Under the pieces are notes generated by a model. The model saw only the letters and a list, made by a program, of their open reading frames with translations. It made no database searches and was not told the origin of the DNA. Positions 1-64,000 of a stretch of DNA of 64,000 nt are shown here, piece by piece (positions within the stretch are counted from its first letter, which is position 1; the number at the start of each line of letters is the position of its first letter). This DNA is from Desulfovibrio sp. UCD-KL4C (GTDB lineage: Bacteria > Desulfobacterota > Desulfovibrionia > Desulfovibrionales > Desulfovibrionaceae). The stretch spans positions 444,843-508,842 of the forward strand of contig NZ_VCNC01000001.1 in NCBI RefSeq assembly GCF_006210265.1. Direction: 5' to 3'. A program made the translations under genes and the position numbers.

Positions 1-68
1 AAATTAGAATGTATGAACTTGGTGAATATAATGATTCTATGCGTGAACGGGCTCTTAAGAAGTTATGA
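1..68 (+). CDS. C-terminal end of a truncated unknown protein
   Basis: The third forward frame is open from the left edge to a TGA at 66-68 and encodes about 21 residues, IRMYELGEYNDSMRERALKK plus a final L. The charged, amphipathic composition looks coding, whereas the other two forward frames are either closed early or hydrophobic nonsense. No family can be assigned from so short a tail. It would lie upstream of rlpA on the same strand. Confidence 0.4.
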   Translation, partial: IRMYELGEYNDSMRERALKKL

Positions 69-160
69 ATTATTGATCTTTACTTGCAAAAAAAGCATAT
101 TCTGAATAGAGGAACAGAGTTTCAGTTAGTTTTTTATATATCATACGGCAGGAGATTTTT

Positions 161-889
161 ATGTTTAAAAGAACGTTTCTAATGATGTTGGTGTTCGTAA
201 TTTCTGTAAGTTTTGCTTACGCAGAAGAACCTGCTGAAAATAGTACTGAAATAAATGCAACAGCGACTGTAAGTAATGATTTATCTGTCCAAGTTGTTCC
301 TGCAGATTATAAGGAAGAGGGAGTTGCTTCATGGTATGGTGAGGAATTTCAAGGTAAAGTAACGGCAAGCGGTGAACCGTATGATATGGATAAGCAGACA
401 GCAGCGCATAACTATCTTCCGCTTGGCGTAAAAGTTACTGTAACTAATTTAGATTCCGGAAAAAGTGCAGTTGTCACAATAAATGATAGAGGACCGTTTG
501 TGCCTGACCGTATAATCGATCTTTCCCGCGCAGCCGCAGATAAACTGGGTTTTACTGATGTAGGTAAAGCTAATGTCCGTATTGAAGCTTACCGTCCTCA
601 AGAGAAGAAAGAAGTTGTAGCAAAACCAGCTGAGCATAAACTTTACGGGGCATTTTATATTCAGGTCGGGGCGTACAAAGTTAAAGACAATGCTGACAGG
701 CTTATTGAACGCCTTGAAAAAATCGGGTTCCATAATGCCAGAATTGTACGTGTTGTGACTGACAGTGCCCAAATCTTCAAGGTTCAGCTTGGAATGTATA
801 AATCTCTTGCTAGTGCACGCAAGGCCAATCTTAAAATTGGTCCGGGGTTTCCGGGAACTTTCATACTTGCTGATGTAGTGCAGTATTAA
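161..889 (+). CDS. rlpA: RlpA-like septal lytic transglycosylase with SPOR domain
   Basis: 242 residues. A Sec signal peptide (about residues 1-21, ending AYA) is followed by a double-psi beta-barrel RlpA domain (about 50-142) with the family motifs GVASWYG near residue 53 and NDRGPFVPDRIIDLS near 107-121; these include the conserved Asp of the catalytic region. A SPOR peptidoglycan-binding domain occupies about 163-240 (YIQVGAYK start). RlpA proteins cleave naked glycan strands and localise to the septum through SPOR. No lipobox Cys is present, so it is probably periplasmic and soluble rather than a lipoprotein. The start is supported by an AGGAG 8 bases upstream of ATG. A weak promoter candidate, TTGATC at 73-78 and CATATT at 96-101, lies upstream. 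Confidence 0.93.
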   Translation: MFKRTFLMMLVFVISVSFAYAEEPAENSTEINATATVSNDLSVQVVPADYKEEGVASWYGEEFQGKVTASGEPYDMDKQTAAHNYLPLGVKVTVTNLDSGKSAVVTINDRGPFVPDRIIDLSRAAADKLGFTDVGKANVRIEAYRPQEKKEVVAKPAEHKLYGAFYIQVGAYKVKDNADRLIERLEKIGFHNARIVRVVTDSAQIFKVQLGMYKSLASARKANLKIGPGFPGTFILADVVQY

Positions 890-917
890 AATTAAAAAAT
901 TCAGATTAACAGTTAAA

Positions 918-956
918 AAAATCCCGCGCTCGAAATTTTCGAACGCGGGATTTTTT
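918..956. terminator. Bidirectional rho-independent terminator between rlpA and fxsA
   Basis: ATCCCGCG (921-928) pairs with CGCGGGAT (944-951), extended by an inner TCGAA/TTCGA stem. It is flanked by an A-run on the left and a T-run on the right, so it can serve the convergent genes on both strands. Confidence 0.9.
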
Positions 957-966
957 GGTCAATTTT

Positions 967-1467
967 TTATTGAAGCGGTCCGTCTTTATCGTCAGGATTA
1001 TGAGCTTCGATATCAATTACATTTTCGATTTTATGTGAGCGTGGCTCCGGGTTGGACCAGGCTTTGAATTCTGTGTGTTGGTAAGCCATGTGCACATTCG
1101 GACTTTTTTTCCAGTTTGCCATTTTAATACGCAACCAGCGTTTGAAGTATCCGCGTGTGAGTGGGAAGAGCAGAAGCAGGCCGAGTGTGTCCGTTATGAA
1201 TCCGGGAGTGAGCAGGGTTAGTCCTGCTGCAAAAATGATAACTGCATCAAGAATTTCCTCGGCAGGCATTATGCCTTGATCCATGTTCTCGCGAACCTTC
1301 TGCATTGCAGCCATTCCCTGTGAACGGGCAAGAACTGCTCCGATAAAGGCTGTAAGCAAAACCAGTATAACTGTGTTAAGCGTGCCTATTTGCCCGCCAA
1401 TCTTAACAAGAAGATATAAATCAAATATAGGAACAAGAACAAAGGCTAAAAAAAGTTTGCCAAGCAT
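967..1467 (-). CDS. fxsA: FxsA family membrane protein
   Basis: 166 residues. FxsA is a cytoplasmic membrane protein of poorly known role; E. coli FxsA modulates phage T7 exclusion by F. The sequence shows the family layout: N-terminal hydrophobic segment (about 3-20), a second at about 28-47 followed by ARSQGM, and a long hydrophobic stretch (about 73-103) with the family-like LLTPGFITDTLG motif. A soluble charged tail follows (about 115-166). It starts 25 bases after the TSUP gene stop on the same strand and probably shares its transcript. The family call is firm; the cellular role is not. Confidence 0.9.
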   Translation of the reverse strand: MLGKLFLAFVLVPIFDLYLLVKIGGQIGTLNTVILVLLTAFIGAVLARSQGMAAMQKVRENMDQGIMPAEEILDAVIIFAAGLTLLTPGFITDTLGLLLLFPLTRGYFKRWLRIKMANWKKSPNVHMAYQHTEFKAWSNPEPRSHKIENVIDIEAHNPDDKDGPLQ

Positions 1468-1491
1468 TAATTACTCCGTGCTTTAAAAATC

Positions 1492-2217
1492 TTATCCGAT
1501 GCTTTCAAAAATAAGCATTATTCCCATGAAGACAAGCAGAATCATAACCATTCTTTTATATAGTTCGTCGGAGATTTTTCCTGCAAGCGAGTATCCAAGG
1601 TAAACGCCTAGCAGTACAGGAATAAGCGAAGCAAGAAAAAGTTTAAAAACATAAAAAGTAGTTATGCCGCTTATTAAGTGCCCGGCAGCTCCAAAAGTTG
1701 CCGAGGTTATAAAGAATCCGGCAAGAGTTGATTTGAGTTCATCTTTTTCCCAGCCCATAACCGCAGCATAAATAATGACAGGAGGTCCACCGGCACTGAC
1801 TGTTGCGGTGAGAAAGCCAGTTGAGAACCCTCCAAGCAGTCCCCATAAAGGATGTAGTTTTAGAATTACAGGTTTAATAAGCAGGGAATACGCAGCATAC
1901 CCGGCAAGAAGAATACCGAGTAAAAACATAATAATGTTAGAATTTACTTGGTTAACCACAACAGTCCCGAAGATTGCTCCGGGAATACAGCCTATGGTTA
2001 GCGGAAGGACTTTTTTTAAATCAATTTTTGCTCTCAGGTTGAGAACCATTTTAAGATTGATGACAACTCCGCACAGAGTGCAGACAGCCACAGCAGTTTT
2101 AATATCAAGGACAAATGCAAGCAAGGGCATCGCGATCATTGCTGATCCGAATCCTGTTAAACCTTGCAAAAATCCTGCGATGAGGAAAATTAATGGAACA
2201 AGGATAAATGGTGTCAT
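1492..2217 (-). CDS. TSUP (TauE/SafE) family permease
   Basis: 241 residues, about seven to eight transmembrane helices, with the TSUP signature GFLQGLTGFGSAMIAMPLL near the N-terminus and a repeated half with SAGGPPVIIYAA near residue 145. The family exports or imports small sulfur compounds (sulfite, sulfonates, thiosulfate) and other anions; substrate cannot be read from sequence. The gene lies 72 bases downstream of the TusA-like selenoprotein gene on the same strand. TSUP permeases often sit beside TusA-type sulfur carriers (for example YedE/YedF-like or PmpAB-type pairs), so a sulfur or selenium transport role is inferred. No clear Shine-Dalgarno precedes the ATG, which suggests coupling to upstream translation. 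Confidence 0.88.
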   Translation of the reverse strand: MTPFILVPLIFLIAGFLQGLTGFGSAMIAMPLLAFVLDIKTAVAVCTLCGVVINLKMVLNLRAKIDLKKVLPLTIGCIPGAIFGTVVVNQVNSNIIMFLLGILLAGYAAYSLLIKPVILKLHPLWGLLGGFSTGFLTATVSAGGPPVIIYAAVMGWEKDELKSTLAGFFITSATFGAAGHLISGITTFYVFKLFLASLIPVLLGVYLGYSLAGKISDELYKRMVMILLVFMGIMLIFESIG

Positions 2218-2289
2218 AAAAATACTAAGGAGAGAATAATTGTCCGTAAGAAATTAGTCTGTTTGAAATTTGGATTGATACTTAAGAGA

Positions 2290-2514
2290 CTAATATTTTC
2301 GCAGGACTAAAAGGGTTTTATGGTTGTGAACGGTCTTTTCACTTATGACTTCAGCTTTTTTGATATCGGCTATAATGTCGATTCTATTGCGCTGGCCCAG
2401 TGCAATTTCCACAGATAATGTTTCACCAGAATTAAGATCTTTGAGACGTGAACTCGTCTCTATGAATCCTGTTCAACAGTCAGCCCAGCAGACAATTGGC
2501 TCATTATTATTCAT
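2290..2514 (-). CDS. TusA-like selenoprotein with in-frame UGA (Sec14)
   Basis: Reading from ATG (2514-2512) gives 74 residues if the TGA at 2475-2473 is decoded as selenocysteine; otherwise the product stops after 13. The first part reads MNNNEPIVCWADC-U-TGF and the rest follows the TusA/SirA fold pattern: U-TGFIETSSRLKDLNSGE, then LSVEI, then KKAEVISEK and a final LLVLRKY strand. Against TusA motif CPxP, Cys13 aligns with the sulfur-carrying Cys and Sec14 with the first Pro. A hairpin of bacterial SECIS geometry follows the UGA (2434-2470). TusA proteins carry sulfur as a persulfide. It lies upstream of the TSUP permease and just after the S1-gene terminator hairpin. A pseudogene with a nonsense mutation is the alternative; the intact downstream frame and the SECIS-like fold argue against it. 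Confidence 0.78.
2434..2470 (-). promoter_or_regulatory. Candidate bacterial SECIS element
   Basis: In the mRNA, two bases after the UGA, AGGAUU (2470-2465) pairs with GAUCUU (2439-2434) using two wobble pairs. An internal loop CAUA/AAA follows, then a perfect 6-bp stem GAGACG/CGUCUC (2460-2455 with 2448-2443) closed by a 6-base loop AGUUCA. The apical loop starts 19 bases after UGA and has G as its second base. Both agree with the known bacterial SECIS consensus (G among the first two loop bases, apical loop about 16-37 bases from UGA). The fold is a manual prediction. Confidence 0.72.
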
Positions 2515-2539
2515 AGTGGTAGATCTCTAAGTAAGGTAA

Positions 2540-2567
2540 GGGCCGGATTCCTTAGAGAATCCGGCCC
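2540..2567 (-). terminator. Hairpin after the S1 protein gene
   Basis: GGGCCGGATTC (2540-2550) and GAATCCGGCCC (2557-2567) form an 11-bp perfect stem with a 6-base loop, starting 7 bases after the S1 gene stop. The bases that follow on the minus strand are only moderately T-rich, so some read-through into the selenoprotein gene is possible. Confidence 0.7.
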
Positions 2568-2574
2568 TAGAATA

Positions 2575-4080
2575 TTATTTCTTATTTTTCATGGCTTCTT
2601 GGAGTTTCATTCCAAGAAGTCCGCCGAATCCACTAGAGTCTCCGGAAGTAGTGACTTTGGGTTCAGCTGCTTTACGCTGTGAAGATTTTTTAGAAGCAGC
2701 AGGTTTTGCATACTTTTTCCAATCTATATCTTCTTTAGCTTCACCTGTGCTCAGGGTGATCTTGCGGTCAGCTAAGTTGATTTCTTCAATAGTCAGCTTA
2801 ACCTTCTGACCTGGAGTCAACGTTTCCAGTTCATTTTTTCTTTCTGAGCGGGTAATACGTGACATGGGCAGAAGTCCGGTAATTCCAGGAGCAAGGCTTA
2901 CGAAAACACCGAATTCGGCTTTATTTTCGACAACGCCTTCAACTTCTGTTCCGACTTTGAAAGATTCAGCCACGTCAAGCCATGGATCACCTTCAGAATC
3001 TTTCATGCTGAGAGCAATACGGCGTTTAACGAGGTCAAGATCTTTAATCATGACGGAAACTTCCTGTCCGGCTGTGACTTCTTCCCTTGGTTTGTGAACG
3101 CGCTTGGTATAGCTCATTTCAGAAATATGAACTAAGCCTTCGATGCCGGGTGCAATTTCAACAAATACGCCGAAATCTGCGCAACGGGCAACTGTTCCGG
3201 TAACTTTGTCGCCGGGGTTAAACTTTTCACCGACTTCATCCCAAGGATCAGCTTGAAGCTGCTTGAGAGAAAGACTGATCTTAAGTCCTTTTCCGTCCTT
3301 ACGTGGTTCCATGGCAAGGATTCTGACAGTGATGTCATCACCGGGCTGAACTACGTCCTCAGGCTTAGCAGAGCGTGACCAGCTAAGTTCTGATACGTGG
3401 ACCATTCCTTCCACTCCGGGAACAAGTTCCACAAATGCGCCAAAGGCCATAAGTTTAGTAACCTTACCTTCAAGAACTGCTCCAGGTTCAACCTCTGCGA
3501 TAAATTTCTCGCGGGCTTTTTCCTGTTCAATTTCGAGAAGAGCTCTGCGGGAAACAACTATGTTGCGTCCGCCTTCCTCAAACTTGATGACTCTGAAATT
3601 GTGTGTTTCACCCACGTACTGTTCGGGGTTTTCCACGAAAGTTGCGTCAATCTGGCTGACGGGACAGAACACCTTGCGGTGCATCATGCTGACTCTGAAA
3701 CCACCTTTACAGGTTTCCATAACCTTACCTTCTACGGGTAGACCGCTTTCATATGCATCATTAAGCATATTGAGGCCACCTGCGCCGGACATGGCTTTGG
3801 ATAGGCTGATTCCATTACTGTCAATGGAGATAACGTAGAGTTCTACGGCGTCTCCTTCCTTAACTGTCAGTTCGCCTTCGGTATCGGTCAGCTCGTCACG
3901 GTTTACAATCCCGTCTACTTTAGAGCCTGTGTCTACAAACACAGAGTCTTTAGTGACTGAAATTACAGTTCCTTTAACTAGATCACCGACTTGAAGGTTG
4001 TCGTTTGATTCTGACTGAAAAGCTTCAAAAAGTTCGGCAAAGTTTTCTTCGCCATTTGCTTCCAAGTTCTGCTCGGACAT
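2575..4080 (-). CDS. S1 RNA-binding domain protein (ribosomal protein S1-like)
   Basis: 501 residues with five tandem S1 OB-fold repeats at about 28-98, 113-182, 198-268, 285-355 and 372-442. Repeats three to five show the canonical GAFVELVPGVEGMVHVSELSW, DFGVFVEIAPGIEGLVHISEM and EFGVFVSLAPGITGLLP patterns. A basic, Lys/Ser-rich tail ends in KNKK. S1 proteins bind mRNA and help the 30S subunit capture structured or weak leaders. Canonical proteobacterial S1 has six domains and about 550-570 residues, so this shorter protein may be the only S1 or a paralogue; the window cannot decide. Start: ATG with AGGAG about 8 bases upstream. Confidence 0.88.
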   Translation of the reverse strand: MSEQNLEANGEENFAELFEAFQSESNDNLQVGDLVKGTVISVTKDSVFVDTGSKVDGIVNRDELTDTEGELTVKEGDAVELYVISIDSNGISLSKAMSGAGGLNMLNDAYESGLPVEGKVMETCKGGFRVSMMHRKVFCPVSQIDATFVENPEQYVGETHNFRVIKFEEGGRNIVVSRRALLEIEQEKAREKFIAEVEPGAVLEGKVTKLMAFGAFVELVPGVEGMVHVSELSWSRSAKPEDVVQPGDDITVRILAMEPRKDGKGLKISLSLKQLQADPWDEVGEKFNPGDKVTGTVARCADFGVFVEIAPGIEGLVHISEMSYTKRVHKPREEVTAGQEVSVMIKDLDLVKRRIALSMKDSEGDPWLDVAESFKVGTEVEGVVENKAEFGVFVSLAPGITGLLPMSRITRSERKNELETLTPGQKVKLTIEEINLADRKITLSTGEAKEDIDWKKYAKPAASKKSSQRKAAEPKVTTSGDSSGFGGLLGMKLQEAMKNKK

Positions 4081-4183
4081 TCTCTATACTCCTGGAGGGA
4101 AAAGTCATCGCGACAGATGTGTTTTTTAGTGCCGCGAACAATGGGAACCTAACGGTATTGGAAGCATTTTTCAAACCATTTAT

Positions 4184-4948
4184 TCAAGATATTTTCAGTA
4201 AAGATTTTCCATAGAGGGCTGAGCCGAGTGCTCCGACCATATCTGGCCTTTCCGGAGTGAGTGGTTTAATGCTAATTGATTTATATAACATATCGATAAC
4301 ACAGGCATTATTTGCAACCCCTCCTGCGAACACCAATGGCTCGGAGAGGCCGACCCTATGCAGCATATTTATTGTGCGGCGCACAATGGAAGCATGTAAA
4401 CCGAGGGCAATATCACGCGGATTTTTGCCTTGAGCCATTAAAGAGGTCGCTTCTGTCTCCGCAAAAACTGTGCACATGCTATTTATTATGAGCGGCTCAG
4501 TCCCTTCTAGAGCGTAATTTCCGAATTCTTCAATAGGGATCTGAAAAACGGTTGAGAGATTTTCAAGAAATTTTCCTGTTCCGGCTGCGCAGCGATCATT
4601 CATTTCGAATTTGGAAACCTTGCCGTTCTTCATAAGTGAGATTGCTTTGGTATCCTGTCCACCTATATCTAGGATGGTACGAGCTTCAGGGAAAAGGTGC
4701 GAAATGCCGAGTGCATAAGCTTTTATTTCAGTCAGTGATACGCAAGGAACTTTGCATATTTCTTCGGTTACGAGCTTTCTGCCATAGCCTGTTGCGGAAA
4801 TCAGATCGGCTTTAACACCGTCCAGAATTACTTTTAATTGTGAGGCAGGATCGAAAGTAGTGGGGAGTTTGCGTTCAAGTACAACTTCATTATCATTAAG
4901 CAGTACTAATTCCATTGACCGTGAGCCGATATCGATTCCAGCAATCAT
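4184..4948 (-). CDS. Acyl-CoA dehydratase activase (HgdC/BadF family), ATPase
   Basis: 254 residues of the ASKHA ATPase fold: phosphate-1 motif IDIGSRSMELVL at the N-terminus, DIGGQDTKAISL near 94-105 and the adenosine motif FAGGVANN near 217. Cys120 (NDRCAAGTGKFLE) and Cys159 (NSMCTVFAETEA) match the two Cys residues of each monomer that share one [4Fe-4S] cluster across the homodimer. Activases of this family drive ATP-dependent one-electron injection into the partner reductase or dehydratase. The partner is encoded immediately upstream (5017-6294), as in the yjiL/yjiM and DCCR/DCCP pairs. Length is typical for the single-domain class. Confidence 0.9.
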   Translation of the reverse strand: MIAGIDIGSRSMELVLLNDNEVVLERKLPTTFDPASQLKVILDGVKADLISATGYGRKLVTEEICKVPCVSLTEIKAYALGISHLFPEARTILDIGGQDTKAISLMKNGKVSKFEMNDRCAAGTGKFLENLSTVFQIPIEEFGNYALEGTEPLIINSMCTVFAETEATSLMAQGKNPRDIALGLHASIVRRTINMLHRVGLSEPLVFAGGVANNACVIDMLYKSISIKPLTPERPDMVGALGSALYGKSLLKIS

Positions 4949-4969
4949 TTTTAACTCAGCTTGTTGATA

Positions 4970-4991
4970 AAGGGGCGGTAAGCCGCCCCTT
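4970..4991 (-). other. Intercistronic hairpin in the dehydratase/activase pair
   Basis: AAGGGGCGG (4970-4978) pairs with CCGCCCCTT (4983-4991) around a four-base loop. No T-run follows on the minus strand, so it probably tunes or protects the dicistronic mRNA rather than ending it. Confidence 0.5.
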
Positions 4992-5016
4992 ATATTATTA
5001 TGAATGCAGAATTTTT

Positions 5017-6294
5017 TTAGGAGATCATTTCCACAAAGGCTTCAACCCTTGTTTTAAGCTGTTCTACATCTTCCATACTGTAATCTGTTTCAATTGAGAG
5101 CATGGGGACATCATTTTCTGCAAGTGCTTTTTCAACTTTGAATGCTTCGTGAGTGTAAGGCTGGCAGAACATAAGTGAGTAATGAATAACGCCATCAACG
5201 CCTGTTTCTTTTGCAAGAGCTTTAATATTATCGATGCGTTCGTTATTTGGAGTAAAGCAGGCACAGTCGATTTTCATGTAACGGTCACAAAGGGCATCAA
5301 TCATTTCTTCAACGGTTTCGCCTGATTCATCCACAAGGTCACGGCTGTTCCGTGTTCCTATACATGATTCTTCTGCGACAACGACTGCTCCTGAACCTTC
5401 AATTATGTAGGGTAATTTCCAGTTAGGAACAGCCATTGGACAGCCGGAGAGCATAAGCCTCGGTGTATTTTCATGGACGATGCCTTCATTTTTGGCAACA
5501 CGTTCTTCTATTTGATCACACAGTGTATTGATGGACTGTGTGAAACGGATAGGGTCATCATAAAAGCTGACCTGATTGATGAGAAGAACGTCACGTCCGG
5601 AAATCGGTGTAGGTTTAGCGGCGCGCAGTTTGTTGAGCCTTTGCAGAGCGCGTCTTTTATCATTAACTATTTTAATGCCATTTTTAAGGGACTCAGCAGT
5701 AATGGTTTTGCCGGTAACTTCTTCAAGTTTATCTTTTAAGCGCAGAACTTCAGATTTCCACAAAACTCTGTCGCTGGCTCCCTTACGCTGTGGAACTTCC
5801 ATAATGTGCATGGGAGCCATTTCGCTGAAAGCTTCGTATGCTTTTTTCTTACCGTCACAAGTCGTTTCGCCGATCACAAGATCGCAAGACTCGGTGTAAG
5901 GACAGATTTTAGCCATTTTAAAGCCGATGAAAGATTTGATCAGCGCGCAAGTGTTGCGGGGGACGATAGTTTCAGCAGCTTCTGTTCCGGCATCAGCTCC
6001 GGCGCAAAGTCCCACTTGAACAGCATCAACCGCGAGAGAGAGTTCTTCTGGCACGAAAACACAGAATGTTCCGATAATTTTTCTACCTTCAGCTTTGGCG
6101 TCCATAAGTTCTTTAATACGAAGACCATGCACTTCAGAAAGTACGAAGTCCAGATATTCCATACCTTTGAGGCGGCCTTCCTGAGTCATATAAATATCAC
6201 CATAGAATTTGCCGAGCACTTCGAGAAGCCCGTCATGTGCTGCGATATCAAGATTCAGATTTTCCCACATTTCTTTATACGCTGATTCTGCCAT
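5017..6294 (-). CDS. 2-hydroxyacyl-CoA dehydratase-like / double-cubane cluster reductase
   Basis: 425 residues of the HgdB/FldB/BcrB family. Cys-containing family motifs are GTFCVFVPEELS (near 96), CAGADAG (near 118), CPYTESCDLVIGETTCDGKK (near 151-170), LSGCPMAVPNW, EESCIGTR, CACFTPNNER and MFCQPYTHEA. The CPYTESCD motif and the single large subunit beside an activase match the double-cubane-cluster proteins (DCCP, E. coli YjiM type) rather than two-subunit hydroxyglutaryl-CoA dehydratase. DCCP carries an unusual [8Fe-9S] cluster and reduces small molecules such as acetylene in vitro; its physiological substrate is unknown. No second dehydratase subunit or CoA-transferase lies nearby, which supports this reading. 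Start: ATG preceded by GAGGGAA. Confidence 0.87.
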   Translation of the reverse strand: MAESAYKEMWENLNLDIAAHDGLLEVLGKFYGDIYMTQEGRLKGMEYLDFVLSEVHGLRIKELMDAKAEGRKIIGTFCVFVPEELSLAVDAVQVGLCAGADAGTEAAETIVPRNTCALIKSFIGFKMAKICPYTESCDLVIGETTCDGKKKAYEAFSEMAPMHIMEVPQRKGASDRVLWKSEVLRLKDKLEEVTGKTITAESLKNGIKIVNDKRRALQRLNKLRAAKPTPISGRDVLLINQVSFYDDPIRFTQSINTLCDQIEERVAKNEGIVHENTPRLMLSGCPMAVPNWKLPYIIEGSGAVVVAEESCIGTRNSRDLVDESGETVEEMIDALCDRYMKIDCACFTPNNERIDNIKALAKETGVDGVIHYSLMFCQPYTHEAFKVEKALAENDVPMLSIETDYSMEDVEQLKTRVEAFVEMIS

Positions 6295-6496
6295 GATTGA
6301 TTCCCTCGCGAAATTTGTTGGATTTTATTAAAATAGAAGCTTTGGAAATAATGGAGTTCAGCTAATAGGACAAATTGATAAAAACCATCTTTATATTATT
6401 TTTTTATTTGTAAAATCTATAACGAGAAAGAGCATCTACTAGCCTTTAACTGTTTATTCATATACTTCTGCCGCATACAAAGTAAAGAGGGTGAAA

Positions 6497-8089
6497 TTGA
6501 AGAAAGCGGAAGCAACGGCTTATGCTCGTGGTTTAATTCCTGAAAGAGAATTCAGCGCAGCTTATATGGATCTTAGAAATTTGAGAGGACTTTTGCAAAA
6601 GAGTCCTGATAGTGCTGATTATGAAATTATAAAAGCTGTATGGGATGTGATTGTAGAGCAGAGATATTCTGATCAGACCATGTCTCGTCTTCTTTATAGA
6701 GAATGTTCAAAAGCCTTAGCTGCGGTGGGAGCTTTCTGCACAGATTCCAAGCTTTCTTCAAAGGCTCTCAGTCTTCAGGTACAGGCAGCAAGTACATGTA
6801 CCGAACATGCCTCGATAGAGGCTTCCGGAGGACTTGGTGTTTTGCCGTTTGAGCTGGTCCTTCCTGATTCTCCTCCTAAATTGTCAGGCCATTCTCCATC
6901 TATTTCTTGGGATGAACTGCTGAAAGCCGGAAAAGTCACAAGTGAGCCTGTCTTTTCAGGGCGTAGTGCTGTAATGGAATCCGCAGGTGATAATCAAATT
7001 TTTGCGGTAAAAATTGCACGCAACGAAGAATCTCCCGAAGGGCTTCACCTTGAGGGAAAGTGGATGGAAAAGCTCTTTGCTGATGCCAAGCGCTGCTCCG
7101 TACGGTTTGACTGTCCGCGTCCATTTCCCGTTTCAGATCAAATGCTTTTCAAGATTACGGGACTGCCCGAAAATTGCCCAGAGAATCTGCACAAAGACGG
7201 CTATGCAATGGCTTATCATGCACACAGTGATTACTTTGCTTATCCGAACGATGATAGAGAAGGAAAGCGCACAGAACCACAGGATTTTTTGGAAATAATG
7301 TCTAGAAATTCATATATATTGGGCTGGCTTGCAGGAAGAGGCATTGTGCATGATGCGCCAATCCCGCTTTTTCATAACAGAGTGCAGGCCATGCGACGCA
7401 CAGATGAAGGGGTATACCAGTGGCATAGATTCGGAAGGTTAGATCGCTGGCTTGAGTCATGCCGATTCCCTAATTTCGGGCGTTCTGGACTGCGTGACTT
7501 TGAACATTTGCAGGTGATGAAACCTGGCACAGATAAGTTTTACAGAGCCATTGGCTCTCATTTCATGAGCATACTGTTGGTCATAGGAAGCTGGTTCAGA
7601 GCGCAGAATTCAGAACTGTGCGGACTTGATGAGAAGGATGAACCCATTGATGCCCGTTCGCTTTTTGATTCTGAATTTTTTGAGAATGCAGTGATGTCAT
7701 GTTTTACAGAATACTACAGAGGTTTTACGGGATTTGAATTTCAGCATGAAATCGATTTGCACATTTCCAAACTGGTAAAATGCATGATCGATCAAATGGG
7801 CGTCGACAATCATATGTTCGAGTTCATGCGGATAGTTGACCAGAATATTCTGGAAGATAGAGAATTCCGTAATTACCTGTTGAAATATGGAATGGCTCCT
7901 GAAAAAGTCGCAGAGCTTAAAAAAGGCGAAGCTGATATTCCGCTTGTAACAGGGCCGCATCTAGGAAATTTCAATGGGGTTATATCACTGCCCGAAATAA
8001 TAGAATGGTCCGCAATGGCGGCGGGGTGCTGCATTGCGGCTAAGTCTCTCGGTGAACGGTGGGTTGGGGCTAGGCTTGGGGTGGTGTAG
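6497..8089 (+). CDS. SidJ-related pseudokinase-like protein
   Basis: About 530 residues, no signal peptide or membrane segment. Numbering from GTG 6491, a kinase-like core is suggested by FAVKIARNEES (Lys174, like the beta-3 VAIK Lys), HLEGKWMEKLF (Glu188/193, possible helix-C Glu), GRGIVHDAPIPLFHNR (282-297, catalytic-loop position with His287, Asp288, Asn296) and LRDFEHL (Asp336, magnesium-loop position). The remote resemblance is to SidJ-type pseudokinases, whose Legionella prototype is a calmodulin-activated polyglutamylase; the name is recalled, not searched. Start choice: AAAGAGG directly abuts GTG 6491 but is 6 bases before TTG 6497, so TTG is preferred. The gene stands alone, convergent with pbpC. 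Confidence 0.6.
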   Translation: MKKAEATAYARGLIPEREFSAAYMDLRNLRGLLQKSPDSADYEIIKAVWDVIVEQRYSDQTMSRLLYRECSKALAAVGAFCTDSKLSSKALSLQVQAASTCTEHASIEASGGLGVLPFELVLPDSPPKLSGHSPSISWDELLKAGKVTSEPVFSGRSAVMESAGDNQIFAVKIARNEESPEGLHLEGKWMEKLFADAKRCSVRFDCPRPFPVSDQMLFKITGLPENCPENLHKDGYAMAYHAHSDYFAYPNDDREGKRTEPQDFLEIMSRNSYILGWLAGRGIVHDAPIPLFHNRVQAMRRTDEGVYQWHRFGRLDRWLESCRFPNFGRSGLRDFEHLQVMKPGTDKFYRAIGSHFMSILLVIGSWFRAQNSELCGLDEKDEPIDARSLFDSEFFENAVMSCFTEYYRGFTGFEFQHEIDLHISKLVKCMIDQMGVDNHMFEFMRIVDQNILEDREFRNYLLKYGMAPEKVAELKKGEADIPLVTGPHLGNFNGVISLPEIIEWSAMAAGCCIAAKSLGERWVGARLGVV

Positions 8090-8110
8090 CGGGGTTACTT
8101 CCCACCCCGC
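8089..8110. terminator. Hairpin spanning the convergent stop codons
   Basis: GCGGGGT (8089-8095) pairs with ACCCCGC (8104-8110). It covers the region between the pseudokinase stop and the pbpC stop. T-runs are poor on both sides, so termination is plausible but unproved. Confidence 0.4.
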
Positions 8111-10416
8111 ACTTCAAACATAATAGAATCCGTGCGCCCAAGTGAATCCGTTACGGATATCTTGTGTTTTCCTGCTTCAACTTCTGTGAAAAGTTTTTGA
8201 TTAAACTTGCCCTTATTAACCAATCTTCCGTCCAGAAACCAGTATAGTGTTCCGCTGTCTGCTTCTGCATCTGCTTTAAGCCCAATTTGCTGATACCTTA
8301 GCGGAGTATCTTTTCGCAATAAATAAGGTGTACTTGATGCCGGAGAGACTATTTTGGGAGCATTGCCTGCGGGGATAAGGTCGCAGTCTGGCGCAAGTGG
8401 CGGTATTATCGGCACTTCCATGTTATTTTCAGCGCGCCATCTGGCTAGTTGAGGTGGAAGCGTTTTGATAATTATTTTTTTCAGCTTTTTACGATCTAAA
8501 CATTCACCGGAAAGACGAAACCCACTCTTCGGATCTATGAAAATCTGTTTGCAATATTCACACGGTTTAAGATGTGTTTTGCCGGAAATGGTTTGTATAG
8601 TGATCCTTTCGTTGCAAAACGGACCGGGTAGTTGATGACTGTGAGCACAGACTTGAATTTCGGTTATTCCGGGGCCATCCGGTTTAGGCGGAAGTTTACC
8701 ACCGGGGGACGTGATACGTAGCAGATCAAAGAGTAGCGGCCCCGCGTGGGATGCTCCTGATATTCCTTTGCGTGGTCTTCCGTCTGGGTTTCCCACCCAT
8801 ACGCCAACTGCGTAATTTCCTGAAATTCCAATTGCCCACGCATCTCTGTGACCGAATGAAGTTCCTGTTTTCCACGCCGCTTCCGGCATGTCGCTGGTCA
8901 GCATCCAAGTATCGTTCATTTCCGGTCTTGATACTTTTGAAAGCATTTGCAGTGTAATCCATGATGCTTCAGGAGAAAATAATTGTGAGCTGATATCATT
9001 GGCAGAAGGCGTGATCTTGAATGGGCGATATTTCCCGCTGTCAGCTAGACTTGCATATAAATTTGTCAGTTCAGTAAGCTTTACTTCGCATCCGCCGAGG
9101 ACCAGCGGAAGACCATATTCCATGGGTTTTTTATCAAGAGTAGTCAGTCCACCTTTTCTTAGCAGGGTGATAAAATTACCTACACCCGTTTTGGCTAAGG
9201 TTTTAACCGCCGGAACATTTAGCGAACGAGCCAGAGCCTCACGCATCTCCACTTGTCCGGACCAAGTTCGATCATAATTTTCAGGTGAATACCCTGAAAA
9301 ATCTATCGGAATGTCATATAAATATGTCTCCGGAACCACTAATCCTTTATCCATTGCCAGTGCGTAAAGGAAAGGTTTTAAAGTCGAACCGGGAGAGCGT
9401 TTGATTTCTGCAAGATTAATCGCGCCGCCGTAATTTTTTTCAAAGAAATCTGCGGAACCTACCAGCGCACGTATTTCACGCGTGGGAATATGGATGATGA
9501 CGCAAGCGGCGTTGTCGATATCAGCGTTTCGTAAGCGGGTAACATATTCTTTAAGCCGCTCTTCGGCTGTCTGTTGCAGTTTGTAATCTAAAGTCGTTAC
9601 GACTTCAGGTGATAAACCGTTTCGTTCAATCACCATGCGTGAAAAGTGCGGAGCTTTAAGCGGGACAGGGAGTATTGCCGTTGGAAGCGGAACTTCTTTA
9701 TTGCGTGCGACTTCTTCAGTTGGAAAAACGCCTCGCTCTTCTAGTTGGTCCATTACATGATTACGCCCTAATTTTGACTGCTGCGGGTGTCTGAGCGGAT
9801 CATAGAAAGCAGGCCCGCGCGGTAAAGTTGTAAGCAGTGCTGATTCTGCAAGAGATAACGTAGAAGGATCATGTCCGAAATAAAAATGTGAAGCCGCCGC
9901 AACACCTTCAATATTTCCGCCGTACGGAACCATATTCAGATAAATTTCAAGTAATTCATCATTTGAATGATGAAGTTTAAGTTGCACTGCTCTAAAAGAT
10001 TCTTTGAACTTGGCGGAAAATGTACGAGGCTCAGGCGTTGCCATGCGAGCAATCTGCATTGGAATGGTTGATGCCCCAGAAACAACGCGGCCTGCAAACA
10101 GATTGGAGATAGCTGCACGTATAACTGATATTGGATTGATGCCCGGATGATATCTAAACCATCTGTCTTCCGAAGCTAAAAGTGAACGTATCAATATCGG
10201 GGAAACTTTTGATATGTCTGTGTGCATCCGCCGCGCTTTGTCTGCTGGCAAAAAAATACGGAGCGGTTTATGGTCACGATCATAAACAACAGTCGCAGTA
10301 TTGGGATGAAGTTTGTGTTCAGGAAATGGGAAAATCATATCCAAAGCAAAAAAGGCGACAAAGCAAAAAGCAATGCCGCCCAGAGTAATTAATAATTTTT
10401 TATTTCTATTCACCAA
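8095..10416 (-). CDS. pbpC: Penicillin-binding protein 1C
   Basis: 773 residues. One N-terminal membrane anchor (about 8-28), a GT51 glycosyltransferase domain (about 50-225) with EDRWFRYHPGI and GASTIPMQIARM, a transpeptidase domain (about 290-570) with Ser344-Thr-Leu-Lys347, the SLN triad ARSLN and KTG in AWKTGTSFGHRDAW, and a C-terminal BiPBP_C domain (about 680-770). It polymerises and may cross-link peptidoglycan in the periplasm. The preceding gene encodes an alpha-2-macroglobulin and overlaps it by 11 bases, the classic pbpC-yfhM pairing. The encoded linker near 590-640 contains paired Cys motifs (CAHSHQLPGPFC and CEYCKQIF) typical of long PBP1C proteins. Confidence 0.95.
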   Translation of the reverse strand: MVNRNKKLLITLGGIAFCFVAFFALDMIFPFPEHKLHPNTATVVYDRDHKPLRIFLPADKARRMHTDISKVSPILIRSLLASEDRWFRYHPGINPISVIRAAISNLFAGRVVSGASTIPMQIARMATPEPRTFSAKFKESFRAVQLKLHHSNDELLEIYLNMVPYGGNIEGVAAASHFYFGHDPSTLSLAESALLTTLPRGPAFYDPLRHPQQSKLGRNHVMDQLEERGVFPTEEVARNKEVPLPTAILPVPLKAPHFSRMVIERNGLSPEVVTTLDYKLQQTAEERLKEYVTRLRNADIDNAACVIIHIPTREIRALVGSADFFEKNYGGAINLAEIKRSPGSTLKPFLYALAMDKGLVVPETYLYDIPIDFSGYSPENYDRTWSGQVEMREALARSLNVPAVKTLAKTGVGNFITLLRKGGLTTLDKKPMEYGLPLVLGGCEVKLTELTNLYASLADSGKYRPFKITPSANDISSQLFSPEASWITLQMLSKVSRPEMNDTWMLTSDMPEAAWKTGTSFGHRDAWAIGISGNYAVGVWVGNPDGRPRKGISGASHAGPLLFDLLRITSPGGKLPPKPDGPGITEIQVCAHSHQLPGPFCNERITIQTISGKTHLKPCEYCKQIFIDPKSGFRLSGECLDRKKLKKIIIKTLPPQLARWRAENNMEVPIIPPLAPDCDLIPAGNAPKIVSPASSTPYLLRKDTPLRYQQIGLKADAEADSGTLYWFLDGRLVNKGKFNQKLFTEVEAGKHKISVTDSLGRTDSIMFEVRGGK

Positions 10417-13400
10417 TTACCATCTTCCCTATATCTGTAGCTCCTGCCACCTCAGGATTATACATTGCCTCAGCTTGTGCCGGAGGAATTTTAAACTCTC
10501 CTCTGGTAACGGCACGCAGCAGAACCACTTGTTCGACTTTACCCTCTTTAGGAATATCGGTGAAGATTAGAACTCTGTCATCCCTTATGTCGACATGATC
10601 TGGGCTTACGTTCCCTCTTTCTAACCAAGGCAGATCTTCGCTTGTGGCAAGCTTGGTGTTTTCCGGTTCAAGTCCTGATGGCAATAAACATTGAATCACA
10701 GCATTAGGAACTTCATTACCCGTGCCCGAAACAACAGTTCTCATTGCAACAAGTTGTCCCTGCTTAATTTTTTCCGGATTTAAAGGTTCGCCTTCGCGGG
10801 TAAGGAACTCACGCTTAATTGTCAGCCCGTTGGAGAACGGTTTCCAGTTGGCGATTAAAGGTACTGCTCGTGAATTTATAGTCCACACTGCGGTTCCTGA
10901 TGTCGGAGCAGAATCAAGCTCAACTGAAAGCGGAGTATCACCGTGTACCGTTACAACGGTGGTAGAGTTATTGCCGAACTTCGCGAGTTCTTTTCCGTTG
11001 CTTATAATCCGTCCCGCAGGAATCGGCTCGGTCTTTGTCTGTCCGAAGAAAGAACCAAGTGCCATAAATCCTAGAGCGTTATCCTGTGTTACATCTTTTC
11101 CATTATCTGCCATAAGGTTTGACAATTTCTGAATCATTTTAGGAATGGAATCATCTGTTTTGTCTGATCCCATACGAACAAGAGTTTCAAGTGCCAGATC
11201 ACGTATTTCGGAACTGAAGACATTGTCTTTGTCAGTCTTAGAAATAGGAGCAGGTCTAGTAGATAAAAGCTGCATGTATGCTTTCATATCACCTGTTGCG
11301 GCGAAAGCTCCTCCGAGCAGAGTGAGTGACAGCTCGTCAAGCTTGGTGATTTTTTGTTCACGTAAGTAGTTCATGGGACCGTGCATTGGCTTGCCACATT
11401 TTGCCAAAACGTAGAGGGCATAGCTTGCTAACCTGTATGAGCCTTTATCACTTAGTTCTCCAGCAAGGTTAGAAACGTAACCCATAGCTGAGTTTAACAG
11501 CAGTGTATCGACCTGATAACCGGAAATTCCAGCTTCGTAGAGAAAGTGGAGTGCGTAAACAGAAGTCCATTTATCGGTTTTGCGTCCGTTCGGCCATAAC
11601 GAGAACCCACCGTCTCCGCTCTGCATCATGGAAAGTTTGCTCAGTGCGGACTGAACCATATATTGTGGTGAGTTTTTATCAAAACTTTCAGGTGAAAGTT
11701 CACGTGCAAGTTCTGGGAATTTCAGTAGTGGGAAAGCTCCTGATATTACCTGCTCTGTACATCCATAAGGATATTTCAAGAGGTAATCGAGTTTTCCTGC
11801 CATGCGGATCATGGGCTGATTGCCGATGGTCAGCGTCCTGCTGATAGTTGAATTCATCATTCCTGATAATTTTGAAGGGAATGATGTTTCTTTGTCTTTT
11901 AGGAATCCGGACTCACTGCTACGCGTTGCAGGCAGGGCCGGACGAATATTCATATCAATTGTTGCCACTGCATTTTCTTTGTTGCCTTTTGCTGTGAAGG
12001 TAAAGGTGGATTCACCTATATCTTTACCTGTCTGAGCCTTAAAGAATGTGGTTGTTTGTCTGCCCTTAGCAATGGCTAATGATTTAAGGTTCATATTTGT
12101 CTGGAAAGCTCCGGTTGATTTAACCGCTACGGAAAATTTTCCGTCAGTCGGAGTATCGTTACGGACACTTACAGGAATTTCAAAGCTTTCTTCAGGGGCA
12201 AGGAAGCGGGGTAGAGTAGGTGTTACCATCAGCGGAGAGCGGACGGTCATCAAAGTTGATGATGAGCCGAATTTTTTGCCATCGCTAACAACAGCCATAA
12301 TTCTCAAAGCTCCGTTAAATTCAGGTATTTTCACATCAAATGAAGCGTTTCCATTCTGGTCTGCTGTGATTAAACCTGACCAGAACGTAACGGGCTTAAC
12401 TCGTCTTATAGAGCCGCTGCCTGCGAACTGTTTCATCATGGTCAGCGCTTCACCACCACCGGCAGGAGCCTTATTGATAGGTCCGGCATCAGGCATGAGC
12501 ATGCCGAAAGTATCCGCCCATCTCACGCCAAGTGCTCTTTTGGCGTAAAAATAGGTAAACGGATTAGGTGTCTTTTGCCCTGAAAGTCTTAGTATTCCCT
12601 CGTCTACAGCCGCAATTGTCAGTTTTGCACCGGGGTGTGTTTTCACTTTGAATGTGACTGTTTTTTCCGGACGTGTTGTTTCAGGAGAAGTTATTGCTAC
12701 AGGAAGTTTATTGGACTGTCTGTTTACGAATATAGGAACAGCTCCTACAGCGCGGGCGGAGGCCCCAGGTTCAAGATCTTTTACAGATCTGATCAGTGTT
12801 GCTGTTACATAAGCATTAGGGCTTAATTCTTTCTGAACAGGAACGGAAATGGTTGCCGTATTTCCTGTTATCGTAAGTGTTTTCATCCAGCGCACAGAGC
12901 GGTCTTCAACCGTTATAAGCATATGACCAGAGAAAGGAGTGCGGAGCTGGAACTTAGCCATTTCTCCGGCCTTATAATCACCGCTTCTAGTCGGGATTAT
13001 ATCCAATCTGGAAGGATTTTTAAGTGCCCATGGAGAATAACCCCATCCACCGCAGAAGAAATCTGCCTGCGCGGAAACTCCTGATTTAGGATCACTTAAT
13101 ATCACGCGATAGCTTCCGAATTGAACAGGTGTTACTTTGAATGAACCTTGAGATTTTGAAGGTGTTATTTTGCGTGTCTCAATCAGTTCAGGGTCGCGTT
13201 CGGTTACATATCTGAAACCGCCTGAAGCCGTTGTGCGTATAATTGTCTGCCAGCGGTCTCGGTATAAGGTCATGATCAGTTTAGGAGCCACTGTCTTTTC
13301 ACCTTCTGGAGTAAGGGTCACGTAATCGAGTTTGACCTCTTCGTTCTCCTGATACCCTTGCTTGGTGAGTGTTTTCAGACCGGGATAGAACTTAGAGATA

Positions 13401-15805
13401 TTTACGGGTTCGATCTTTGTCGCTGTAACTCCGCGACCGCCTGTTTCACTGATTCTTGCAGTCAGTCTGGCTTGCAATGCTGAGTCAGATTTAATTTTTG
13501 CAGGGATAAGAACAGAGAATGAATGCTTGCCTGCTTCATCCAGCTTATCATCCGTAACCAATATTTCTAACGGTTTAAATGAACTTGAATCCGTATTAAA
13601 GCGGAATTGCTTATAGCCTTGAGGTCTGAATTCACAAGGTTCAAGAGAGACTCTTGCCTTTACAGGCAGATTTTCAGCTGGAGGTCCGAAAAGATACCTG
13701 CCGTCAACTTCAAAATCTAAATTTTCTCCCGGAGAAGTAATTTTGGATGTGATTATTTCCGCAGCGATTCTATCCGGCATAAAGTCTTCGACTGAGTAAC
13801 GATAGTTCCCGATGTTCTCGTTGCCTGCCAGAATATTGATAGAGAAGTGTCCTGTTGGTGAATAATCGGGAATTTCTCGTTTGAATTGAACCATACCCTG
13901 ACTGTCGGTAATGGTTGTTTTGCGGAAAAGTTCTCTGCCGCGCTGATCTAGGTAGACCAGAACCACTGGCATTTTGTTTGATGGAGAAAGTTTTTCATTT
14001 CTGATAATTGCAACGCCTTTGACTGTTTCACCGGGACGGTAGAGATCTCTTTCTCCGTATGAAAAGGATGTGAACCCTTTTTGAGAAAGTCGTTGTCCGG
14101 CGACATCAAGACCTGCCATGTCGGTTGCAAAACGGTTTAATAGAAGAAATGTCATGTCATTTTTGTGAGTAACAATAACCATGTAAGGTCTTCCAACATC
14201 ACGGCGGAAATCTTTTTTCTTGATAACGAGCATTCCGCGATTACTGGTCTTTCCACTTGCCATGATCTGATTCCGGTCACTAATAACCTGAACTTTTGCA
14301 TCCATGACGGGCTTGAGGGTTGAAACCGAAGAAACCCAGAACAGTGATTCATCTTCGCCCTGTTTAGCTACAAGTCCCAGATTAGTAATCATTACCCAAC
14401 GCTGAGCTTTTTCGCCTTGGCGGGGAACTCCTGCGCAGACTCTGTATAAACCTTTTCCACCTTTAGCTATAAAACTTTGTAGCGATAGCGGGGTTACAGT
14501 TTCTTTGTTTTTTTTGCCCTTGGTCGTGACTTTGCCTGAGAAAATTTTATTCCCGAGTGCCGGGGATATTCCACTGCCGTAGGTACTTGAATCAAAGGCC
14601 ATATATCCATAATGAGTAAAGAGTGAGAACAGATTGTTTGGGAAAACTCGGTCAACTTCTACATTAACATGGTCTGTGTTGATGGTCTTAATCCCTAAAG
14701 TTTTATATCCGGTTTCGGATAGGAACATTCCACTTGTAGTGAAATCAGCAAAGGGAGTGATGTCCGGAAGATTAATTTTTGCAACGAGTTCTTTTTCAAG
14801 CACTGCGCCGTCTGCGGCGGTAAGTCCTTTTTTTAGGGTAAGTTCATATTTTTTGCCCGGTAAAAAGGAGCCGGACAGGATGAGGTTGTTTCCGGACGTA
14901 GAAGCTGAGAAAGGCACATCGGGTTTGATTGAGATCATTGCCAGTCCTTGCACAGGTAAAACAGGACTTGAGAACCCCAGTTTAATGCTTGAACCTGAAA
15001 TTGAGCTTGATCCTGTATATCCTTCGTATTTCAGAACTGGATTAAAACGTATTTCAATTGTTTTCTCATAGTCTTTGCCAAGTACCATGCTGTTTTTACT
15101 ATCAGGCATGTCTTTAGCTATTTTCAGAGTGTATGTTTTTTTATCAGTGGTCTTTTCAATAGGAGAACTTACAAAACTCTGTGTGTAATCGTCATAATTA
15201 CTGTCAAGGCTGACAGGAATATCTTTACCGTCTGGGGTTGTGAGTGAAATGTTTTTAAGGGTCTTCTCAGCACTTACATAGTTACTGAAAGAAAAGCTTC
15301 CCGCTATTCTAATCTGCCTGCCCGGTCCTTCAACTGGTTCAGTCCATAAGTTGATTTCATTCACTGTGAAACTTCCTGTCTGGACAGAAAAAGATGTTTC
15401 ACCTGCGAGGGTTAGTCCGTGCGGGAGGAAATTTTCCGGCTCCATTTTTATGGTGAACCTTGTGTCCTGAGCAAATGATGGCTCAGCCGTAAATTTAAGA
15501 CCGTAAGGATTAATCCATCTCCATTCACCTTTAACTTCCGGAGTTATTTGCGCCGGAGGAGTTGTGAGCGGAGGGGAGGCTTCTTGAGGTCCGACTGGCT
15601 TATCAAAAGCAATGAGCAGCTCCGAGTAGCCCTGACTGTCGAGGCTAACATCCGTAACGGCTGCTCCGGCTCCATCCGCTCTGCGCTGCGAAACTGATTC
15701 ATATTTGTTTTTAAGCAGGGCGGATGCTTGCATGATGCAAAGCATAAGCAACATTCCGATGATGATATTTTTCTTATCTCTGAAAGGTGAAGGTCCTCTG
15801 TCCAT
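10406..15805 (-). CDS. Bacterial alpha-2-macroglobulin (YfhM-like)
   Basis: About 1799 residues. A membrane anchor (about 13-30) leads into macroglobulin-like domains (MG1 to MG10), a central A2M segment with TVRSPLMVTPTLPRFL, and a thioester domain with CTEQ at about Cys1349; the CxEQ motif forms the reactive thioester. Bacterial A2M traps proteases in the periplasm and is encoded with PBP1C, as here (11-base overlap). Unlike E. coli YfhM it shows no lipobox, so it is anchored by its N-terminal helix. The start at 15805 is chosen because AAGGATT lies 6 bases upstream; an ATG at 15823 would add six residues but has no ribosome site. Confidence 0.94.
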   Translation of the reverse strand: MDRGPSPFRDKKNIIIGMLLMLCIMQASALLKNKYESVSQRRADGAGAAVTDVSLDSQGYSELLIAFDKPVGPQEASPPLTTPPAQITPEVKGEWRWINPYGLKFTAEPSFAQDTRFTIKMEPENFLPHGLTLAGETSFSVQTGSFTVNEINLWTEPVEGPGRQIRIAGSFSFSNYVSAEKTLKNISLTTPDGKDIPVSLDSNYDDYTQSFVSSPIEKTTDKKTYTLKIAKDMPDSKNSMVLGKDYEKTIEIRFNPVLKYEGYTGSSSISGSSIKLGFSSPVLPVQGLAMISIKPDVPFSASTSGNNLILSGSFLPGKKYELTLKKGLTAADGAVLEKELVAKINLPDITPFADFTTSGMFLSETGYKTLGIKTINTDHVNVEVDRVFPNNLFSLFTHYGYMAFDSSTYGSGISPALGNKIFSGKVTTKGKKNKETVTPLSLQSFIAKGGKGLYRVCAGVPRQGEKAQRWVMITNLGLVAKQGEDESLFWVSSVSTLKPVMDAKVQVISDRNQIMASGKTSNRGMLVIKKKDFRRDVGRPYMVIVTHKNDMTFLLLNRFATDMAGLDVAGQRLSQKGFTSFSYGERDLYRPGETVKGVAIIRNEKLSPSNKMPVVLVYLDQRGRELFRKTTITDSQGMVQFKREIPDYSPTGHFSINILAGNENIGNYRYSVEDFMPDRIAAEIITSKITSPGENLDFEVDGRYLFGPPAENLPVKARVSLEPCEFRPQGYKQFRFNTDSSSFKPLEILVTDDKLDEAGKHSFSVLIPAKIKSDSALQARLTARISETGGRGVTATKIEPVNISKFYPGLKTLTKQGYQENEEVKLDYVTLTPEGEKTVAPKLIMTLYRDRWQTIIRTTASGGFRYVTERDPELIETRKITPSKSQGSFKVTPVQFGSYRVILSDPKSGVSAQADFFCGGWGYSPWALKNPSRLDIIPTRSGDYKAGEMAKFQLRTPFSGHMLITVEDRSVRWMKTLTITGNTATISVPVQKELSPNAYVTATLIRSVKDLEPGASARAVGAVPIFVNRQSNKLPVAITSPETTRPEKTVTFKVKTHPGAKLTIAAVDEGILRLSGQKTPNPFTYFYAKRALGVRWADTFGMLMPDAGPINKAPAGGGEALTMMKQFAGSGSIRRVKPVTFWSGLITADQNGNASFDVKIPEFNGALRIMAVVSDGKKFGSSSTLMTVRSPLMVTPTLPRFLAPEESFEIPVSVRNDTPTDGKFSVAVKSTGAFQTNMNLKSLAIAKGRQTTTFFKAQTGKDIGESTFTFTAKGNKENAVATIDMNIRPALPATRSSESGFLKDKETSFPSKLSGMMNSTISRTLTIGNQPMIRMAGKLDYLLKYPYGCTEQVISGAFPLLKFPELARELSPESFDKNSPQYMVQSALSKLSMMQSGDGGFSLWPNGRKTDKWTSVYALHFLYEAGISGYQVDTLLLNSAMGYVSNLAGELSDKGSYRLASYALYVLAKCGKPMHGPMNYLREQKITKLDELSLTLLGGAFAATGDMKAYMQLLSTRPAPISKTDKDNVFSSEIRDLALETLVRMGSDKTDDSIPKMIQKLSNLMADNGKDVTQDNALGFMALGSFFGQTKTEPIPAGRIISNGKELAKFGNNSTTVVTVHGDTPLSVELDSAPTSGTAVWTINSRAVPLIANWKPFSNGLTIKREFLTREGEPLNPEKIKQGQLVAMRTVVSGTGNEVPNAVIQCLLPSGLEPENTKLATSEDLPWLERGNVSPDHVDIRDDRVLIFTDIPKEGKVEQVVLLRAVTRGEFKIPPAQAEAMYNPEVAGATDIGKMVIGE

Positions 15806-15819
15806 TTTGGTAATCCTTA

Positions 15820-16005
15820 TCATATATAGCGTTTATTCATTAATGTCGTGGTAACAGGATTATTCTGCCATTTTTTTTCTATATAGTCATCGTAAGATGT
15901 CGCTTTGCTAATTAAGCAGGGGTGATCAATATCGATGAAATTAAGATGTTGGCTTGCGAATTTGTCTAAAAACACGGTATGGTGTAATAAGATGACTGTA
16001 TTCAT
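15820..16005 (-). CDS. Possible small unknown protein upstream of the macroglobulin gene
   Basis: 61 residues beginning MNTVILLHHTVFLDKF and ending NPVTTTLMNKRYI. The stop overlaps the first ATG of the macroglobulin gene. No Shine-Dalgarno is visible before its ATG and no family is recognised. It may be a short translated leader or chance reading frame; confidence is low. Confidence 0.18.
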   Translation of the reverse strand: MNTVILLHHTVFLDKFASQHLNFIDIDHPCLISKATSYDDYIEKKWQNNPVTTTLMNKRYI

Positions 16006-16061
16006 TTTATAATTACGGCATTCTTATTAATTAAATGTAAAACTTTCGGAGGGTTAAAGTC

Positions 16062-16469
16062 ATGGAAAAGCATAATATTGCAATTGTAGGATTGGGACGT
16101 GTAGGGACAGTTTTTTTAGAAAAAGTTTTAAGCAATGACAGCGTGTTTGTAATAAAAAGTGTGTGTGAATTGGCAGATACTTCCGGTAAAAAAATGGCAT
16201 TTGATCACGGAGTTCCGGTTGGTTGCATTGAAGACATCATTAAGTTTGGCGTGGACATAGATGTCGTTTTTGATTTTACAGGAGATGAAAAGGTTGCGGA
16301 ACTTTTACGCCGCAAGCTGCAAGAATCTGGAAATAACTATACTCAGGTTGCTCAGAAAAGAATCGCGCGGCTGATCTGGTCGCTTATTGCTGAGGATGAT
16401 TACTTGCCGGAAGTAAATTGTACAAAATCTCAGTCTTATGCAGACATACTTTTGTCACAGCAAAAGTAA
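16062..16469 (+). CDS. Minimal Rossmann-fold NAD(P)-binding protein
   Basis: 135 residues. The N-terminus has a dinucleotide-binding motif GLGRVG (residues 10-15), followed by alternating beta-alpha units and VDVVFDFTGDEKV near 68-80, as in the NAD(P)-binding half of dihydrodipicolinate reductase, homoserine dehydrogenase or Gfo/Idh proteins. There is no catalytic half; the chain ends in a helical, basic tail (VAQKRIARLIWSL, then a polar end). Shine-Dalgarno GGAGGG lies 8 bases before the ATG, so the gene is expressed as a separate unit. It is divergent from the macroglobulin gene and convergent with the sensor kinase. A cofactor-sensing role is a guess. Confidence 0.65.
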   Translation: MEKHNIAIVGLGRVGTVFLEKVLSNDSVFVIKSVCELADTSGKKMAFDHGVPVGCIEDIIKFGVDIDVVFDFTGDEKVAELLRRKLQESGNNYTQVAQKRIARLIWSLIAEDDYLPEVNCTKSQSYADILLSQQK

Positions 16470-16487
16470 GATTGCCCTAGTTTATCC

Positions 16488-18914
16488 CTATGAATTTGTG
16501 AAAATAGGGAGAGTAATTGTAAATCTGGTTCCTTCTCCGGGGTTAGAGTCTGCGGATATAGTGCCACCATGGTTATGGGTAATAATAAAATACGAAACAG
16601 ATAACCCCAGTCCGGTTCCTGCTCTAGGTGATTTTGATGTATAGAAAGGTTCAAATATCCTTTTTAAATATTTTTCAGGAATTCCAGAACCATTATCTTC
16701 GATTTCGATACGAACTGAATTTTTATCAATTGAAGTGGTTATTGTGATTGTAGGAATTTCTGTTTTGTCAGTTTTTTCTGACAAAGCTTGAGCTGCGTTT
16801 TTTATCAAATTTAAAATAACCTGACTTATCTCCATTGTAGTAAAGTTAAAATTTGGAAGCGGACTATACTCTCTTATAATTTTTATCTTTTTAAAATCAT
16901 ATTGTTTTTTTAGGTCATAGTCATTTGCGGCCAATGATAATGCATTTTCAATTACATTTTCAATGTTGCCAAGTGTTTTAGCGGAGTTACTTTTGCGGCT
17001 GAAATCAAGCATGGATTTTATGATGTTTGCCGCCCGAGTTCCGGCATCTTGGATGTTGGACAGGTAGTAATTTATTCCCCTTTTTTCCATATAAGTTTGC
17101 ATGATTTTAAGGTCTATACCGCATTCTTTTGCAATAGGAATATTGCTAGCAAGATCTGGCGAAGTCCTTCGGAGAATATTCTGAGTAACTTGTAAAATAA
17201 CTCCAAGTGGGTTGTTGATTTCATGAGCCATGCCTGCGGCGAGACCTCCCACCGACATCATTTTTTCTGTCTGGATCATGATTTCATGCATTTTTTTGCG
17301 TTCAGTAATATCACGCATAACAATCAATAGCCTCTTTTTACCACCGATAGTAGCAACTCTTGCTAAGTTGTCAGTCCAGAATGGTTCACCTTGAACATCT
17401 TTTACCATCCACTCGAAGTGCACAGCTTCACCAAGGAGGGCTTTTGTGAACAACTCTCCAGCATATTTGTTGTCATATGGAGGAGTGTTGAAGCTGATTT
17501 TTTCCGGGCTCATTCCTATTGCCTGCATTCTGGAAAGTCCAAAAAAATCTAGAAAGGCCTGATTAATATCAATAAAAATCCGCTTGTCAATGTCTAATAC
17601 TCCAATAGCTTCTTTAGTAGAGTTGAATATTTCGCGATAGGTTATTTCAGATTTTAGAAGATCTTTTCTGGCTGATTCACGGCTGTCGATCATTTTATTT
17701 GCAAGGACTGCCATTTGATTAAATTCTTTAAAAGCTATCTTTGATTGATCAATTTTGGCAGGAGTGTCTGTCCCCTTGCGGAAAAAACTCTCAAAAGAAT
17801 CAAAGTTGTCCGATAGAATCCTTTTAAATTTTTCAGTAAAAAAGAAAACTGCCAGTACCAGAAGTGAAAAAAATACACATACTGCAGAAATTTGAATTAT
17901 AAGATGTTCAAAGAGGGTTTCTTTTTTGTCATTAAGTTTGTGTTCTATCTGGGCAAGGTTTTCACCGGAACCTATGTACCAATCCCAGTCAGAAATAGGC
18001 ATGCAGTAGCTGATTTTTTTTACCGGATCATATGATGGGTCAATTGAAGGAACCTTATATCTTAAGAATCCTCCACCAGATTTTGCAATGTTAATTAAGT
18101 CTTGCATAATTGCAGCGCTTTTGGGATTTTTACCGTGTAATATATTATTCCCTTTTCCAGGGCCTTGAAGAACTACTCCTTCGTATGTTCCAACAAAGAA
18201 ATAAGTATCTTTATTGCTGTTTATTTGCGCAAGACGTTTAATTACTTCATTTTGAGCGGCTTGTTTAATTGAATTATAGCTCTGATCTATTCCGATAATC
18301 CAGTTAAATGGTGCAAAGTATTTTATGTATGATACTCTTTTAGAGTGTTTGTCTGTATTCTCTGGTGTTGCTGAAATAAACTCTAGAAACCCTTCTTTTT
18401 GAGACTTAGCCAGTTCAATAATTTCTTTAGTGATGGCTCTCCCGTCAGGAGTTTTCAGTTGGAGTACATTTGTGTGTTCTAACTTGGGATTTTCGGAGGA
18501 GAGAATTTGCATTCCATCCATATTGAGTACAAAAATATATGTGCTGCTACTGCTGTGTATTTGAAAGCGTAAGGCTTCGACTATCAGTTGTTGCAGTTCT
18601 TTTTTTGTTTTGGTGTCTTTGTAAATTCTATATATATGACTGGCCACATCATGTGCTTCCAATAATTCTAATTTAATAGAGTCTATCGCAACAGATCGTG
18701 TTTTTCTTTTACTGAAATCAATATAATCTAAAATCCTGATCAGTTCTGCTTTAATGGACGTTTGAACGTTGCCCATAGTGGCTTCTTCAGCCTGATGATT
18801 CGCTTCATGATAATTTGAAATCATGAAATAAAAAATGATTCCACCGAATACAATAATCGATGAAATACAAAATATGAACATATAGCGGGTAAGGGTGGAA
18901 GCAATACTCTTCAT
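16488..18914 (-). CDS. Membrane sensor histidine kinase with Cache and PAS domains
   Basis: 808 residues. Transmembrane helices at about 10-33 and 338-362 bracket a large periplasmic double Cache region, whose two modules end in similar segments (APFNWIIGIDQSY and SDWDWYIGSGENL). A PAS domain follows (about 425-545, EAIGVLDIDKRI), then HisKA with phospho-acceptor His564 in AAGMAHEINNPLG, and a HATPase domain with N-box NLIKNAAQAL, G1 DNGSGIP and FEPFYTSK...GTGLGLS. It should autophosphorylate on ATP in response to an extracytoplasmic small ligand. No response regulator is adjacent, so it is an orphan kinase. It is convergent with the Rossmann gene with only 18 bases between stops. Confidence 0.93.
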   Translation of the reverse strand: MKSIASTLTRYMFIFCISSIIVFGGIIFYFMISNYHEANHQAEEATMGNVQTSIKAELIRILDYIDFSKRKTRSVAIDSIKLELLEAHDVASHIYRIYKDTKTKKELQQLIVEALRFQIHSSSSTYIFVLNMDGMQILSSENPKLEHTNVLQLKTPDGRAITKEIIELAKSQKEGFLEFISATPENTDKHSKRVSYIKYFAPFNWIIGIDQSYNSIKQAAQNEVIKRLAQINSNKDTYFFVGTYEGVVLQGPGKGNNILHGKNPKSAAIMQDLINIAKSGGGFLRYKVPSIDPSYDPVKKISYCMPISDWDWYIGSGENLAQIEHKLNDKKETLFEHLIIQISAVCVFFSLLVLAVFFFTEKFKRILSDNFDSFESFFRKGTDTPAKIDQSKIAFKEFNQMAVLANKMIDSRESARKDLLKSEITYREIFNSTKEAIGVLDIDKRIFIDINQAFLDFFGLSRMQAIGMSPEKISFNTPPYDNKYAGELFTKALLGEAVHFEWMVKDVQGEPFWTDNLARVATIGGKKRLLIVMRDITERKKMHEIMIQTEKMMSVGGLAAGMAHEINNPLGVILQVTQNILRRTSPDLASNIPIAKECGIDLKIMQTYMEKRGINYYLSNIQDAGTRAANIIKSMLDFSRKSNSAKTLGNIENVIENALSLAANDYDLKKQYDFKKIKIIREYSPLPNFNFTTMEISQVILNLIKNAAQALSEKTDKTEIPTITITTSIDKNSVRIEIEDNGSGIPEKYLKRIFEPFYTSKSPRAGTGLGLSVSYFIITHNHGGTISADSNPGEGTRFTITLPIFTNS

Positions 18915-19317
18915 AAAAATACCGATTCTATGTTATATTAGTGTGTTATAAATATGTGTTCTCACAATGTACTACATAGGGTTGAAGCTGTTAAAAAAAG
19001 AGCTACTGTTTACTATTATCACTCAGGCTTTAATGAGACAAGAACGGATTTAACTATTTAGACAGTTATTAATATTAGTAGAGTCAGGCGGCTGTCAGGA
19101 ATAGCTTTGAAGGTGTTTTTTCAGTTTAAAGCACCTCTTTTTAGAGCAAATTATAATTGGATGAAATTAAAGATATATTATTTTTGTTTGAAAAAAGGGC
19201 AAAATCAATTGGCTAGAGCATTTAAACAGTAGCGACCCTGTGCATGGTTACTGAGAAAATAGGATGAAGGTAATTTTATAAATTAGGTAAGTAAATGGCA
19301 GGTATAAGTTGTCCGCA
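18915..19317. other. AT-rich intergenic region between the kinase and the tRNA gene
   Basis: About 400 bases without a convincing reading frame. The only notable structure is the plus-strand terminator-like hairpin at 19111-19143; no rightward gene exists to its left, so it could end a small RNA. Confidence 0.5.
19111..19143 (+). terminator. Terminator-like hairpin, possible end of a small RNA
   Basis: AGGTGTTTT (19111-19119) pairs with AAAGCACCT (19128-19136) with one U-G wobble, followed by C and five T residues. On the plus strand it has no upstream gene. Confidence 0.45.
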
Positions 19318-19354
19318 AAAAAGAAAAAGGACTTAGATTTTCATCTAAGTCCTT
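19318..19354 (-). terminator. Rho-independent terminator of tRNA-Arg
   Basis: AAGGACTTAGAT (19327-19338) and ATCTAAGTCCTT (19343-19354) form a 12-bp stem with a 4-base loop; read on the minus strand it is followed by a T-rich tract (TTTTTCTTTTTT). It begins 10 bases after the tRNA CCA end. Confidence 0.9.
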
Positions 19355-19364
19355 GATATTCTTG

Positions 19365-19441
19365 TGGTGCGCCTGAGAGGATTCGAACCTCTGGCCTACG
19401 GATTCGTAGTCCGGCGCTCTATCCAGCTGAGCTACAGGCGC
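19365..19441 (-). tRNA. tRNA-Arg (anticodon ACG)
   Basis: 77-base cloverleaf on the minus strand. The acceptor stem GCGCCTG pairs with CAGGCGC, the D arm is AGCTCAGCTGGATAGAGC, the anticodon loop is CTACGAA (anticodon ACG, decodes CGU and, after A-to-I editing, CGC/CGA), and the T loop is TTCGAAT. Discriminator A and CCA are encoded. ACG anticodons in bacteria require TadA deamination. A single-gene transcript is implied by the promoter and terminator on either side. The tRNA 3' end could serve as an integration site, but no integrase or element flanks it. Confidence 0.97.
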
Positions 19442-19454
19442 GCTTCGGAAGAAA

Positions 19455-19483
19455 GTACTATGGAGAAAGTTCATTTTCGTCAA
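19455..19483 (-). promoter_or_regulatory. Probable promoter of tRNA-Arg
   Basis: On the minus strand TTGACG (19483-19478) is separated by 17 bases from TAGTAC (19460-19455), about 14 bases before the mature 5' end. The -35 is near consensus, the -10 weak. Confidence 0.5.
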
Positions 19484-19574
19484 GCATTATTTGAAATAAA
19501 GATGAACTTTTTTGATTTTTAAAAGACTCTTACTTTTCATATAATTTTTAAGTATTTTAATTTGTTGAATAAAA

Positions 19575-19985
19575 TTAAAGTTTGTTGTTTTGGGTAAAAA
19601 CAATAAATGGAAGTGCTACGAGAGCTAATAGGACTAAAATCCATATTCTACCTTTAAGAATATTGTAATCAGAAAACAATTTAACCCATGAATTCTTCAT
19701 AATAAAATGTCCGAAAAGGAATTCAAAGGCAATGGTCATTGTCAGCCACATAAATCCTATCAGCATAGCTTCTTTTGGAGAGTGTAATGGAAACAATTTT
19801 TGGCAAAAAAGAGTGTAAAATGTAAAAAGGGCGATTGCAGTGACAGATGAAAGCTGATGAGCTGATAGTTCATTCATAAACTTTGCGTAAACAGTTTCTC
19901 TGATGGTGCCGTTAGCTATTGCGATGAAAACCATAGGAAACCATGCGGCTCCATAAACAGCTATAGTTTGAAAGGATGTGATCAT
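19575..19985 (-). CDS. Small integral membrane protein, unknown
   Basis: 136 residues with four predicted transmembrane helices (about 6-26, 44-63, 72-92, 113-131). Conserved-looking features are ANGTIRE near 23-29, HQLSSV near 42 and a DYNILKGRIW segment near 104-113. This pattern occurs in a widespread uncharacterised bacterial membrane family; no function is known to me. Its ATG overlaps the stop of the MFS-ApbE gene by four bases (ATGA), so the two are translationally coupled and probably work together at the membrane. Confidence 0.7.
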   Translation of the reverse strand: MITSFQTIAVYGAAWFPMVFIAIANGTIRETVYAKFMNELSAHQLSSVTAIALFTFYTLFCQKLFPLHSPKEAMLIGFMWLTMTIAFEFLFGHFIMKNSWVKLFSDYNILKGRIWILVLLALVALPFIVFTQNNKL

Positions 19986-22189
19986 TGCTTTACCTCAGTT
20001 TGCACTGTTTTTGGAACGGTAGTCATTTTTGGAAAATTGTCTGTTGTATGTATGGATTTATCCGGCAGAACCCACATGGCTGAACAATTTGGATAAAATT
20101 GTTTTAAAAATTTTGTTCCTACTATCGGTCCCATTATGAAAACTGTTGTGGCTAACGCGTCAGCTGTTTCTGCATTTGGCGCAATGGCTGTTGTTGCTAT
20201 ACTTTCATGTGATGATCGCAGAAGGAATGGGTCGAAAATGTGATGTTTCCTCATTCTATCGTTACCTGAAACAGGTGTGATAAACTGATAATAATCTCCT
20301 GAGCCGCAAACAGCCATGTTTTTAATAGTGATTTCTCCGAGCAATCCTGCTTTACGCGGATTTTTTAATCCAATGGACCATGTTCTGTTTCCATAACCGA
20401 AAAAGTCTCCTCCGGCTTCAACCAAACCGTTAACTATACCTGATTTTTTTAGCTCTGCGGCAGCAGCATCAATAATAGTTCCTTTGGCCATTCCGCCAAG
20501 GTCGAGGGCCATTCCCTTGCGGGGTAGTTTTACGGTCCCTTTATTCAGGTCAATTTCTACGAGTCTATAATTGATAAGCGGTTTACGCTTTTGAAATCTT
20601 TCAGGATTCAATGCATAATAAAAATCAGTTGTAGTGACGGCTCCAATGGTGATGTCGAATGTTCCGTTTGAATTTTCGCTGAATTTTAAACCTCGATCAA
20701 TCAGCTTAAGAGCGTTCGCTGAAATAGGAACACTTTTGATCCCTGCAGCTTGGTTAATCCTTCCGATTGATCCTAGTTTGTTGCGGTGATCAAAATCTTT
20801 TTGAAGTGTACGCATTTTTGCTATTGCATCACGGACGGCTTGTTGAGCTTTTTTTTCTGAAGAAGTTTGAAGGGTAAAGTTCACAATGGTTCCCATTGCG
20901 ACATCGGTATAGCGAAAGGATGCGTTTTCTGAATTATGTGTTTTCAGTAACCCTTTAGGGAGAAGAAAGATTATGAGCAGAAAAGCAATGGCAGGAAGTA
21001 TAAGGATTTTTTTCCGTTTAAATCTGGAGTAAAGAGCCTTATACATAAGTGGCAGGCAAAGTATTGCTCCTGCAAGTGCGATCAGTTGAAATGAAATAGC
21101 AAGTGTTCCAGAAAACTTGATGACTGTCCCCGCAAGCAGAGGACCAACTATAAACCCTAAATTAGTGATTAAATTGGCAAGGCCGATTGACTTTCCCTGC
21201 TTATTACTAGCTTCAGCACATATCGCCATTGAGCCGGGAATAGACAGCGCGGAACCGGCTCCTATAGTTATGCCAGCCCAGACAAATCCAGTAATGCTTG
21301 TGCAATTTGTCAAGAAATATAGCCCGCCTGCACTTATGAGGAACCCCAAGCAGATTATAAATTCTCGCTTGGTCTGAGAAAAGAAGCGGCCTACGAAGGG
21401 TAGCAAGAGAATGGTCGCTAGATTCGGAATAGAAAAAAGTATTCCTGTTGTTACGGATGGTAATTGTAAGCTTGATTTAAGCAGAACAGGGTAGAATGCG
21501 ATCAGCCCGCCTATACCGATTGTACGCCCGAATACGGCAAGCAAAGTAAAGGCGAAGGTCTGCCTGTTTTCGATTAGATCAGATGGCGGAACTGTTTTGT
21601 GCTGGGAATTATGTGGCAGTTCGTAAAACGAGAGAAGTAAAAAGGATGCAAGCATACATACCGAAAGTGCAGTAAGGACTGGAATAAAATCTTTATCTAT
21701 ATATAAATAACCGCCGAGCAGTGGGCCGAGAAAGAATGCGGTGTTGATTCCTGCCGCAAGAATTGAAAATCTTTTGGTAAGTCTACTTCCCGTGGATTGC
21801 ACACCTATGGCAGCCATACCAACCGTTTTTATTGTTCCGGAACAGAGTCCCAGAACGAATTGTATGGCATAAAGAGATTCAAGTGACGGATATATCAGGT
21901 ATATAAGTGGCAGCAGAGCAGCGCTGCATGTTGCTGTGAGTAAAAGTTTTTTTGCTCCGTTGCGGTCGGAAATTGTTCCTGAAAGCGGTGCAATCAGGAG
22001 CTTTGCAATAAAATAACCACTGAAAGCAGTCCCCAGCCACAGACCTCCTGCCATTTCATCAAGGCTTAAAAGGGGTAGCGTGAATGTAAAAATGCCTATT
22101 CCTATCGAGGCTATAAATATGGCAACGATAAGGAGTGGAATCTGACTCTGTTTTAGTTTTTGGCTACGCTTCGAATTATGAATGTGCAT
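19982..22189 (-). CDS. Fusion of MFS transporter and ApbE flavin transferase
   Basis: 735 residues. Residues 1-390 form a 12-helix major facilitator domain, with SDRNGAKK in the loop after helix 2 and a second half starting near 215. A basic loop (RFKRKK) precedes a 13th helix (about 394-411), after which an ApbE domain (about 422-705) begins: MGTIVNFTL, FDITIGAV, LDLGGMAKGTIIDAAA, VEAGGDFFGYG, CGSGDYYQF, HHIFDP and TTAIAPNAETADALATTVF. ApbE attaches FMN from FAD to Thr/Ser of target proteins in the periplasm using magnesium. The extra helix would place it there. The start lies 37 bases inside the upstream TetR gene; the ribosome site is weak. I infer that transport and flavinylation are linked; MFS substrate is unknown. 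Confidence 0.88.
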   Translation of the reverse strand: MHIHNSKRSQKLKQSQIPLLIVAIFIASIGIGIFTFTLPLLSLDEMAGGLWLGTAFSGYFIAKLLIAPLSGTISDRNGAKKLLLTATCSAALLPLIYLIYPSLESLYAIQFVLGLCSGTIKTVGMAAIGVQSTGSRLTKRFSILAAGINTAFFLGPLLGGYLYIDKDFIPVLTALSVCMLASFLLLSFYELPHNSQHKTVPPSDLIENRQTFAFTLLAVFGRTIGIGGLIAFYPVLLKSSLQLPSVTTGILFSIPNLATILLLPFVGRFFSQTKREFIICLGFLISAGGLYFLTNCTSITGFVWAGITIGAGSALSIPGSMAICAEASNKQGKSIGLANLITNLGFIVGPLLAGTVIKFSGTLAISFQLIALAGAILCLPLMYKALYSRFKRKKILILPAIAFLLIIFLLPKGLLKTHNSENASFRYTDVAMGTIVNFTLQTSSEKKAQQAVRDAIAKMRTLQKDFDHRNKLGSIGRINQAAGIKSVPISANALKLIDRGLKFSENSNGTFDITIGAVTTTDFYYALNPERFQKRKPLINYRLVEIDLNKGTVKLPRKGMALDLGGMAKGTIIDAAAAELKKSGIVNGLVEAGGDFFGYGNRTWSIGLKNPRKAGLLGEITIKNMAVCGSGDYYQFITPVSGNDRMRKHHIFDPFLLRSSHESIATTAIAPNAETADALATTVFIMGPIVGTKFLKQFYPNCSAMWVLPDKSIHTTDNFPKMTTVPKTVQTEVKQ

Positions 22190-22725
22190 GCTTCTTCAAA
22201 TAGGTCTGGGATTTGGTACGGTGCTAAAAATACTGTGCGGACTGCCCCGACAATGTGGCCATAAATAAGAAAAGACGTTTGCGGAAGTGGGACTTCTTTT
22301 ATGGAATCGTCTTCTATCCCTTTTCTTAAGTAAGTTTCAATTTGGTCGATAAGTGTCTGAAATTTAGCGGCAATTACGTGTCTGTCCAGTTGAGGGTTTT
22401 CGTCACTGAATGGTGAACATCTGAGTAAAGTCGGGAACGTTGTTTTATGTGCACTTGTGAAATCAAAATAAGATTCAACAAATATTCTCAAGGCATCAAG
22501 TCCGTTATCAGCTTGATCAGCTTTTTGGGTGAAAATGCTCAGCATTTGATCTATCAGAGCTAGGCCGGATTCAAGGAATAGGTTATCTTTATTGCCGAAG
22601 TAGTGCGAGACCAGCCCCGAAGCTACTTCAGCGTGGTCGGCAACCATTTTTAGAGTTGTTCCTGTGAAGCCGTGCTCCCCGAATTGTTCTTGTGCGGCAA
22701 GGAGGATCTTTTGTTTTTTTGTCAT
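22153..22725 (-). CDS. TetR family transcriptional regulator
   Basis: 190 residues from the chosen start. The N-terminal helix-turn-helix (about 3-50) reads KILLAAQEQFGEHGFTGTTL and VASGLVSHYFGNKDNL, the classic TetR pattern. The C-terminal ligand domain contains a FDFTSAHKTTFPTLLRCSPF segment. Start at 22725 has AGGGAG 9 bases upstream; the longer start at 22755 has none. It is first gene of an operon with the MFS-ApbE fusion (overlap 37 bases) and the small membrane protein, and likely represses it; no clear palindromic operator was picked out upstream. Confidence 0.92.
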   Translation of the reverse strand: MTKKQKILLAAQEQFGEHGFTGTTLKMVADHAEVASGLVSHYFGNKDNLFLESGLALIDQMLSIFTQKADQADNGLDALRIFVESYFDFTSAHKTTFPTLLRCSPFSDENPQLDRHVIAAKFQTLIDQIETYLRKGIEDDSIKEVPLPQTSFLIYGHIVGAVRTVFLAPYQIPDLFEEACTFIIRSVAKN

Positions 22726-23847
22726 CTTTGCGAGCTCCCTAACTTTTAAAAGCATGATTAAAGTGAAACTTCGTTGCTGATACAGATAAAATTGAAAAAA
22801 GTCCGCCTTTAATTGTCAGCTTAAATTCCCCTCCTTTTTGTTCATATTACTTTGTTTGATAACATAAATGACATTATAAAAAATTTAAAATTTGTAGTTG
22901 ATCGTAAATCCAAAGTTAATAACGTTGTTCACTCTAAAATATTTTTGTTCTTTGAATTAGCAAATATTTAATATGCCATCAAACTTTGGAATCGGAAGTT
23001 TTTAAGGTTAAATTTAATAACTTATTTGTTTTTAAGTATATAGACTCTAGTAACAACTATTTTAAAATAGTAGCACGATTGCTTTCTGCAAAATAATGTA
23101 AAGTTGTCAACAAATTTTTCAATATTGATTGACCAGCCAATTAAGGGATGATATTACATTAATCAAAATAAGGAAATGGCTTTAGCTGTTTCAGTTGACA
23201 AGTAGTGTTGAGAGTTCTGTTACTCTGGTTTTTTTAATTCTCTCCGGGAATCGTAGTAAGTAGCTCATGGGTGGGTTTAGTTGAGACGGTTTTTGGGTGG
23301 TCGGAGGATATATGCCAGTTGGAAGTCAAAACATATTTGCCGTGTCCGGCTTAATTCGCTTTAGGGCGCAGCAGCAAAATGAAATGGAAAATAGCTTAAC
23401 AGCTGTTTTTAGTTTCTATCTGCTGTGGTTTATTTTCTTATTCATTTCTACCTTGTCTTCTTATGCCTTTCTAAAAAATATATGCAGATCTTTTCCGCCT
23501 AACGCGGTTTTAGTTAAAAGATCATTCTTGCACATCAAATCCAGTTTACAGCACATCCAGTCTAAAAAATCATTCCATTTAATACCTTCACTTAACAACT
23601 CAACCTTTCCGAATCGTTTGTCGCTATCAAATTATAGAATACTCCCATTCGGAGAATTCTTAATTTTAAACCGGTTTTATGATTCATTATCTGGAAAAAA
23701 TATTTCGTCTTTCCAGAGTATTTGAGGATGGTACAAGATTATAAGCAGGCAAACTGTGTGTAGTAATTTTGTATCATTTAATCAGGCTGATGAGGTCATG
23801 TTGGTAATCCATTAATGCGGGAAAATTTCCGTCAAAGGAGGATGATT
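22726..23847. other. Long AT-rich region upstream of the frd operon
   Basis: About 1.1 kb between the TetR gene and frdC. I see no RNA gene or confident protein gene. Notable items: an imperfect dyad TTGATTGACCAGCCAATTAA at about 23126-23145, a small hairpin ACTATTTTAAAATAGT near 23056-23072, a Pribnow/-35-like TTGACA near 23194, and one weak reading frame with a ribosome site (23312-23725). It probably holds the regulated promoter and a long leader of frdCAB. Confidence 0.45.
23312..23725 (+). CDS. Doubtful small protein upstream of frdC
   Basis: 137 residues if the ATG with GGAGG 4 bases upstream is used. One hydrophobic segment (about 31-52) is followed by a Ser/Lys/Phe-rich tail of odd composition and AT-driven codon use. 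No family is recognised. The ribosome site is the only positive evidence; it may be a leader frame of the frd transcript or chance. Confidence 0.22.
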   Translation: MPVGSQNIFAVSGLIRFRAQQQNEMENSLTAVFSFYLLWFIFLFISTLSSYAFLKNICRSFPPNAVLVKRSFLHIKSSLQHIQSKKSFHLIPSLNNSTFPNRLSLSNYRILPFGEFLILNRFYDSLSGKNISSFQSI

Positions 23848-24495
23848 ATGGCTGTGGATGTATCTATGCACGTAGTGCGGCCTGGAAAACGTGATGCGGT
23901 TCTTGATTGGCTGCAAATGTTAACCGGTGCCGGTTTAGTTGCTTTTATGTGGTGTCATATGCTGCTGGTTTCATCGGTTGTTCTTTCACCTAAACTCATG
24001 AATGCAATAGCTGGTTTCTTTGAGTCAACTTATATGGTCCAAGTTGGTGGACCTTTGATTTTCTTAGCTTTTTTGCTACATTTTGTGCTGGCTGCAAGGA
24101 AAATCCCTTTCCGCTCCGATGGTCAGGCCGCTATTTGGCAGCATGCAAAAATGTTGAAGCATCGTGATACGTGGCTCTGGATCGTGCAGGCTGTAACAGC
24201 CATGATTATTCTTGTCATGGGAGCTATCCACATGTGGGTTGTTCTAAATGATCTTCCTATCACTGCTGCAAAATCAGCCGCTCGCGTCTCCGATGGGTGG
24301 TGGCTGTTATTCTACCTTGTTCTTCTGCCCTGCGTTGAACTGCATGTCAGCGTCGGCTTTTACCGCATAGGTGTTAAGTGGGGAGTTATTAAAACTGAAG
24401 GAAGAGCAAAGGCTAAAAAATTTGAATTCCTCCTTTTCTCTATCTTTATGATCATTGGCATTATTACTCTGATCAGGTTCGTAACTTTAATGTAA
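23848..24495 (+). CDS. frdC: Fumarate reductase/succinate dehydrogenase cytochrome b subunit
   Basis: 215 residues, five hydrophobic helices. Conserved His residues for two b hemes occur in WCHML (helix 1), LLHFVLAARK (helix 2), AIHMWVV (helix 4 region) and VELHVSVGFYR (helix 5), the pattern of the diheme FrdC of Wolinella succinogenes. The subunit anchors the complex and exchanges electrons with menaquinone. AAAGGAGG lies 6 bases before the ATG at 23848; an upstream in-frame ATG at 23815 lacks a site. Gene order C-A-B with FrdA 13 bases downstream matches epsilonproteobacterial and Desulfovibrio operons. Confidence 0.93.
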   Translation: MAVDVSMHVVRPGKRDAVLDWLQMLTGAGLVAFMWCHMLLVSSVVLSPKLMNAIAGFFESTYMVQVGGPLIFLAFLLHFVLAARKIPFRSDGQAAIWQHAKMLKHRDTWLWIVQAVTAMIILVMGAIHMWVVLNDLPITAAKSAARVSDGWWLLFYLVLLPCVELHVSVGFYRIGVKWGVIKTEGRAKAKKFEFLLFSIFMIIGIITLIRFVTLM

Positions 24496-24508
24496 ACGGG
24501 GTTATTAA

Positions 24509-26362
24509 ATGCAAACATATTACTCTGATCTCCTCGTAATCGGAGCCGGACTGGCTGGCGAACGAGTGGCTGTTGAAGCCGCACAGGAAGGTTTTGACGT
24601 AATCTGTCTTTCCATTGTTCCAGCACGCAGATCCCATTCTTCTGCCGCGCAGGGTGGAATGCAGGCTGCGCTAGGTAACTGTGCCAAAGGGGAAGGCGAT
24701 AGTGTTGATGTTCATTTCGGTGATACTGTCCGCGGTTCTGACTGGGGGTGTGACCAGGAAGTTGCAAGGCTTTTCGCGGATGCGGCTCCGATTGAAATGA
24801 GACGTCTGGCTCATTGGGGTGTGCCTTGGAACAGAGTTGTTCCCGGGAAATCCTTTTATTTTAAGGGTGGAGAAAAGTTCGATAAGGAAGAGAAGGAAGA
24901 AAAGCGCGGCCTGATTACTGCCCGTTCATTCGGCGGAACTGCTAAATGGCGTACTTGTTATACTTCTGACGGAACCGGACATGCTGTTATGTGTACAATG
25001 GATAACAGATGCGCCGAGCTCGGAATTACTGTTTTGGATCGTAAAGAAGCAATATCACTTATCCATGATGGTGATGTCTGTACCGGAGCTGTTGTGCGTT
25101 GTCTGCGTACTGGAGAACTGGAAGTCTTTCTTTCCAAATCAACTGCAATTTGCACAGGCGGTTTCGGGCGTATTTATAAAGCGACTACCAACGCAGTTAT
25201 ATGTGATGGTGGTGGGCATATTATCGCTCATGACACTGGTGTTGTTCCTATCGGTAATCCGGAAGCTATTCAGTTTCATCCTACCGGAATTGTTCCAACC
25301 GATATTTTGGTAACAGAAGGTTGTCGTGGTGACGGTGGAACACTGCTCGATGTTAATGAAGAAAGGTTCATGAATATTTATGAGCCTGAAAAAGCAGAAC
25401 TTGCTTCCCGTGATGTAGTCTCCCGCTGGATGACGCATCATATGCGCCAAGGCAAAGGTGTTAAATCTGCTTACGGTGAACATCTCTGGCTGGATATCCG
25501 CCATCTTGGAGACAAACATATTTCGACTAAGCTTCGCGAAGTTGATGAAATATGTAAAAACTTCCTTAATGTTGACCCACGCAAACAACTTATCCCTGTC
25601 CGCCCTACTCAGCATTACACAATGGCCGGTGTTCGTACCAATAAAGACGGAGCTGTATACGGCCTTAAAGGGTTGTTCTCCGCAGGGGAAGCCGCATGTT
25701 GGGATATGCACGGATTTAACAGACTGGGCGGTAACTCACTTGCAGAAACCGTTGTGGCAGGTGGTATCATCGGGACTAAGATAGTTGAGTTCCTTAAAGG
25801 TTACGAAACTCAATTTAAAACTGATGTTATAGCTGATGCTGTCCGTAAGCAGGAAGAGAGAATCCAAAATCTTGCTCATAGCAAAAATGGCAAAGAGAAT
25901 GTTTATAAAGTGCGTGAAGAGTTGCAGGAAGCTCTTATGCAGGGCTGTTTTGTATTTAGAAGTGATCCGGGGCTTAAGACTTGTATTGAAACCCTTAAAG
26001 GCACTCTGGAAAAAGCTCGTAAAGTCGGTTTGGTCTCAAATGGAATGGGAGCCAACCACGAAATGGGAGCAGCTCTTAAGATTGTAGGGCAGGTCAAACT
26101 CGGACTTTGTATTGCCAAGGCTGCTTTGGAACGTACTGAAAGCCGTGGATCTCACAATCGTGAAGACTTCACCGAACGTAATGACCGTGACTGGCTTAAG
26201 AGAACTCTTGCATATTGGCCTGAAGGAAACGATATGCCTGATCTTAAGTACGAAGAGGTTACTCCCGTATACGAAATCCCACCGGGAGATCGCGGGTACG
26301 GTGCCGGTAAGATAATCGAAGCTGATAAGGCTGAGATAGAAGCAAAAATGATCAAGAGATAA
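24509..26362 (+). CDS. frdA: Fumarate reductase/succinate dehydrogenase flavoprotein
   Basis: 617 residues. FAD-binding GxGxxG motif IGAGLAGERVA (about residues 11-21) and RRSHSSAAQGGMQAAL (about 41-56), in which the His is the expected site of covalent FAD attachment. Substrate-side motifs include IQFHPTGI and a TQHYTMAGVRTN segment, and the C-terminal FAD motif FNRLGGNSLAETVV. It interconverts fumarate and succinate on the side facing the FrdB iron-sulfur chain. Direction cannot be read from sequence, but the diheme partner subunit and downstream fumarase and malic enzyme suggest use in both fumarate respiration and succinate oxidation. GGGG sits 8 bases before the ATG. Confidence 0.95.
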   Translation: MQTYYSDLLVIGAGLAGERVAVEAAQEGFDVICLSIVPARRSHSSAAQGGMQAALGNCAKGEGDSVDVHFGDTVRGSDWGCDQEVARLFADAAPIEMRRLAHWGVPWNRVVPGKSFYFKGGEKFDKEEKEEKRGLITARSFGGTAKWRTCYTSDGTGHAVMCTMDNRCAELGITVLDRKEAISLIHDGDVCTGAVVRCLRTGELEVFLSKSTAICTGGFGRIYKATTNAVICDGGGHIIAHDTGVVPIGNPEAIQFHPTGIVPTDILVTEGCRGDGGTLLDVNEERFMNIYEPEKAELASRDVVSRWMTHHMRQGKGVKSAYGEHLWLDIRHLGDKHISTKLREVDEICKNFLNVDPRKQLIPVRPTQHYTMAGVRTNKDGAVYGLKGLFSAGEAACWDMHGFNRLGGNSLAETVVAGGIIGTKIVEFLKGYETQFKTDVIADAVRKQEERIQNLAHSKNGKENVYKVREELQEALMQGCFVFRSDPGLKTCIETLKGTLEKARKVGLVSNGMGANHEMGAALKIVGQVKLGLCIAKAALERTESRGSHNREDFTERNDRDWLKRTLAYWPEGNDMPDLKYEEVTPVYEIPPGDRGYGAGKIIEADKAEIEAKMIKR

Positions 26363-26390
26363 ACTCCTGAAAGTAATCAAGGAACATAAA

Positions 26391-27128
26391 ATGAGCAGAA
26401 AACTCGAATTCGATATATTCCGCTATAATCCGCAGGATAAAGGCTCCGTTCCGCACATGCAGACTTTTGTTCTGGATGAGACAGAGAACATGACCCTCTT
26501 CATTGCTCTCAACCGTCTGCGTGAGGAGCAGGATCCAGGACTGATCTTTGACTTCTGTTGTCGCGCAGGTATTTGCGGTGCATGTGCCATGGTTGTGAAC
26601 GGTCGTCCCGGATTGGCTTGTCAGACAAAGACTATTGACCTTCCTACACAGATAACTTTGTTACCGCTTCCGGTTTTTAAATTGATCGGTGATCTTTCAG
26701 TTGATACCGGAACTTGGTTCAGAGAAATGTATAAATCCACCGAGTCATGGATTCATACTCATAAAGTATTTGAAGATAATGCTATTGAAGAACGCATGGA
26801 AAATGATGTTGCCGAACAGATTTACGAACTTGAACGCTGTATTGAGTGCGGTTGTTGTATTTCCGCCTGTGGTACAGCCCGTTTACGTGATGACTTCCTC
26901 GGGGCGGCCGCCCTTAACCGTGTGGCCCGTTTCGTTGTCGACCCTCGTGACCAGCGTACCGATAGAGATTATTTTGAAATTATTGGGAATGATGAAGGAA
27001 TCTTCGGTTGTATGGGCTTACTTGGCTGTGAAGATGTTTGTCCAAAAAATCTTCCTTTACAGAACCAGTTAGGCTTCTTGCGCCGTAAGATGGGTATCAC
27101 CGCTATTAAGGAAATATTCAGGAAGTAG
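26391..27128 (+). CDS. frdB: Fumarate reductase/succinate dehydrogenase iron-sulfur subunit
   Basis: 245 residues. N-terminal plant-type ferredoxin domain with [2Fe-2S] ligands in FDFCCRAGICGACAM and a later LACQ Cys. C-terminal domain with CIECGCCISAC (near 148-158) and CMGLLGCEDVCPK (near 208-220), supplying ligands for one [4Fe-4S] and one [3Fe-4S] cluster. It links FAD in FrdA to the hemes in FrdC. A GGAACATAAA leader separates it from frdA by 28 bases. Its stop TAG is immediately followed by the ATG of the fumarase alpha gene, so the respiratory and fumarase genes are one transcription unit. Confidence 0.95.
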   Translation: MSRKLEFDIFRYNPQDKGSVPHMQTFVLDETENMTLFIALNRLREEQDPGLIFDFCCRAGICGACAMVVNGRPGLACQTKTIDLPTQITLLPLPVFKLIGDLSVDTGTWFREMYKSTESWIHTHKVFEDNAIEERMENDVAEQIYELERCIECGCCISACGTARLRDDFLGAAALNRVARFVVDPRDQRTDRDYFEIIGNDEGIFGCMGLLGCEDVCPKNLPLQNQLGFLRRKMGITAIKEIFRK

Positions 27129-27971
27129 ATGATGCGAACTATTAAAGCTGAAACTGTCATTGATGCTGTGGCGAAAATGTGCGTGAGCGCGAATCGCTAC
27201 TTGCCGGAAGACGTGCGAAAGCGTTTTGAAGAATGTGCCGCTGCGGAAGATTCTCCAGCTGCAAAAGAAGTCTTCAGGCAGATTAAAGAAAATTGGGAAC
27301 TGGCTGAGAAGTCTGGGCTTCCACTTTGTCAGGATACCGGACTCGCCGTTTACATTGTTGACGTCGGTGAAGATGTTAAAGTTGAAGGAATGACTCTGCG
27401 AGAAGCTATCACAGAAGGAACCCGCAAAGGGTACGAAGAAGGATTCTTAAGGAAATCTTCCTGTGATCCTCTGACCCGTAAAAACACAGGAGATAACACT
27501 CCTGCAATTATTCATTTTGATATTGTCCCCGGTGACAAAATCAAAATTACTTTCATGGCAAAAGGTGGCGGTTCTGAAAATATGAGCCGTGTAACCATGC
27601 TTGCTCCTGCACAAGGGTGGGCCGGAATTAAGAAGTTTGTCATCGAAAGAGTTGCGGAAGCAGGTCCTAATCCATGTCCTCCGACAATGGTCGGCATAGG
27701 TGTCGGCGGAACTTTTGAGTACTCCGCACTTCTGGCAAAAAAATCTCTTATGAGAAAAGTAGGCACACCCAGCCCTGATCCGGAGATAGCAAAGCTGGAA
27801 GCTGAACTCATGGAAGATCTTAATAAACTTGGAATTGGCCCCATGGGGCTTGGCGGTAAAACAACTGTGTTTGATGTAAAAATTGAAATGCGCCCCTGTC
27901 ATATCGCAAGTCTGCCGCTGGCAGTTAATATCCAGTGTCATTCTTCAAGGCATGAGGAGGTGATACTGTAA
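27129..27971 (+). CDS. Class I fumarate hydratase, alpha subunit
   Basis: 280 residues of the Fe-S hydro-lyase alpha family (TtdA/FumA N-terminal half). Motifs LPLCQDTGLAVYI (Cys for the [4Fe-4S] cluster), KSSCDPLTRKNTGDNTP and NPCPPTMVGIGVGGTFEYS supply the three cluster Cys residues. With the next gene it hydrates fumarate to L-malate; tartrate dehydratase is the alternative family member. Two adjacent ATG codons (27129, 27132) follow AGGAAG in the end of frdB. The next gene overlaps its stop by one base. Position after frdCAB argues for fumarase. Confidence 0.92.
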   Translation: MMRTIKAETVIDAVAKMCVSANRYLPEDVRKRFEECAAAEDSPAAKEVFRQIKENWELAEKSGLPLCQDTGLAVYIVDVGEDVKVEGMTLREAITEGTRKGYEEGFLRKSSCDPLTRKNTGDNTPAIIHFDIVPGDKIKITFMAKGGGSENMSRVTMLAPAQGWAGIKKFVIERVAEAGPNPCPPTMVGIGVGGTFEYSALLAKKSLMRKVGTPSPDPEIAKLEAELMEDLNKLGIGPMGLGGKTTVFDVKIEMRPCHIASLPLAVNIQCHSSRHEEVIL

Positions 27972-28525
27972 TGGCCCAATATTCACTCACCACTCCGCTA
28001 ACTGATAAAGATATGGAGCAGCTTAAAGCTGGTGATGTCGTAAAACTTACCGGAACTATTTATACTGCCCGTGACGCCGCTCATAAAAGACTGACGGATC
28101 TGCTTGATAATGGAGAACCTCTTCCTTTCGACCTGAAAGGTTCAGTTATTTATTATGTCGGCCCAAGTCCGGCCCCTCCGGGCAGACCTATTGGAGCTGC
28201 CGGACCGACTACAAGTTACCGCATGGATACTTATGCACCGCGTCTGCATTGCCTCGGCCAGAAGGCCAGCATCGGTAAGGGGAAAAGAAGCGATGAAGTT
28301 AAACAGGCCCTTAAAGATAATAAGGCTGTTTATTTCGGAGCAACAGGCGGAGCAGGAGCACTTCTTTCTATGTGCATCAAGGAAGCAAAGGTTATTGCTT
28401 TTGATGAACTAGGACCGGAAGCAATTCGTGAACTGACCGTTGAAGATTTTCCTTTACTGGTCATCAATGATTGTCATGGGGGAGAGCTTTACGCAGTACC
28501 GGATAGAAAAGCCGCAGGAATATAA
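27971..28525 (+). CDS. Class I fumarate hydratase, beta subunit
   Basis: 184 residues of the Fe-S hydro-lyase beta family (TtdB/FumA C-terminal half). Family motifs: GTIYTARDAAHKRL, YYVGPSPAPPGRPIGAAGPT and KDNKAVYFGATGGAGALLS, which form part of the substrate site. AGGAGG lies about 9 bases before the ATG, inside the alpha gene, and the two genes overlap by one base. Alpha plus beta together equal one long FumA chain, so this is the two-subunit type common in anaerobes. Confidence 0.93.
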   Translation: MAQYSLTTPLTDKDMEQLKAGDVVKLTGTIYTARDAAHKRLTDLLDNGEPLPFDLKGSVIYYVGPSPAPPGRPIGAAGPTTSYRMDTYAPRLHCLGQKASIGKGKRSDEVKQALKDNKAVYFGATGGAGALLSMCIKEAKVIAFDELGPEAIRELTVEDFPLLVINDCHGGELYAVPDRKAAGI

Positions 28526-28568
28526 TTACCTGTATGCTTAAAAGCAACTGACTAATCAGGAGAATATT

Positions 28569-29888
28569 ATGGCTCTTTTTACTAAACAGGAAGCTCTAGA
28601 TTATCATTCCAAAGGCAGAAGAGGCAAAATTGAAGTTGTGCCGGTTAAACCCTGTGCAACTCAAAAACATCTATCCATGGCTTATAGCCCCGGCGTTGCC
28701 GAAGCTTGTTTGGAAATCGCTAAAGATAAAGATAAATCCTTTCTCTACACAGGTCGCGGAAATCTTGTAGGAGTTGTTTCAAACGGAACAGCTGTTCTCG
28801 GTCTCGGTAATATTGGGCCCGAAGCCGGAAAACCCGTTATGGAAGGTAAAGGGGTTCTCTTTAAAGTTTTTGCAGATGTGGATGTTTTTGATATTAATCT
28901 TGATGTCACTGATCCTGACGAACTTTGTGCAATAGTAAAATCTCTTGAGCCGACTTTCGGCGGTATTAATCTCGAAGATATCAAAGCTCCTGAATGCTTT
29001 TATATTGAAGAGAAGCTTAAAAAAGAAATGAATATTCCGGTTTTTCATGATGATCAGCACGGAACCGCGATTATTTCCGGTGCCGGACTTATCAACGCCG
29101 CAGAAATTGCCGGAAAAAAAATAGCTGATATGCGTCTTGTTGTTTCAGGAGCCGGAGCTGCAGCTGTTGCTTGTACTAATTTCTATATGTCACTTGGTAT
29201 CAAGCTTGAAAACGTTGCTATGTTTGACTCAAGAGGACACATCAATAAAAGCCGTTCAGGTTTGAATCCTCAGAAACAGGATTTTGCTACTGATAAAGAG
29301 TATAAAGACTTGGCTGATGCCATGAAGGGTGCAGATTTATTCCTCGGCCTTTCTGCAAAGGGCATAGTCTCAAAAGAAATGGTTAAATCCATGGCTGACT
29401 CTCCTATCATCTTTGCCTGTGCCAATCCAGATCCAGAAATCACTTATACTGATGCTAAAGAAGCAAGGCCTGATGCAATTATGGGAACAGGACGTTCAGA
29501 TTACCCTAATCAGGTAAACAATGTTCTTGGCTTTCCTTTTATTTTCAGAGGTGCACTGGATGTGCGTGCAACTGCTATTAATGAAGAAATGAAAATTGCC
29601 GCAGCCAATGCTCTAGCTGCTTTGGCTAAAGAGCCTGCTCCGGATTACGTCTGCAAGGCTTATGGTGTGGATAAGCTTGAGTTCGGCATTGATTATATCA
29701 TTCCGAAACCGCTTGATCTTCGTTTGATCGAGTTTGAATCTGCTGCTGTAGCGCAGGCTGCAATGGACACAGGTGTAGCTCAGATCACACTTGATATCGA
29801 AGAGTACAAGAAAGAGCTGCGTGAGCGTCTGGCTGCTTCCAGGGTTCGCGTCAGTGATTTTGTTGAATCTTACGATTTGGGCATTTAA
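28569..29888 (+). CDS. NAD(P)-dependent malic enzyme
   Basis: 439 residues, single-module malic enzyme without the phosphotransacetylase-like tail of MaeB. Malic domain motifs [15 protein letters not shown] and [17 protein letters not shown], catalytic Lys within the latter region, and metal-site motif [10 protein letters not shown] (near 157). The nucleotide domain has [12 protein letters not shown] (near 193). It converts malate to pyruvate and CO2, linking the frd-fumarase module to pyruvate metabolism; cofactor preference cannot be fixed by eye. AGGAG 8 bases before the ATG. A hairpin at 29897-29926 follows the stop. Confidence 0.93.
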
Positions 29889-29896
29889 ACTGAAAC

Positions 29897-29926
29897 CCTT
29901 TCCGGCTTCATATGAAGCCGGAAAGG
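29897..29926 (+). terminator. Strong hairpin after malic enzyme
   Basis: CCTTTCCGGCTTCA (29897-29910) and TGAAGCCGGAAAGG (29913-29926) are perfectly complementary. No T-run follows, so it may slow or process transcripts rather than fully end them. Confidence 0.55.
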
Positions 29927-30082
29927 TAGAATAGGCGGTGAGGTCTTTATGTGAGCATCAGTAGCCTGCGTAAAGGATTATCCAAAGTGTAATCAAAGTG
30001 CGTTGACAATCTGCTTTTTAAGCAGAGCACCAGATCACAATTGGTTTTTCCGGCAGTCTGCATAAGCGCAAAGTGAGGGACT

Positions 30083-31621
30083 ATGAGCGCTCAAACGGAT
30101 AGTGGTAATGGTAGAAGAATCGGTTTTTTTCTGGGGCCGATCGTATTTGCTTTAATGTTACTTATACCGGTGCCAAGCGGGATGGAACCGGGTGCTTGGA
30201 AAGTTGCGGCTGTAACCGCTCTGATGGCAATCTGGTGGATATCTGAAGCAATTCCTATTCCGGCAACTTCTTTATTACCAATCGCTTTGTTTCCTATCCT
30301 TGGAGTTATGAAGTCGGCCGCAGCATGTGGCCCGTACTCCAATCATCTAATTTATCTTTTCATGGGTGGTTTTTTTCTGGCAGTTACGATGGAAAGATGG
30401 AACTTGCATCGTCGCATAGCCATTCATACAATTAAAGCTGTTGGAACAAGTCCGGGGCGTATGATTCTCGGATTTATGATTGCTACCGGTTTTCTTTCAA
30501 TGTGGGTTTCCAACACTGCAACTGCAATGATGATGGTGCCTATCGGTCTTGCTGTTATCCAGCAGGCAACAGGCTTTGATTCACAAACTCTTAGAGCTTG
30601 TGCAACCAGCGGTCCTGAATCTAACTTCGGTAAGTGTTTAATGCTCGGTATCGCCTATGCTGCATCCATGGGTGGTGTCGGAACAATAATCGGAACTCCT
30701 CCGAATACCGTTATGGTTGCTATGGTCGACAAAATGTACGGTGTTCAGATTGGTTTTGGTGAGTGGATGGTTTACGGTGTTCCTCTTGCTGTGATTATGA
30801 TTGGTGTTTCCTGGTGGATTCTTACTCAGATTCTTTTTCCCACAAAAGGAATGGAGCTTGCTGGAGGGCAGGAGATTATTGATCAGGAAATTGAAAAGCT
30901 CGGACCTATGAGCAAAGAAGAAAAGTACATAGTAGTCGTTGGCTGCTTTGTTGCTGCTTTCTGGCTGTCCCGTGGGTTCGTTGCCAAATCTTCTTTTATT
31001 AAGGAATTTTGGCCCAGTTTTAAGTATATTGCTGATGCAACAATCGGTATTTTGGGGTCTCTGGTCTTGTTCGCCATTCCTACCGATTTTAAGAAAGGTA
31101 AATTCCTGCTTGACTGGAAGACCGCTGTTAAAATCCCATGGGATGTTATTCTCCTCTTTGGTGGTGGTTTAGCTATTGCAAATGGTTTTTCCAAGACTGG
31201 ACTTGCTACTTATATCGCATCTCGATTGACTATGCTTGAGGGCATGTCACTGCTTGTCTTTGTTGGACTGGTTGTTGTTATCACAATCTTCCTGACAGAA
31301 ATAACTTCCAACACAGCTACCGCAACATTGCTTGTACCTATTATGGGTAGTGCTGCAATTGCGATGGGTGTTAACCCTTTGGCAACAATTGTCGGAGCCT
31401 GTGTTGCCGCTTCCTTTGCATTCATGCTTCCGGTTGCAACTCCGCCTAACGCAGTTGTTTTCGGTAGCGGGTGTATTTCGATCAAGCAAATGGCCGCTGC
31501 CGGTTTTTGGTTAAACGTATTCGGAGCAATTTTAATCACGCTCTCCGTTGTTTACTTCCTGCCGGTAATTTGGGGTGTTGATCTGAATGTACTTCCTTCA
31601 TGGGCTGTAATGCCTAAATAG
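30083..31621 (+). CDS. SLC13/DASS family anion:sodium symporter, probable C4-dicarboxylate carrier
   Basis: 512 residues, about 12 to 14 membrane segments. Two internal repeats each carry the substrate/sodium motif SNT: MWVSNTATAMMMVP (about 146-158) and TEITSNTATATLLVP (about 410-424), as in VcINDY. Further family motifs are GTPPNTVMVAM and LPVATPPNAVVFGSG. The family moves dicarboxylates, citrate or sulfate with sodium. Context directly after frdCAB, fumarase and malic enzyme makes fumarate, malate or succinate the likely substrate, though sulfate import cannot be excluded in a sulfate reducer. GTGAGG 7 bases before the ATG; a strong terminator follows. Confidence 0.88.
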   Translation: MSAQTDSGNGRRIGFFLGPIVFALMLLIPVPSGMEPGAWKVAAVTALMAIWWISEAIPIPATSLLPIALFPILGVMKSAAACGPYSNHLIYLFMGGFFLAVTMERWNLHRRIAIHTIKAVGTSPGRMILGFMIATGFLSMWVSNTATAMMMVPIGLAVIQQATGFDSQTLRACATSGPESNFGKCLMLGIAYAASMGGVGTIIGTPPNTVMVAMVDKMYGVQIGFGEWMVYGVPLAVIMIGVSWWILTQILFPTKGMELAGGQEIIDQEIEKLGPMSKEEKYIVVVGCFVAAFWLSRGFVAKSSFIKEFWPSFKYIADATIGILGSLVLFAIPTDFKKGKFLLDWKTAVKIPWDVILLFGGGLAIANGFSKTGLATYIASRLTMLEGMSLLVFVGLVVVITIFLTEITSNTATATLLVPIMGSAAIAMGVNPLATIVGACVAASFAFMLPVATPPNAVVFGSGCISIKQMAAAGFWLNVFGAILITLSVVYFLPVIWGVDLNVLPSWAVMPK

Positions 31622-31628
31622 TCATTTT

Positions 31629-31667
31629 GTTTCCGGGCGATAAACTTATCGCCCGGAAACATTTTTT
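31629..31667 (+). terminator. Rho-independent terminator of the C4-dicarboxylate module
   Basis: GTTTCCGGGCGATAA (31629-31643) pairs with TTATCGCCCGGAAAC (31646-31660), followed by ATTTTTT. Confidence 0.92.
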
Positions 31668-32169
31668 CAAAGAAATATCACTTATAGTGTGCTAAAGTAG
31701 AAAAACCGCCACCTTCTAGCATGGATTCGATTCTTATGCCCTGAAAACATTTTTTTGACCGAAGCCCAATTTGATGAGCGAGATGAAAGCTAGAGCCCCC
31801 TTCGTTCTCGCTTATTCTAAGGCACTTCTTAATTGATATAATTAAGAACAGTCGGTCTATTATGTATGACAACCGCATGTTTGTCCGTTTCTTTTTTCGC
31901 TACCCGCAAGGCGAAAAAACGCGGATAATTTATCCGTTGTCATTGGAGACTTCAAAATGCCTCGCAAGCATTTTCCCGGCAGTGACGTTACAGTTTGCCT
32001 GCTCATCGCAACAACGGGTTGTAGCACTTACGACTTGGCAGTATGGCGGACCTCATCAGCACCTCCTGCGTCTGCTGCCGGGAAGTCTCCTTCTAATAGA
32101 ATCAGAAGCATGATATGATAGAAAATAATGTCGTAAATTCTTATTCCATTTCCTAAAGCCGGAGAAAAT
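31668..32169. other. Intergenic region before pta
   Basis: About 500 bases. It holds a symmetric hairpin TTTTTTCGC/GCGAAAAAA (31892-31900 with 31911-31919) and a locally GC-richer stretch (about 31950-32100) with one small lipoprotein-like frame. No other coding or RNA signal was seen. Confidence 0.45.
31957..32118 (+). CDS. Possible small lipoprotein or gene remnant
   Basis: 53 residues from an ATG with GGAG 9 bases upstream. The segment CLLIATTGCSTYDLAVW resembles the hydrophobic core and lipobox (ATTGC) of a lipoprotein signal, followed by a Ser/Pro/Ala-rich tail. The N-terminus before it (MPRKHFPGSDVTV) is unusual for a signal peptide. The GC content is higher than its surroundings. It could be a decayed or imported fragment. 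Confidence 0.25.
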   Translation: MPRKHFPGSDVTVCLLIATTGCSTYDLAVWRTSSAPPASAAGKSPSNRIRSMI

Positions 32170-34272
32170 ATGTCGAATTGTCTTTATATTGCGGCGACAG
32201 AAGCTCGCAGCGGAAAGTCTGCTATTGTGCTTGGAGTAATGCAGTTGTTGCTGACTCATGTGCGGAAGGTTGCGATTTTTAGACCTATTATTCATGACAA
32301 TTTTGGAGGAGGGCGTGATCATGATATTGATTTAATTCTGCGTCATTTTCAACTCCCTCAAAAATATGAAACCACTTACGTCTATACTCAGAGTGAAGCG
32401 ACAAGAATGATTAATGATGGCAAGCATTCAGTGTTAATGGAAAACATTCTTGAAAAGTTTAGAAGTCTCCAAGAGAAATATGATTTTGTGCTTTGTGAAG
32501 GCACTGATTACTTGGGAGCTGAAGCCGCTGTTGAATTTGAAATAAATATGGATGTTGTAAGCAACTTAGGTTGTCCTGTACTTGCTGTGCTTAACGGAAT
32601 GGAAGGGCAGGAGGATGAAATATGTGATTTGTCTCGGCGGACATTTGATTTGTTTCATGAAAAGGGGCTGGACGTTATTGCTGTTATGATCAACAGGGTC
32701 GGGAAAAAGGTTTCCAGTGATTTGGTTGATAGGATAAAATCGGGCTTTATCACTGTGAACAAACCTCTCGTATATATTATTCCAGATGATAAAAGACTTG
32801 CAAATCCGACTGTAAATGACGTTGCTAAATGGATGGATTGTAAGGTCCTGTACGGTGCAGACAGGCTTGAAACTCCCGTAAATGATTATGTTGTAGCTGC
32901 AATGCATATTGAGAACTTTTTGAAGTATGTCGGCGAGGGGAGCCTTATTATCACCCCTGGAGACCGTTCTGATATTATTCTTGCAAGTTTGTCGTCGCGA
33001 TTGTCGGACGCTTACCCTAATGTTGCAGGCATTCTTCTAACAGGCGGCATACATCCGGCAATGACCGTGCATCATCTTATAGAAGGGTGGAAAGGTGTTC
33101 CGCTACCTATCTTAATTGTTCCTGAACATACATACAAAACAGCGCAGATAGTACAAGGTCTTCACGGTACTATTGACCCTGAAAACAGTGTTAAGGTTTT
33201 ATCAGCACTCGGTCTTTTTGAAACATGTGTAAACTCCCATGAATTACAACAGAAGCTGGTTTCAACAATCTCTACAAGAATTACTCCGTTTATGTTCGAA
33301 CATACCCTGCTTCATAAAGCCCGTGAGAACAAACAGCATATAGTTTTGCCTGAAGGTACAAGTGAAAGAATTCTGCATGCTGCTGATATGTTGACGCGCA
33401 GGGATGTTGTTACACTTACTTTACTCGGCAATGAAGAGAAAATAAGGGAGATAGCATCAAATATTGGTGTCAGTCTTGAGGGTATAAATATTGTTGATCC
33501 CGTGAAGGCAGAGTATTTTGAAAAGTTTGTGGACGAATATTATGAACTGCGTAAGCACAAATGCATCATGAAAGAAGATGCCCGTGACCGCATGAGTGAT
33601 CCTACATATTTCGGAACAATGATGGTTAAAGCTGGAATGGCAGGCGGAATGGTTTCAGGGTCTATTACTACAACAGCTCAGACAATTCGGCCTGCTTTTG
33701 AATTTGTGAAGACAAAGCCTGGAGTATCAATCGTTTCGAGTGTTTTTCTAATGTGCCAGAATGATCAGGTTATGGTTTACGGTGATTGCGCAGTGAATCC
33801 TAATCCTGATGCCAGTGAGCTTGCGGAAATTGCAATTAGTTCGGCGGAGACTGCAAAAATTTTCGGTATCGAGCCAAGAGTGGCAATGCTTTCGTACTCA
33901 ACAGGATCTTTAAGCAAGGGAAAAGATGTAGATAAAGTGGTGGAAGCAACAAGAATTCTTCGTGAAAGAGCACCGGATTTAGCAGTGGAAGGACCGCTTC
34001 AATATGATGTTGCTGTTGACCCTTATGCCGCAGAGGAGTTTATGCCCGGTAATGCTGTTGCAGGTAAAGCGACTGTTTTGATTTTTCCTGATCTTAATAC
34101 AGGTAACAATACATATAAGGCCGTTCAAAGGTCCGTGCCGGACTCGGTAGCCATAGGTCCTATACTTCAAGGACTTAGAAAACCTGTTAACGATTTAAGC
34201 CGCGGTTGTCAGGTGCGTGATATTGTCAACACGGTGGCAATTACTGCGATTCAAGCTCATTCTGAATCTTAA
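32170..34272 (+). CDS. pta: Phosphate acetyltransferase
   Basis: 700 residues, the long multidomain Pta type. An N-terminal P-loop-like domain (about 1-215; ARSGKSAIVLG after the start) resembles dethiobiotin synthetase but is regulatory in Pta; a DRTGG domain follows (about 220-335; GDRSDIILASL). The catalytic PTA_PTB domain (about 370-695) has VLPEGTSERIL, GMAGGMVSGS and LSYSTGSLSKG motifs. It makes acetyl-phosphate from acetyl-CoA, the step after PFOR encoded downstream. Start ATG with GGAG about 7 bases upstream. Acetate kinase, usually adjacent, is absent here. Confidence 0.95.
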   Translation: MSNCLYIAATEARSGKSAIVLGVMQLLLTHVRKVAIFRPIIHDNFGGGRDHDIDLILRHFQLPQKYETTYVYTQSEATRMINDGKHSVLMENILEKFRSLQEKYDFVLCEGTDYLGAEAAVEFEINMDVVSNLGCPVLAVLNGMEGQEDEICDLSRRTFDLFHEKGLDVIAVMINRVGKKVSSDLVDRIKSGFITVNKPLVYIIPDDKRLANPTVNDVAKWMDCKVLYGADRLETPVNDYVVAAMHIENFLKYVGEGSLIITPGDRSDIILASLSSRLSDAYPNVAGILLTGGIHPAMTVHHLIEGWKGVPLPILIVPEHTYKTAQIVQGLHGTIDPENSVKVLSALGLFETCVNSHELQQKLVSTISTRITPFMFEHTLLHKARENKQHIVLPEGTSERILHAADMLTRRDVVTLTLLGNEEKIREIASNIGVSLEGINIVDPVKAEYFEKFVDEYYELRKHKCIMKEDARDRMSDPTYFGTMMVKAGMAGGMVSGSITTTAQTIRPAFEFVKTKPGVSIVSSVFLMCQNDQVMVYGDCAVNPNPDASELAEIAISSAETAKIFGIEPRVAMLSYSTGSLSKGKDVDKVVEATRILRERAPDLAVEGPLQYDVAVDPYAAEEFMPGNAVAGKATVLIFPDLNTGNNTYKAVQRSVPDSVAIGPILQGLRKPVNDLSRGCQVRDIVNTVAITAIQAHSES

Positions 34273-34382
34273 TCAGCCAATAAATCAGTATCTTATGTTT
34301 AAATTAATTTTATTGAACGCATATTCAATATATGGTTGTATTAAGTCGTTAAAGCGGTTATAAGGTGCTGAAAACATGCTGT

Positions 34383-34398
34383 TTGATCAATCGATCAA
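34383..34398. promoter_or_regulatory. Inverted repeat upstream of PFOR gene
   Basis: TTGATC-AATC-GATCAA is a 6-base inverted repeat about 115 bases before the PFOR start, in a 240-base intergenic region. It has the look of a dimeric regulator site; the regulator is unknown. A hairpin-like CAGCATTTTTGCTG lies nearby (about 34407-34420). Confidence 0.35.
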
Positions 34399-34467
34399 TA
34401 GAGCTAGCAGCATTTTTGCTGGGAAGTTGATATTTATAGGTAGGCAAATGATATTACCCTATGCTAA

Positions 34468-38061
<3,594 letters not shown>

Positions 38062-38083
38062 TCTCTGTCTCAATATGAATTAA

Positions 38084-38125
38084 AAGGCCCTCGAATTCGT
38101 TAAGTCGAATTCGAGGGCTTTCTTT
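38084..38125 (+). terminator. Rho-independent terminator of PFOR gene
   Basis: GCCCTCGAATTCG (38087-38099) pairs with CGAATTCGAGGGC (38106-38118), followed by TTTCTTT. Confidence 0.9.
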
Positions 38126-38211
38126 ACCTATCTAAACTAACTTTAAGATTTGTATGCGGCAAAAAAATCCACATTTATATAGCTCTCAGTTGGCAATTGA
38201 AGATGGTAAAC

Positions 38212-38772
38212 TTAAGCTGACTGCTGCTCGAGTAGAGCCAGTTCTGCTTGTAGTAGAGTTAGTTCAACCTGTTTAGATTTTAACTCTTCTGCAGCTTCTT
38301 CATCACTGGATGATTTTGCCCTGAGCTCTTCAATTTCTTCTTCTATTTCGCTGATCTCGTCTTCTTTGTCAGAGATATCATCAGGATCAGCTCCTCCACC
38401 TTGAGCCGCTCCACCGGCACCGCCAGCTCCACCGGCTTGCTGACCTTCGCCTCCGCTTTCAGCTCCAGCCCCTTGTGGTTGCACTTCTTTCATGCTTGAA
38501 GGGTCTAAACCATTTTTCTTGGCAAATTCATCCATGGTTCCTTTAAGATCATCTTTTTGTTCATCAGTGAGTTCTGAAGCATCCTCTGCTCCGAATTCAT
38601 CAAGTTTAGACTTAAACAGTTCCATTGCTTCTGCGGAGATTGTAACCGTGTCGCCAGACTGTGTTTTAGATTTAATAAGCTCTTCATCTTGAACTTGTTT
38701 TTTTTGAATAGCCTGACTGGTATCCAGTGAGTTGCCAGTTATATTTTGATCAACCGATAAAATTCCATCCAT
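38212..38772 (-). CDS. Unknown acidic coiled-coil protein with Gly/Ala linker
   Basis: 186 residues, no signal peptide or membrane helix. Three parts: an N-terminal region with the short motif DTVTISAEAMELFKSKL (about 41-57); a Gly/Ala/Gln-rich linker (about 100-130); and an acidic coiled coil (about 130-184) with repeating EIEEEIEELRAK heptads. The DTVTIS.EA motif recurs near the N-terminus of the RTX-like protein at 51502-53115. No function is recognised. AAAGGAGAAGG precedes the ATG, so the gene is real. It is flanked by the PFOR terminator and rimK. Confidence 0.7.
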   Translation of the reverse strand: MDGILSVDQNITGNSLDTSQAIQKKQVQDEELIKSKTQSGDTVTISAEAMELFKSKLDEFGAEDASELTDEQKDDLKGTMDEFAKKNGLDPSSMKEVQPQGAGAESGGEGQQAGGAGGAGGAAQGGGADPDDISDKEDEISEIEEEIEELRAKSSSDEEAAEELKSKQVELTLLQAELALLEQQSA

Positions 38773-38907
38773 AACCTTCTCCTTTTTGAGGTTAAAGCAG
38801 TCTAGATGGATAGATTAAGCAAAATATCTGCCAAGTTATATAAAGTTATATTAAGAATCAAAATAAGCATTAAGTTTGACTATTTGTTGAATAAATCTAG
38901 GCGGCTG

Positions 38908-39813
38908 TTAACCGCGCCCTTTTGTTTTTGTTTTTCCGGGCTTTGCATTTTTTTCAATGAAAGTGATTAATTTTCCGGCCACGTCTTTGCCTGTTGTTTT
39001 TTCAATCCCTTCAAGTCCAGGAGAGGAATTAACTTCCATAACAACAGGGCCGTGCTTTGAACGAAGTATATCAACACCGCAAAATCCTAATCCCATAATT
39101 TTAGCACTGCGAACAGCTGTTGAACGTTCTTCAGGGGTAATAGCTATAAGTGAAGCCGTTCCACCTTGATGGAGGTTGGATCTAAAGTCTCCTTCGCGTC
39201 CTTGTCGTTTCATGGAGGCAATGACTTTATCACCAATGACCAGACAGCGGATATCAGAGCCTGATGCCTCAGCTATAAATTCCTGAACTAAAATATTGGC
39301 ATCAAGCCCCTTAAAAGCTTCAATAATACTTGCAGCTGTATTACGTGTTTCTGCAAGTACAACACCTTTCCCTTGAGTTCCTTCAAGAAGCTTTATGACA
39401 AGCGGGGCGCCGCCTACGATGTCTATGAGGTCGTCAGTATATTTAGTGGAATGAGCAAAAGCTGTTACCGGTAGACCGATTCCTTTTCTTGCAAGCAGTT
39501 GCAGGCTTCTTAGTTTATCGCGTGAGCGTGATATAGCTACGGATTCATTTACGCAGTATACGCCCATCATTTCAAATTGGCGGACGACTGCACAGCCGTA
39601 AAAAGTAATTGATGCTCCGATGCGTGGAATTATTGCGTCAAAACCTTTGAGCTCTTCACCTCTGTAAAGAATACTTGGATTGTGAGAAGTTATATTCATG
39701 TAGCAACGCAAGGGATTGATCACCTGTACTTCGTGCCCACGCTCTTCGCAGGCGCGGATCATGGAGGAAGTAGAGTAAAGTTCTTTTTTGCGTGAAAGAA
39801 TGCCTATTTTCAT
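38908..39813 (-). CDS. rimK: RimK-family ATP-grasp glutamate ligase
   Basis: 301 residues. N-terminal preATP-grasp region, then ATP-grasp core with [18 protein letters not shown] (about 144-161), the LVQEF...DIRCLVIG hinge and substrate motif, the [13 protein letters not shown] loop and C-terminal metal ligands [14 protein letters not shown]. RimK adds glutamates to the C-terminus of ribosomal protein S6. It is downstream of, and one base apart from, a RimB-like gene, a known association. GGAG 8 bases before the ATG. Confidence 0.94.
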
Positions 39814-39814
39814 A

Positions 39815-40303
39815 TCAATCTCCAGAAATTAAAATCTTTCTATGGACAGCAGCCAAATCTTTTCCCAAAACATAGGAACGATTGGGATCTACTATTAATT
39901 TTTGCGCCATGGCAGTTCGACCAAGAAGCATTCTAAACTTCATGGTGTCGCGATTAGTTAATGTTACTTCTATGTTCCAAGTAAGTTTTCCCATCTTCAC
40001 GGGCGTCATAATTACAGTTCTTTTTTCCACTCCTCCGCCGGAATTAGTAACGCGGCGAGTGTCTACGACAGGGGCTTCGCAGAATAATTCTATATCTTTT
40101 CTTCCCTGCGCTGGGTGAATGCCGAAACGAATCCAGCGTTTACCGTCACGCTCGAAAAATTCTTGCTCAAAAGAGTGCAGACAGGATGTTTTTGCACCTG
40201 TGTCAACTTTAGCTTTAATTGCGGGAATTCCAAGTTCAGGAAAACAAGTCCACTCCCGCCAGCCGATGATTGTTCGGCCGTACACGGTGTCCGGTCGTTT
40301 CAC
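39815..40303 (-). CDS. RimB-like retropepsin-fold (RimK-associated) protein
   Basis: 162 residues of the family annotated as ATP-dependent zinc protease or RimB. The motif [16 protein letters not shown] (about 31-45) contains the D-T-G-A signature of the retropepsin-like fold, and [17 protein letters not shown] matches the conserved second half. Its role is tied to RimK; in Pseudomonas the RimABK system modulates S6 modification. Starts at GTG 40303 with AGGAG upstream. The protease function is a family annotation, not seen directly. Confidence 0.85.
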
Positions 40304-40582
40304 ACTATGCTCCTATCGTTCTCATTTAAGCGCAAATTCAATGAAGAATAGCCAGCTTATCAAGCTTAGACATATTACAGCAAATACTATTAATAACACT
40401 CTCAAAATCAGAGCGAGCAAGTGGATAAAGGTCGTCGCCTTTAAATGCAAGAAAAAAAGTTATATTAAAAATGCGAATGAATATAATTTTTTGCTTTATC
40501 TTTAGCTGTGAAAGAAAACCATACTTGATAAAAAAACAGTTTCAGGCAAGAACAGCTTCACGTGCAGCAAAGGAGAGGACGT

Positions 40583-41275
40583 TTGGCCATTATTACATTT
40601 AATTCTTCACTGGATGAAAAAATAGCAGATACTGCAGCTCAAATGAAAAGGGTGTTGCGTGAGCATGATCCTTTAAAAATTGCGGTTGCATGGACTGGCG
40701 GAAAAGATTCCACAGTTGTTCTTGCCATATGGCGTGAAGTTTTGAAGGCTGAGGGGGGCTTAAAACCTTTATGTTTTTCAATTGACACAGGCGTTAAGTT
40801 CCCAGAAGTAATGTCGTTTAGGGATAATCTTGCTGTGGAGTGGAATATCGATTTAAAAGTGATTCGTCCTGAAGTTGATATAAAAGTATATCCTATTGCA
40901 AAAGATACGGTTTCCTGCTGTCGGGATTTAAAAATTATTCCACTTCAAAAAGCTCTGGCAGAAAATGAAGTTGATGTCTTAATCACCGGAATAAGACGTG
41001 ATGAACACCCGAGCAGGGAGGCTAGAGAACCTCTTGAGATTCGTGAAAATCCTGATCACACTGTATTTAATCCAATCCTTGAGTGGACAGAAATGGATAT
41101 ATGGTCATTTATAACTATGCATGAAATTCCTCATTGTGAACTTTACGATAAAGGATATAGATCGCTGGGATGTCAGCCCTGCACCGTTCTGGGAGAAGGT
41201 GAAGGGGAACGGCAGGGGCGAAATAAAGATAAAGAAAAAAATCTCGAACTGTTAACTTCGCTTGGATATTTTTAA
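40583..41275 (+). CDS. PAPS reductase/ATP sulfurylase small subunit-like N-type PPase
   Basis: About 230 residues. ATP-binding PP-loop AWTGGKDSTVVLA (near residues 35-47) is typical of PAPS reductase, CysD and related adenylating enzymes. Further motifs are SIDTGVKFPEV, VSCCRDLKIIPLQ, GIRRDEHPSR and a C-terminal GCQPCT, where Cys residues could be catalytic or cluster ligands. Canonical assimilatory reductase (CysH) has an ECGLH tail, absent here, so the substrate is not certain. AGGAG sits 7 bases before TTG 40583, which is preferred over GTG 40562. The stop overlaps the ATG of the Ung-like gene by one base, so the two are translationally coupled. Confidence 0.82.
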   Translation: MAIITFNSSLDEKIADTAAQMKRVLREHDPLKIAVAWTGGKDSTVVLAIWREVLKAEGGLKPLCFSIDTGVKFPEVMSFRDNLAVEWNIDLKVIRPEVDIKVYPIAKDTVSCCRDLKIIPLQKALAENEVDVLITGIRRDEHPSREAREPLEIRENPDHTVFNPILEWTEMDIWSFITMHEIPHCELYDKGYRSLGCQPCTVLGEGEGERQGRNKDKEKNLELLTSLGYF

Positions 41276-41985
41276 TGAAAATAAATTTTTGTAATACTAC
41301 TTATATAATAGATAGTTCGTGGGATAATTTTTTTACCACGGATAGATTGGCGCAACTGGATAAAATCGGTGCAGCTGTAGGAACTGACTTTACTCCTCCG
41401 GCTACTAAGGTTCTGCGGTTTTCACAAGTTGATCTTGCACGTGTACGAGTAGTCATTCTGGGACAAGATCCATACCCGCAATCAGGCGTGGCAACAGGAC
41501 GATCATTTGAGGTCGGTAATATCAAGCAGTGGTCGGATTTGAAGCGGAACGCTTCGCTGGTAAATATGCTAAAACTTCTCCATAAAAATTATACTGGAGG
41601 GTCAGAAGTAGCCGCAATTAGTAAAGTTCGTGAAGATATAGATGATGGGAGTTTTCCAGTCCTGCCGCCGACTGAACTTTTCAGCCATTTTGAAGAGCAA
41701 GGCGTTTTAATGCTGAACGCTGCTTTTACATGTAAAATTGATAATCCGGGTAGTCATACAGATGTCTGGAAATCCTTTTCGCAAGATTTACTCAGATTTA
41801 TTGAAGAAAATAATTCGCAAATTAAATGGTTTCTCTGGGGAAAAGATGCACAGGAGTTTTGTTCTTTTGTTTCTGATTTAAAAAAACTTAGAAGTTATCA
41901 TCCTCGCTTATTTGATCAAAAAGAAGGCTCGTTTTTAAAAGAAAACCATTTCGCTAAATGTCCGGAAATAAATTGGGTTGAGTAA
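41275..41985 (+). CDS. Family 1 uracil-DNA glycosylase-like protein
   Basis: 236 residues. The catalytic loop VVILGQDPYPQSG keeps Asp and Tyr of the UNG GQDPYH motif, with Pro in place of His. GRSFEV retains the uracil-stacking Phe, VLMLNAAFTC retains the base-specific Asn, and SYHPRLFD keeps the active-site His of HPSPLS but changes its other residues. So the core is intact but divergent from canonical Ung. It excises uracil from DNA in the family prototype; whether this member has that or another base specificity is open. Translationally coupled to the preceding PAPS-reductase-like gene. Confidence 0.78.
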   Translation: MKINFCNTTYIIDSSWDNFFTTDRLAQLDKIGAAVGTDFTPPATKVLRFSQVDLARVRVVILGQDPYPQSGVATGRSFEVGNIKQWSDLKRNASLVNMLKLLHKNYTGGSEVAAISKVREDIDDGSFPVLPPTELFSHFEEQGVLMLNAAFTCKIDNPGSHTDVWKSFSQDLLRFIEENNSQIKWFLWGKDAQEFCSFVSDLKKLRSYHPRLFDQKEGSFLKENHFAKCPEINWVE

Positions 41986-42048
41986 TATAATTCAAAAACC
42001 AGTTACTTTTTTAGGTACTCTTTCTTTAATTAAAAAGTTTTGGGGTTA

Positions 42049-42075
42049 TTAAACCCTTCTTTCAAAAGGGTTTAA
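42049..42075 (+). terminator. Hairpin after the uracil glycosylase-like gene
   Basis: TTAAACCCTT (42049-42058) pairs with AAGGGTTTAA (42066-42075). No T-run follows. Confidence 0.45.
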
Positions 42076-42192
42076 GCTGACGTAGGCTATTATTTATTTA
42101 TCCCCGCTAAGGTTGGCTCCTAGGCTGATATATATTATGGTTTCGCTCACGCATTTTTGTAAATCGCGATAATTAGATAAATCAGGTGAAAA

Positions 42193-43269
42193 ATGATCAA
42201 TAGAAAAAAGACTCGTGAACTGTTTATAGGTAATATAGGAATTGGTGGTGACAACCCTATCAGGGTTCAGTCCATGTGTAATACCGATACCCGTGATGTG
42301 CTTGCAACCGGAACACAAATCAATGCTTTGGCAGAAGCTGGATGCGAGCTTGTACGCGTTGCTGTGCCTGATAAAGCTGCAGCTGCTGCATTGATTCAAC
42401 TTTGCAAAGATTCTCCGGTTCCTTTGATTGCAGATATTCACTTTGACTACCGTCTTGCCCTTGCCGCAATTGATGCAGGAATTAACGGCTTGCGTATTAA
42501 TCCCGGTAACATAGGCGGAGAAAAGAAAGTTGATGCTGTTGTTTCTGCTGCAAAAGATCGTAAAATTCCTATCCGCATCGGTGTAAACGGTGGGTCACTG
42601 GACAAGGGACTGCTAGCCAAGTATGGCGGACCCACTCCTGAAGCAATGGTGGAAAGTGCCTTGGAACATGTGGCTCTTCTTGAAAAAAGAAATTTTCATG
42701 ATATTAAAATTTCACTGAAATCATCTTCAGTTTTAAATACTATTGCTGCATATAAACTTCTTTCTGAAAAAGTTGATTATCCACAGCATGTTGGAATCAC
42801 TGAAGCAGGAACTCTTGTTCGTGGCGCAGTGAAGTCCGCAGTCGGTCTTGGTATTTTGTTCTGGGAAGGTTTGGGAGACACAATGCGTGTTTCACTTACT
42901 CATGACCCCGTTGCCGAAGTCGGTGTTGCATGGGAAATTCTGCGCTCTTTAGGACTTCGCGAAAGAGGTCCCGAAATTGTGTCTTGCCCTACCTGCGGAA
43001 GAACCGAAATCGCGCTTATTGAGCTTGCGCAGCAGGTTGAAGAAAACCTGCGCGGAGTTAAGGAAGTGTTTACCGTTGCTGTTATGGGCTGCGTAGTTAA
43101 TGGCCCGGGGGAAGCTCGTGAAGCTGATATCGGTATTGCCGGAGGCCGTGACCTCGGTATTATTTTTAGAAAAGGTGAAGTTATCCGCAAAATTCATGGT
43201 TCAGATAATCTTCTGCCGGAATTTATGAAAGAGATCGAATTATTTTTGGAAGAAAAAAGAGGAAAATAA
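42193..43269 (+). CDS. ispG: 4-hydroxy-3-methylbut-2-enyl diphosphate synthase (IspG/GcpE)
   Basis: 358 residues. N-terminal TIM barrel with VQSMCNTDTRD and IADIHFDYRLAL; C-terminal domain with [4Fe-4S] ligands in SCPTCGRTEI and VMGCVVNGPGEAREADIGIAGG. It reduces MEcPP to HMBPP in the MEP isoprenoid pathway using an iron-sulfur cluster. ATG with GGTGAAA upstream. The stop is followed directly by the ATG of proS, starting a seven-gene unit that also includes ispA and dxs of the same pathway. Confidence 0.97.
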   Translation: MINRKKTRELFIGNIGIGGDNPIRVQSMCNTDTRDVLATGTQINALAEAGCELVRVAVPDKAAAAALIQLCKDSPVPLIADIHFDYRLALAAIDAGINGLRINPGNIGGEKKVDAVVSAAKDRKIPIRIGVNGGSLDKGLLAKYGGPTPEAMVESALEHVALLEKRNFHDIKISLKSSSVLNTIAAYKLLSEKVDYPQHVGITEAGTLVRGAVKSAVGLGILFWEGLGDTMRVSLTHDPVAEVGVAWEILRSLGLRERGPEIVSCPTCGRTEIALIELAQQVEENLRGVKEVFTVAVMGCVVNGPGEAREADIGIAGGRDLGIIFRKGEVIRKIHGSDNLLPEFMKEIELFLEEKRGK

Positions 43270-45012
43270 ATGCGTTTAAGCCGTTATTACATACCGACAT
43301 TAAAAGAAGATCCTTCCGATGCGGAAGTTGTTTCACATAAACTTCTTATGCGCGCTGGAATGATCCGCAAAGTCACCAGCGGAATTTATAATTACTTGCC
43401 ACTTGGACTGAAGTCCTTGAACAAGGTTGCAAATATCGTTCGTGAAGAAATGAACCGTGCCTACGCGCTTGAAGTGCTTATGCCTATGGTTCAGCCTGGT
43501 GATTTGTGGAGAGAATCAGGTCGCTGGGATTTTTATGGCAAAGAACTGCTTAGAGTTAATGATCGTCACGGCCGTGACTATTGTCTCGGACCTACGCATG
43601 AAGAAGTTGTTACAGACCTCGTTCGCGGTGAAGTAAAATCATATAAGCAACTTCCGATTAATCTGTATCAGATTCAGACTAAATTCCGTGATGAAATCCG
43701 CCCTCGCTTCGGCCTGATGCGCGGTCGTGAATTTGTTATGAAAGACGGCTATTCCTTTGACAAGGATGAAGCCGGGGCAGAAGAATCTTATCGCTTGATG
43801 TTTGAAGCATATAAGAAAATATTTTCTCGCATCGGACTGCGTTTCCGCCCTGTTCAGGCCGATTCAGGGGCTATTGGCGGAGACTTTTCACATGAATTCC
43901 ACGTTCTTGCTGATACAGGTGAAGATACAATTGCTGTTTGCCAGAATGAAACTTGCGGATATGCTGCCAACCTCGAAAAAGCAAAAGTGAATGCACCCGC
44001 AGGTGAATGCGCATGTAAAGCTGAGTGTCCCGCAATTGAAGAAGTTGCAACTCCAGGCAAGCACACTGTTGAAGAAGTTTGTGCATTTCTTGAAATTTCT
44101 GCTGATAAGCTGATTAAAACTCTGCTGTTTAATGTTGACGGAGAGCCTGTTGCGGCCCTTGTTCGCGGTGACCGCGAAGTCAACGATGTTAAGCTTAGAA
44201 ATTTAATGGGCGGTAACGAAATTGACTTTGCTTCTGAAGACGAAGTTAAAGAATGGACAGGTGCTCCTGTTGGGTTTGCCGGACCTGTCGGTTTGAAAGT
44301 TAAACGTATTTTTGCAGATCATGAGCTTTGTACTTCTACCGATTGGGTTGCTGGAGCAAACAAAAGTGATACCCATATTAAACACCTTTCTCTTGGACGT
44401 GATTGCAAGATTGAAAAATTTGCTGATATTCGAGTAATAACCGAAAGTGATCCTTGCCCTGACTGTGGTGGCAAGATTGAGTTCACTAAAGGAATCGAAG
44501 TCGGCCATGTTTTCAAACTTGGTGATAAGTATTCCAAAAAATTGGAAGCTACTTTTCTTGATGAAAATGGCAAAAGCAAACCGATGATCATGGGCTGCTA
44601 TGGTATCGGTGTTTCTCGTATTGTAGCTTCTGCAATTGAACAGAATAATGATGAGAACGGAGCTATATTCCCTCCTTCCATCGCTCCTTTTGAAGTCTGC
44701 ATGATTTCTCTTGGCGGTAAAGATGAAGCTGTGAACGAAAAAGCCGCGGAACTTTATGAGCAGCTTGTGGGAATGGGGATTGATGTTGCTTATGATGATC
44801 GCAAAGATAGGCCTGGCGTAAAATTCGCTGAAGCTGATCTCATCGGTTATCCTATGCAGTTGGTTCTTGGCGGCAAAGGTCTTAAAAATGGCATTATTGA
44901 AGCCAAGAATCGCAAAACAGGCGAAAAAATGGAACTTCCATTGGAAGGATTTACAGAAGCATTTACTTCATGGCGTGCAGGAATCTGGCAGTCATGGGGA
45001 CTTTCTTTATAA
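43270..45012 (+). CDS. proS: Prolyl-tRNA synthetase
   Basis: 580 residues, bacterial type with an editing insertion. Class II motif 2 region [21 protein letters not shown] (about 137-157 region), motif 3 [11 protein letters not shown] near 443, an insertion domain (about 225-385) that edits mis-charged tRNA, and anticodon-binding domain (about 480-575). It attaches proline to tRNA-Pro. The ATG follows the ispG stop with no gap; the ribosome site AGAGGA lies at the end of ispG. A 12-bp palindromic hairpin follows the stop. Confidence 0.97.
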
Positions 45013-45025
45013 TTATAAAATTTTT

Positions 45026-45049
45026 CCCCGCCAAAAATTTTTGGCGGGG
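45026..45049 (+). terminator. Palindromic hairpin between proS and xseA
   Basis: CCCCGCCAAAAA (45026-45037) is directly followed by its complement TTTTTGGCGGGG (45038-45049), then AGTTTTG. It may partly end the ispG-proS transcript or stabilise it. Confidence 0.55.
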
Positions 45050-45113
45050 AGTTTTGTAGAGGAACTTTTTTTAAAAAGAGTTCCCCTTAGATAGCGAAAG
45101 CTAATTCCTCAAT

Positions 45114-46493
45114 ATGAGAATATTTTCAGTCAGTGATATTACCCGCGCCGTTAAGGACGTTCTTGAGACCGAGTTCCCGTTTATATGGGTAAAAGGACAG
45201 GTCACTAATCTTGCACGCCCTGCATCCGGTCATGTTTATTTTACGCTGACAGATGGTGATGCAGGGTTGTCCGTAGTTTGGTTTAAGGGAAATCAACGCG
45301 GTGGAGTCGGTGACGACTCTGAAAAAATCAATCCTTTGACTGGTGAAGTCGAATCAGGGGAAGCCATTAAGCTTGAGGATGGCATGGAGATTCTCTGCGC
45401 TGGACACATGAATGTGTATCCGCCGCGTGGAGCATATCAGCTTATTGCAGAGCTGATTCAGGAACAGGGCGTTGGTGATTTAAGACTTGCTTTTGAAGCC
45501 ATGAAGCGCAAACTGGCTGACAAAGGATATTTTGATGAAGATCGCAAAATGGAGATTCCGCGTTCTTCATCAAAAGTTGCAGTTGTAACGGCTCCGTCAG
45601 GAGCGGCTATAATGGATTTTTTGCGCATAGCGCAGGTCCGCGGAACCGGCGCTGAGATCAGAATTTATCCTACTCTGGTTCAGGGAGATAAAGCTCCCGC
45701 TCAGATTGCGAAAGCCATTGGTAAAGTCTGCGAAGATGGGTGGGCCGAAGTTCTGGTACTGATTCGCGGTGGCGGTTCACTTGAGGATTTGTGGGCGTTT
45801 AATACCGAGTCTGTTGCGGACGCTCTTTTCAGCTCCACTGTCCCGGTTGTCTGCGGAGTTGGGCATGAAGTAGATATTTCTATTGCCGATTATGTTGCAG
45901 ATAAACGGGTTGCAACGCCGAGTCACGCTGCTCAGGAACTCTGGCCCAGACGTGAAACTCTTATGCAGAGTGTTGATGAGCTGGAAAGTAAATTGGTTCG
46001 GAGTTACAAAAATTTTCTTGAAGTCAGGAATTCCAGACTTGAAACTTTGCGAAAGGGGCTGACATGGCTTTCACCTTCGCAAAAAATTGATAGACTTCTC
46101 AGCTCCTTCAGTGAGGAAAAACTTAGACTGAAAAGGGCTGCTGATCTTTTTACTAAGCGTAAATCTTCAGAGCTTGAGGCTCTGATGCATAGACTTACCA
46201 ATGTACTTGATGAAAGACATTTTGAAACTCTTGATAAAGAAATATTCGATCTTTCCGCCAGACTCGAGAGAAGCGGCAAGGTCTTTATAGATAATAAATT
46301 TTCTGAATTTGACAGTATGGCTAATTCCCTGCGAATGCTTGATCCTGAAATGCCCCTTGAACGCGGGTATAGCCTTGTTACTGTTGAAAAGAGCGGAACA
46401 TTTTTGCGAAGCCCTGATGAAGTTGTGAATGGTGACGGACTTCGCGTTCGCGTGAAATCCGGTGAAATCCGTGCGAAAGTTGTGACCAAATGA
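45114..46493 (+). CDS. xseA: Exodeoxyribonuclease VII large subunit
   Basis: 459 residues. N-terminal OB-fold (about 1-100; FPFIWVKGQVTNLARPASGH), catalytic region with VVTAPSGAAIMDFLR and LIRGGGSLEDLWAFN (near 221-235), then GVGHEVDISIADYVADKRV, followed by long coiled-coil helices. Together with XseB (encoded 953 bases downstream) it degrades single-stranded DNA. The stop codon overlaps the ATG of the M23 peptidase gene by four bases (ATGA). Confidence 0.96.
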   Translation: MRIFSVSDITRAVKDVLETEFPFIWVKGQVTNLARPASGHVYFTLTDGDAGLSVVWFKGNQRGGVGDDSEKINPLTGEVESGEAIKLEDGMEILCAGHMNVYPPRGAYQLIAELIQEQGVGDLRLAFEAMKRKLADKGYFDEDRKMEIPRSSSKVAVVTAPSGAAIMDFLRIAQVRGTGAEIRIYPTLVQGDKAPAQIAKAIGKVCEDGWAEVLVLIRGGGSLEDLWAFNTESVADALFSSTVPVVCGVGHEVDISIADYVADKRVATPSHAAQELWPRRETLMQSVDELESKLVRSYKNFLEVRNSRLETLRKGLTWLSPSQKIDRLLSSFSEEKLRLKRAADLFTKRKSSELEALMHRLTNVLDERHFETLDKEIFDLSARLERSGKVFIDNKFSEFDSMANSLRMLDPEMPLERGYSLVTVEKSGTFLRSPDEVVNGDGLRVRVKSGEIRAKVVTK

Positions 46494-47410
46494 GGATTGG
46501 AGATTTTAAATTGATAAATTCCATGAGATATATGAAAACTTTTATTCTTGCTTTAGTCTGTTGTTTATTTTTTGCGTCGTCAGCATTTGCAGCTGTTTCT
46601 TTGGCTTATCCTCAGAAAGCTGGGCTTGGCGAACCTTTTCTGGTCAGAATAACTTCTGATACAAATTTAGATTCAGTTTCAGCAAAGTGGCTCGGAGCTA
46701 CAGTTCAGCCGGAAATTAAAAATTGGAAAGGAAAATCTGTAGCCCTTGTAATGTTCGGAACAGATGTCCTTAACGATAAAGCCGGTAAAAAAACTCTGGC
46801 TATAAGTGTTGTTGAGAATGGGAAAGAACGTATTTTTAAGCGTAAAATTAAAATTTATAATAAGAAATATAAAGTGCAGCGGCTGACTCTTCCAGAAAAG
46901 ATGGTAACTCCGCCTAAAGAAGTTCTTGAGCGCATCAGGCATGACCGTGTAGAGGTTAAAGCTGCAAAGGAAACTCAGTCTGCAAAAAGGATGTGGTTTG
47001 TTCCTTTTCAGAAACCTACAAAAGGTTCACAGTCAAGTCCTTACGGGGCTAGAAGAATTTTGAACGGCAAGCCGAAAAATCCTCATCGCGGACTTGATTT
47101 TAGAGGGGCTAAAGGCACGGCTGTTCATGCAATGGCTGACGGAAAAGTTATTCTTGTTAGCAGTCATTACTATGCCGGAAATAGTATCTACATTGATCAT
47201 GGAAACGGGGTTGTTACGATGTATTTCCATCTTTCGCGATTCGGTGTTAAGGAAGGCGACATGGTTGTACGCGGGCAGACTATCGGCCGTATCGGATCGA
47301 CAGGAAGGGTAACCGGACCACATCTGCATGTAAGTGTAAGCGTACAAGGACGACTGGTTGATCCAAACTTTCTACTTAAAAAGAACACTGATAAGCTGCT
47401 CGGTCTTTAG
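46490..47410 (+). CDS. M23-family murein peptidase, secreted
   Basis: 306 residues from the first ATG, overlapping xseA by four bases. A signal peptide lies at residues about 12-35 (LALVCCLFFASSAFA), so the true start may be TTG 46511 (GGAG upstream) or ATG 46532 (MKTFILAL). The LytM domain (about 190-295) has zinc-site motifs HRGLDFRG and HLHVSV, plus YFHLSRFGVKEGD. It probably cleaves peptidoglycan cross-links in the periplasm. It lies between two Exo VII subunit genes. Confidence 0.9.
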   Translation: MRIGDFKLINSMRYMKTFILALVCCLFFASSAFAAVSLAYPQKAGLGEPFLVRITSDTNLDSVSAKWLGATVQPEIKNWKGKSVALVMFGTDVLNDKAGKKTLAISVVENGKERIFKRKIKIYNKKYKVQRLTLPEKMVTPPKEVLERIRHDRVEVKAAKETQSAKRMWFVPFQKPTKGSQSSPYGARRILNGKPKNPHRGLDFRGAKGTAVHAMADGKVILVSSHYYAGNSIYIDHGNGVVTMYFHLSRFGVKEGDMVVRGQTIGRIGSTGRVTGPHLHVSVSVQGRLVDPNFLLKKNTDKLLGL

Positions 47411-47446
47411 AACGATGCCATATGAATTAATATATAAAATAATTAT

Positions 47447-47689
47447 ATGAAAGATAATAAAAATTTTGAAGAAAGACTGGAGCGTTTGAAAGTAATTGTT
47501 GCAGGTCTTGAACAAGGTGATCTGCCCCTTGAAGAGGGCGTTGCCCTTTTTAAAGAAGGACAGTCGCTTGCTAAAAAATGTGCGGATCAGCTCCAGAAAG
47601 CCGCGAATGAAGTTAAAATTGTTGGTGACGGATTAATTAAAGATTTTGAAGTTAAAGTTGAAAATGAGGATATGACTGATGACAATTAA
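47447..47689 (+). CDS. xseB: Exodeoxyribonuclease VII small subunit
   Basis: 80 residues with the XseB signature NFEERLERLKVIVAGLEQGD and LPLEEGVALFKEGQSLAKKC. It assembles in several copies along the helical tail of XseA. No strong Shine-Dalgarno is visible. Its 3' end overlaps the ispA start by 11 bases, so expression of the two is coupled. Confidence 0.95.
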   Translation: MKDNKNFEERLERLKVIVAGLEQGDLPLEEGVALFKEGQSLAKKCADQLQKAANEVKIVGDGLIKDFEVKVENEDMTDDN

Positions 47690-48569
47690 AGAAAAACTTG
47701 TAGTTCATGCTGCAGAAGTTGAGCAATATCTTGCAGGGTGTCTTAAAGGTCGCGGCATACCTTATGGTCTGCTTGAATCAATGGATTACAGTCTTCTTGC
47801 AGGTGGTAAACGGCTTCGCCCTGTACTGTCACTTGTATGGGCCCAAATGCTTGGAGCGCAGAAAGAAGCGGTTATGCCTTTTGCAGCAAGTCTTGAGCTT
47901 ATCCATACCTATTCTTTAATCCATGATGATCTTCCAGCAATGGATGATGATGACTTGAGACGCGGTAAGCCTTCCAATCATAAAAAATTTGATGAAGCCA
48001 CAGCAATTCTTGCCGGAGACGGACTTCTTACAGAAGCTTTTGGTCTTATGACGCAGGCAAAAGCTCCAGCAGAAGTCGTAGTTGAAGCGATCAGCCTTGC
48101 GGCTTATTCTGCAGGAGCTTGCGGAATGGTTGGTGGTCAGGCTATTGATATGAGCTATACCGGACGCAACGGCGTAACTCTTGACGAACTCAAAGTTATG
48201 CATGCAAAGAAAACCGGAGCATTGATTCTTGCCTCCTGTAAGTCAGGTGCTATTCTTGCCAGGGGCGTCGGCGCAACTGATGATGATGTCAGACGGGCAG
48301 AAGAGTACGGTCGTTTGATCGGTGTTGCATTTCAGATTGTAGATGATGTTCTCGATGTTGTGGGCGATGAAGCTTCCCTTGGTAAGCCTGTGGGAAGTGA
48401 CGAAGAACAGGGTAAATCTACTTACCCCAGTTTGATTGGACTTGAAGAAAGTAAAGAGCTTGCCCGTAAATATGTGGATGAAGCAGTGGAACTTCTTTCC
48501 CCGTACTCAGGCGCAGAAGCTGATTTGTTGTCAGAGCTTGCTCAATATATAGTTGATAGAGTTTATTAA
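47679..48569 (+). CDS. ispA: Polyprenyl diphosphate synthase (geranylgeranyl/farnesyl type)
   Basis: 296 residues of the trans-isoprenyl diphosphate synthase fold. First Asp-rich motif LIHDDLPAMDDDDLRRGKP (about 83-101) in the short-chain form DDxxxxD, and second QIVDDVLDVVGD (about 220-231). It condenses IPP with allylic diphosphates to FPP or GGPP for quinone and undecaprenyl precursors. The gene overlaps xseB by 11 bases and precedes dxs, the common xseB-ispA-dxs arrangement of Proteobacteria. Confidence 0.94.
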   Translation: MTIKEKLVVHAAEVEQYLAGCLKGRGIPYGLLESMDYSLLAGGKRLRPVLSLVWAQMLGAQKEAVMPFAASLELIHTYSLIHDDLPAMDDDDLRRGKPSNHKKFDEATAILAGDGLLTEAFGLMTQAKAPAEVVVEAISLAAYSAGACGMVGGQAIDMSYTGRNGVTLDELKVMHAKKTGALILASCKSGAILARGVGATDDDVRRAEEYGRLIGVAFQIVDDVLDVVGDEASLGKPVGSDEEQGKSTYPSLIGLEESKELARKYVDEAVELLSPYSGAEADLLSELAQYIVDRVY

Positions 48570-48704
48570 TCGCTGATTTGTTATTATAAGTGCGGTGGCG
48601 TTTTTTGTTTTAGGCAGTTAACACTGTTAAGTGATCTTTGAGATTACAGGTGAATATTGGCCTATGTGTTTGAGTAGTATAACCCGGTGCGAGGTTCGGG
48701 GAAT

Positions 48705-50624
48705 ATGAGCAGCTTTGAAAAGTCTTGTAATTGCGGAGATTATCCTCTGCTTAAAAGTATAAAGAATCCTGTACAGGTTCAGGCTCTTGGAAAAGAAGAG
48801 CTGGTTCAGCTTGCTGATGAACTTAGGCAGTGTATTATAAATACCGTTTCCAAGAGCGGTGGGCATCTTGCCCCTTCTCTTGGTGTAATTGAGTTAACTC
48901 TTGCACTTTTTAAGTGTTTTGACTTTGATACTGACCGTATCGTCTGGGATGTAGGTCATCAGGCGTATGCCCATAAAATTTTGACCGGGCGTTATGAGCA
49001 GTTTCATACACTGCGCCAAAAAGATGGGATCAGCGGTTTTCCGCGTATGGCAGAAAGCCCTTATGACCATTTTGGTGTTGGGCATTCAAGTACGTCTATT
49101 TCTGCGGCTCTTGGTATGGCTGTTGCCAATGACCTTGATGGCGGAGGGCGTAATTGTGTTGCTGTTATAGGTGATGGATCAATGACTGCCGGACAGGCTT
49201 TTGAAGGTCTTAATCAGGCCGGAGGAATGAAGCGCAAGATGGTTGTTGTTTTAAACGATAATGAGATGTCTATTTCTGCTAACGTTGGCGCGTTGTCCTC
49301 GTTCCTCAGTCGTAAACTGTCGCACCCTGTTTTGACCAGATTCAAAAAAGATTTTGAAAATATTCTAAAACAGATTCCAAAAATCGGTGACGATTTGGCG
49401 ATGTATGCCAGACGCGGAGAAGATTCTTTCAAAAGTTTCTTTACACCTGGAATGCTTTTTGAGGCACTTGATTTTACCTATTTAGGTCCGATTGACGGTC
49501 ATAACACTGAGGATCTTATTGAAGTTTTCGAGCAGGTTAAAAAACTTGATACTCCTGTGTTGGTCCATGTTCTGACTAAAAAAGGTAAAGGTTATGCACC
49601 TGCGGAAGAAAACCCTACTCATTTTCATGGTGTAGGTAGTTTTCAGCCTGAAACAGGGATGGCTGCCAAGTTTAAAGGTGGATTACCTTCATATACTGAA
49701 GTATTCGGTAATACTCTTTGTCAGCTTGCAGCGAAAGATGACAAGATCATGGCCATTACCGCTGCAATGCCCGAAGGGACTGGAACTGATTGCTTCAGAA
49801 AAAATTATCCGGACAGATTTGTTGACGTCGGTATTTGTGAACAGCATGCGGTTACTTTTGCCGCAGGACTTGCAACCATGGGCTATAAGCCTGCTGTTGC
49901 AATTTATGCGACATTCTTCCAAAGAGCTTATGATCAAATCGTGCATGACGTTTGTCTGCAAAATCTGAATGTAAACTTTTTCTTAGATCGCGGTGGGCTG
50001 GTCGGTGCTGATGGTGCAACTCATCATGGCGTATTTGATATGTCTTTTATGCGTCATATTCCAAACCTTATCTACATGGCTCCTAAAGATGAAGCAGAGC
50101 TTGCACGTATGGTTGCGACCGCTTTCAACTTTAATGGCCCAGCAGCAGTACGCTATCCACGCGGAGTTGGAATCGGAGCAATCATGGACAAAGAACCTTC
50201 TTTGCTTGAAATAGGTGAAGGGGAGCTTCTGCGTGATGGATTTGACGGAGTAATTATTACTCTGGGATCAAGAGTCTGGCCTGCTGTTGAAGCTGTTGAA
50301 GAGCTTGATGACGAGCATGGAGTCTCCATTGCTATTTTCAACACTCGCTTTTTGAAGCCGTTGCCTGAAAAACAACTTCTGGAATTGGCTTCCCGCTTTA
50401 AAAGGATCGTCATTGTTGAAGAAAATGCTAAAGCAGGCGGATTCAGTTCAGCTGTTGTTGAGTTTTTAGTTGATGCAGATGTGCTTGACGGACATCATAT
50501 TAAACGTTTGGGTATTCCTGACCAGTTTATTGAGCATGGAACACAGAAAGAACTCCGTGAAGAAATCGGAATAGATAAAAACGGAATGAAAAAAGCAATG
50601 CTTGAGCTACTTGATAAAAAATAA
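48705..50624 (+). CDS. dxs: 1-deoxy-D-xylulose-5-phosphate synthase
   Basis: 639 residues from ATG 48705. TPP-binding motif GDGSMTAGQAFEGLNQAG, later ending in LNDNEMSIS; catalytic His in GGHLAPSLG and HVLTKKGKGYAPAE, with pyrimidine-domain HAVTFAAGLATMG and DRGGLVGADGATHHG. It makes DXP from pyruvate and glyceraldehyde 3-phosphate, the first step of the MEP route (ispG is in the same unit). GAGG precedes this start; a longer GTG start at 48687 is possible. A terminator follows. Confidence 0.97.
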   Translation: MSSFEKSCNCGDYPLLKSIKNPVQVQALGKEELVQLADELRQCIINTVSKSGGHLAPSLGVIELTLALFKCFDFDTDRIVWDVGHQAYAHKILTGRYEQFHTLRQKDGISGFPRMAESPYDHFGVGHSSTSISAALGMAVANDLDGGGRNCVAVIGDGSMTAGQAFEGLNQAGGMKRKMVVVLNDNEMSISANVGALSSFLSRKLSHPVLTRFKKDFENILKQIPKIGDDLAMYARRGEDSFKSFFTPGMLFEALDFTYLGPIDGHNTEDLIEVFEQVKKLDTPVLVHVLTKKGKGYAPAEENPTHFHGVGSFQPETGMAAKFKGGLPSYTEVFGNTLCQLAAKDDKIMAITAAMPEGTGTDCFRKNYPDRFVDVGICEQHAVTFAAGLATMGYKPAVAIYATFFQRAYDQIVHDVCLQNLNVNFFLDRGGLVGADGATHHGVFDMSFMRHIPNLIYMAPKDEAELARMVATAFNFNGPAAVRYPRGVGIGAIMDKEPSLLEIGEGELLRDGFDGVIITLGSRVWPAVEAVEELDDEHGVSIAIFNTRFLKPLPEKQLLELASRFKRIVIVEENAKAGGFSSAVVEFLVDADVLDGHHIKRLGIPDQFIEHGTQKELREEIGIDKNGMKKAMLELLDKK

Positions 50625-50643
50625 TTCTTTCTAAATAATTAAT

Positions 50644-50679
50644 AAAAAAACCTGCCGGAGAGATCCGACAGGTTTTTTT
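50644..50679. terminator. Terminator after dxs
   Basis: An A-run, CCTG, CGGA, loop, TCCG, CAGG and a run of seven T residues form an 8-bp stem with one mismatch (about 50651-50672). It can act for dxs and also for the convergent leftward gene. Confidence 0.88.
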
Positions 50680-50695
50680 GTGCCTAATTTGCTTT

Positions 50696-51214
50696 CTAAT
50701 TCATTATCAGCTGCACGCGACCAGTCTCTTCTGTAATTCCGTTAGGAGCATGTTCCCCGAAAGCGTGTAGTAATAGATTTGCATCTACAATTACTCCCTT
50801 TTCAAGTAACTTTGTACCAACTTCCTTAGCAATAAGGTTGAAGAGCTTAACTGTCAGTAAAATTTCTCCTTCCCCTACATTTTCAGTGTTTTTTGCGCTG
50901 ATTTCATTGCGAAATGGACTTATGGGAGTATCGCGGCCCATTGCCATACCGGCAACTCCCGGCAAAGCTCCTGAAAGTGACAAAATATCGCCATCTTTAA
51001 CTTTGACGATATCGATATTGTCCGCAGGGCAATTGTTTAGAAAAACAGTTCTGATTCTTCTTTCTATGTATTCAGGTGAAAATCCGGTACCCGCTAGAAG
51101 AAATTCTCTTATGCTCATTCCGGCAATTCCGCGTACGCCGACTCCTTTTTGGAGAAGCATTACAGTGCCGATTGTTCCGGTTGGAATGCTCACAGTCTTT
51201 AATTTTTCATACAT
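50696..51214 (-). CDS. Conserved-looking protein of unknown function
   Basis: 172 residues, no signal peptide or membrane helix. Its features include a GVGVRGIAGMSIREFLL segment (about 24-41), ERRIRTVFLNNCPADN with a single notable Cys (about 51-66), DGDILSLSGALPGVAGMAMG (about 74-93), and a helical C-terminal half ending HAFGEHAPNGITEETGRVQL. The regular hydrophobic pattern and clean codon use look like a real globular protein. I do not recognise the family. It is convergent with dxs and divergent from the RTX-like gene. Confidence 0.72.
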   Translation of the reverse strand: MYEKLKTVSIPTGTIGTVMLLQKGVGVRGIAGMSIREFLLAGTGFSPEYIERRIRTVFLNNCPADNIDIVKVKDGDILSLSGALPGVAGMAMGRDTPISPFRNEISAKNTENVGEGEILLTVKLFNLIAKEVGTKLLEKGVIVDANLLLHAFGEHAPNGITEETGRVQLIMN

Positions 51215-51501
51215 ACTTACACCGGATCGGCTTGATCTGTTATTGTAACTTATTATGCTTTTTGTGATACAATATACTGTTTTATTTGATTTTTAAATCA
51301 TGAACGGAAGAAAGCGTCTTGTCAAATGTGAGCATCAAAAATATAGTTTTATATAGTTATAATTAATTTAGTTAAGTTATCTAAAGAAAATTTGAATATA
51401 GCCGATATAACAGTATCTAAATTATTTCTTGGCCATGGAGAGAGTGTTTTTAAGGCATTTTGAGTATAGGCGTTGTATTATATTTGGTTAGGAGTGTGAA
51501 T

Positions 51502-53115
51502 ATGAATGTCACAGGTCAGATCGGTCACTATGAGAGATATTCTTCAGATGCACAATCCTATATTACGGACCGCTTTAAAAAACTTGTAAAGCGTTCTCAG
51601 TCAGAAAATTATCAAAAATCATCTTCTCAGAAATATGATACAGCTACTTTTTCCGAGGAGGCTAAACAATTAGCTAAACCACATGAAGAAACAATTGTAA
51701 GCGCTTCAACAAAGTCCGGAAAAACGATTGTTCTTGAAAAGATTTCAAAATCTGGAGCTGAATCTGGTAATAGTGAAGATTTGTTTGAATATAAGGTAAA
51801 TGTTTATGGTTCAAATGGTAAACTAGAGTCTAGTTTTGCTCTAAAAAACGATACCATACTTAGCGAAAATGCAGATGGGACTCTGCGAATAGGGACATAT
51901 AAAAGTGGTGACGAAACACGCGGTGATGATATTATTATAGGTATGAGTGGAAGTGATTTGAGAGGAGGGCGCGGCAATGATCTTATCATTGATATTTCAA
52001 GGGATATAAACCCGAATCAATATCACTATTGTAGAAATCCTTTTGCTAGTATCGAAAGTGGATCAGGAGATGATAGAATAATTTTATCTGGTGGCATGTA
52101 TTCTGGAATAGGAATAATCAATACAGGCTCTGGAGAGGATACTGTTGAGTCTGCACATGTAATCTCTTCCGTTGATATTGATACAGGGGAAGGGAATGAT
52201 ATTGTAAATTTATACAGCTTAGCTAGTGGAAGCGTGAATACAGGGCGAGGGGCTGATCGCATTATAAGTTATGGTGGTATATTAGCGGGTGATTTTGATA
52301 CTGGAGATGGTAATGACACAATCAGAACAAATTCTTTCCATGGTGAACTTAAGATGGGGAAAGGAAATGATTCTATGGTAGCTAAAAGTAATATTTCTCT
52401 TAGCGATGAATCGGACATGGGAAGAGGTAATGACTATATTACTACAAAAGGGGAGTTAAGCGGTAAGTATTTAAATATGGGAATAGGTAGTGACACAATT
52501 AATGTAGAAGGTCGTTTGAGTGTTGCTACTCTAGATATAGGCTCAGGTGATAATGAGATTAAATGCAACAAGAGTTCCGCACGTATTTTTGCAGGTAATG
52601 GAGATAATCATATAGAGGCAAATAATATATCAGGGAAAGTCCTTATGGGGTCTGGAAATAATGAGATTGATGTAACTGAAAATCTTAGTGGTGATGTATA
52701 TAGCACAGGTGGAAATAATTACATAAAGTCACGCAGGCAAACCGGTGCTTTAAATCTTGGATCTGGAAATGATACTGTTATTACGAATGAAATGAGTTGT
52801 GATGCTAATCTCGGTGGAGGAAATGATCATGTTGTTGTAAAGGGGTTACTTTCAGGTTCTCTTGATTCAGGAGGTGGCGATAATATCATTCAGGCCCAAG
52901 ATGTTATAGGAGAGGTAAATTTAGGTAAGGGTACGAATGTATTTATGGTCCATAATTTTTTAAATGTAGAAGGTCTTACCATGGAAGGAGATAGTAACAA
53001 TGTAAGAGTAGGCGGTAGTATTGGAGGAGGAAAAATTGAGAAGGTAGAACTTTGGTCTGGATTTACTCTTTATAAAGATTCTCGTTGGCGTATGTCATAT
53101 AAGGACATTGCTTGA
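51502..53115 (+). CDS. RTX-like repeat protein (beta-helix/beta-roll)
   Basis: 537 residues from ATG 51502 (AGGAG 7 bases upstream). A polar N-terminal region of about 130 residues has the motif DTATFSEEAKQL (46-57). From about residue 140 to 510 come at least 15 repeats of 18-20 residues built on [TLM]GxGNDxI, for example TGSGEDTV, TGEGNDIV, MGKGNDSM, MGRGNDYI, LGSGNDTV. This is the GGxGxDxUx calcium-binding theme but with one motif per 18-20 residues instead of nine. No signal peptide or obvious C-terminal targeting signal is seen. Such proteins are typically secreted by type I systems, none of which is nearby. Function unknown. Confidence 0.8.
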   Translation: MNVTGQIGHYERYSSDAQSYITDRFKKLVKRSQSENYQKSSSQKYDTATFSEEAKQLAKPHEETIVSASTKSGKTIVLEKISKSGAESGNSEDLFEYKVNVYGSNGKLESSFALKNDTILSENADGTLRIGTYKSGDETRGDDIIIGMSGSDLRGGRGNDLIIDISRDINPNQYHYCRNPFASIESGSGDDRIILSGGMYSGIGIINTGSGEDTVESAHVISSVDIDTGEGNDIVNLYSLASGSVNTGRGADRIISYGGILAGDFDTGDGNDTIRTNSFHGELKMGKGNDSMVAKSNISLSDESDMGRGNDYITTKGELSGKYLNMGIGSDTINVEGRLSVATLDIGSGDNEIKCNKSSARIFAGNGDNHIEANNISGKVLMGSGNNEIDVTENLSGDVYSTGGNNYIKSRRQTGALNLGSGNDTVITNEMSCDANLGGGNDHVVVKGLLSGSLDSGGGDNIIQAQDVIGEVNLGKGTNVFMVHNFLNVEGLTMEGDSNNVRVGGSIGGGKIEKVELWSGFTLYKDSRWRMSYKDIA

Positions 53116-53314
53116 TCTGCTTTGCAAAGAAACATAGCAAAAAGTTGAAAATGACCTTATCCAAATGATATGTATCAGGCCAGCTCTCCCCTTTTGAAAA
53201 AAGGTAAATCAAAATCCAATAGATGTGCGATTTTTTTGACCTCAGCCAAATAAAAATCATTAAAAATGGGATGATTCTCAATCTTTTACAGTTTATAAAA
53301 TAGTTATTTAAAAC

Positions 53315-54994
53315 TTACTTATTTTTATTCATTTCCTCTTCACGCAAAGCCCTTCTAAGCACTTTTCCAACCATTGTTTTCGGCAGTTCTTTACGGAATT
53401 CAACCTGTCTGGGAACTTTATATCCTGCAAGTTTTTCGCGGCAGTAGGCAATAATCTCTGTCCGGTCCATAGACTGCCCTTCTTTAAGGACTATATATAT
53501 TTTTACAATTTCGCCGCGGGTTTTGTGAGGTAAACCTACCGCAACTGCTTCCTGAATTTTAGGATGTTCATATAATACTTCATCCACTTCGCGGGGGTAA
53601 ATATTATACCCGCTGGATATGATCATATCTTTTTTGCGGTCTACGATATAAAAATATCCTTCCTCATCCATATAAGCGATATCTCCGGTGTACAGCCATC
53701 CGTTACGTATGGCTCCGGCTGTTTCATCAGGTTTGTTATAGTAGCCTTTCATAACCTGAGGGCCCCGAACAATCAGTTCTCCCATTTTTCCGGGGGCCAA
53801 GGGGATGCTTCCCACTTCCATATCAACAATTGCGGCATCCGTACCAGGGACCGGAACTCCGATTGATCCTGGTTTTTTCTTGCCATCAAGTGGGTTGAGA
53901 TGAGTTACAGGTGAGGCTTCCGTCAACCCGAATCCCTCAACAATGGTTGAACCGAAAACGGAGTTAAATTGCTTAATAGCTTCAACAGGCATGGGGGAAG
54001 ACCCTGAAACACAATATTTGATTGAAGCAATATCAAATCTAGTTAATTCTTTTTGCTGTAGCAGGGACATGTATAAAGATGGTGCTCCTGGGAAAAGCGT
54101 CGGCTTGAGTTTATGCATAGCCTTAAGAACATCCAGCGGAACATAGCGGGGAAATGGAACCATAGTGGCTCCAAGTGAAGTAGAATAATTGATACAGACT
54201 GTGAGCCCGTATATATGGAAATAGGGGAGAATTCCGAGCACAATCTCTTGCTCTCTCCCGAGTTTATGCAGCATTGCATGAAACTGCTGAATATTAGACC
54301 CGAGGTTTGCATGAGTTATTTTGCAGCCTTTGGAAAGTCCTGTTGTTCCTCCAGTATACTGAAGGAGGGCTGTATCTTCAAGTGGGCGGATAGTTGGGGC
54401 TGAATATGTTTCTTTACCTTCAAGTAGAGTCCGCCACTTGAGAACGGAAGAATTGTTATATGGTACTTTAGGCGCGCTTTTATCTCTTAGCCTTTTTAGG
54501 TCATATAAATGTTTGAGAGGAAATTTAAGAGTATCTGAAATTTTAGTGATAAAATATTTTTGAATAGGTAACTTATCACGTAATTTATTCAGCTTGGGCC
54601 AAAGCATATCTATGGTGATAATAAATTTTGCACCGGAATCATTTAATTGGTGGACGATTTCAGTTTCCATATAAAGCGGGTTTGTCATTGTGACAACGCC
54701 GCCAGCTTTGAGTATTGCCCAGTAAGAAATGATCATCTGCGGAGTGTTAGGGAGCATTAAGGCAACTCTGTCACCTGTTTCGATTCCGCTTTTGCGTAGA
54801 TTAGCAGCCATTACTTCTGCATAGTTCTTCAGCTTTTCATACGTAATTGACCAGTTCTGAAATTCAATGGCTTTGCGCTTAGGCCATTTTTCAGCAGTCT
54901 TATCCAGATATTCAAAGAGAGGATAATAATTGAAATCCAAATTTTTTGGTACTTCTGGGTCGTAGTAATCAAGCCACGGGCGAATAGGTTCCAC
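53315..54994 (-). CDS. AMP-forming acyl-CoA synthetase (long-chain fatty acid type)
   Basis: 559 residues of the ANL superfamily. P-loop-like motif YTGGTTGLSKGCKITHANL (about 215-233), adenosine motif VEGFGLTEASP (about 360-370), YTGDIAYMDEEGYFYIVDRKKDMII with hinge (about 435-459) and the C-terminal catalytic Lys in LPKTMVGKVLRR (about 541-552). It activates a fatty acid to acyl-CoA via acyl-AMP. Chain-length preference is not visible; overall similarity is to FadD-type enzymes. It is convergent with the RTX-like gene. The longest ATG was used. Confidence 0.92.
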   Translation of the reverse strand: MEPIRPWLDYYDPEVPKNLDFNYYPLFEYLDKTAEKWPKRKAIEFQNWSITYEKLKNYAEVMAANLRKSGIETGDRVALMLPNTPQMIISYWAILKAGGVVTMTNPLYMETEIVHQLNDSGAKFIITIDMLWPKLNKLRDKLPIQKYFITKISDTLKFPLKHLYDLKRLRDKSAPKVPYNNSSVLKWRTLLEGKETYSAPTIRPLEDTALLQYTGGTTGLSKGCKITHANLGSNIQQFHAMLHKLGREQEIVLGILPYFHIYGLTVCINYSTSLGATMVPFPRYVPLDVLKAMHKLKPTLFPGAPSLYMSLLQQKELTRFDIASIKYCVSGSSPMPVEAIKQFNSVFGSTIVEGFGLTEASPVTHLNPLDGKKKPGSIGVPVPGTDAAIVDMEVGSIPLAPGKMGELIVRGPQVMKGYYNKPDETAGAIRNGWLYTGDIAYMDEEGYFYIVDRKKDMIISSGYNIYPREVDEVLYEHPKIQEAVAVGLPHKTRGEIVKIYIVLKEGQSMDRTEIIAYCREKLAGYKVPRQVEFRKELPKTMVGKVLRRALREEEMNKNK

Positions 54995-55107
54995 TCAACA
55001 CCTTCCGATTATTCGATATTAATCTGATACCCTCAAGATAAGGGCAGGTCTTAGCAATAGGGAGGCGCGAGTATAATGATCCGTTTTAGTTCTGGCAAGT
55101 ATCTATA

Positions 55108-55746
55108 TTAATTGCGTGTTGCTGGGGTAAAAATTGAAAGAATGTAATCTTTTAAATTCTTCATTGCTCCATGTCCGCACTCTGAAAAAGGACATCCTAA
55201 TTCAAAAGGGACTTCTAATGGTCTTGGAGTTCCATGGTAAACAACGATGTCACGCTGATCTTCGTCTGACTTGATGAGTACTTGCGTGGTTATAAAGCAA
55301 GTGTCTGGTCCACTTTTAATTCTTTGTATCTCCGGTGACCATTCGTTGATAAGTACAGGGTAATCATTAAAAAAAGGCCAGTCTCCGCCATCATCAACAG
55401 CAAAGCCAACAGTTTCAGAGCTTTTCGCTACAGCTTGTTTAGGAGAAATGCTGCCAATTCTTGCTTCAATGAGATACTTGACATCGCCGTTTGGATTATA
55501 ATGGTATCCTAATCCTTGCAGCGCAGATATGATGCTTTGTTCCATGGGAACAATTCCTGATTCAAGCTTTTGAATACTGCCGTCATTGTTTAGCTGAAAT
55601 AAAACAACTTTGACATTAAACGATCCTGATTTAGGATTGAATACTGTCATGGGAACAGCAGGTTTAACGTCATGGCCTGCACAACCTGCCAGCATCAGCA
55701 GAAAGACGAATGTAATTAATTTTACAATTGCAGATTCTTTAAGCAT
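55108..55746 (-). CDS. Lipoprotein of unknown function
   Basis: 212 residues. The N-terminus has a signal with lipobox LMLAGC (Cys22), so the mature protein is a lipid-anchored periplasmic protein. The domain that follows shows alternating strands (FNVKVVLFQLNNDGSIQKL; VKYLIEARIGSISPKQAV) and a late Cys pair in ELGCPFSECGHGAMKNLKD. No family is recognised. GAGG lies 5 bases before the ATG. It is divergent from cheV, with a 184-base intergenic region. Confidence 0.8.
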   Translation of the reverse strand: MLKESAIVKLITFVFLLMLAGCAGHDVKPAVPMTVFNPKSGSFNVKVVLFQLNNDGSIQKLESGIVPMEQSIISALQGLGYHYNPNGDVKYLIEARIGSISPKQAVAKSSETVGFAVDDGGDWPFFNDYPVLINEWSPEIQRIKSGPDTCFITTQVLIKSDEDQRDIVVYHGTPRPLEVPFELGCPFSECGHGAMKNLKDYILSIFTPATRN

Positions 55747-55930
55747 AGTATCCTCAGTTTTTTTATAAAAATTATTGCTAAGAGCTTTCGTATACCATTA
55801 CAGTTAATGGGGCAAACATATAGCAAAAGTCTGTGGTAAATTTTAATGGTTCAGATCTATCCTTTTTTGCTGAACGTGTTGATTTGAATCTGTCATATAT
55901 GCTTAGTATATAAATTGAGCGGGGGAATTT

Positions 55931-56896
55931 ATGAGCGGGAAGGACATACTGCTGGATACAGGGACAAATGAGTTCGAAATAATTGAATTTTATCTTGATG
56001 AGGCTGATGCCCATGCGAATAATAAGGATTATTTCGGAATAAATGTTGCTAAAGTTTTAGAAGTTGTCGAGGCCCCGCAGGGACTGGAAGCAGCTGAAGG
56101 AGCTCCTCATCCGAGTTATCTGGGAACAATGTCTTTGCGTGATATAATTCTACCGGTGATTGATTTATCGGTGTGGCTGGGGATAAAGCGTAAGGAATCA
56201 GAGTTTCAATTAATTATTGTGACTGAGATTAATTCTATCATTACCGGTTTTCTTGTTAGCGGAGTGACCCAGATTCACAGAATCGGATGGACTGACTTAA
56301 AGACTCCGAGCAAGTATATCGCTGATATGAACTCAAATTGTATCACAGGGACAATCGATTTGAATGATCGTTTTGTCTTAATGATAGATCTTGAAAAAAT
56401 TCTTGGTGAGCTTGATCCAAGTATGGCTGAGAATCTGGACGGAGCAGGAGCTTTAGCTCCTGAAAAATGGTCTGCACTTATTGTTGATGACTCAGCTTCT
56501 GTCCGGACCCTGCTGAACAAAAATTTCGAAGCGGCTAACTTTGATGTTAAGCTTTTTACCAATGGTCTTGAAGCGTGGGAAGGGTTGCTCACCATGCGTA
56601 ATGAAGCAAAGAACAGTGGAAAGTCTATCACTGATATGCTTGATGTTGTCGTTTCTGATATAGAAATGCCGCAAATGGATGGCTACACACTTACCCGTCA
56701 GATCAAAGAAGATGCGGAATTATCCAAGCTTCCTGTAATTTTGTTTTCTTCGCTTATAACTAAAGGGCTTTACCATAAGGGTGAGAAAGTTAAGGCAGAC
56801 GATCAGGTCACAAAGCCTGAATTCGGCGCGCTTACAGGGCGGGCCATAGCGCAGATAGAAAAGTATAGAGAAAAACGAGCGGAAACTGCGCAATAA
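55931..56896 (+). CDS. cheV: CheV-type chemotaxis coupling protein
   Basis: 321 residues. N-terminal CheW-like domain (about 15-165) with YFGINVAKVLEVVEAP, LRDIILPVIDLSVWLGI and GTIDLNDRFVLMIDLEKIL, and a C-terminal response-regulator receiver (about 180-315) with SALIVDDSASVRTLL, the phospho-Asp in VVVSDIEMPQMDGYTL and the conserved Lys in QVTKPEFG. CheV couples receptors to CheA and dampens signals when phosphorylated. A single gene flanked by terminators, outside any chemotaxis operon. GGGGGA precedes the ATG by about 6 bases. Confidence 0.94.
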   Translation: MSGKDILLDTGTNEFEIIEFYLDEADAHANNKDYFGINVAKVLEVVEAPQGLEAAEGAPHPSYLGTMSLRDIILPVIDLSVWLGIKRKESEFQLIIVTEINSIITGFLVSGVTQIHRIGWTDLKTPSKYIADMNSNCITGTIDLNDRFVLMIDLEKILGELDPSMAENLDGAGALAPEKWSALIVDDSASVRTLLNKNFEAANFDVKLFTNGLEAWEGLLTMRNEAKNSGKSITDMLDVVVSDIEMPQMDGYTLTRQIKEDAELSKLPVILFSSLITKGLYHKGEKVKADDQVTKPEFGALTGRAIAQIEKYREKRAETAQ

Positions 56897-56907
56897 CAGA
56901 ATAATAC

Positions 56908-56942
56908 AAAGCCCCTGTCAGTGATTCCGACAAGGGCTTAAA
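56908..56942. terminator. Bidirectional hairpin between cheV and a lipoprotein gene
   Basis: AAGCCC-C-TGTC (56909-56919) pairs with GACA-A-GGGCTT (56929-56939) with one mismatch. A/T-rich flanks on both sides support use by both convergent genes. Confidence 0.7.
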
Positions 56943-56954
56943 AATTTTAGCAGA

Positions 56955-57233
56955 TTATTTTTTGTGCCATCCACGCTCTTTCATGCATTTTTCAAAAGTA
57001 TTCGCCTGAGAATAGTTCTCAGAAAATTCAGCTTCATATGTTGTCGGTTCCGGAGGGGCATCGTCCGTTTCCGCTCCAATAGGGTCCATTTCCGCTGACT
57101 GCTGTTTACAGAAAGCTTTATCTTTTGCGAGGATTTCATTGCGCTGAGCTGGATCAACCAGGTTGGGGTTCTGCCATTTGGAACATCCACCAATAATCAT
57201 CAGTACAGCTATAACCATCAAGATTTTTCTCAT
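56955..57233 (-). CDS. Small lipoprotein of unknown function
   Basis: 92 residues. Lipobox MIIGGC (Cys17) after a short hydrophobic signal. The mature part is polar and acidic with two further Cys (FCKQQSAEMDP and KCMKERGWHK), the latter a C-terminal CMxxRGW motif common in small outer-membrane-associated lipoproteins. No function assigned. GAG-containing leader precedes ATG. It starts 17 bases downstream of the gpsA stop, so it may be transcribed with gpsA. Confidence 0.82.
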   Translation of the reverse strand: MRKILMVIAVLMIIGGCSKWQNPNLVDPAQRNEILAKDKAFCKQQSAEMDPIGAETDDAPPEPTTYEAEFSENYSQANTFEKCMKERGWHKK

Positions 57234-57249
57234 AGTTAACTCCGGTTTT

Positions 57250-58239
57250 TTATTCTGGTTTAAGGTCGCGTTCCATCAGGTCACAAACTGCCGTAGCAGG
57301 ATCTTTGTCTTTGTACAGTATCCGATAAACCTGCTCTGTAATCGGCATTTCAACACCTAACTTTTGAGCCAGAGCATATACAGATTCAGTTGTTTTAACG
57401 CCTTCGGCGACCATTCTCATTTTAAGAATTTCAGAAAGATTGAGACCTTGTCCCAGCTTTAGGCCAACTTGTCTGTTGCGGGAAAGATCTCCGGTACATG
57501 TGAGTATGAGATCGCCGAGTCCTGACAGTCCCATAAAAGTTGCTGGATTTGCCCCCATTGCAACGCCAAGTCTACTCATTTCAGCAATACCTCGAGTTAT
57601 GAGGGCTGCTCTGGCATTGTTTCCAAAATTGAGTCCGTCAGCTATTCCGGCGGCTATGGCCATAACATTTTTTATGGCTCCGCCTAATTCGACTCCACGG
57701 AAATCAGGGTTGGTATAGACCCTTAAGTAATTATTGGCAAAGAAAGCTTGAACCTCTTTTGCCAGCTTTTTATCTTCACATCCCAAAGTTATGGAAGTTG
57801 GTTTTTTCTCGCTCAATTCATAAGCAAAGGTCGGACCTGAAAGGTGTCCGTATCTAGGATTTAGTCCATCAAGAGCTTCGGCAATGACTTGAGACATCGG
57901 TGCACCTGAATTAAGTTCAATCCCCTTGCTAGCACAAATTGTAGCAGGATTGTCAGGGAAGAGATGTTTGAGGCGGCCTAGCGATGAGCGCATGAATTGG
58001 CTTGGAACAACAAGAATAAAATATTCTGCTCCGTCCATGACTTTTTCAGGATCGCAGTCGCATTTTAGTTTATTTGAAAGATTGCAATCAGGTAAATAAA
58101 CTGTATTGCGGCCTGTTTTCTTAATTTCATTAATCAGTTCCGAACTTCTTCCCCACAGGCTAACATCATGGTTATTTTGGGCAAGTGTGTTTGCTAAAGC
58201 GGTACCCCATGCTCCAGCACCAATAACAGCAATCTTCAT
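57250..58239 (-). CDS. gpsA: Glycerol-3-phosphate dehydrogenase (NAD(P)+)
   Basis: 329 residues from ATG 58239, which has AAGGAG 5 bases upstream; a longer start at 58317 would add 26 residues ahead of the Rossmann fold and is rejected. NAD motif IGAGAWGTALANTLAQNNH at the N-terminus, then VVPSQFMRSSL, catalytic-region GPTFAYEL and GGAIKNVMAIAAGIADGL with the conserved Lys. It reduces dihydroxyacetone phosphate to glycerol-3-phosphate for phospholipid synthesis in the cytoplasm. Confidence 0.97.
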   Translation of the reverse strand: MKIAVIGAGAWGTALANTLAQNNHDVSLWGRSSELINEIKKTGRNTVYLPDCNLSNKLKCDCDPEKVMDGAEYFILVVPSQFMRSSLGRLKHLFPDNPATICASKGIELNSGAPMSQVIAEALDGLNPRYGHLSGPTFAYELSEKKPTSITLGCEDKKLAKEVQAFFANNYLRVYTNPDFRGVELGGAIKNVMAIAAGIADGLNFGNNARAALITRGIAEMSRLGVAMGANPATFMGLSGLGDLILTCTGDLSRNRQVGLKLGQGLNLSEILKMRMVAEGVKTTESVYALAQKLGVEMPITEQVYRILYKDKDPATAVCDLMERDLKPE

Positions 58240-58552
58240 ATTTACTCCTTGAAAACAAAAATATTGTGAATTCCGCAAAAATATTTCGTCTGTTTTGCGG
58301 AGATTATTTACATACACTTAATCGAATTAATGTACGCACACTAAGTGATTATGGCAACCTGCATCACAGCAAGAAGGGGCCGCATAGTTAGAGTGTATAG
58401 ATTTATATCCGCATCAATAGCTTTGTCTCTGTACAAACTGCCCATGGGAATTAATTATGTTTCAACCCTTGAGCATGAAGCAATATGCAGGTATCACCTT
58501 TTTTATAAAACGAACCCGGTCTGATAATTCAGCCCGCAGTCAAGGATGGGAT

Positions 58553-59050
58553 ATGGCTATAAAATTTACCGAGATTGAAGAAAATATTTTGGCGCTTGCA
58601 TGTGAAACTCTTTCCGAAAGCGCCACTCCTTATGCTGATATAGCTGAGAAAGTCGGAACTGATGAAAATATAGTTATCGAATTGCTTACTCGTCTTAAAG
58701 ATGAAAAAATAATTCGCCGTTTCGGTGCAACTCTAAGGCATCAGAAAGCTGGATACGGTGCAAACGCTATGGTTGCATGGCGTGTTGAGGATTCTCAAAA
58801 TCCTGAGAAAATCGGTGAACAGATGGCGAGAAGGCCGGAAATAAGCCATTGCTATTTGCGAAGGACTTATCCTGAGTGGCCTTACAATTTATACACCATG
58901 ATTCACGGTAAAGGTCTTGATGATTGTAAGAACGTGGTCAGTGAACTGATGTCAGAAACAGGCATTACCGACCATTGTATTTTGAAAAGTTTGAAAGAAC
59001 TGAAAAAAACTTCAATGAAATATTTTGAATTTAAAGAGGGTGCTGTATAG
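58553..59050 (+). CDS. Siroheme decarboxylase subunit (AhbA/AhbB family)
   Basis: 165 residues from ATG 58553 (AAGGA 6 bases upstream). An N-terminal winged helix-turn-helix of Lrp/AsnC type (about 5-60; LLTRLKDEKIIRRFGATLRH) is followed by a ferredoxin-like region with YGANAMVAWRV, RRTYPEWPYNLYTMIHG and a late helix. This is the NirDLGH/Ahb pattern: the heterodimer AhbAB decarboxylates siroheme to didecarboxysiroheme in the alternative heme pathway of Desulfovibrio. A and B cannot be told apart by eye. hemL, which supplies 5-aminolevulinate, lies 80 bases downstream on the same strand. Confidence 0.87.
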   Translation: MAIKFTEIEENILALACETLSESATPYADIAEKVGTDENIVIELLTRLKDEKIIRRFGATLRHQKAGYGANAMVAWRVEDSQNPEKIGEQMARRPEISHCYLRRTYPEWPYNLYTMIHGKGLDDCKNVVSELMSETGITDHCILKSLKELKKTSMKYFEFKEGAV

Positions 59051-59130
59051 TTGTTGAAAAATGATTATACGCTTCTTTAAAGATTGCGGATAGATAACAA
59101 TACTTAACATCATAGATAGGAGTGTCTTTT

Positions 59131-60399
59131 ATGACTTCATCTTCTGATCTTTTTAAACACGCGCAGGAAGTGCTTCCCGGCGGTGTTAACAGCCCTGTAA
59201 GAGCTTGCAAAAGCGTCGGCTGTGATCCTCTTTTTATAGAAAAAGCTGACGGAAGTCGTATGTGGTCTGTCGATGGGCAGGAACTCATAGATTACGTAAT
59301 GAGCTGGGGCCCGATGATGCTCGGTCATGGGTATCAGCCTATCAAAGACGCTGCGCTTAAAGCTGTAGAGATGGGCGCAAGTTATGGTTCTCCTTGTCCT
59401 GATGAAATAACTCTTGCGGAAGAAATTATTAAAATGATTCCATCTATTGAGATGGTCCGTATGGTTAACTCCGGAACCGAAGCAACCATGAGTGCCTTGC
59501 GCCTTGCTCGCGGCATAACCGGAAGAGATAAGGTCCTTAAATTTGAAGGATGTTATCATGGACACAGTGATTGTTTTCTAGCAAGTGCAGGATCAGGGCT
59601 TGCAACTTTTTCCATCCCCGGAACCCCAGGTGTTCCTGAAGGTACAGTCAAAGATACTTTGCTTGCTCCATATAATGATCTAGCCGCAGTTAAAGCTGTT
59701 TTTGAAAAAGAAGGTAAAAATATTGCTGCTATTATCGTAGAACCTGTTGCCGGAAACATGGGACTCGTCCTCCCTGCTGAAGGATTTCTTCAGGGACTTC
59801 GCGATATTTGCGACGAGTACGGTGCGCTTTTAATTTTTGATGAAGTTATCACCGGATTCAGAGTTTCCGCCGGCGGAGTGCAGAAGCGCTTCGGAGTTGA
59901 AGCAGATCTTACCACTTTAGGTAAGATTATCGGTGGAGGTTTTCCCGTAGGAGCGTACGGAGGAAAGCGTGAGTTTATGAGCCGTATTTCACCGTGCGGT
60001 GACGTTTATCAGGCTGGAACTCTTTCCGGTAATCCTGTTGCTATGGCGGCCGGTATCGCAACTCTGCGTGCTTTACAGAAGCAGGATTATGATGCTCTTG
60101 AAGCTCGTACTCTCAAGCTTGCACAGGACCTTAAAGCCGCACTTGAAGCTAACGGATTCAAAATGATTTTGAATCATATAGCGTCAATCTTTACCTTGTT
60201 CTTTACTGACAAACCGGTAACTGATTTTGAGTCCGCTAAGACTGGAGATGCTGATATTTATTCTGCATTTTATCGCCATATGCGTGAAAAAGGTTTCAAC
60301 CTAGCTCCTTCGAGCTTTGAATGTACCTTTACTTCTTTTGCCCACAGCGAAGCCGATTACGAAGCTACTCTTGAAGCTGTTAAAAGCTTTAAAGGTTAA
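59131..60399 (+). CDS. hemL: Glutamate-1-semialdehyde 2,1-aminomutase
   Basis: 422 residues from ATG 59131 (AGGAG 8 bases upstream). Class III PLP aminotransferase: [14 protein letters not shown] near the N-terminus, [39 protein letters not shown] and the PLP Lys in [18 protein letters not shown]. It makes 5-aminolevulinate from glutamate-1-semialdehyde, the entry to heme, siroheme and cobalamin, fitting the ahb gene upstream and cbi genes downstream. A terminator follows. Confidence 0.97.
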
Positions 60400-60419
60400 T
60401 TTGTTAAGATATCTTTAAT

Positions 60420-60470
60420 ATTCAGAGGGGGAAACCTTTGAGACAAATTCTCCCTCTGAATTCATTTTTC
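60420..60470 (+). terminator. Terminator after hemL
   Basis: ATTCAGAGGG (60420-60429) pairs with CCCTCTGAAT (60452-60461) over a 22-base loop, followed by TCATTTTTC. Confidence 0.65.
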
Positions 60471-60588
60471 AAATTTTCTAATAAGTTTTTTAATCTGCCG
60501 ATTCTTTTTTTAGTTTCTTGCGCCTTAGTTGTTGTTTCTATATAATTAAGAGTAGTGAACTCAATAATTAAGGCTGGTTTTACGCGCA

Positions 60589-61860
60589 ATGTTGAAAAAA
60601 ATATTAAATATGGTTTTGCTCCTTTTATGTCTGCTGGTGGTTCCGTCACTTGCAGAGACAGCTAATAGTGCTGTGCGTTCCAGCCAGAATTCATCAACAC
60701 CTTCCCCATTTTCTTTTTTTGGAAGTTCAGGCACTTATAAATTAGGTGATGCCGTTTTCAGTCTAAGCGCGCCAGGGGCTTTGCCAGATAAGCAAAGCGA
60801 TCAGACTGGTGATCTCAATCTTAAAAATACTGAATTTGCCTATAAATTTGATAACAAAGACAGCGCGACTCTTTTATCGACAAACTACTTGTTTGATGAA
60901 GAAATTGTTGAATTTGACGGAGCATATAAATGGTTGGGGATGGACGACCGATGGGCTGGACTTGCCGATATAACAGGATCCAGTGACTTTTTACAGCTTT
61001 CTACGTCTCATGCTTTTCTGCTGACCGATGATTCAGGAGAAGGGCTCGGCCTCATGCGCTTTTCCCTTGCGTACCTTGAAAAGAATATTAAGCAGGATTT
61101 TGACCTCAGCGGAACACATAAATACCGTATGCCCCAGTATAATATTGGCGCAAAATATAAAAAAAGTTTTGAACCCATTGAATATTTTCATAGCGAGTTT
61201 GAAGGAAGCTACAATTACTATTATGCTGACGGGGCAATTCTAAAGCAAAAGAAAGTAATAGACGATACAACCACGGCTTCTGCTTTTGTAGGATTCGGAG
61301 GGGGTAGTCAGCATATAGCCAAGATTAAGAATAATTTTGGTAATGATCATTTTAAAGTCTCTGGTGGACTCGGTATAGAATATACTCAGTTTAATTCCGT
61401 GCCGGATGTTGATCTTGGGCGTGAAGATGTAGCCAGTTTGACCGCAGAACTTGCAGGCACTGTGAATGTTCTGAACTGGTTGCAGCTTGATAGCGGATGG
61501 AAATGGTCCGATATGCAGTCCGTTTATCGCGGCGGGATTAATGCTGATGCCGGACCTGCTGTAGTCGCATTTAAGGCAAAAAAAGTTGAGAATCGGTTTG
61601 CTATGGACGATGAAAGGCTTGCTTTAGAGCTTAATTTTCCTATCTGGGATATCGTTTCCTTTTTCAAAGGTGATTTGAATCAAGCTTTTCGCGGAGATCA
61701 TAAAAAATTAAATTATAGTGATAATCTTAAACTCTTCGCAAGTAATCCGACTCCTGTGAGATTTAGCCGTGCCATGGCTGATGCAATCAGAGTAGAAGGC
61801 AGTGCTGATAAGGTTATAAAAGTTCATCGTTTTAAAGAGCGGAATCTTTCCGGTAACTAA
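60589..61860 (+). CDS. Secreted, probably outer-membrane beta-barrel protein
   Basis: 423 residues. Signal peptide (about 1-22, LLCLLVVPSLAETA). The mature chain is rich in alternating polar and aromatic beta-strand segments (GTYKLGDAVFSLSAPG; YNYYYADGAIL; KVSGGLGIEYTQFN), like a porin or other beta-barrel, without a clear plug or POTRA. The last 60 residues (LKLFASNPTPVRFSRAMADA) are less barrel-like. No family is recognised. It starts 190 bases after hemL, beyond that gene's terminator, so it has its own promoter. Confidence 0.72.
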   Translation: MLKKILNMVLLLLCLLVVPSLAETANSAVRSSQNSSTPSPFSFFGSSGTYKLGDAVFSLSAPGALPDKQSDQTGDLNLKNTEFAYKFDNKDSATLLSTNYLFDEEIVEFDGAYKWLGMDDRWAGLADITGSSDFLQLSTSHAFLLTDDSGEGLGLMRFSLAYLEKNIKQDFDLSGTHKYRMPQYNIGAKYKKSFEPIEYFHSEFEGSYNYYYADGAILKQKKVIDDTTTASAFVGFGGGSQHIAKIKNNFGNDHFKVSGGLGIEYTQFNSVPDVDLGREDVASLTAELAGTVNVLNWLQLDSGWKWSDMQSVYRGGINADAGPAVVAFKAKKVENRFAMDDERLALELNFPIWDIVSFFKGDLNQAFRGDHKKLNYSDNLKLFASNPTPVRFSRAMADAIRVEGSADKVIKVHRFKERNLSGN

Positions 61861-61943
61861 TTGAAACCGTTCTGCCTGATTTTTTAATTTTTAAGCGCGT
61901 TCTTCACCTTTGCTTTGTTTAAAATTTTTCGTATTTACTTCTT

Positions 61944-62987
61944 ATGAGCAATTCTAAAACAGCCATCTATGCCCTGACAGCCAAAGGAGCAGATCTTGCC
62001 CGCAAAATTGCGCTAGCAACAGGTGCAGATTCTTTTGTTCTTAAGCGTTATGCCGAAGAAAGTGATATCCCATTTGCTGGATTTACATCTTTAATTTCAA
62101 ATAACTTTTCTGTTTATGACTCTCATATTTTTATCATGGCTTCGGGTATTGTTGTTCGGGCTATAGCTACTCATTTGAAATCAAAGGATAGTGACCCTGC
62201 CGTAGTAGTTCTTGATCAGGAAGGGGAATTTGTCATTTCGCTTGTTTCCGGTCATTTAGGCGGGGCCAACGAGCTTGCTCGTATGATTGCCGATCAGATT
62301 GGAGCGACTGCGGTTATCACAACCGCTACAGATTGTGCAGGAGTTCCTTCAATCGATCTGCTTGCGCGTTCTAATGGATTGGTAATCGGTGATATCGGCA
62401 TAATTAAGCATGTAAACGCAGCTCTGCTTGATGGGGAGAGAGTCGGAGTCTATGATCCTGAGTTTTTTATAGATTTAAATGATTTTGATGAGTTCTTTTA
62501 TAGAGTCAGTAGCGTTGAAGACTTGACTGATCTCCGGTGCAGCGTATGCGTTGATTGGCGAGTTCACAGCCTGCCTGAGCGGGTACTGAAACTTTATCCA
62601 AAGTGCTTGCGACTGGGAGTAGGATGCCGCAGAGGTGTTCCTGCTGAAGAGATTAATGCATTGGTAATTGCTATTCTTACGGAACAGAGAATTGCTGGGC
62701 AGTCGATTGCTTCAATGGGGACTATAGATGCGAAAAATGATGAAGTAGGAATGCTCGAATTTGCACGGCAGATGAATTTTAAAATAAAATTCTTCAGTGC
62801 AGATGAATTAGAAGAAATGAAAGGAACCACTCCTTCGGAGTTGGTTATTAAACATATGGGAGTCGGCAGCGTATGCGAAGCAGCAGCAATGAAACAGTCC
62901 GGGGGAAACAATCTGATTGTTCCGAAGAAAAAAAGTGCACGGGTAACAATGTCTCTGGCCAAGGATGTACGGATAAGGGGTGCTTAA
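61944..62987 (+). CDS. cbiG: Cobalt-precorrin 5A hydrolase
   Basis: 347 residues. N-terminal and central CbiG domains with FIMASGIVVRAIATHLKSK, LDQEGEFVISLVSGHLGGAN (about 90-112) and the C-terminal domain LRLGVGCRRGVPAEEINAL (from about 221) that also occurs alone in CobE. It opens the ring-A delta-lactone and releases acetaldehyde in anaerobic cobalamin synthesis. It is overlapped by the next gene over 115 bases. No clear riboswitch is visible upstream. Confidence 0.94.
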   Translation: MSNSKTAIYALTAKGADLARKIALATGADSFVLKRYAEESDIPFAGFTSLISNNFSVYDSHIFIMASGIVVRAIATHLKSKDSDPAVVVLDQEGEFVISLVSGHLGGANELARMIADQIGATAVITTATDCAGVPSIDLLARSNGLVIGDIGIIKHVNAALLDGERVGVYDPEFFIDLNDFDEFFYRVSSVEDLTDLRCSVCVDWRVHSLPERVLKLYPKCLRLGVGCRRGVPAEEINALVIAILTEQRIAGQSIASMGTIDAKNDEVGMLEFARQMNFKIKFFSADELEEMKGTTPSELVIKHMGVGSVCEAAAMKQSGGNNLIVPKKKSARVTMSLAKDVRIRGA

Positions 62988-63727
62988 AAATAATAGGCCT
63001 TGGTCCTGGTGATGAATGTTTAATGTCTCCGTATGCTCGTGAAGCTATCCAACAGGCTGACGTTGTGGTAGGATATACAGGCTATATAAAGTTGATCGTG
63101 CCTGCTTTGCTTGATGGTAAAGATGTTTTATCTACCGGCATGATGGCAGAAGTTGAGAGGTGCCGAAGAGCTGTAGATGAAGCATTGGCTGGGAAAAATG
63201 TTGCAATGGTTTGTAGCGGAGATCCAGGCATATACGCTATGGCTGGTCTTGTTATGGAACTTTTGGAAACTCGTGATCTTTTTAGTGATATTTGCTTTGA
63301 AGTTATTCCCGGTATTCCGGCATTTGCTGCGGCTGCTGCTTTGCTCGGAGCACCGCTTATGCATGATTTTGCATCTGTCAGCTTAAGTGATTTGCTAACG
63401 CCTTGGGATAAGATTGAAAAAAGGATTAAGTGCGCAGCTGATGCCGATTTTGTAATCGCAATTTATAATCCACGCTCTAAAAAAAGAGCCGGACATTTAA
63501 TTGATGCTATAAATATTATAAAGTTATTCAGACGCGGATCAACGCCTGTCGGGATTGTAAACAGGGCCTATCGCGAAGGGCAAAAAATTCAATTGGTAAC
63601 ACTTGATACAATAAATGAGCAGGATGTTGATATGCAAACGGTTTTGATTATTGGTAATTCTTCCACAAGAGAAGTTGCCGGTAAAATGTTGACTCCGCGC
63701 GGTTATGCCGGGAAATATGACATCTGA
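62873..63727 (+). CDS. cbiH: Precorrin-3B C17-methyltransferase (CbiH/CobJ)
   Basis: 284 residues if started at ATG 62873, with GGAG about 9 bases upstream. The SAM-dependent uroporphyrinogen methyltransferase-like domain begins near residue 37 with CLKIIGLGPGDECLMSP, then VCSGDPGIYAMAGLVMEL, VIPGIPAFAAAAALLGAPL and AIYNPRSKKR. It makes the ring-contracting C17 methylation. The family usually starts only a few residues before IIGLGPGD, so about 34 extra residues, including four Cys, are read within the cbiG reading frame region; no nearer ATG, GTG or TTG exists in this frame. Context with cbiG fits cobalamin synthesis. Confidence 0.92.
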   Translation: MRSSSNETVRGKQSDCSEEKKCTGNNVSGQGCTDKGCLKIIGLGPGDECLMSPYAREAIQQADVVVGYTGYIKLIVPALLDGKDVLSTGMMAEVERCRRAVDEALAGKNVAMVCSGDPGIYAMAGLVMELLETRDLFSDICFEVIPGIPAFAAAAALLGAPLMHDFASVSLSDLLTPWDKIEKRIKCAADADFVIAIYNPRSKKRAGHLIDAINIIKLFRRGSTPVGIVNRAYREGQKIQLVTLDTINEQDVDMQTVLIIGNSSTREVAGKMLTPRGYAGKYDI

Positions 63728-63864
63728 TAATTCGAAAAAGTTTTTGTTTAACAGCAGTTAATAGATTGTTTTTATTGAGTGTGCTTGACATGGTTTTTTT
63801 TCTAAATTAAATCTCCAAGAAGACTGTAATTAGGTTAACGTTATTTTAATGGAGGAAGATTAGG

Positions 63865-64000
63865 ATGAAAAAGACCTTATTGATTTGTATGGTTACAGCT
63901 GCATTGGTATGTGCATTTGCACTTCCATCTTTGTATGCTGTAGACGCTCCCGGTGATTTGGTTCTTAAAGCGCCTGCTGGTGCTAAGATGACTAAATCTC
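63865..64000 (+). CDS. Cytochrome c3-like protein, N-terminal part
   Basis: Cut by the window end after about 45 residues. Signal peptide of about 25 residues (MKKTLLICMVTAALVCAFAL, ending YA) followed by VDAPGDLVLKAPAGAKMTKS. The N-terminus with APADGLK-like segment resembles the tetraheme cytochrome c3 precursors of Desulfovibrio, which carry VVFNHSTH next. No CxxCH is yet visible. GGAGG lies 9 bases before ATG, and TTGACA at 63785-63790 is a possible -35 box. Confidence 0.6.
   Translation, partial: MKKTLLICMVTAALVCAFALPSLYAVDAPGDLVLKAPAGAKMTKS

Follow-up and report, generated by a model that had tools for sequence, protein, structure and literature searches.

A probable selenoprotein of TusA-like fold, with adjoining Cys and Sec residues, encoded across an in-frame UGA in Desulfovibrio sp. 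UCD-KL4C

The window analyzed here (the whole stretch of DNA under study, 64,000 nucleotides of the Desulfovibrio sp. UCD-KL4C genome) contains a short minus-strand reading frame interrupted by a stop codon, and this locus raises the question of whether that codon ends translation or is read as selenocysteine (Sec), and what protein would then be made. An initial annotation, made from the sequence alone, had proposed a 74-codon gene broken by a single TGA at codon 14. We confirmed this structure on the sequence: the frame reads MNNNEPIVCWADC-TGA-TGFIETSSRLKDLNSGETLSVEIALGQRNRIDIIADIKKAEVISEKTVHNHKTLLVLRKY-TAG, the TGA at codon 14 is its sole internal stop, and with TGA taken as Sec the translation begins MNNNEPIVCWADCUTGFIETSSRLKDLNSGETLSVEI... 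(Table 1). From the evidence described below, we consider it highly probable that the gene encodes a Sec-decoded protein of TusA fold with a Cys-Sec active pair. The name of such a family was found nowhere, and we call it DCUxG here.

Table 1. Positions of the selenoprotein gene candidate, its RNA elements and its neighbors in the window
Feature	Position	Strand	Details
Probable DCUxG family selenoprotein gene	2290..2514	-	74 codons and TAG stop; Cys13-Sec14 pair
In-frame UGA, codon 14, putative Sec codon	2473..2475	-	Exactly one TGA in each of 85 strongly matching genomes
Putative SECIS hairpin	2443..2460	-	6 bp stem, loop AGUUCA, 18 bases from UGA to loop; fold, published constraints, covariation, AGT codon constraint
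TauE/SafE-type membrane exporter	1492..2217	-	PF01925, E 1.3e-34; 72 bases downstream of the gene; downstream in 16/16 same-genus loci
13 bp GC-rich hairpin, between S1 and selenoprotein genes	2539..2568	-	-24.6 kcal/mol, z -5.9
30S ribosomal protein S1	2575..4080	-	NF010379, 737 bits, above cut-off; upstream in 16/16 same-genus loci
Acyl-CoA dehydratase activase	4184-4948	-	In front of S1
Double-cubane-cluster anaerobic reductase	5017-6294	-	NF040772, 495 bits; in front of S1

The reading frame and its relatives

Ordinary annotation is blind to this gene because a stop codon lies inside its frame. The expectation that ordinary gene finders would miss it was supported by a scan of the window protein against Pfam and NCBIfam, which returned no match at E ≤ 1. 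Its internal stop is very probably read as Sec.

A protein search of 40 related genomes returned matches in 18, each with exactly one TGA: the genome under study, 15 of the 16 others of its genus, one from another genus of the family and one from another family of the order. Variation among 16 same-genus loci is greatest at third codon positions 3' of the hairpin that follows the UGA (0.42/0.32/0.63 over the three positions, codons +12 to +58). Given these matches, with one TGA each, and this third-position variation, we conclude that the frame is not a product of chance.

We observed the same pattern at greater distances. A profile search of the order (348 genomes, the same number as in the class) matched 56 genomes at E ≤ 0.01, of which 54 were strong matches, all with one TGA, and a profile built from all 54 matched 55 of the 348, namely the same 54 and a weak, stop-free locus in G161. 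In a sample of 395 genomes of the phylum, 24 matches were obtained with the class profile and 32 with a broader one, A4 (E ≤ 3e-10); both counts include the genome under study, and every match has one TGA. The 32-sequence alignment behind A4 combines 15 members from the class set of 54 with 17 of 19 new phylum loci, L110 and L115 having been dropped. The strong A4 matches, which end at E 3e-10, are separated by a gap from 25 weaker ones (E 0.0025-0.045). In total, 85 genomes carry the gene, 54 of the class and 31 from outside it, with one TGA in 85 of 85; in all 83 for which the sequence was read (54 of the class and 29 others, G546 and G646 lying outside this set), the TGA directly follows the same Cys. 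The first step of the genome search scores about 14-16 candidates per genome and can therefore pass over very weak relatives.

Among the 54 class members, the invariant residues are the Cys, the Sec, and a Gly and a Leu that lie two and ten residues, respectively, beyond the Sec; in the diverse 32-sequence alignment they are the Cys and the Sec only. The initial annotation had proposed a comparison with related genomes as a check, and these do conserve the sequence behind the UGA. An exact DNA pattern search of a named genome collection gave 19 matches, 16 of them true, including Nitratidesulfovibrio liaohensis, Halodesulfovibrio and Fundidesulfovibrio agrisoli; the other three (L088, L092 and L095) were judged from their translations to be chance.

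The hairpin behind the UGA and the Sec machinery

Directly behind the UGA, the initial annotation had placed a two-tier hairpin with the spacing and loop G of a bacterial SECIS element. The hairpin, its spacing and its loop G were upheld, but a single stem-loop, not two tiers, is predicted over the first 36 bases counted from the UGA (-8.7 kcal/mol, z = -2.2; equaled by 4 of 200 shuffles). Only when 51 bases are folded does a second tier form, and this longer piece is not clearly better than its shuffles (z = -1.5). Published limits for bacterial SECIS elements are a loop of 3-9 nt, a stem of 4-16 bp, G within the first two loop positions, a spacing of 16-37 nt and a minimum free energy of at most -7.5 (PMC13188914, available text). 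With a loop of 6 nt, a stem of 6 bp, G in second position, a spacing of 18 nt and -8.7 kcal/mol, the hairpin lies within all of them, and it covaries among relatives.

This covariation was assessed on 72 hairpins (L115 was dropped), which show two loop registers and have G at the loop position in 71 of 72. Sequences were grouped by their best-fitting register into sets of 30 and 36 (35 distinct), leaving out L039, L045, L051, L053 and L119, which have other or weaker stems, and L004, a near copy of L003. In the first register (30 sequences) 95.7% of cells are paired and 4 of 7 pairs have changed on both sides (30 cells), and in the second (35 sequences) these values are 97.1% and 5 of 7 (51 cells); when the partner strand was slid as a control, pairing fell to 35-61%. 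Most of the covariation controls were never reached by shuffled sequences, but two were and are not passed: 36 of 500 shuffles reach the first register's count of pairs with two-sided changes, and 396 of 500 reach the second register's count of further pair types. As the register was chosen by best fit, this grouping leans towards structure. A separate constraint is seen in codon choice, as the loop Ser (codon +7) is encoded by AGT in 50 of 52 cases versus 9 of 194 for other Ser codons behind the UGA in the same 54 genes (Fisher 3e-40). Any Ser codon would serve the protein, yet AGT is used.

The capacity to decode Sec, which the initial annotation had expected elsewhere in the genome, is encoded there: selA, selB, selC and selD all scored above the cut-offs of their models. 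We found selA at 599 bits, with selB (383 bits) about 1.4 kb further on the same contig, a tRNA-Sec at 78.7 bits that ARAGORN calls SeC with anticodon tca, and selD at 329 bits (G000:C1:379227-380144) with one in-frame TGA of its own. Across the class, selB exceeds the cut-off in 284 of 348 genomes and, by best E-value, is present in 50 of the 54 that carry the gene. The four without selB over noise are G253 and G279, which have a tRNA-Sec (84.7 and 80.2 bits, ARAGORN SeC), and G104 and G246 (75% and 67% complete), whose best tRNA-Sec matches fall below cut-off and are Trp and Ser tRNAs. The association between the gene and selB is weak (50/284 versus 4/64, p = 0.02). Because the selB and tRNA-Sec models also respond in control genomes (over cut-off in 2 of 14 and 5 of 14, respectively), the bit scores and ARAGORN calls carry the weight here, not presence alone. 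Together, these genomic data make it very likely that codon 14 is decoded as Sec; the UGA would be read by SelB and tRNA-Sec, aided by the hairpin just behind it.

A TusA-like fold, gene neighborhoods and possible roles

An AlphaFold2 model built from 17 sequences (pLDDT 91.2, pTM 0.77) has the element order b-a-b-a-b-b, with the Cys13-Sec14 pair (Sec modeled as Cys) at the start of helix 1. When this model was searched with Foldseek, the top row was a chain of the TsuA-TsuB complex (8k1r, TMq 0.73), and E. coli TusA (1dcj, 0.72/0.67; 3lvj, 0.72/0.70) and a SirA-like protein (0.68/0.68) were also matched, none with E below 0.001. Within the best 50 rows, the structures whose TM is close to 0.7 under either length normalization are of TusA or SirA-like type, and methyltransferases at similar E-values reach a target TM of at most ~0.3 among the rows listed. 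The TusA/SirA fold put forward in the initial annotation therefore agrees with a confident model and its closest structural matches, and a TusA fold of the protein is likely as modeled.

Four comparisons (hhalign, a joint MAFFT alignment, the HMMER alignment of L189 and the Pfam match of L011) agree on the register between the two families. In this register the Cys of DCU falls on the catalytic Cys of TusA, the Sec on the first Pro of CPxP and the Gly on the second, with one residue fewer before the Cys. As aligned, the TusA motif CPxP is turned into a predicted CUxG, in which Sec follows the catalytic Cys and does not replace it. The DCUxG protein resembles TusA and SirA (PF01206; 1dcj, 3lvj, 8k1r) in size, in the predicted b-a-b-a-b-b order, in the Cys at the start of helix 1 and in a GE turn, and members outside the class keep an IDxRG-like start. 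It differs from TusA in having CUxG for CPxP and one residue fewer before the Cys, in its UGA-encoded Sec, and in scores that lie below the family cut-off.

The conserved frame, the UGA, the hairpin, the genomic Sec machinery and the predicted fold were computed, and from them we infer a biochemical role. Our best guess, which is tentative, is a redox-active sulfur or selenium relay. As in TusA, the Cys would accept sulfane sulfur (or selenium). Attack by the adjoining selenolate on the Cys-bound atom would free sulfide or selenide, with a Cys-Sec bond left behind. Reduction of this bond by a thiol system would then complete what amounts to a redox form of sulfur carrier. The closest parallel in mechanism is probably the GCUG end of mammalian thioredoxin reductase, where Gly follows a Cys-Sec pair; that pair lies in a C-terminal tail, unlike the DCUxG pair, which would cap the first helix.

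Two other systems invite comparison. The genome under study has a single PF01206 match, in a 209-residue frame that we take from its size to be YedF. YedF (TusA and DsrE domains) shares with the DCUxG protein a TusA-type domain and a link to selenium, but its motif is CPxP and it carries an additional DsrE-like domain with CGxC (PMC5322559, available text), whereas the DCUxG protein has one domain and Sec. The YeeE/YedE thiosulfate transporter selenoproteins likewise place Sec in sulfur handling, and YeeE works with the TusA-like YeeD (8k1r); unlike the DCUxG protein, they are membrane proteins of another family. The exporter beside our gene is of the TauE type, and its listed frame has no in-frame TGA.

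Gene neighborhoods differ among lineages, and a neighbor common to all of them was sought and not found. In the genus of the window, a GC-rich inverted repeat like the one between the S1 and selenoprotein genes was seen by eye in 16 of 16 upstream sequences, with an ATG within a few tens of bases. This hairpin is possibly the end of the S1 transcript, and expression of the selenoprotein gene may depend on read-through of it. No Rfam family scored over its gathering threshold in positions 1-7000, and one sub-threshold match (2521-2567, E 3.4) overlaps the hairpin; a consensus promoter scan found none near the gene on its strand, with counts at chance level. The reductase ahead of S1 is present in 13 of 14 wider same-genus loci with at least 81% identity, G003 having distant matches only. 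Of 38 class loci outside the genus, 34 have the gene flanked by a nucleotide-sugar dehydrogenase and by mqnB (futalosine hydrolase), with a larger gap in L044; ubiE/menG stands in front in 33 and hepT behind in 32 (names were taken from NCBIfam matches on L062, counts from tblastn). Outside the class, a selenium metabolism-associated LysR regulator of NCBIfam is encoded upstream in 7 of 27 loci, in two other families; these 7 were chosen for testing for the LysR-like look of the upstream frame, and all 7 scored over the cut-off.

These neighborhoods bear on a rather less likely role, that of a selenium carrier that binds selenide or selenopersulfide and passes it to SelD or a transporter. As the protein would hold a Sec of its own, its level would follow the selenium supply. 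The LysR gene fits such a carrier, as does the TauE-type exporter that adjoins the gene in its own genus, and genome context is reported to tie SirA-like proteins, YedE and LysR_Se to selenium metabolism and the LysR_Se subfamily to Sec genes (PMC5322559, available text). However, the dehydrogenase and mqnB are the neighbors in the 34 class loci noted above, and the gene is absent from 234 of the 284 class genomes in which selB exceeds its cut-off.

An improbable reading makes the protein a chaperone or scavenger whose Cys-Sec pair binds a soft metal or metalloid. Against it stand the action of TusA relatives on sulfur and the lack of a metal-handling gene common to the neighborhoods. On the other side, CU motifs occur in HgcA, SaoL, SaoC and MbdU, and a recent review considers metal-binding Sec in several small families (PMC13188914, available text). 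These four and KCU-star resemble the DCUxG protein in their neighboring Cys and Sec, but in the available text of the same review they fall under other domain families, none of them TusA-like.

Kinship to TusA and the missing Cys form

To what extent the sequence itself points to TusA was judged from profile comparisons. The Pfam TusA model matched 4 of the 32 A4 members at E ≤ 1 (best L102, 1.2e-4, 22.2 bits) and, outside A4, it matched L011 at 2.1e-6 (27.9 bits) with Cys13 on profile position 10, where ordinary TusA proteins place the Cys of their CP. A genome search with this model also found the gene of L011, across its TGA, at 1.7e-5. The PF01206 cut-off of 28.6 bits was passed by no member scanned, and the window protein has no match even at E ≤ 1. 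Against 21 TusA domains, hhalign gave 1.9e-4 and 3.4e-4 with probabilities of only 48 and 38. Other families were matched as well, BRCT_2 by 6 of 32 A4 members (best 0.0042) and also TrkA_C, and a PDB sequence search with A4 gave five matches, no TusA among them, the best being an engineered repeat protein (6e-4) with no stretch passing alone.

The weak sequence scores and Foldseek E-values above 0.001 would suit a likeness of fold only, without kinship, in which case the correspondence of CPxP and CUxG would be meaningless. We hold this to be quite improbable, as the Pfam TusA model on members and hhalign agree, and as Pfam-called TusA Cys proteins (62-83 bits) occur in the same register among the weak matches of the family profile. 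Descent from TusA is thus likely, though the PF01206 score is not reached and the CPxP motif is absent, its Cys being kept and its prolines replaced by Sec and mostly Gly.

Last and by far least probable is a pseudogene, or a UGA that truly ends translation, so that either a short N-terminal peptide is made or synthesis starts further downstream. This would accord with the normal meaning of UGA and with the lack of a Shine-Dalgarno sequence visible by eye ahead of the start in the genus, but we reject it on grounds of conservation: the frame and single TGA are kept in 85 genomes, the Cys and Sec codons are invariant, residues are conserved on both sides of the UGA, and third positions vary behind it.

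At the position of the Sec, the initial annotation had envisaged orthologs with TGA, Cys or Ser. Only TGA was found; no Cys or Ser form was, and in the 348 class and 395 phylum genomes there was no homolog with Cys at this position at E < 0.001. None of the outcomes that the annotation had listed as refuting the selenoprotein reading was observed. A Cys homolog is a usual, though not strictly defining, attribute of bacterial selenoproteins, and here TusA has Pro instead. We read 8 of the 25 weak A4 matches in the phylum sample. None of the eight is a Cys form at codon 14. Four (L189, L191, L193 and L195) are TusA proteins over the Pfam cut-off (62-83 bits), and two (L192 and L194) look by eye the same as these; the TusA proteins have Pro behind the Cys. 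L190 (DSCSGF, E 0.0025, partial) looks unrelated and was judged a chance frame, and L196 also looks unrelated by eye, as does the stop-free match in G161 (E 0.002-0.004). Other weak matches of the order-wide profile search were a second one in G004 and one in G241.

We also compared loci that lack the gene, in 34 hand-picked genomes of which 28 have the dehydrogenase, giving 29 loci (L200, in G101, ends at a contig edge). The usual neighbors, dehydrogenase then mqnB, adjoin directly in 17 of 29, and a simple DCxxG-like motif was found in none of the 29 gaps after the dehydrogenase (~420 bases). Given these two results, the gene at such loci was lost or never inserted, not exchanged for a Cys form.

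On balance we lean, by a little, towards a selenoprotein family without Cys counterparts, in which Sec was gained at the proline beside the old nucleophile to give a selenium-dependent redox TusA relay in anaerobes. Nearly all selenoenzymes are described as having Cys homologs (PMC13188914, available text), and according to the deep-Sep paper every selenoprotein known so far seems to have one, while its filter may drop those that do not (PMC12013277, available text). The presence of the family in 85 sampled genomes, with no Cys form found, challenges this statement, so far as the available text goes, and indicates something that current finders overlook. Such families escape any filter that requires a Cys relative, so others may still be hidden. 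The gene also adds a missing entry to the annotation of many sulfate reducers and their relatives, and offers a small, testable protein for the role of a Cys-Sec pair in a sulfur-carrier fold.

A TusA/SirA selenoprotein is absent from the 2026 catalog of 119 families, and both words are absent from its main text as available (PMC13188914); the same text mentions a groundwater survey with unvalidated selenoprotein candidates. Neither word occurs in the available text of the deep-Sep paper (PMC12013277). Phrases such as 'TusA-like selenoprotein' had no full-text match in literature other than subscription papers and preprints; PMC11097638 contains both 'TusA' and 'selenoprotein'. In the broader literature no TusA-like selenoprotein was evident by title or abstract start among the matches listed.

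Two minor observations concern the surroundings and the more distant members of the family. In 34 class loci, L062 among them, the futalosine menaquinone cluster contains a TviB-like nucleotide-sugar dehydrogenase between ubiE/menG and mqnB, and the dehydrogenase is embedded there also in genomes that lack the selenoprotein. The diverged members from outside the class (L184 to L188, L119 and L120) have two extra residues in the first loop; as judged by eye, a dihydrouridine synthase gene is close to several of them and an ABC transporter ATPase gene to some.
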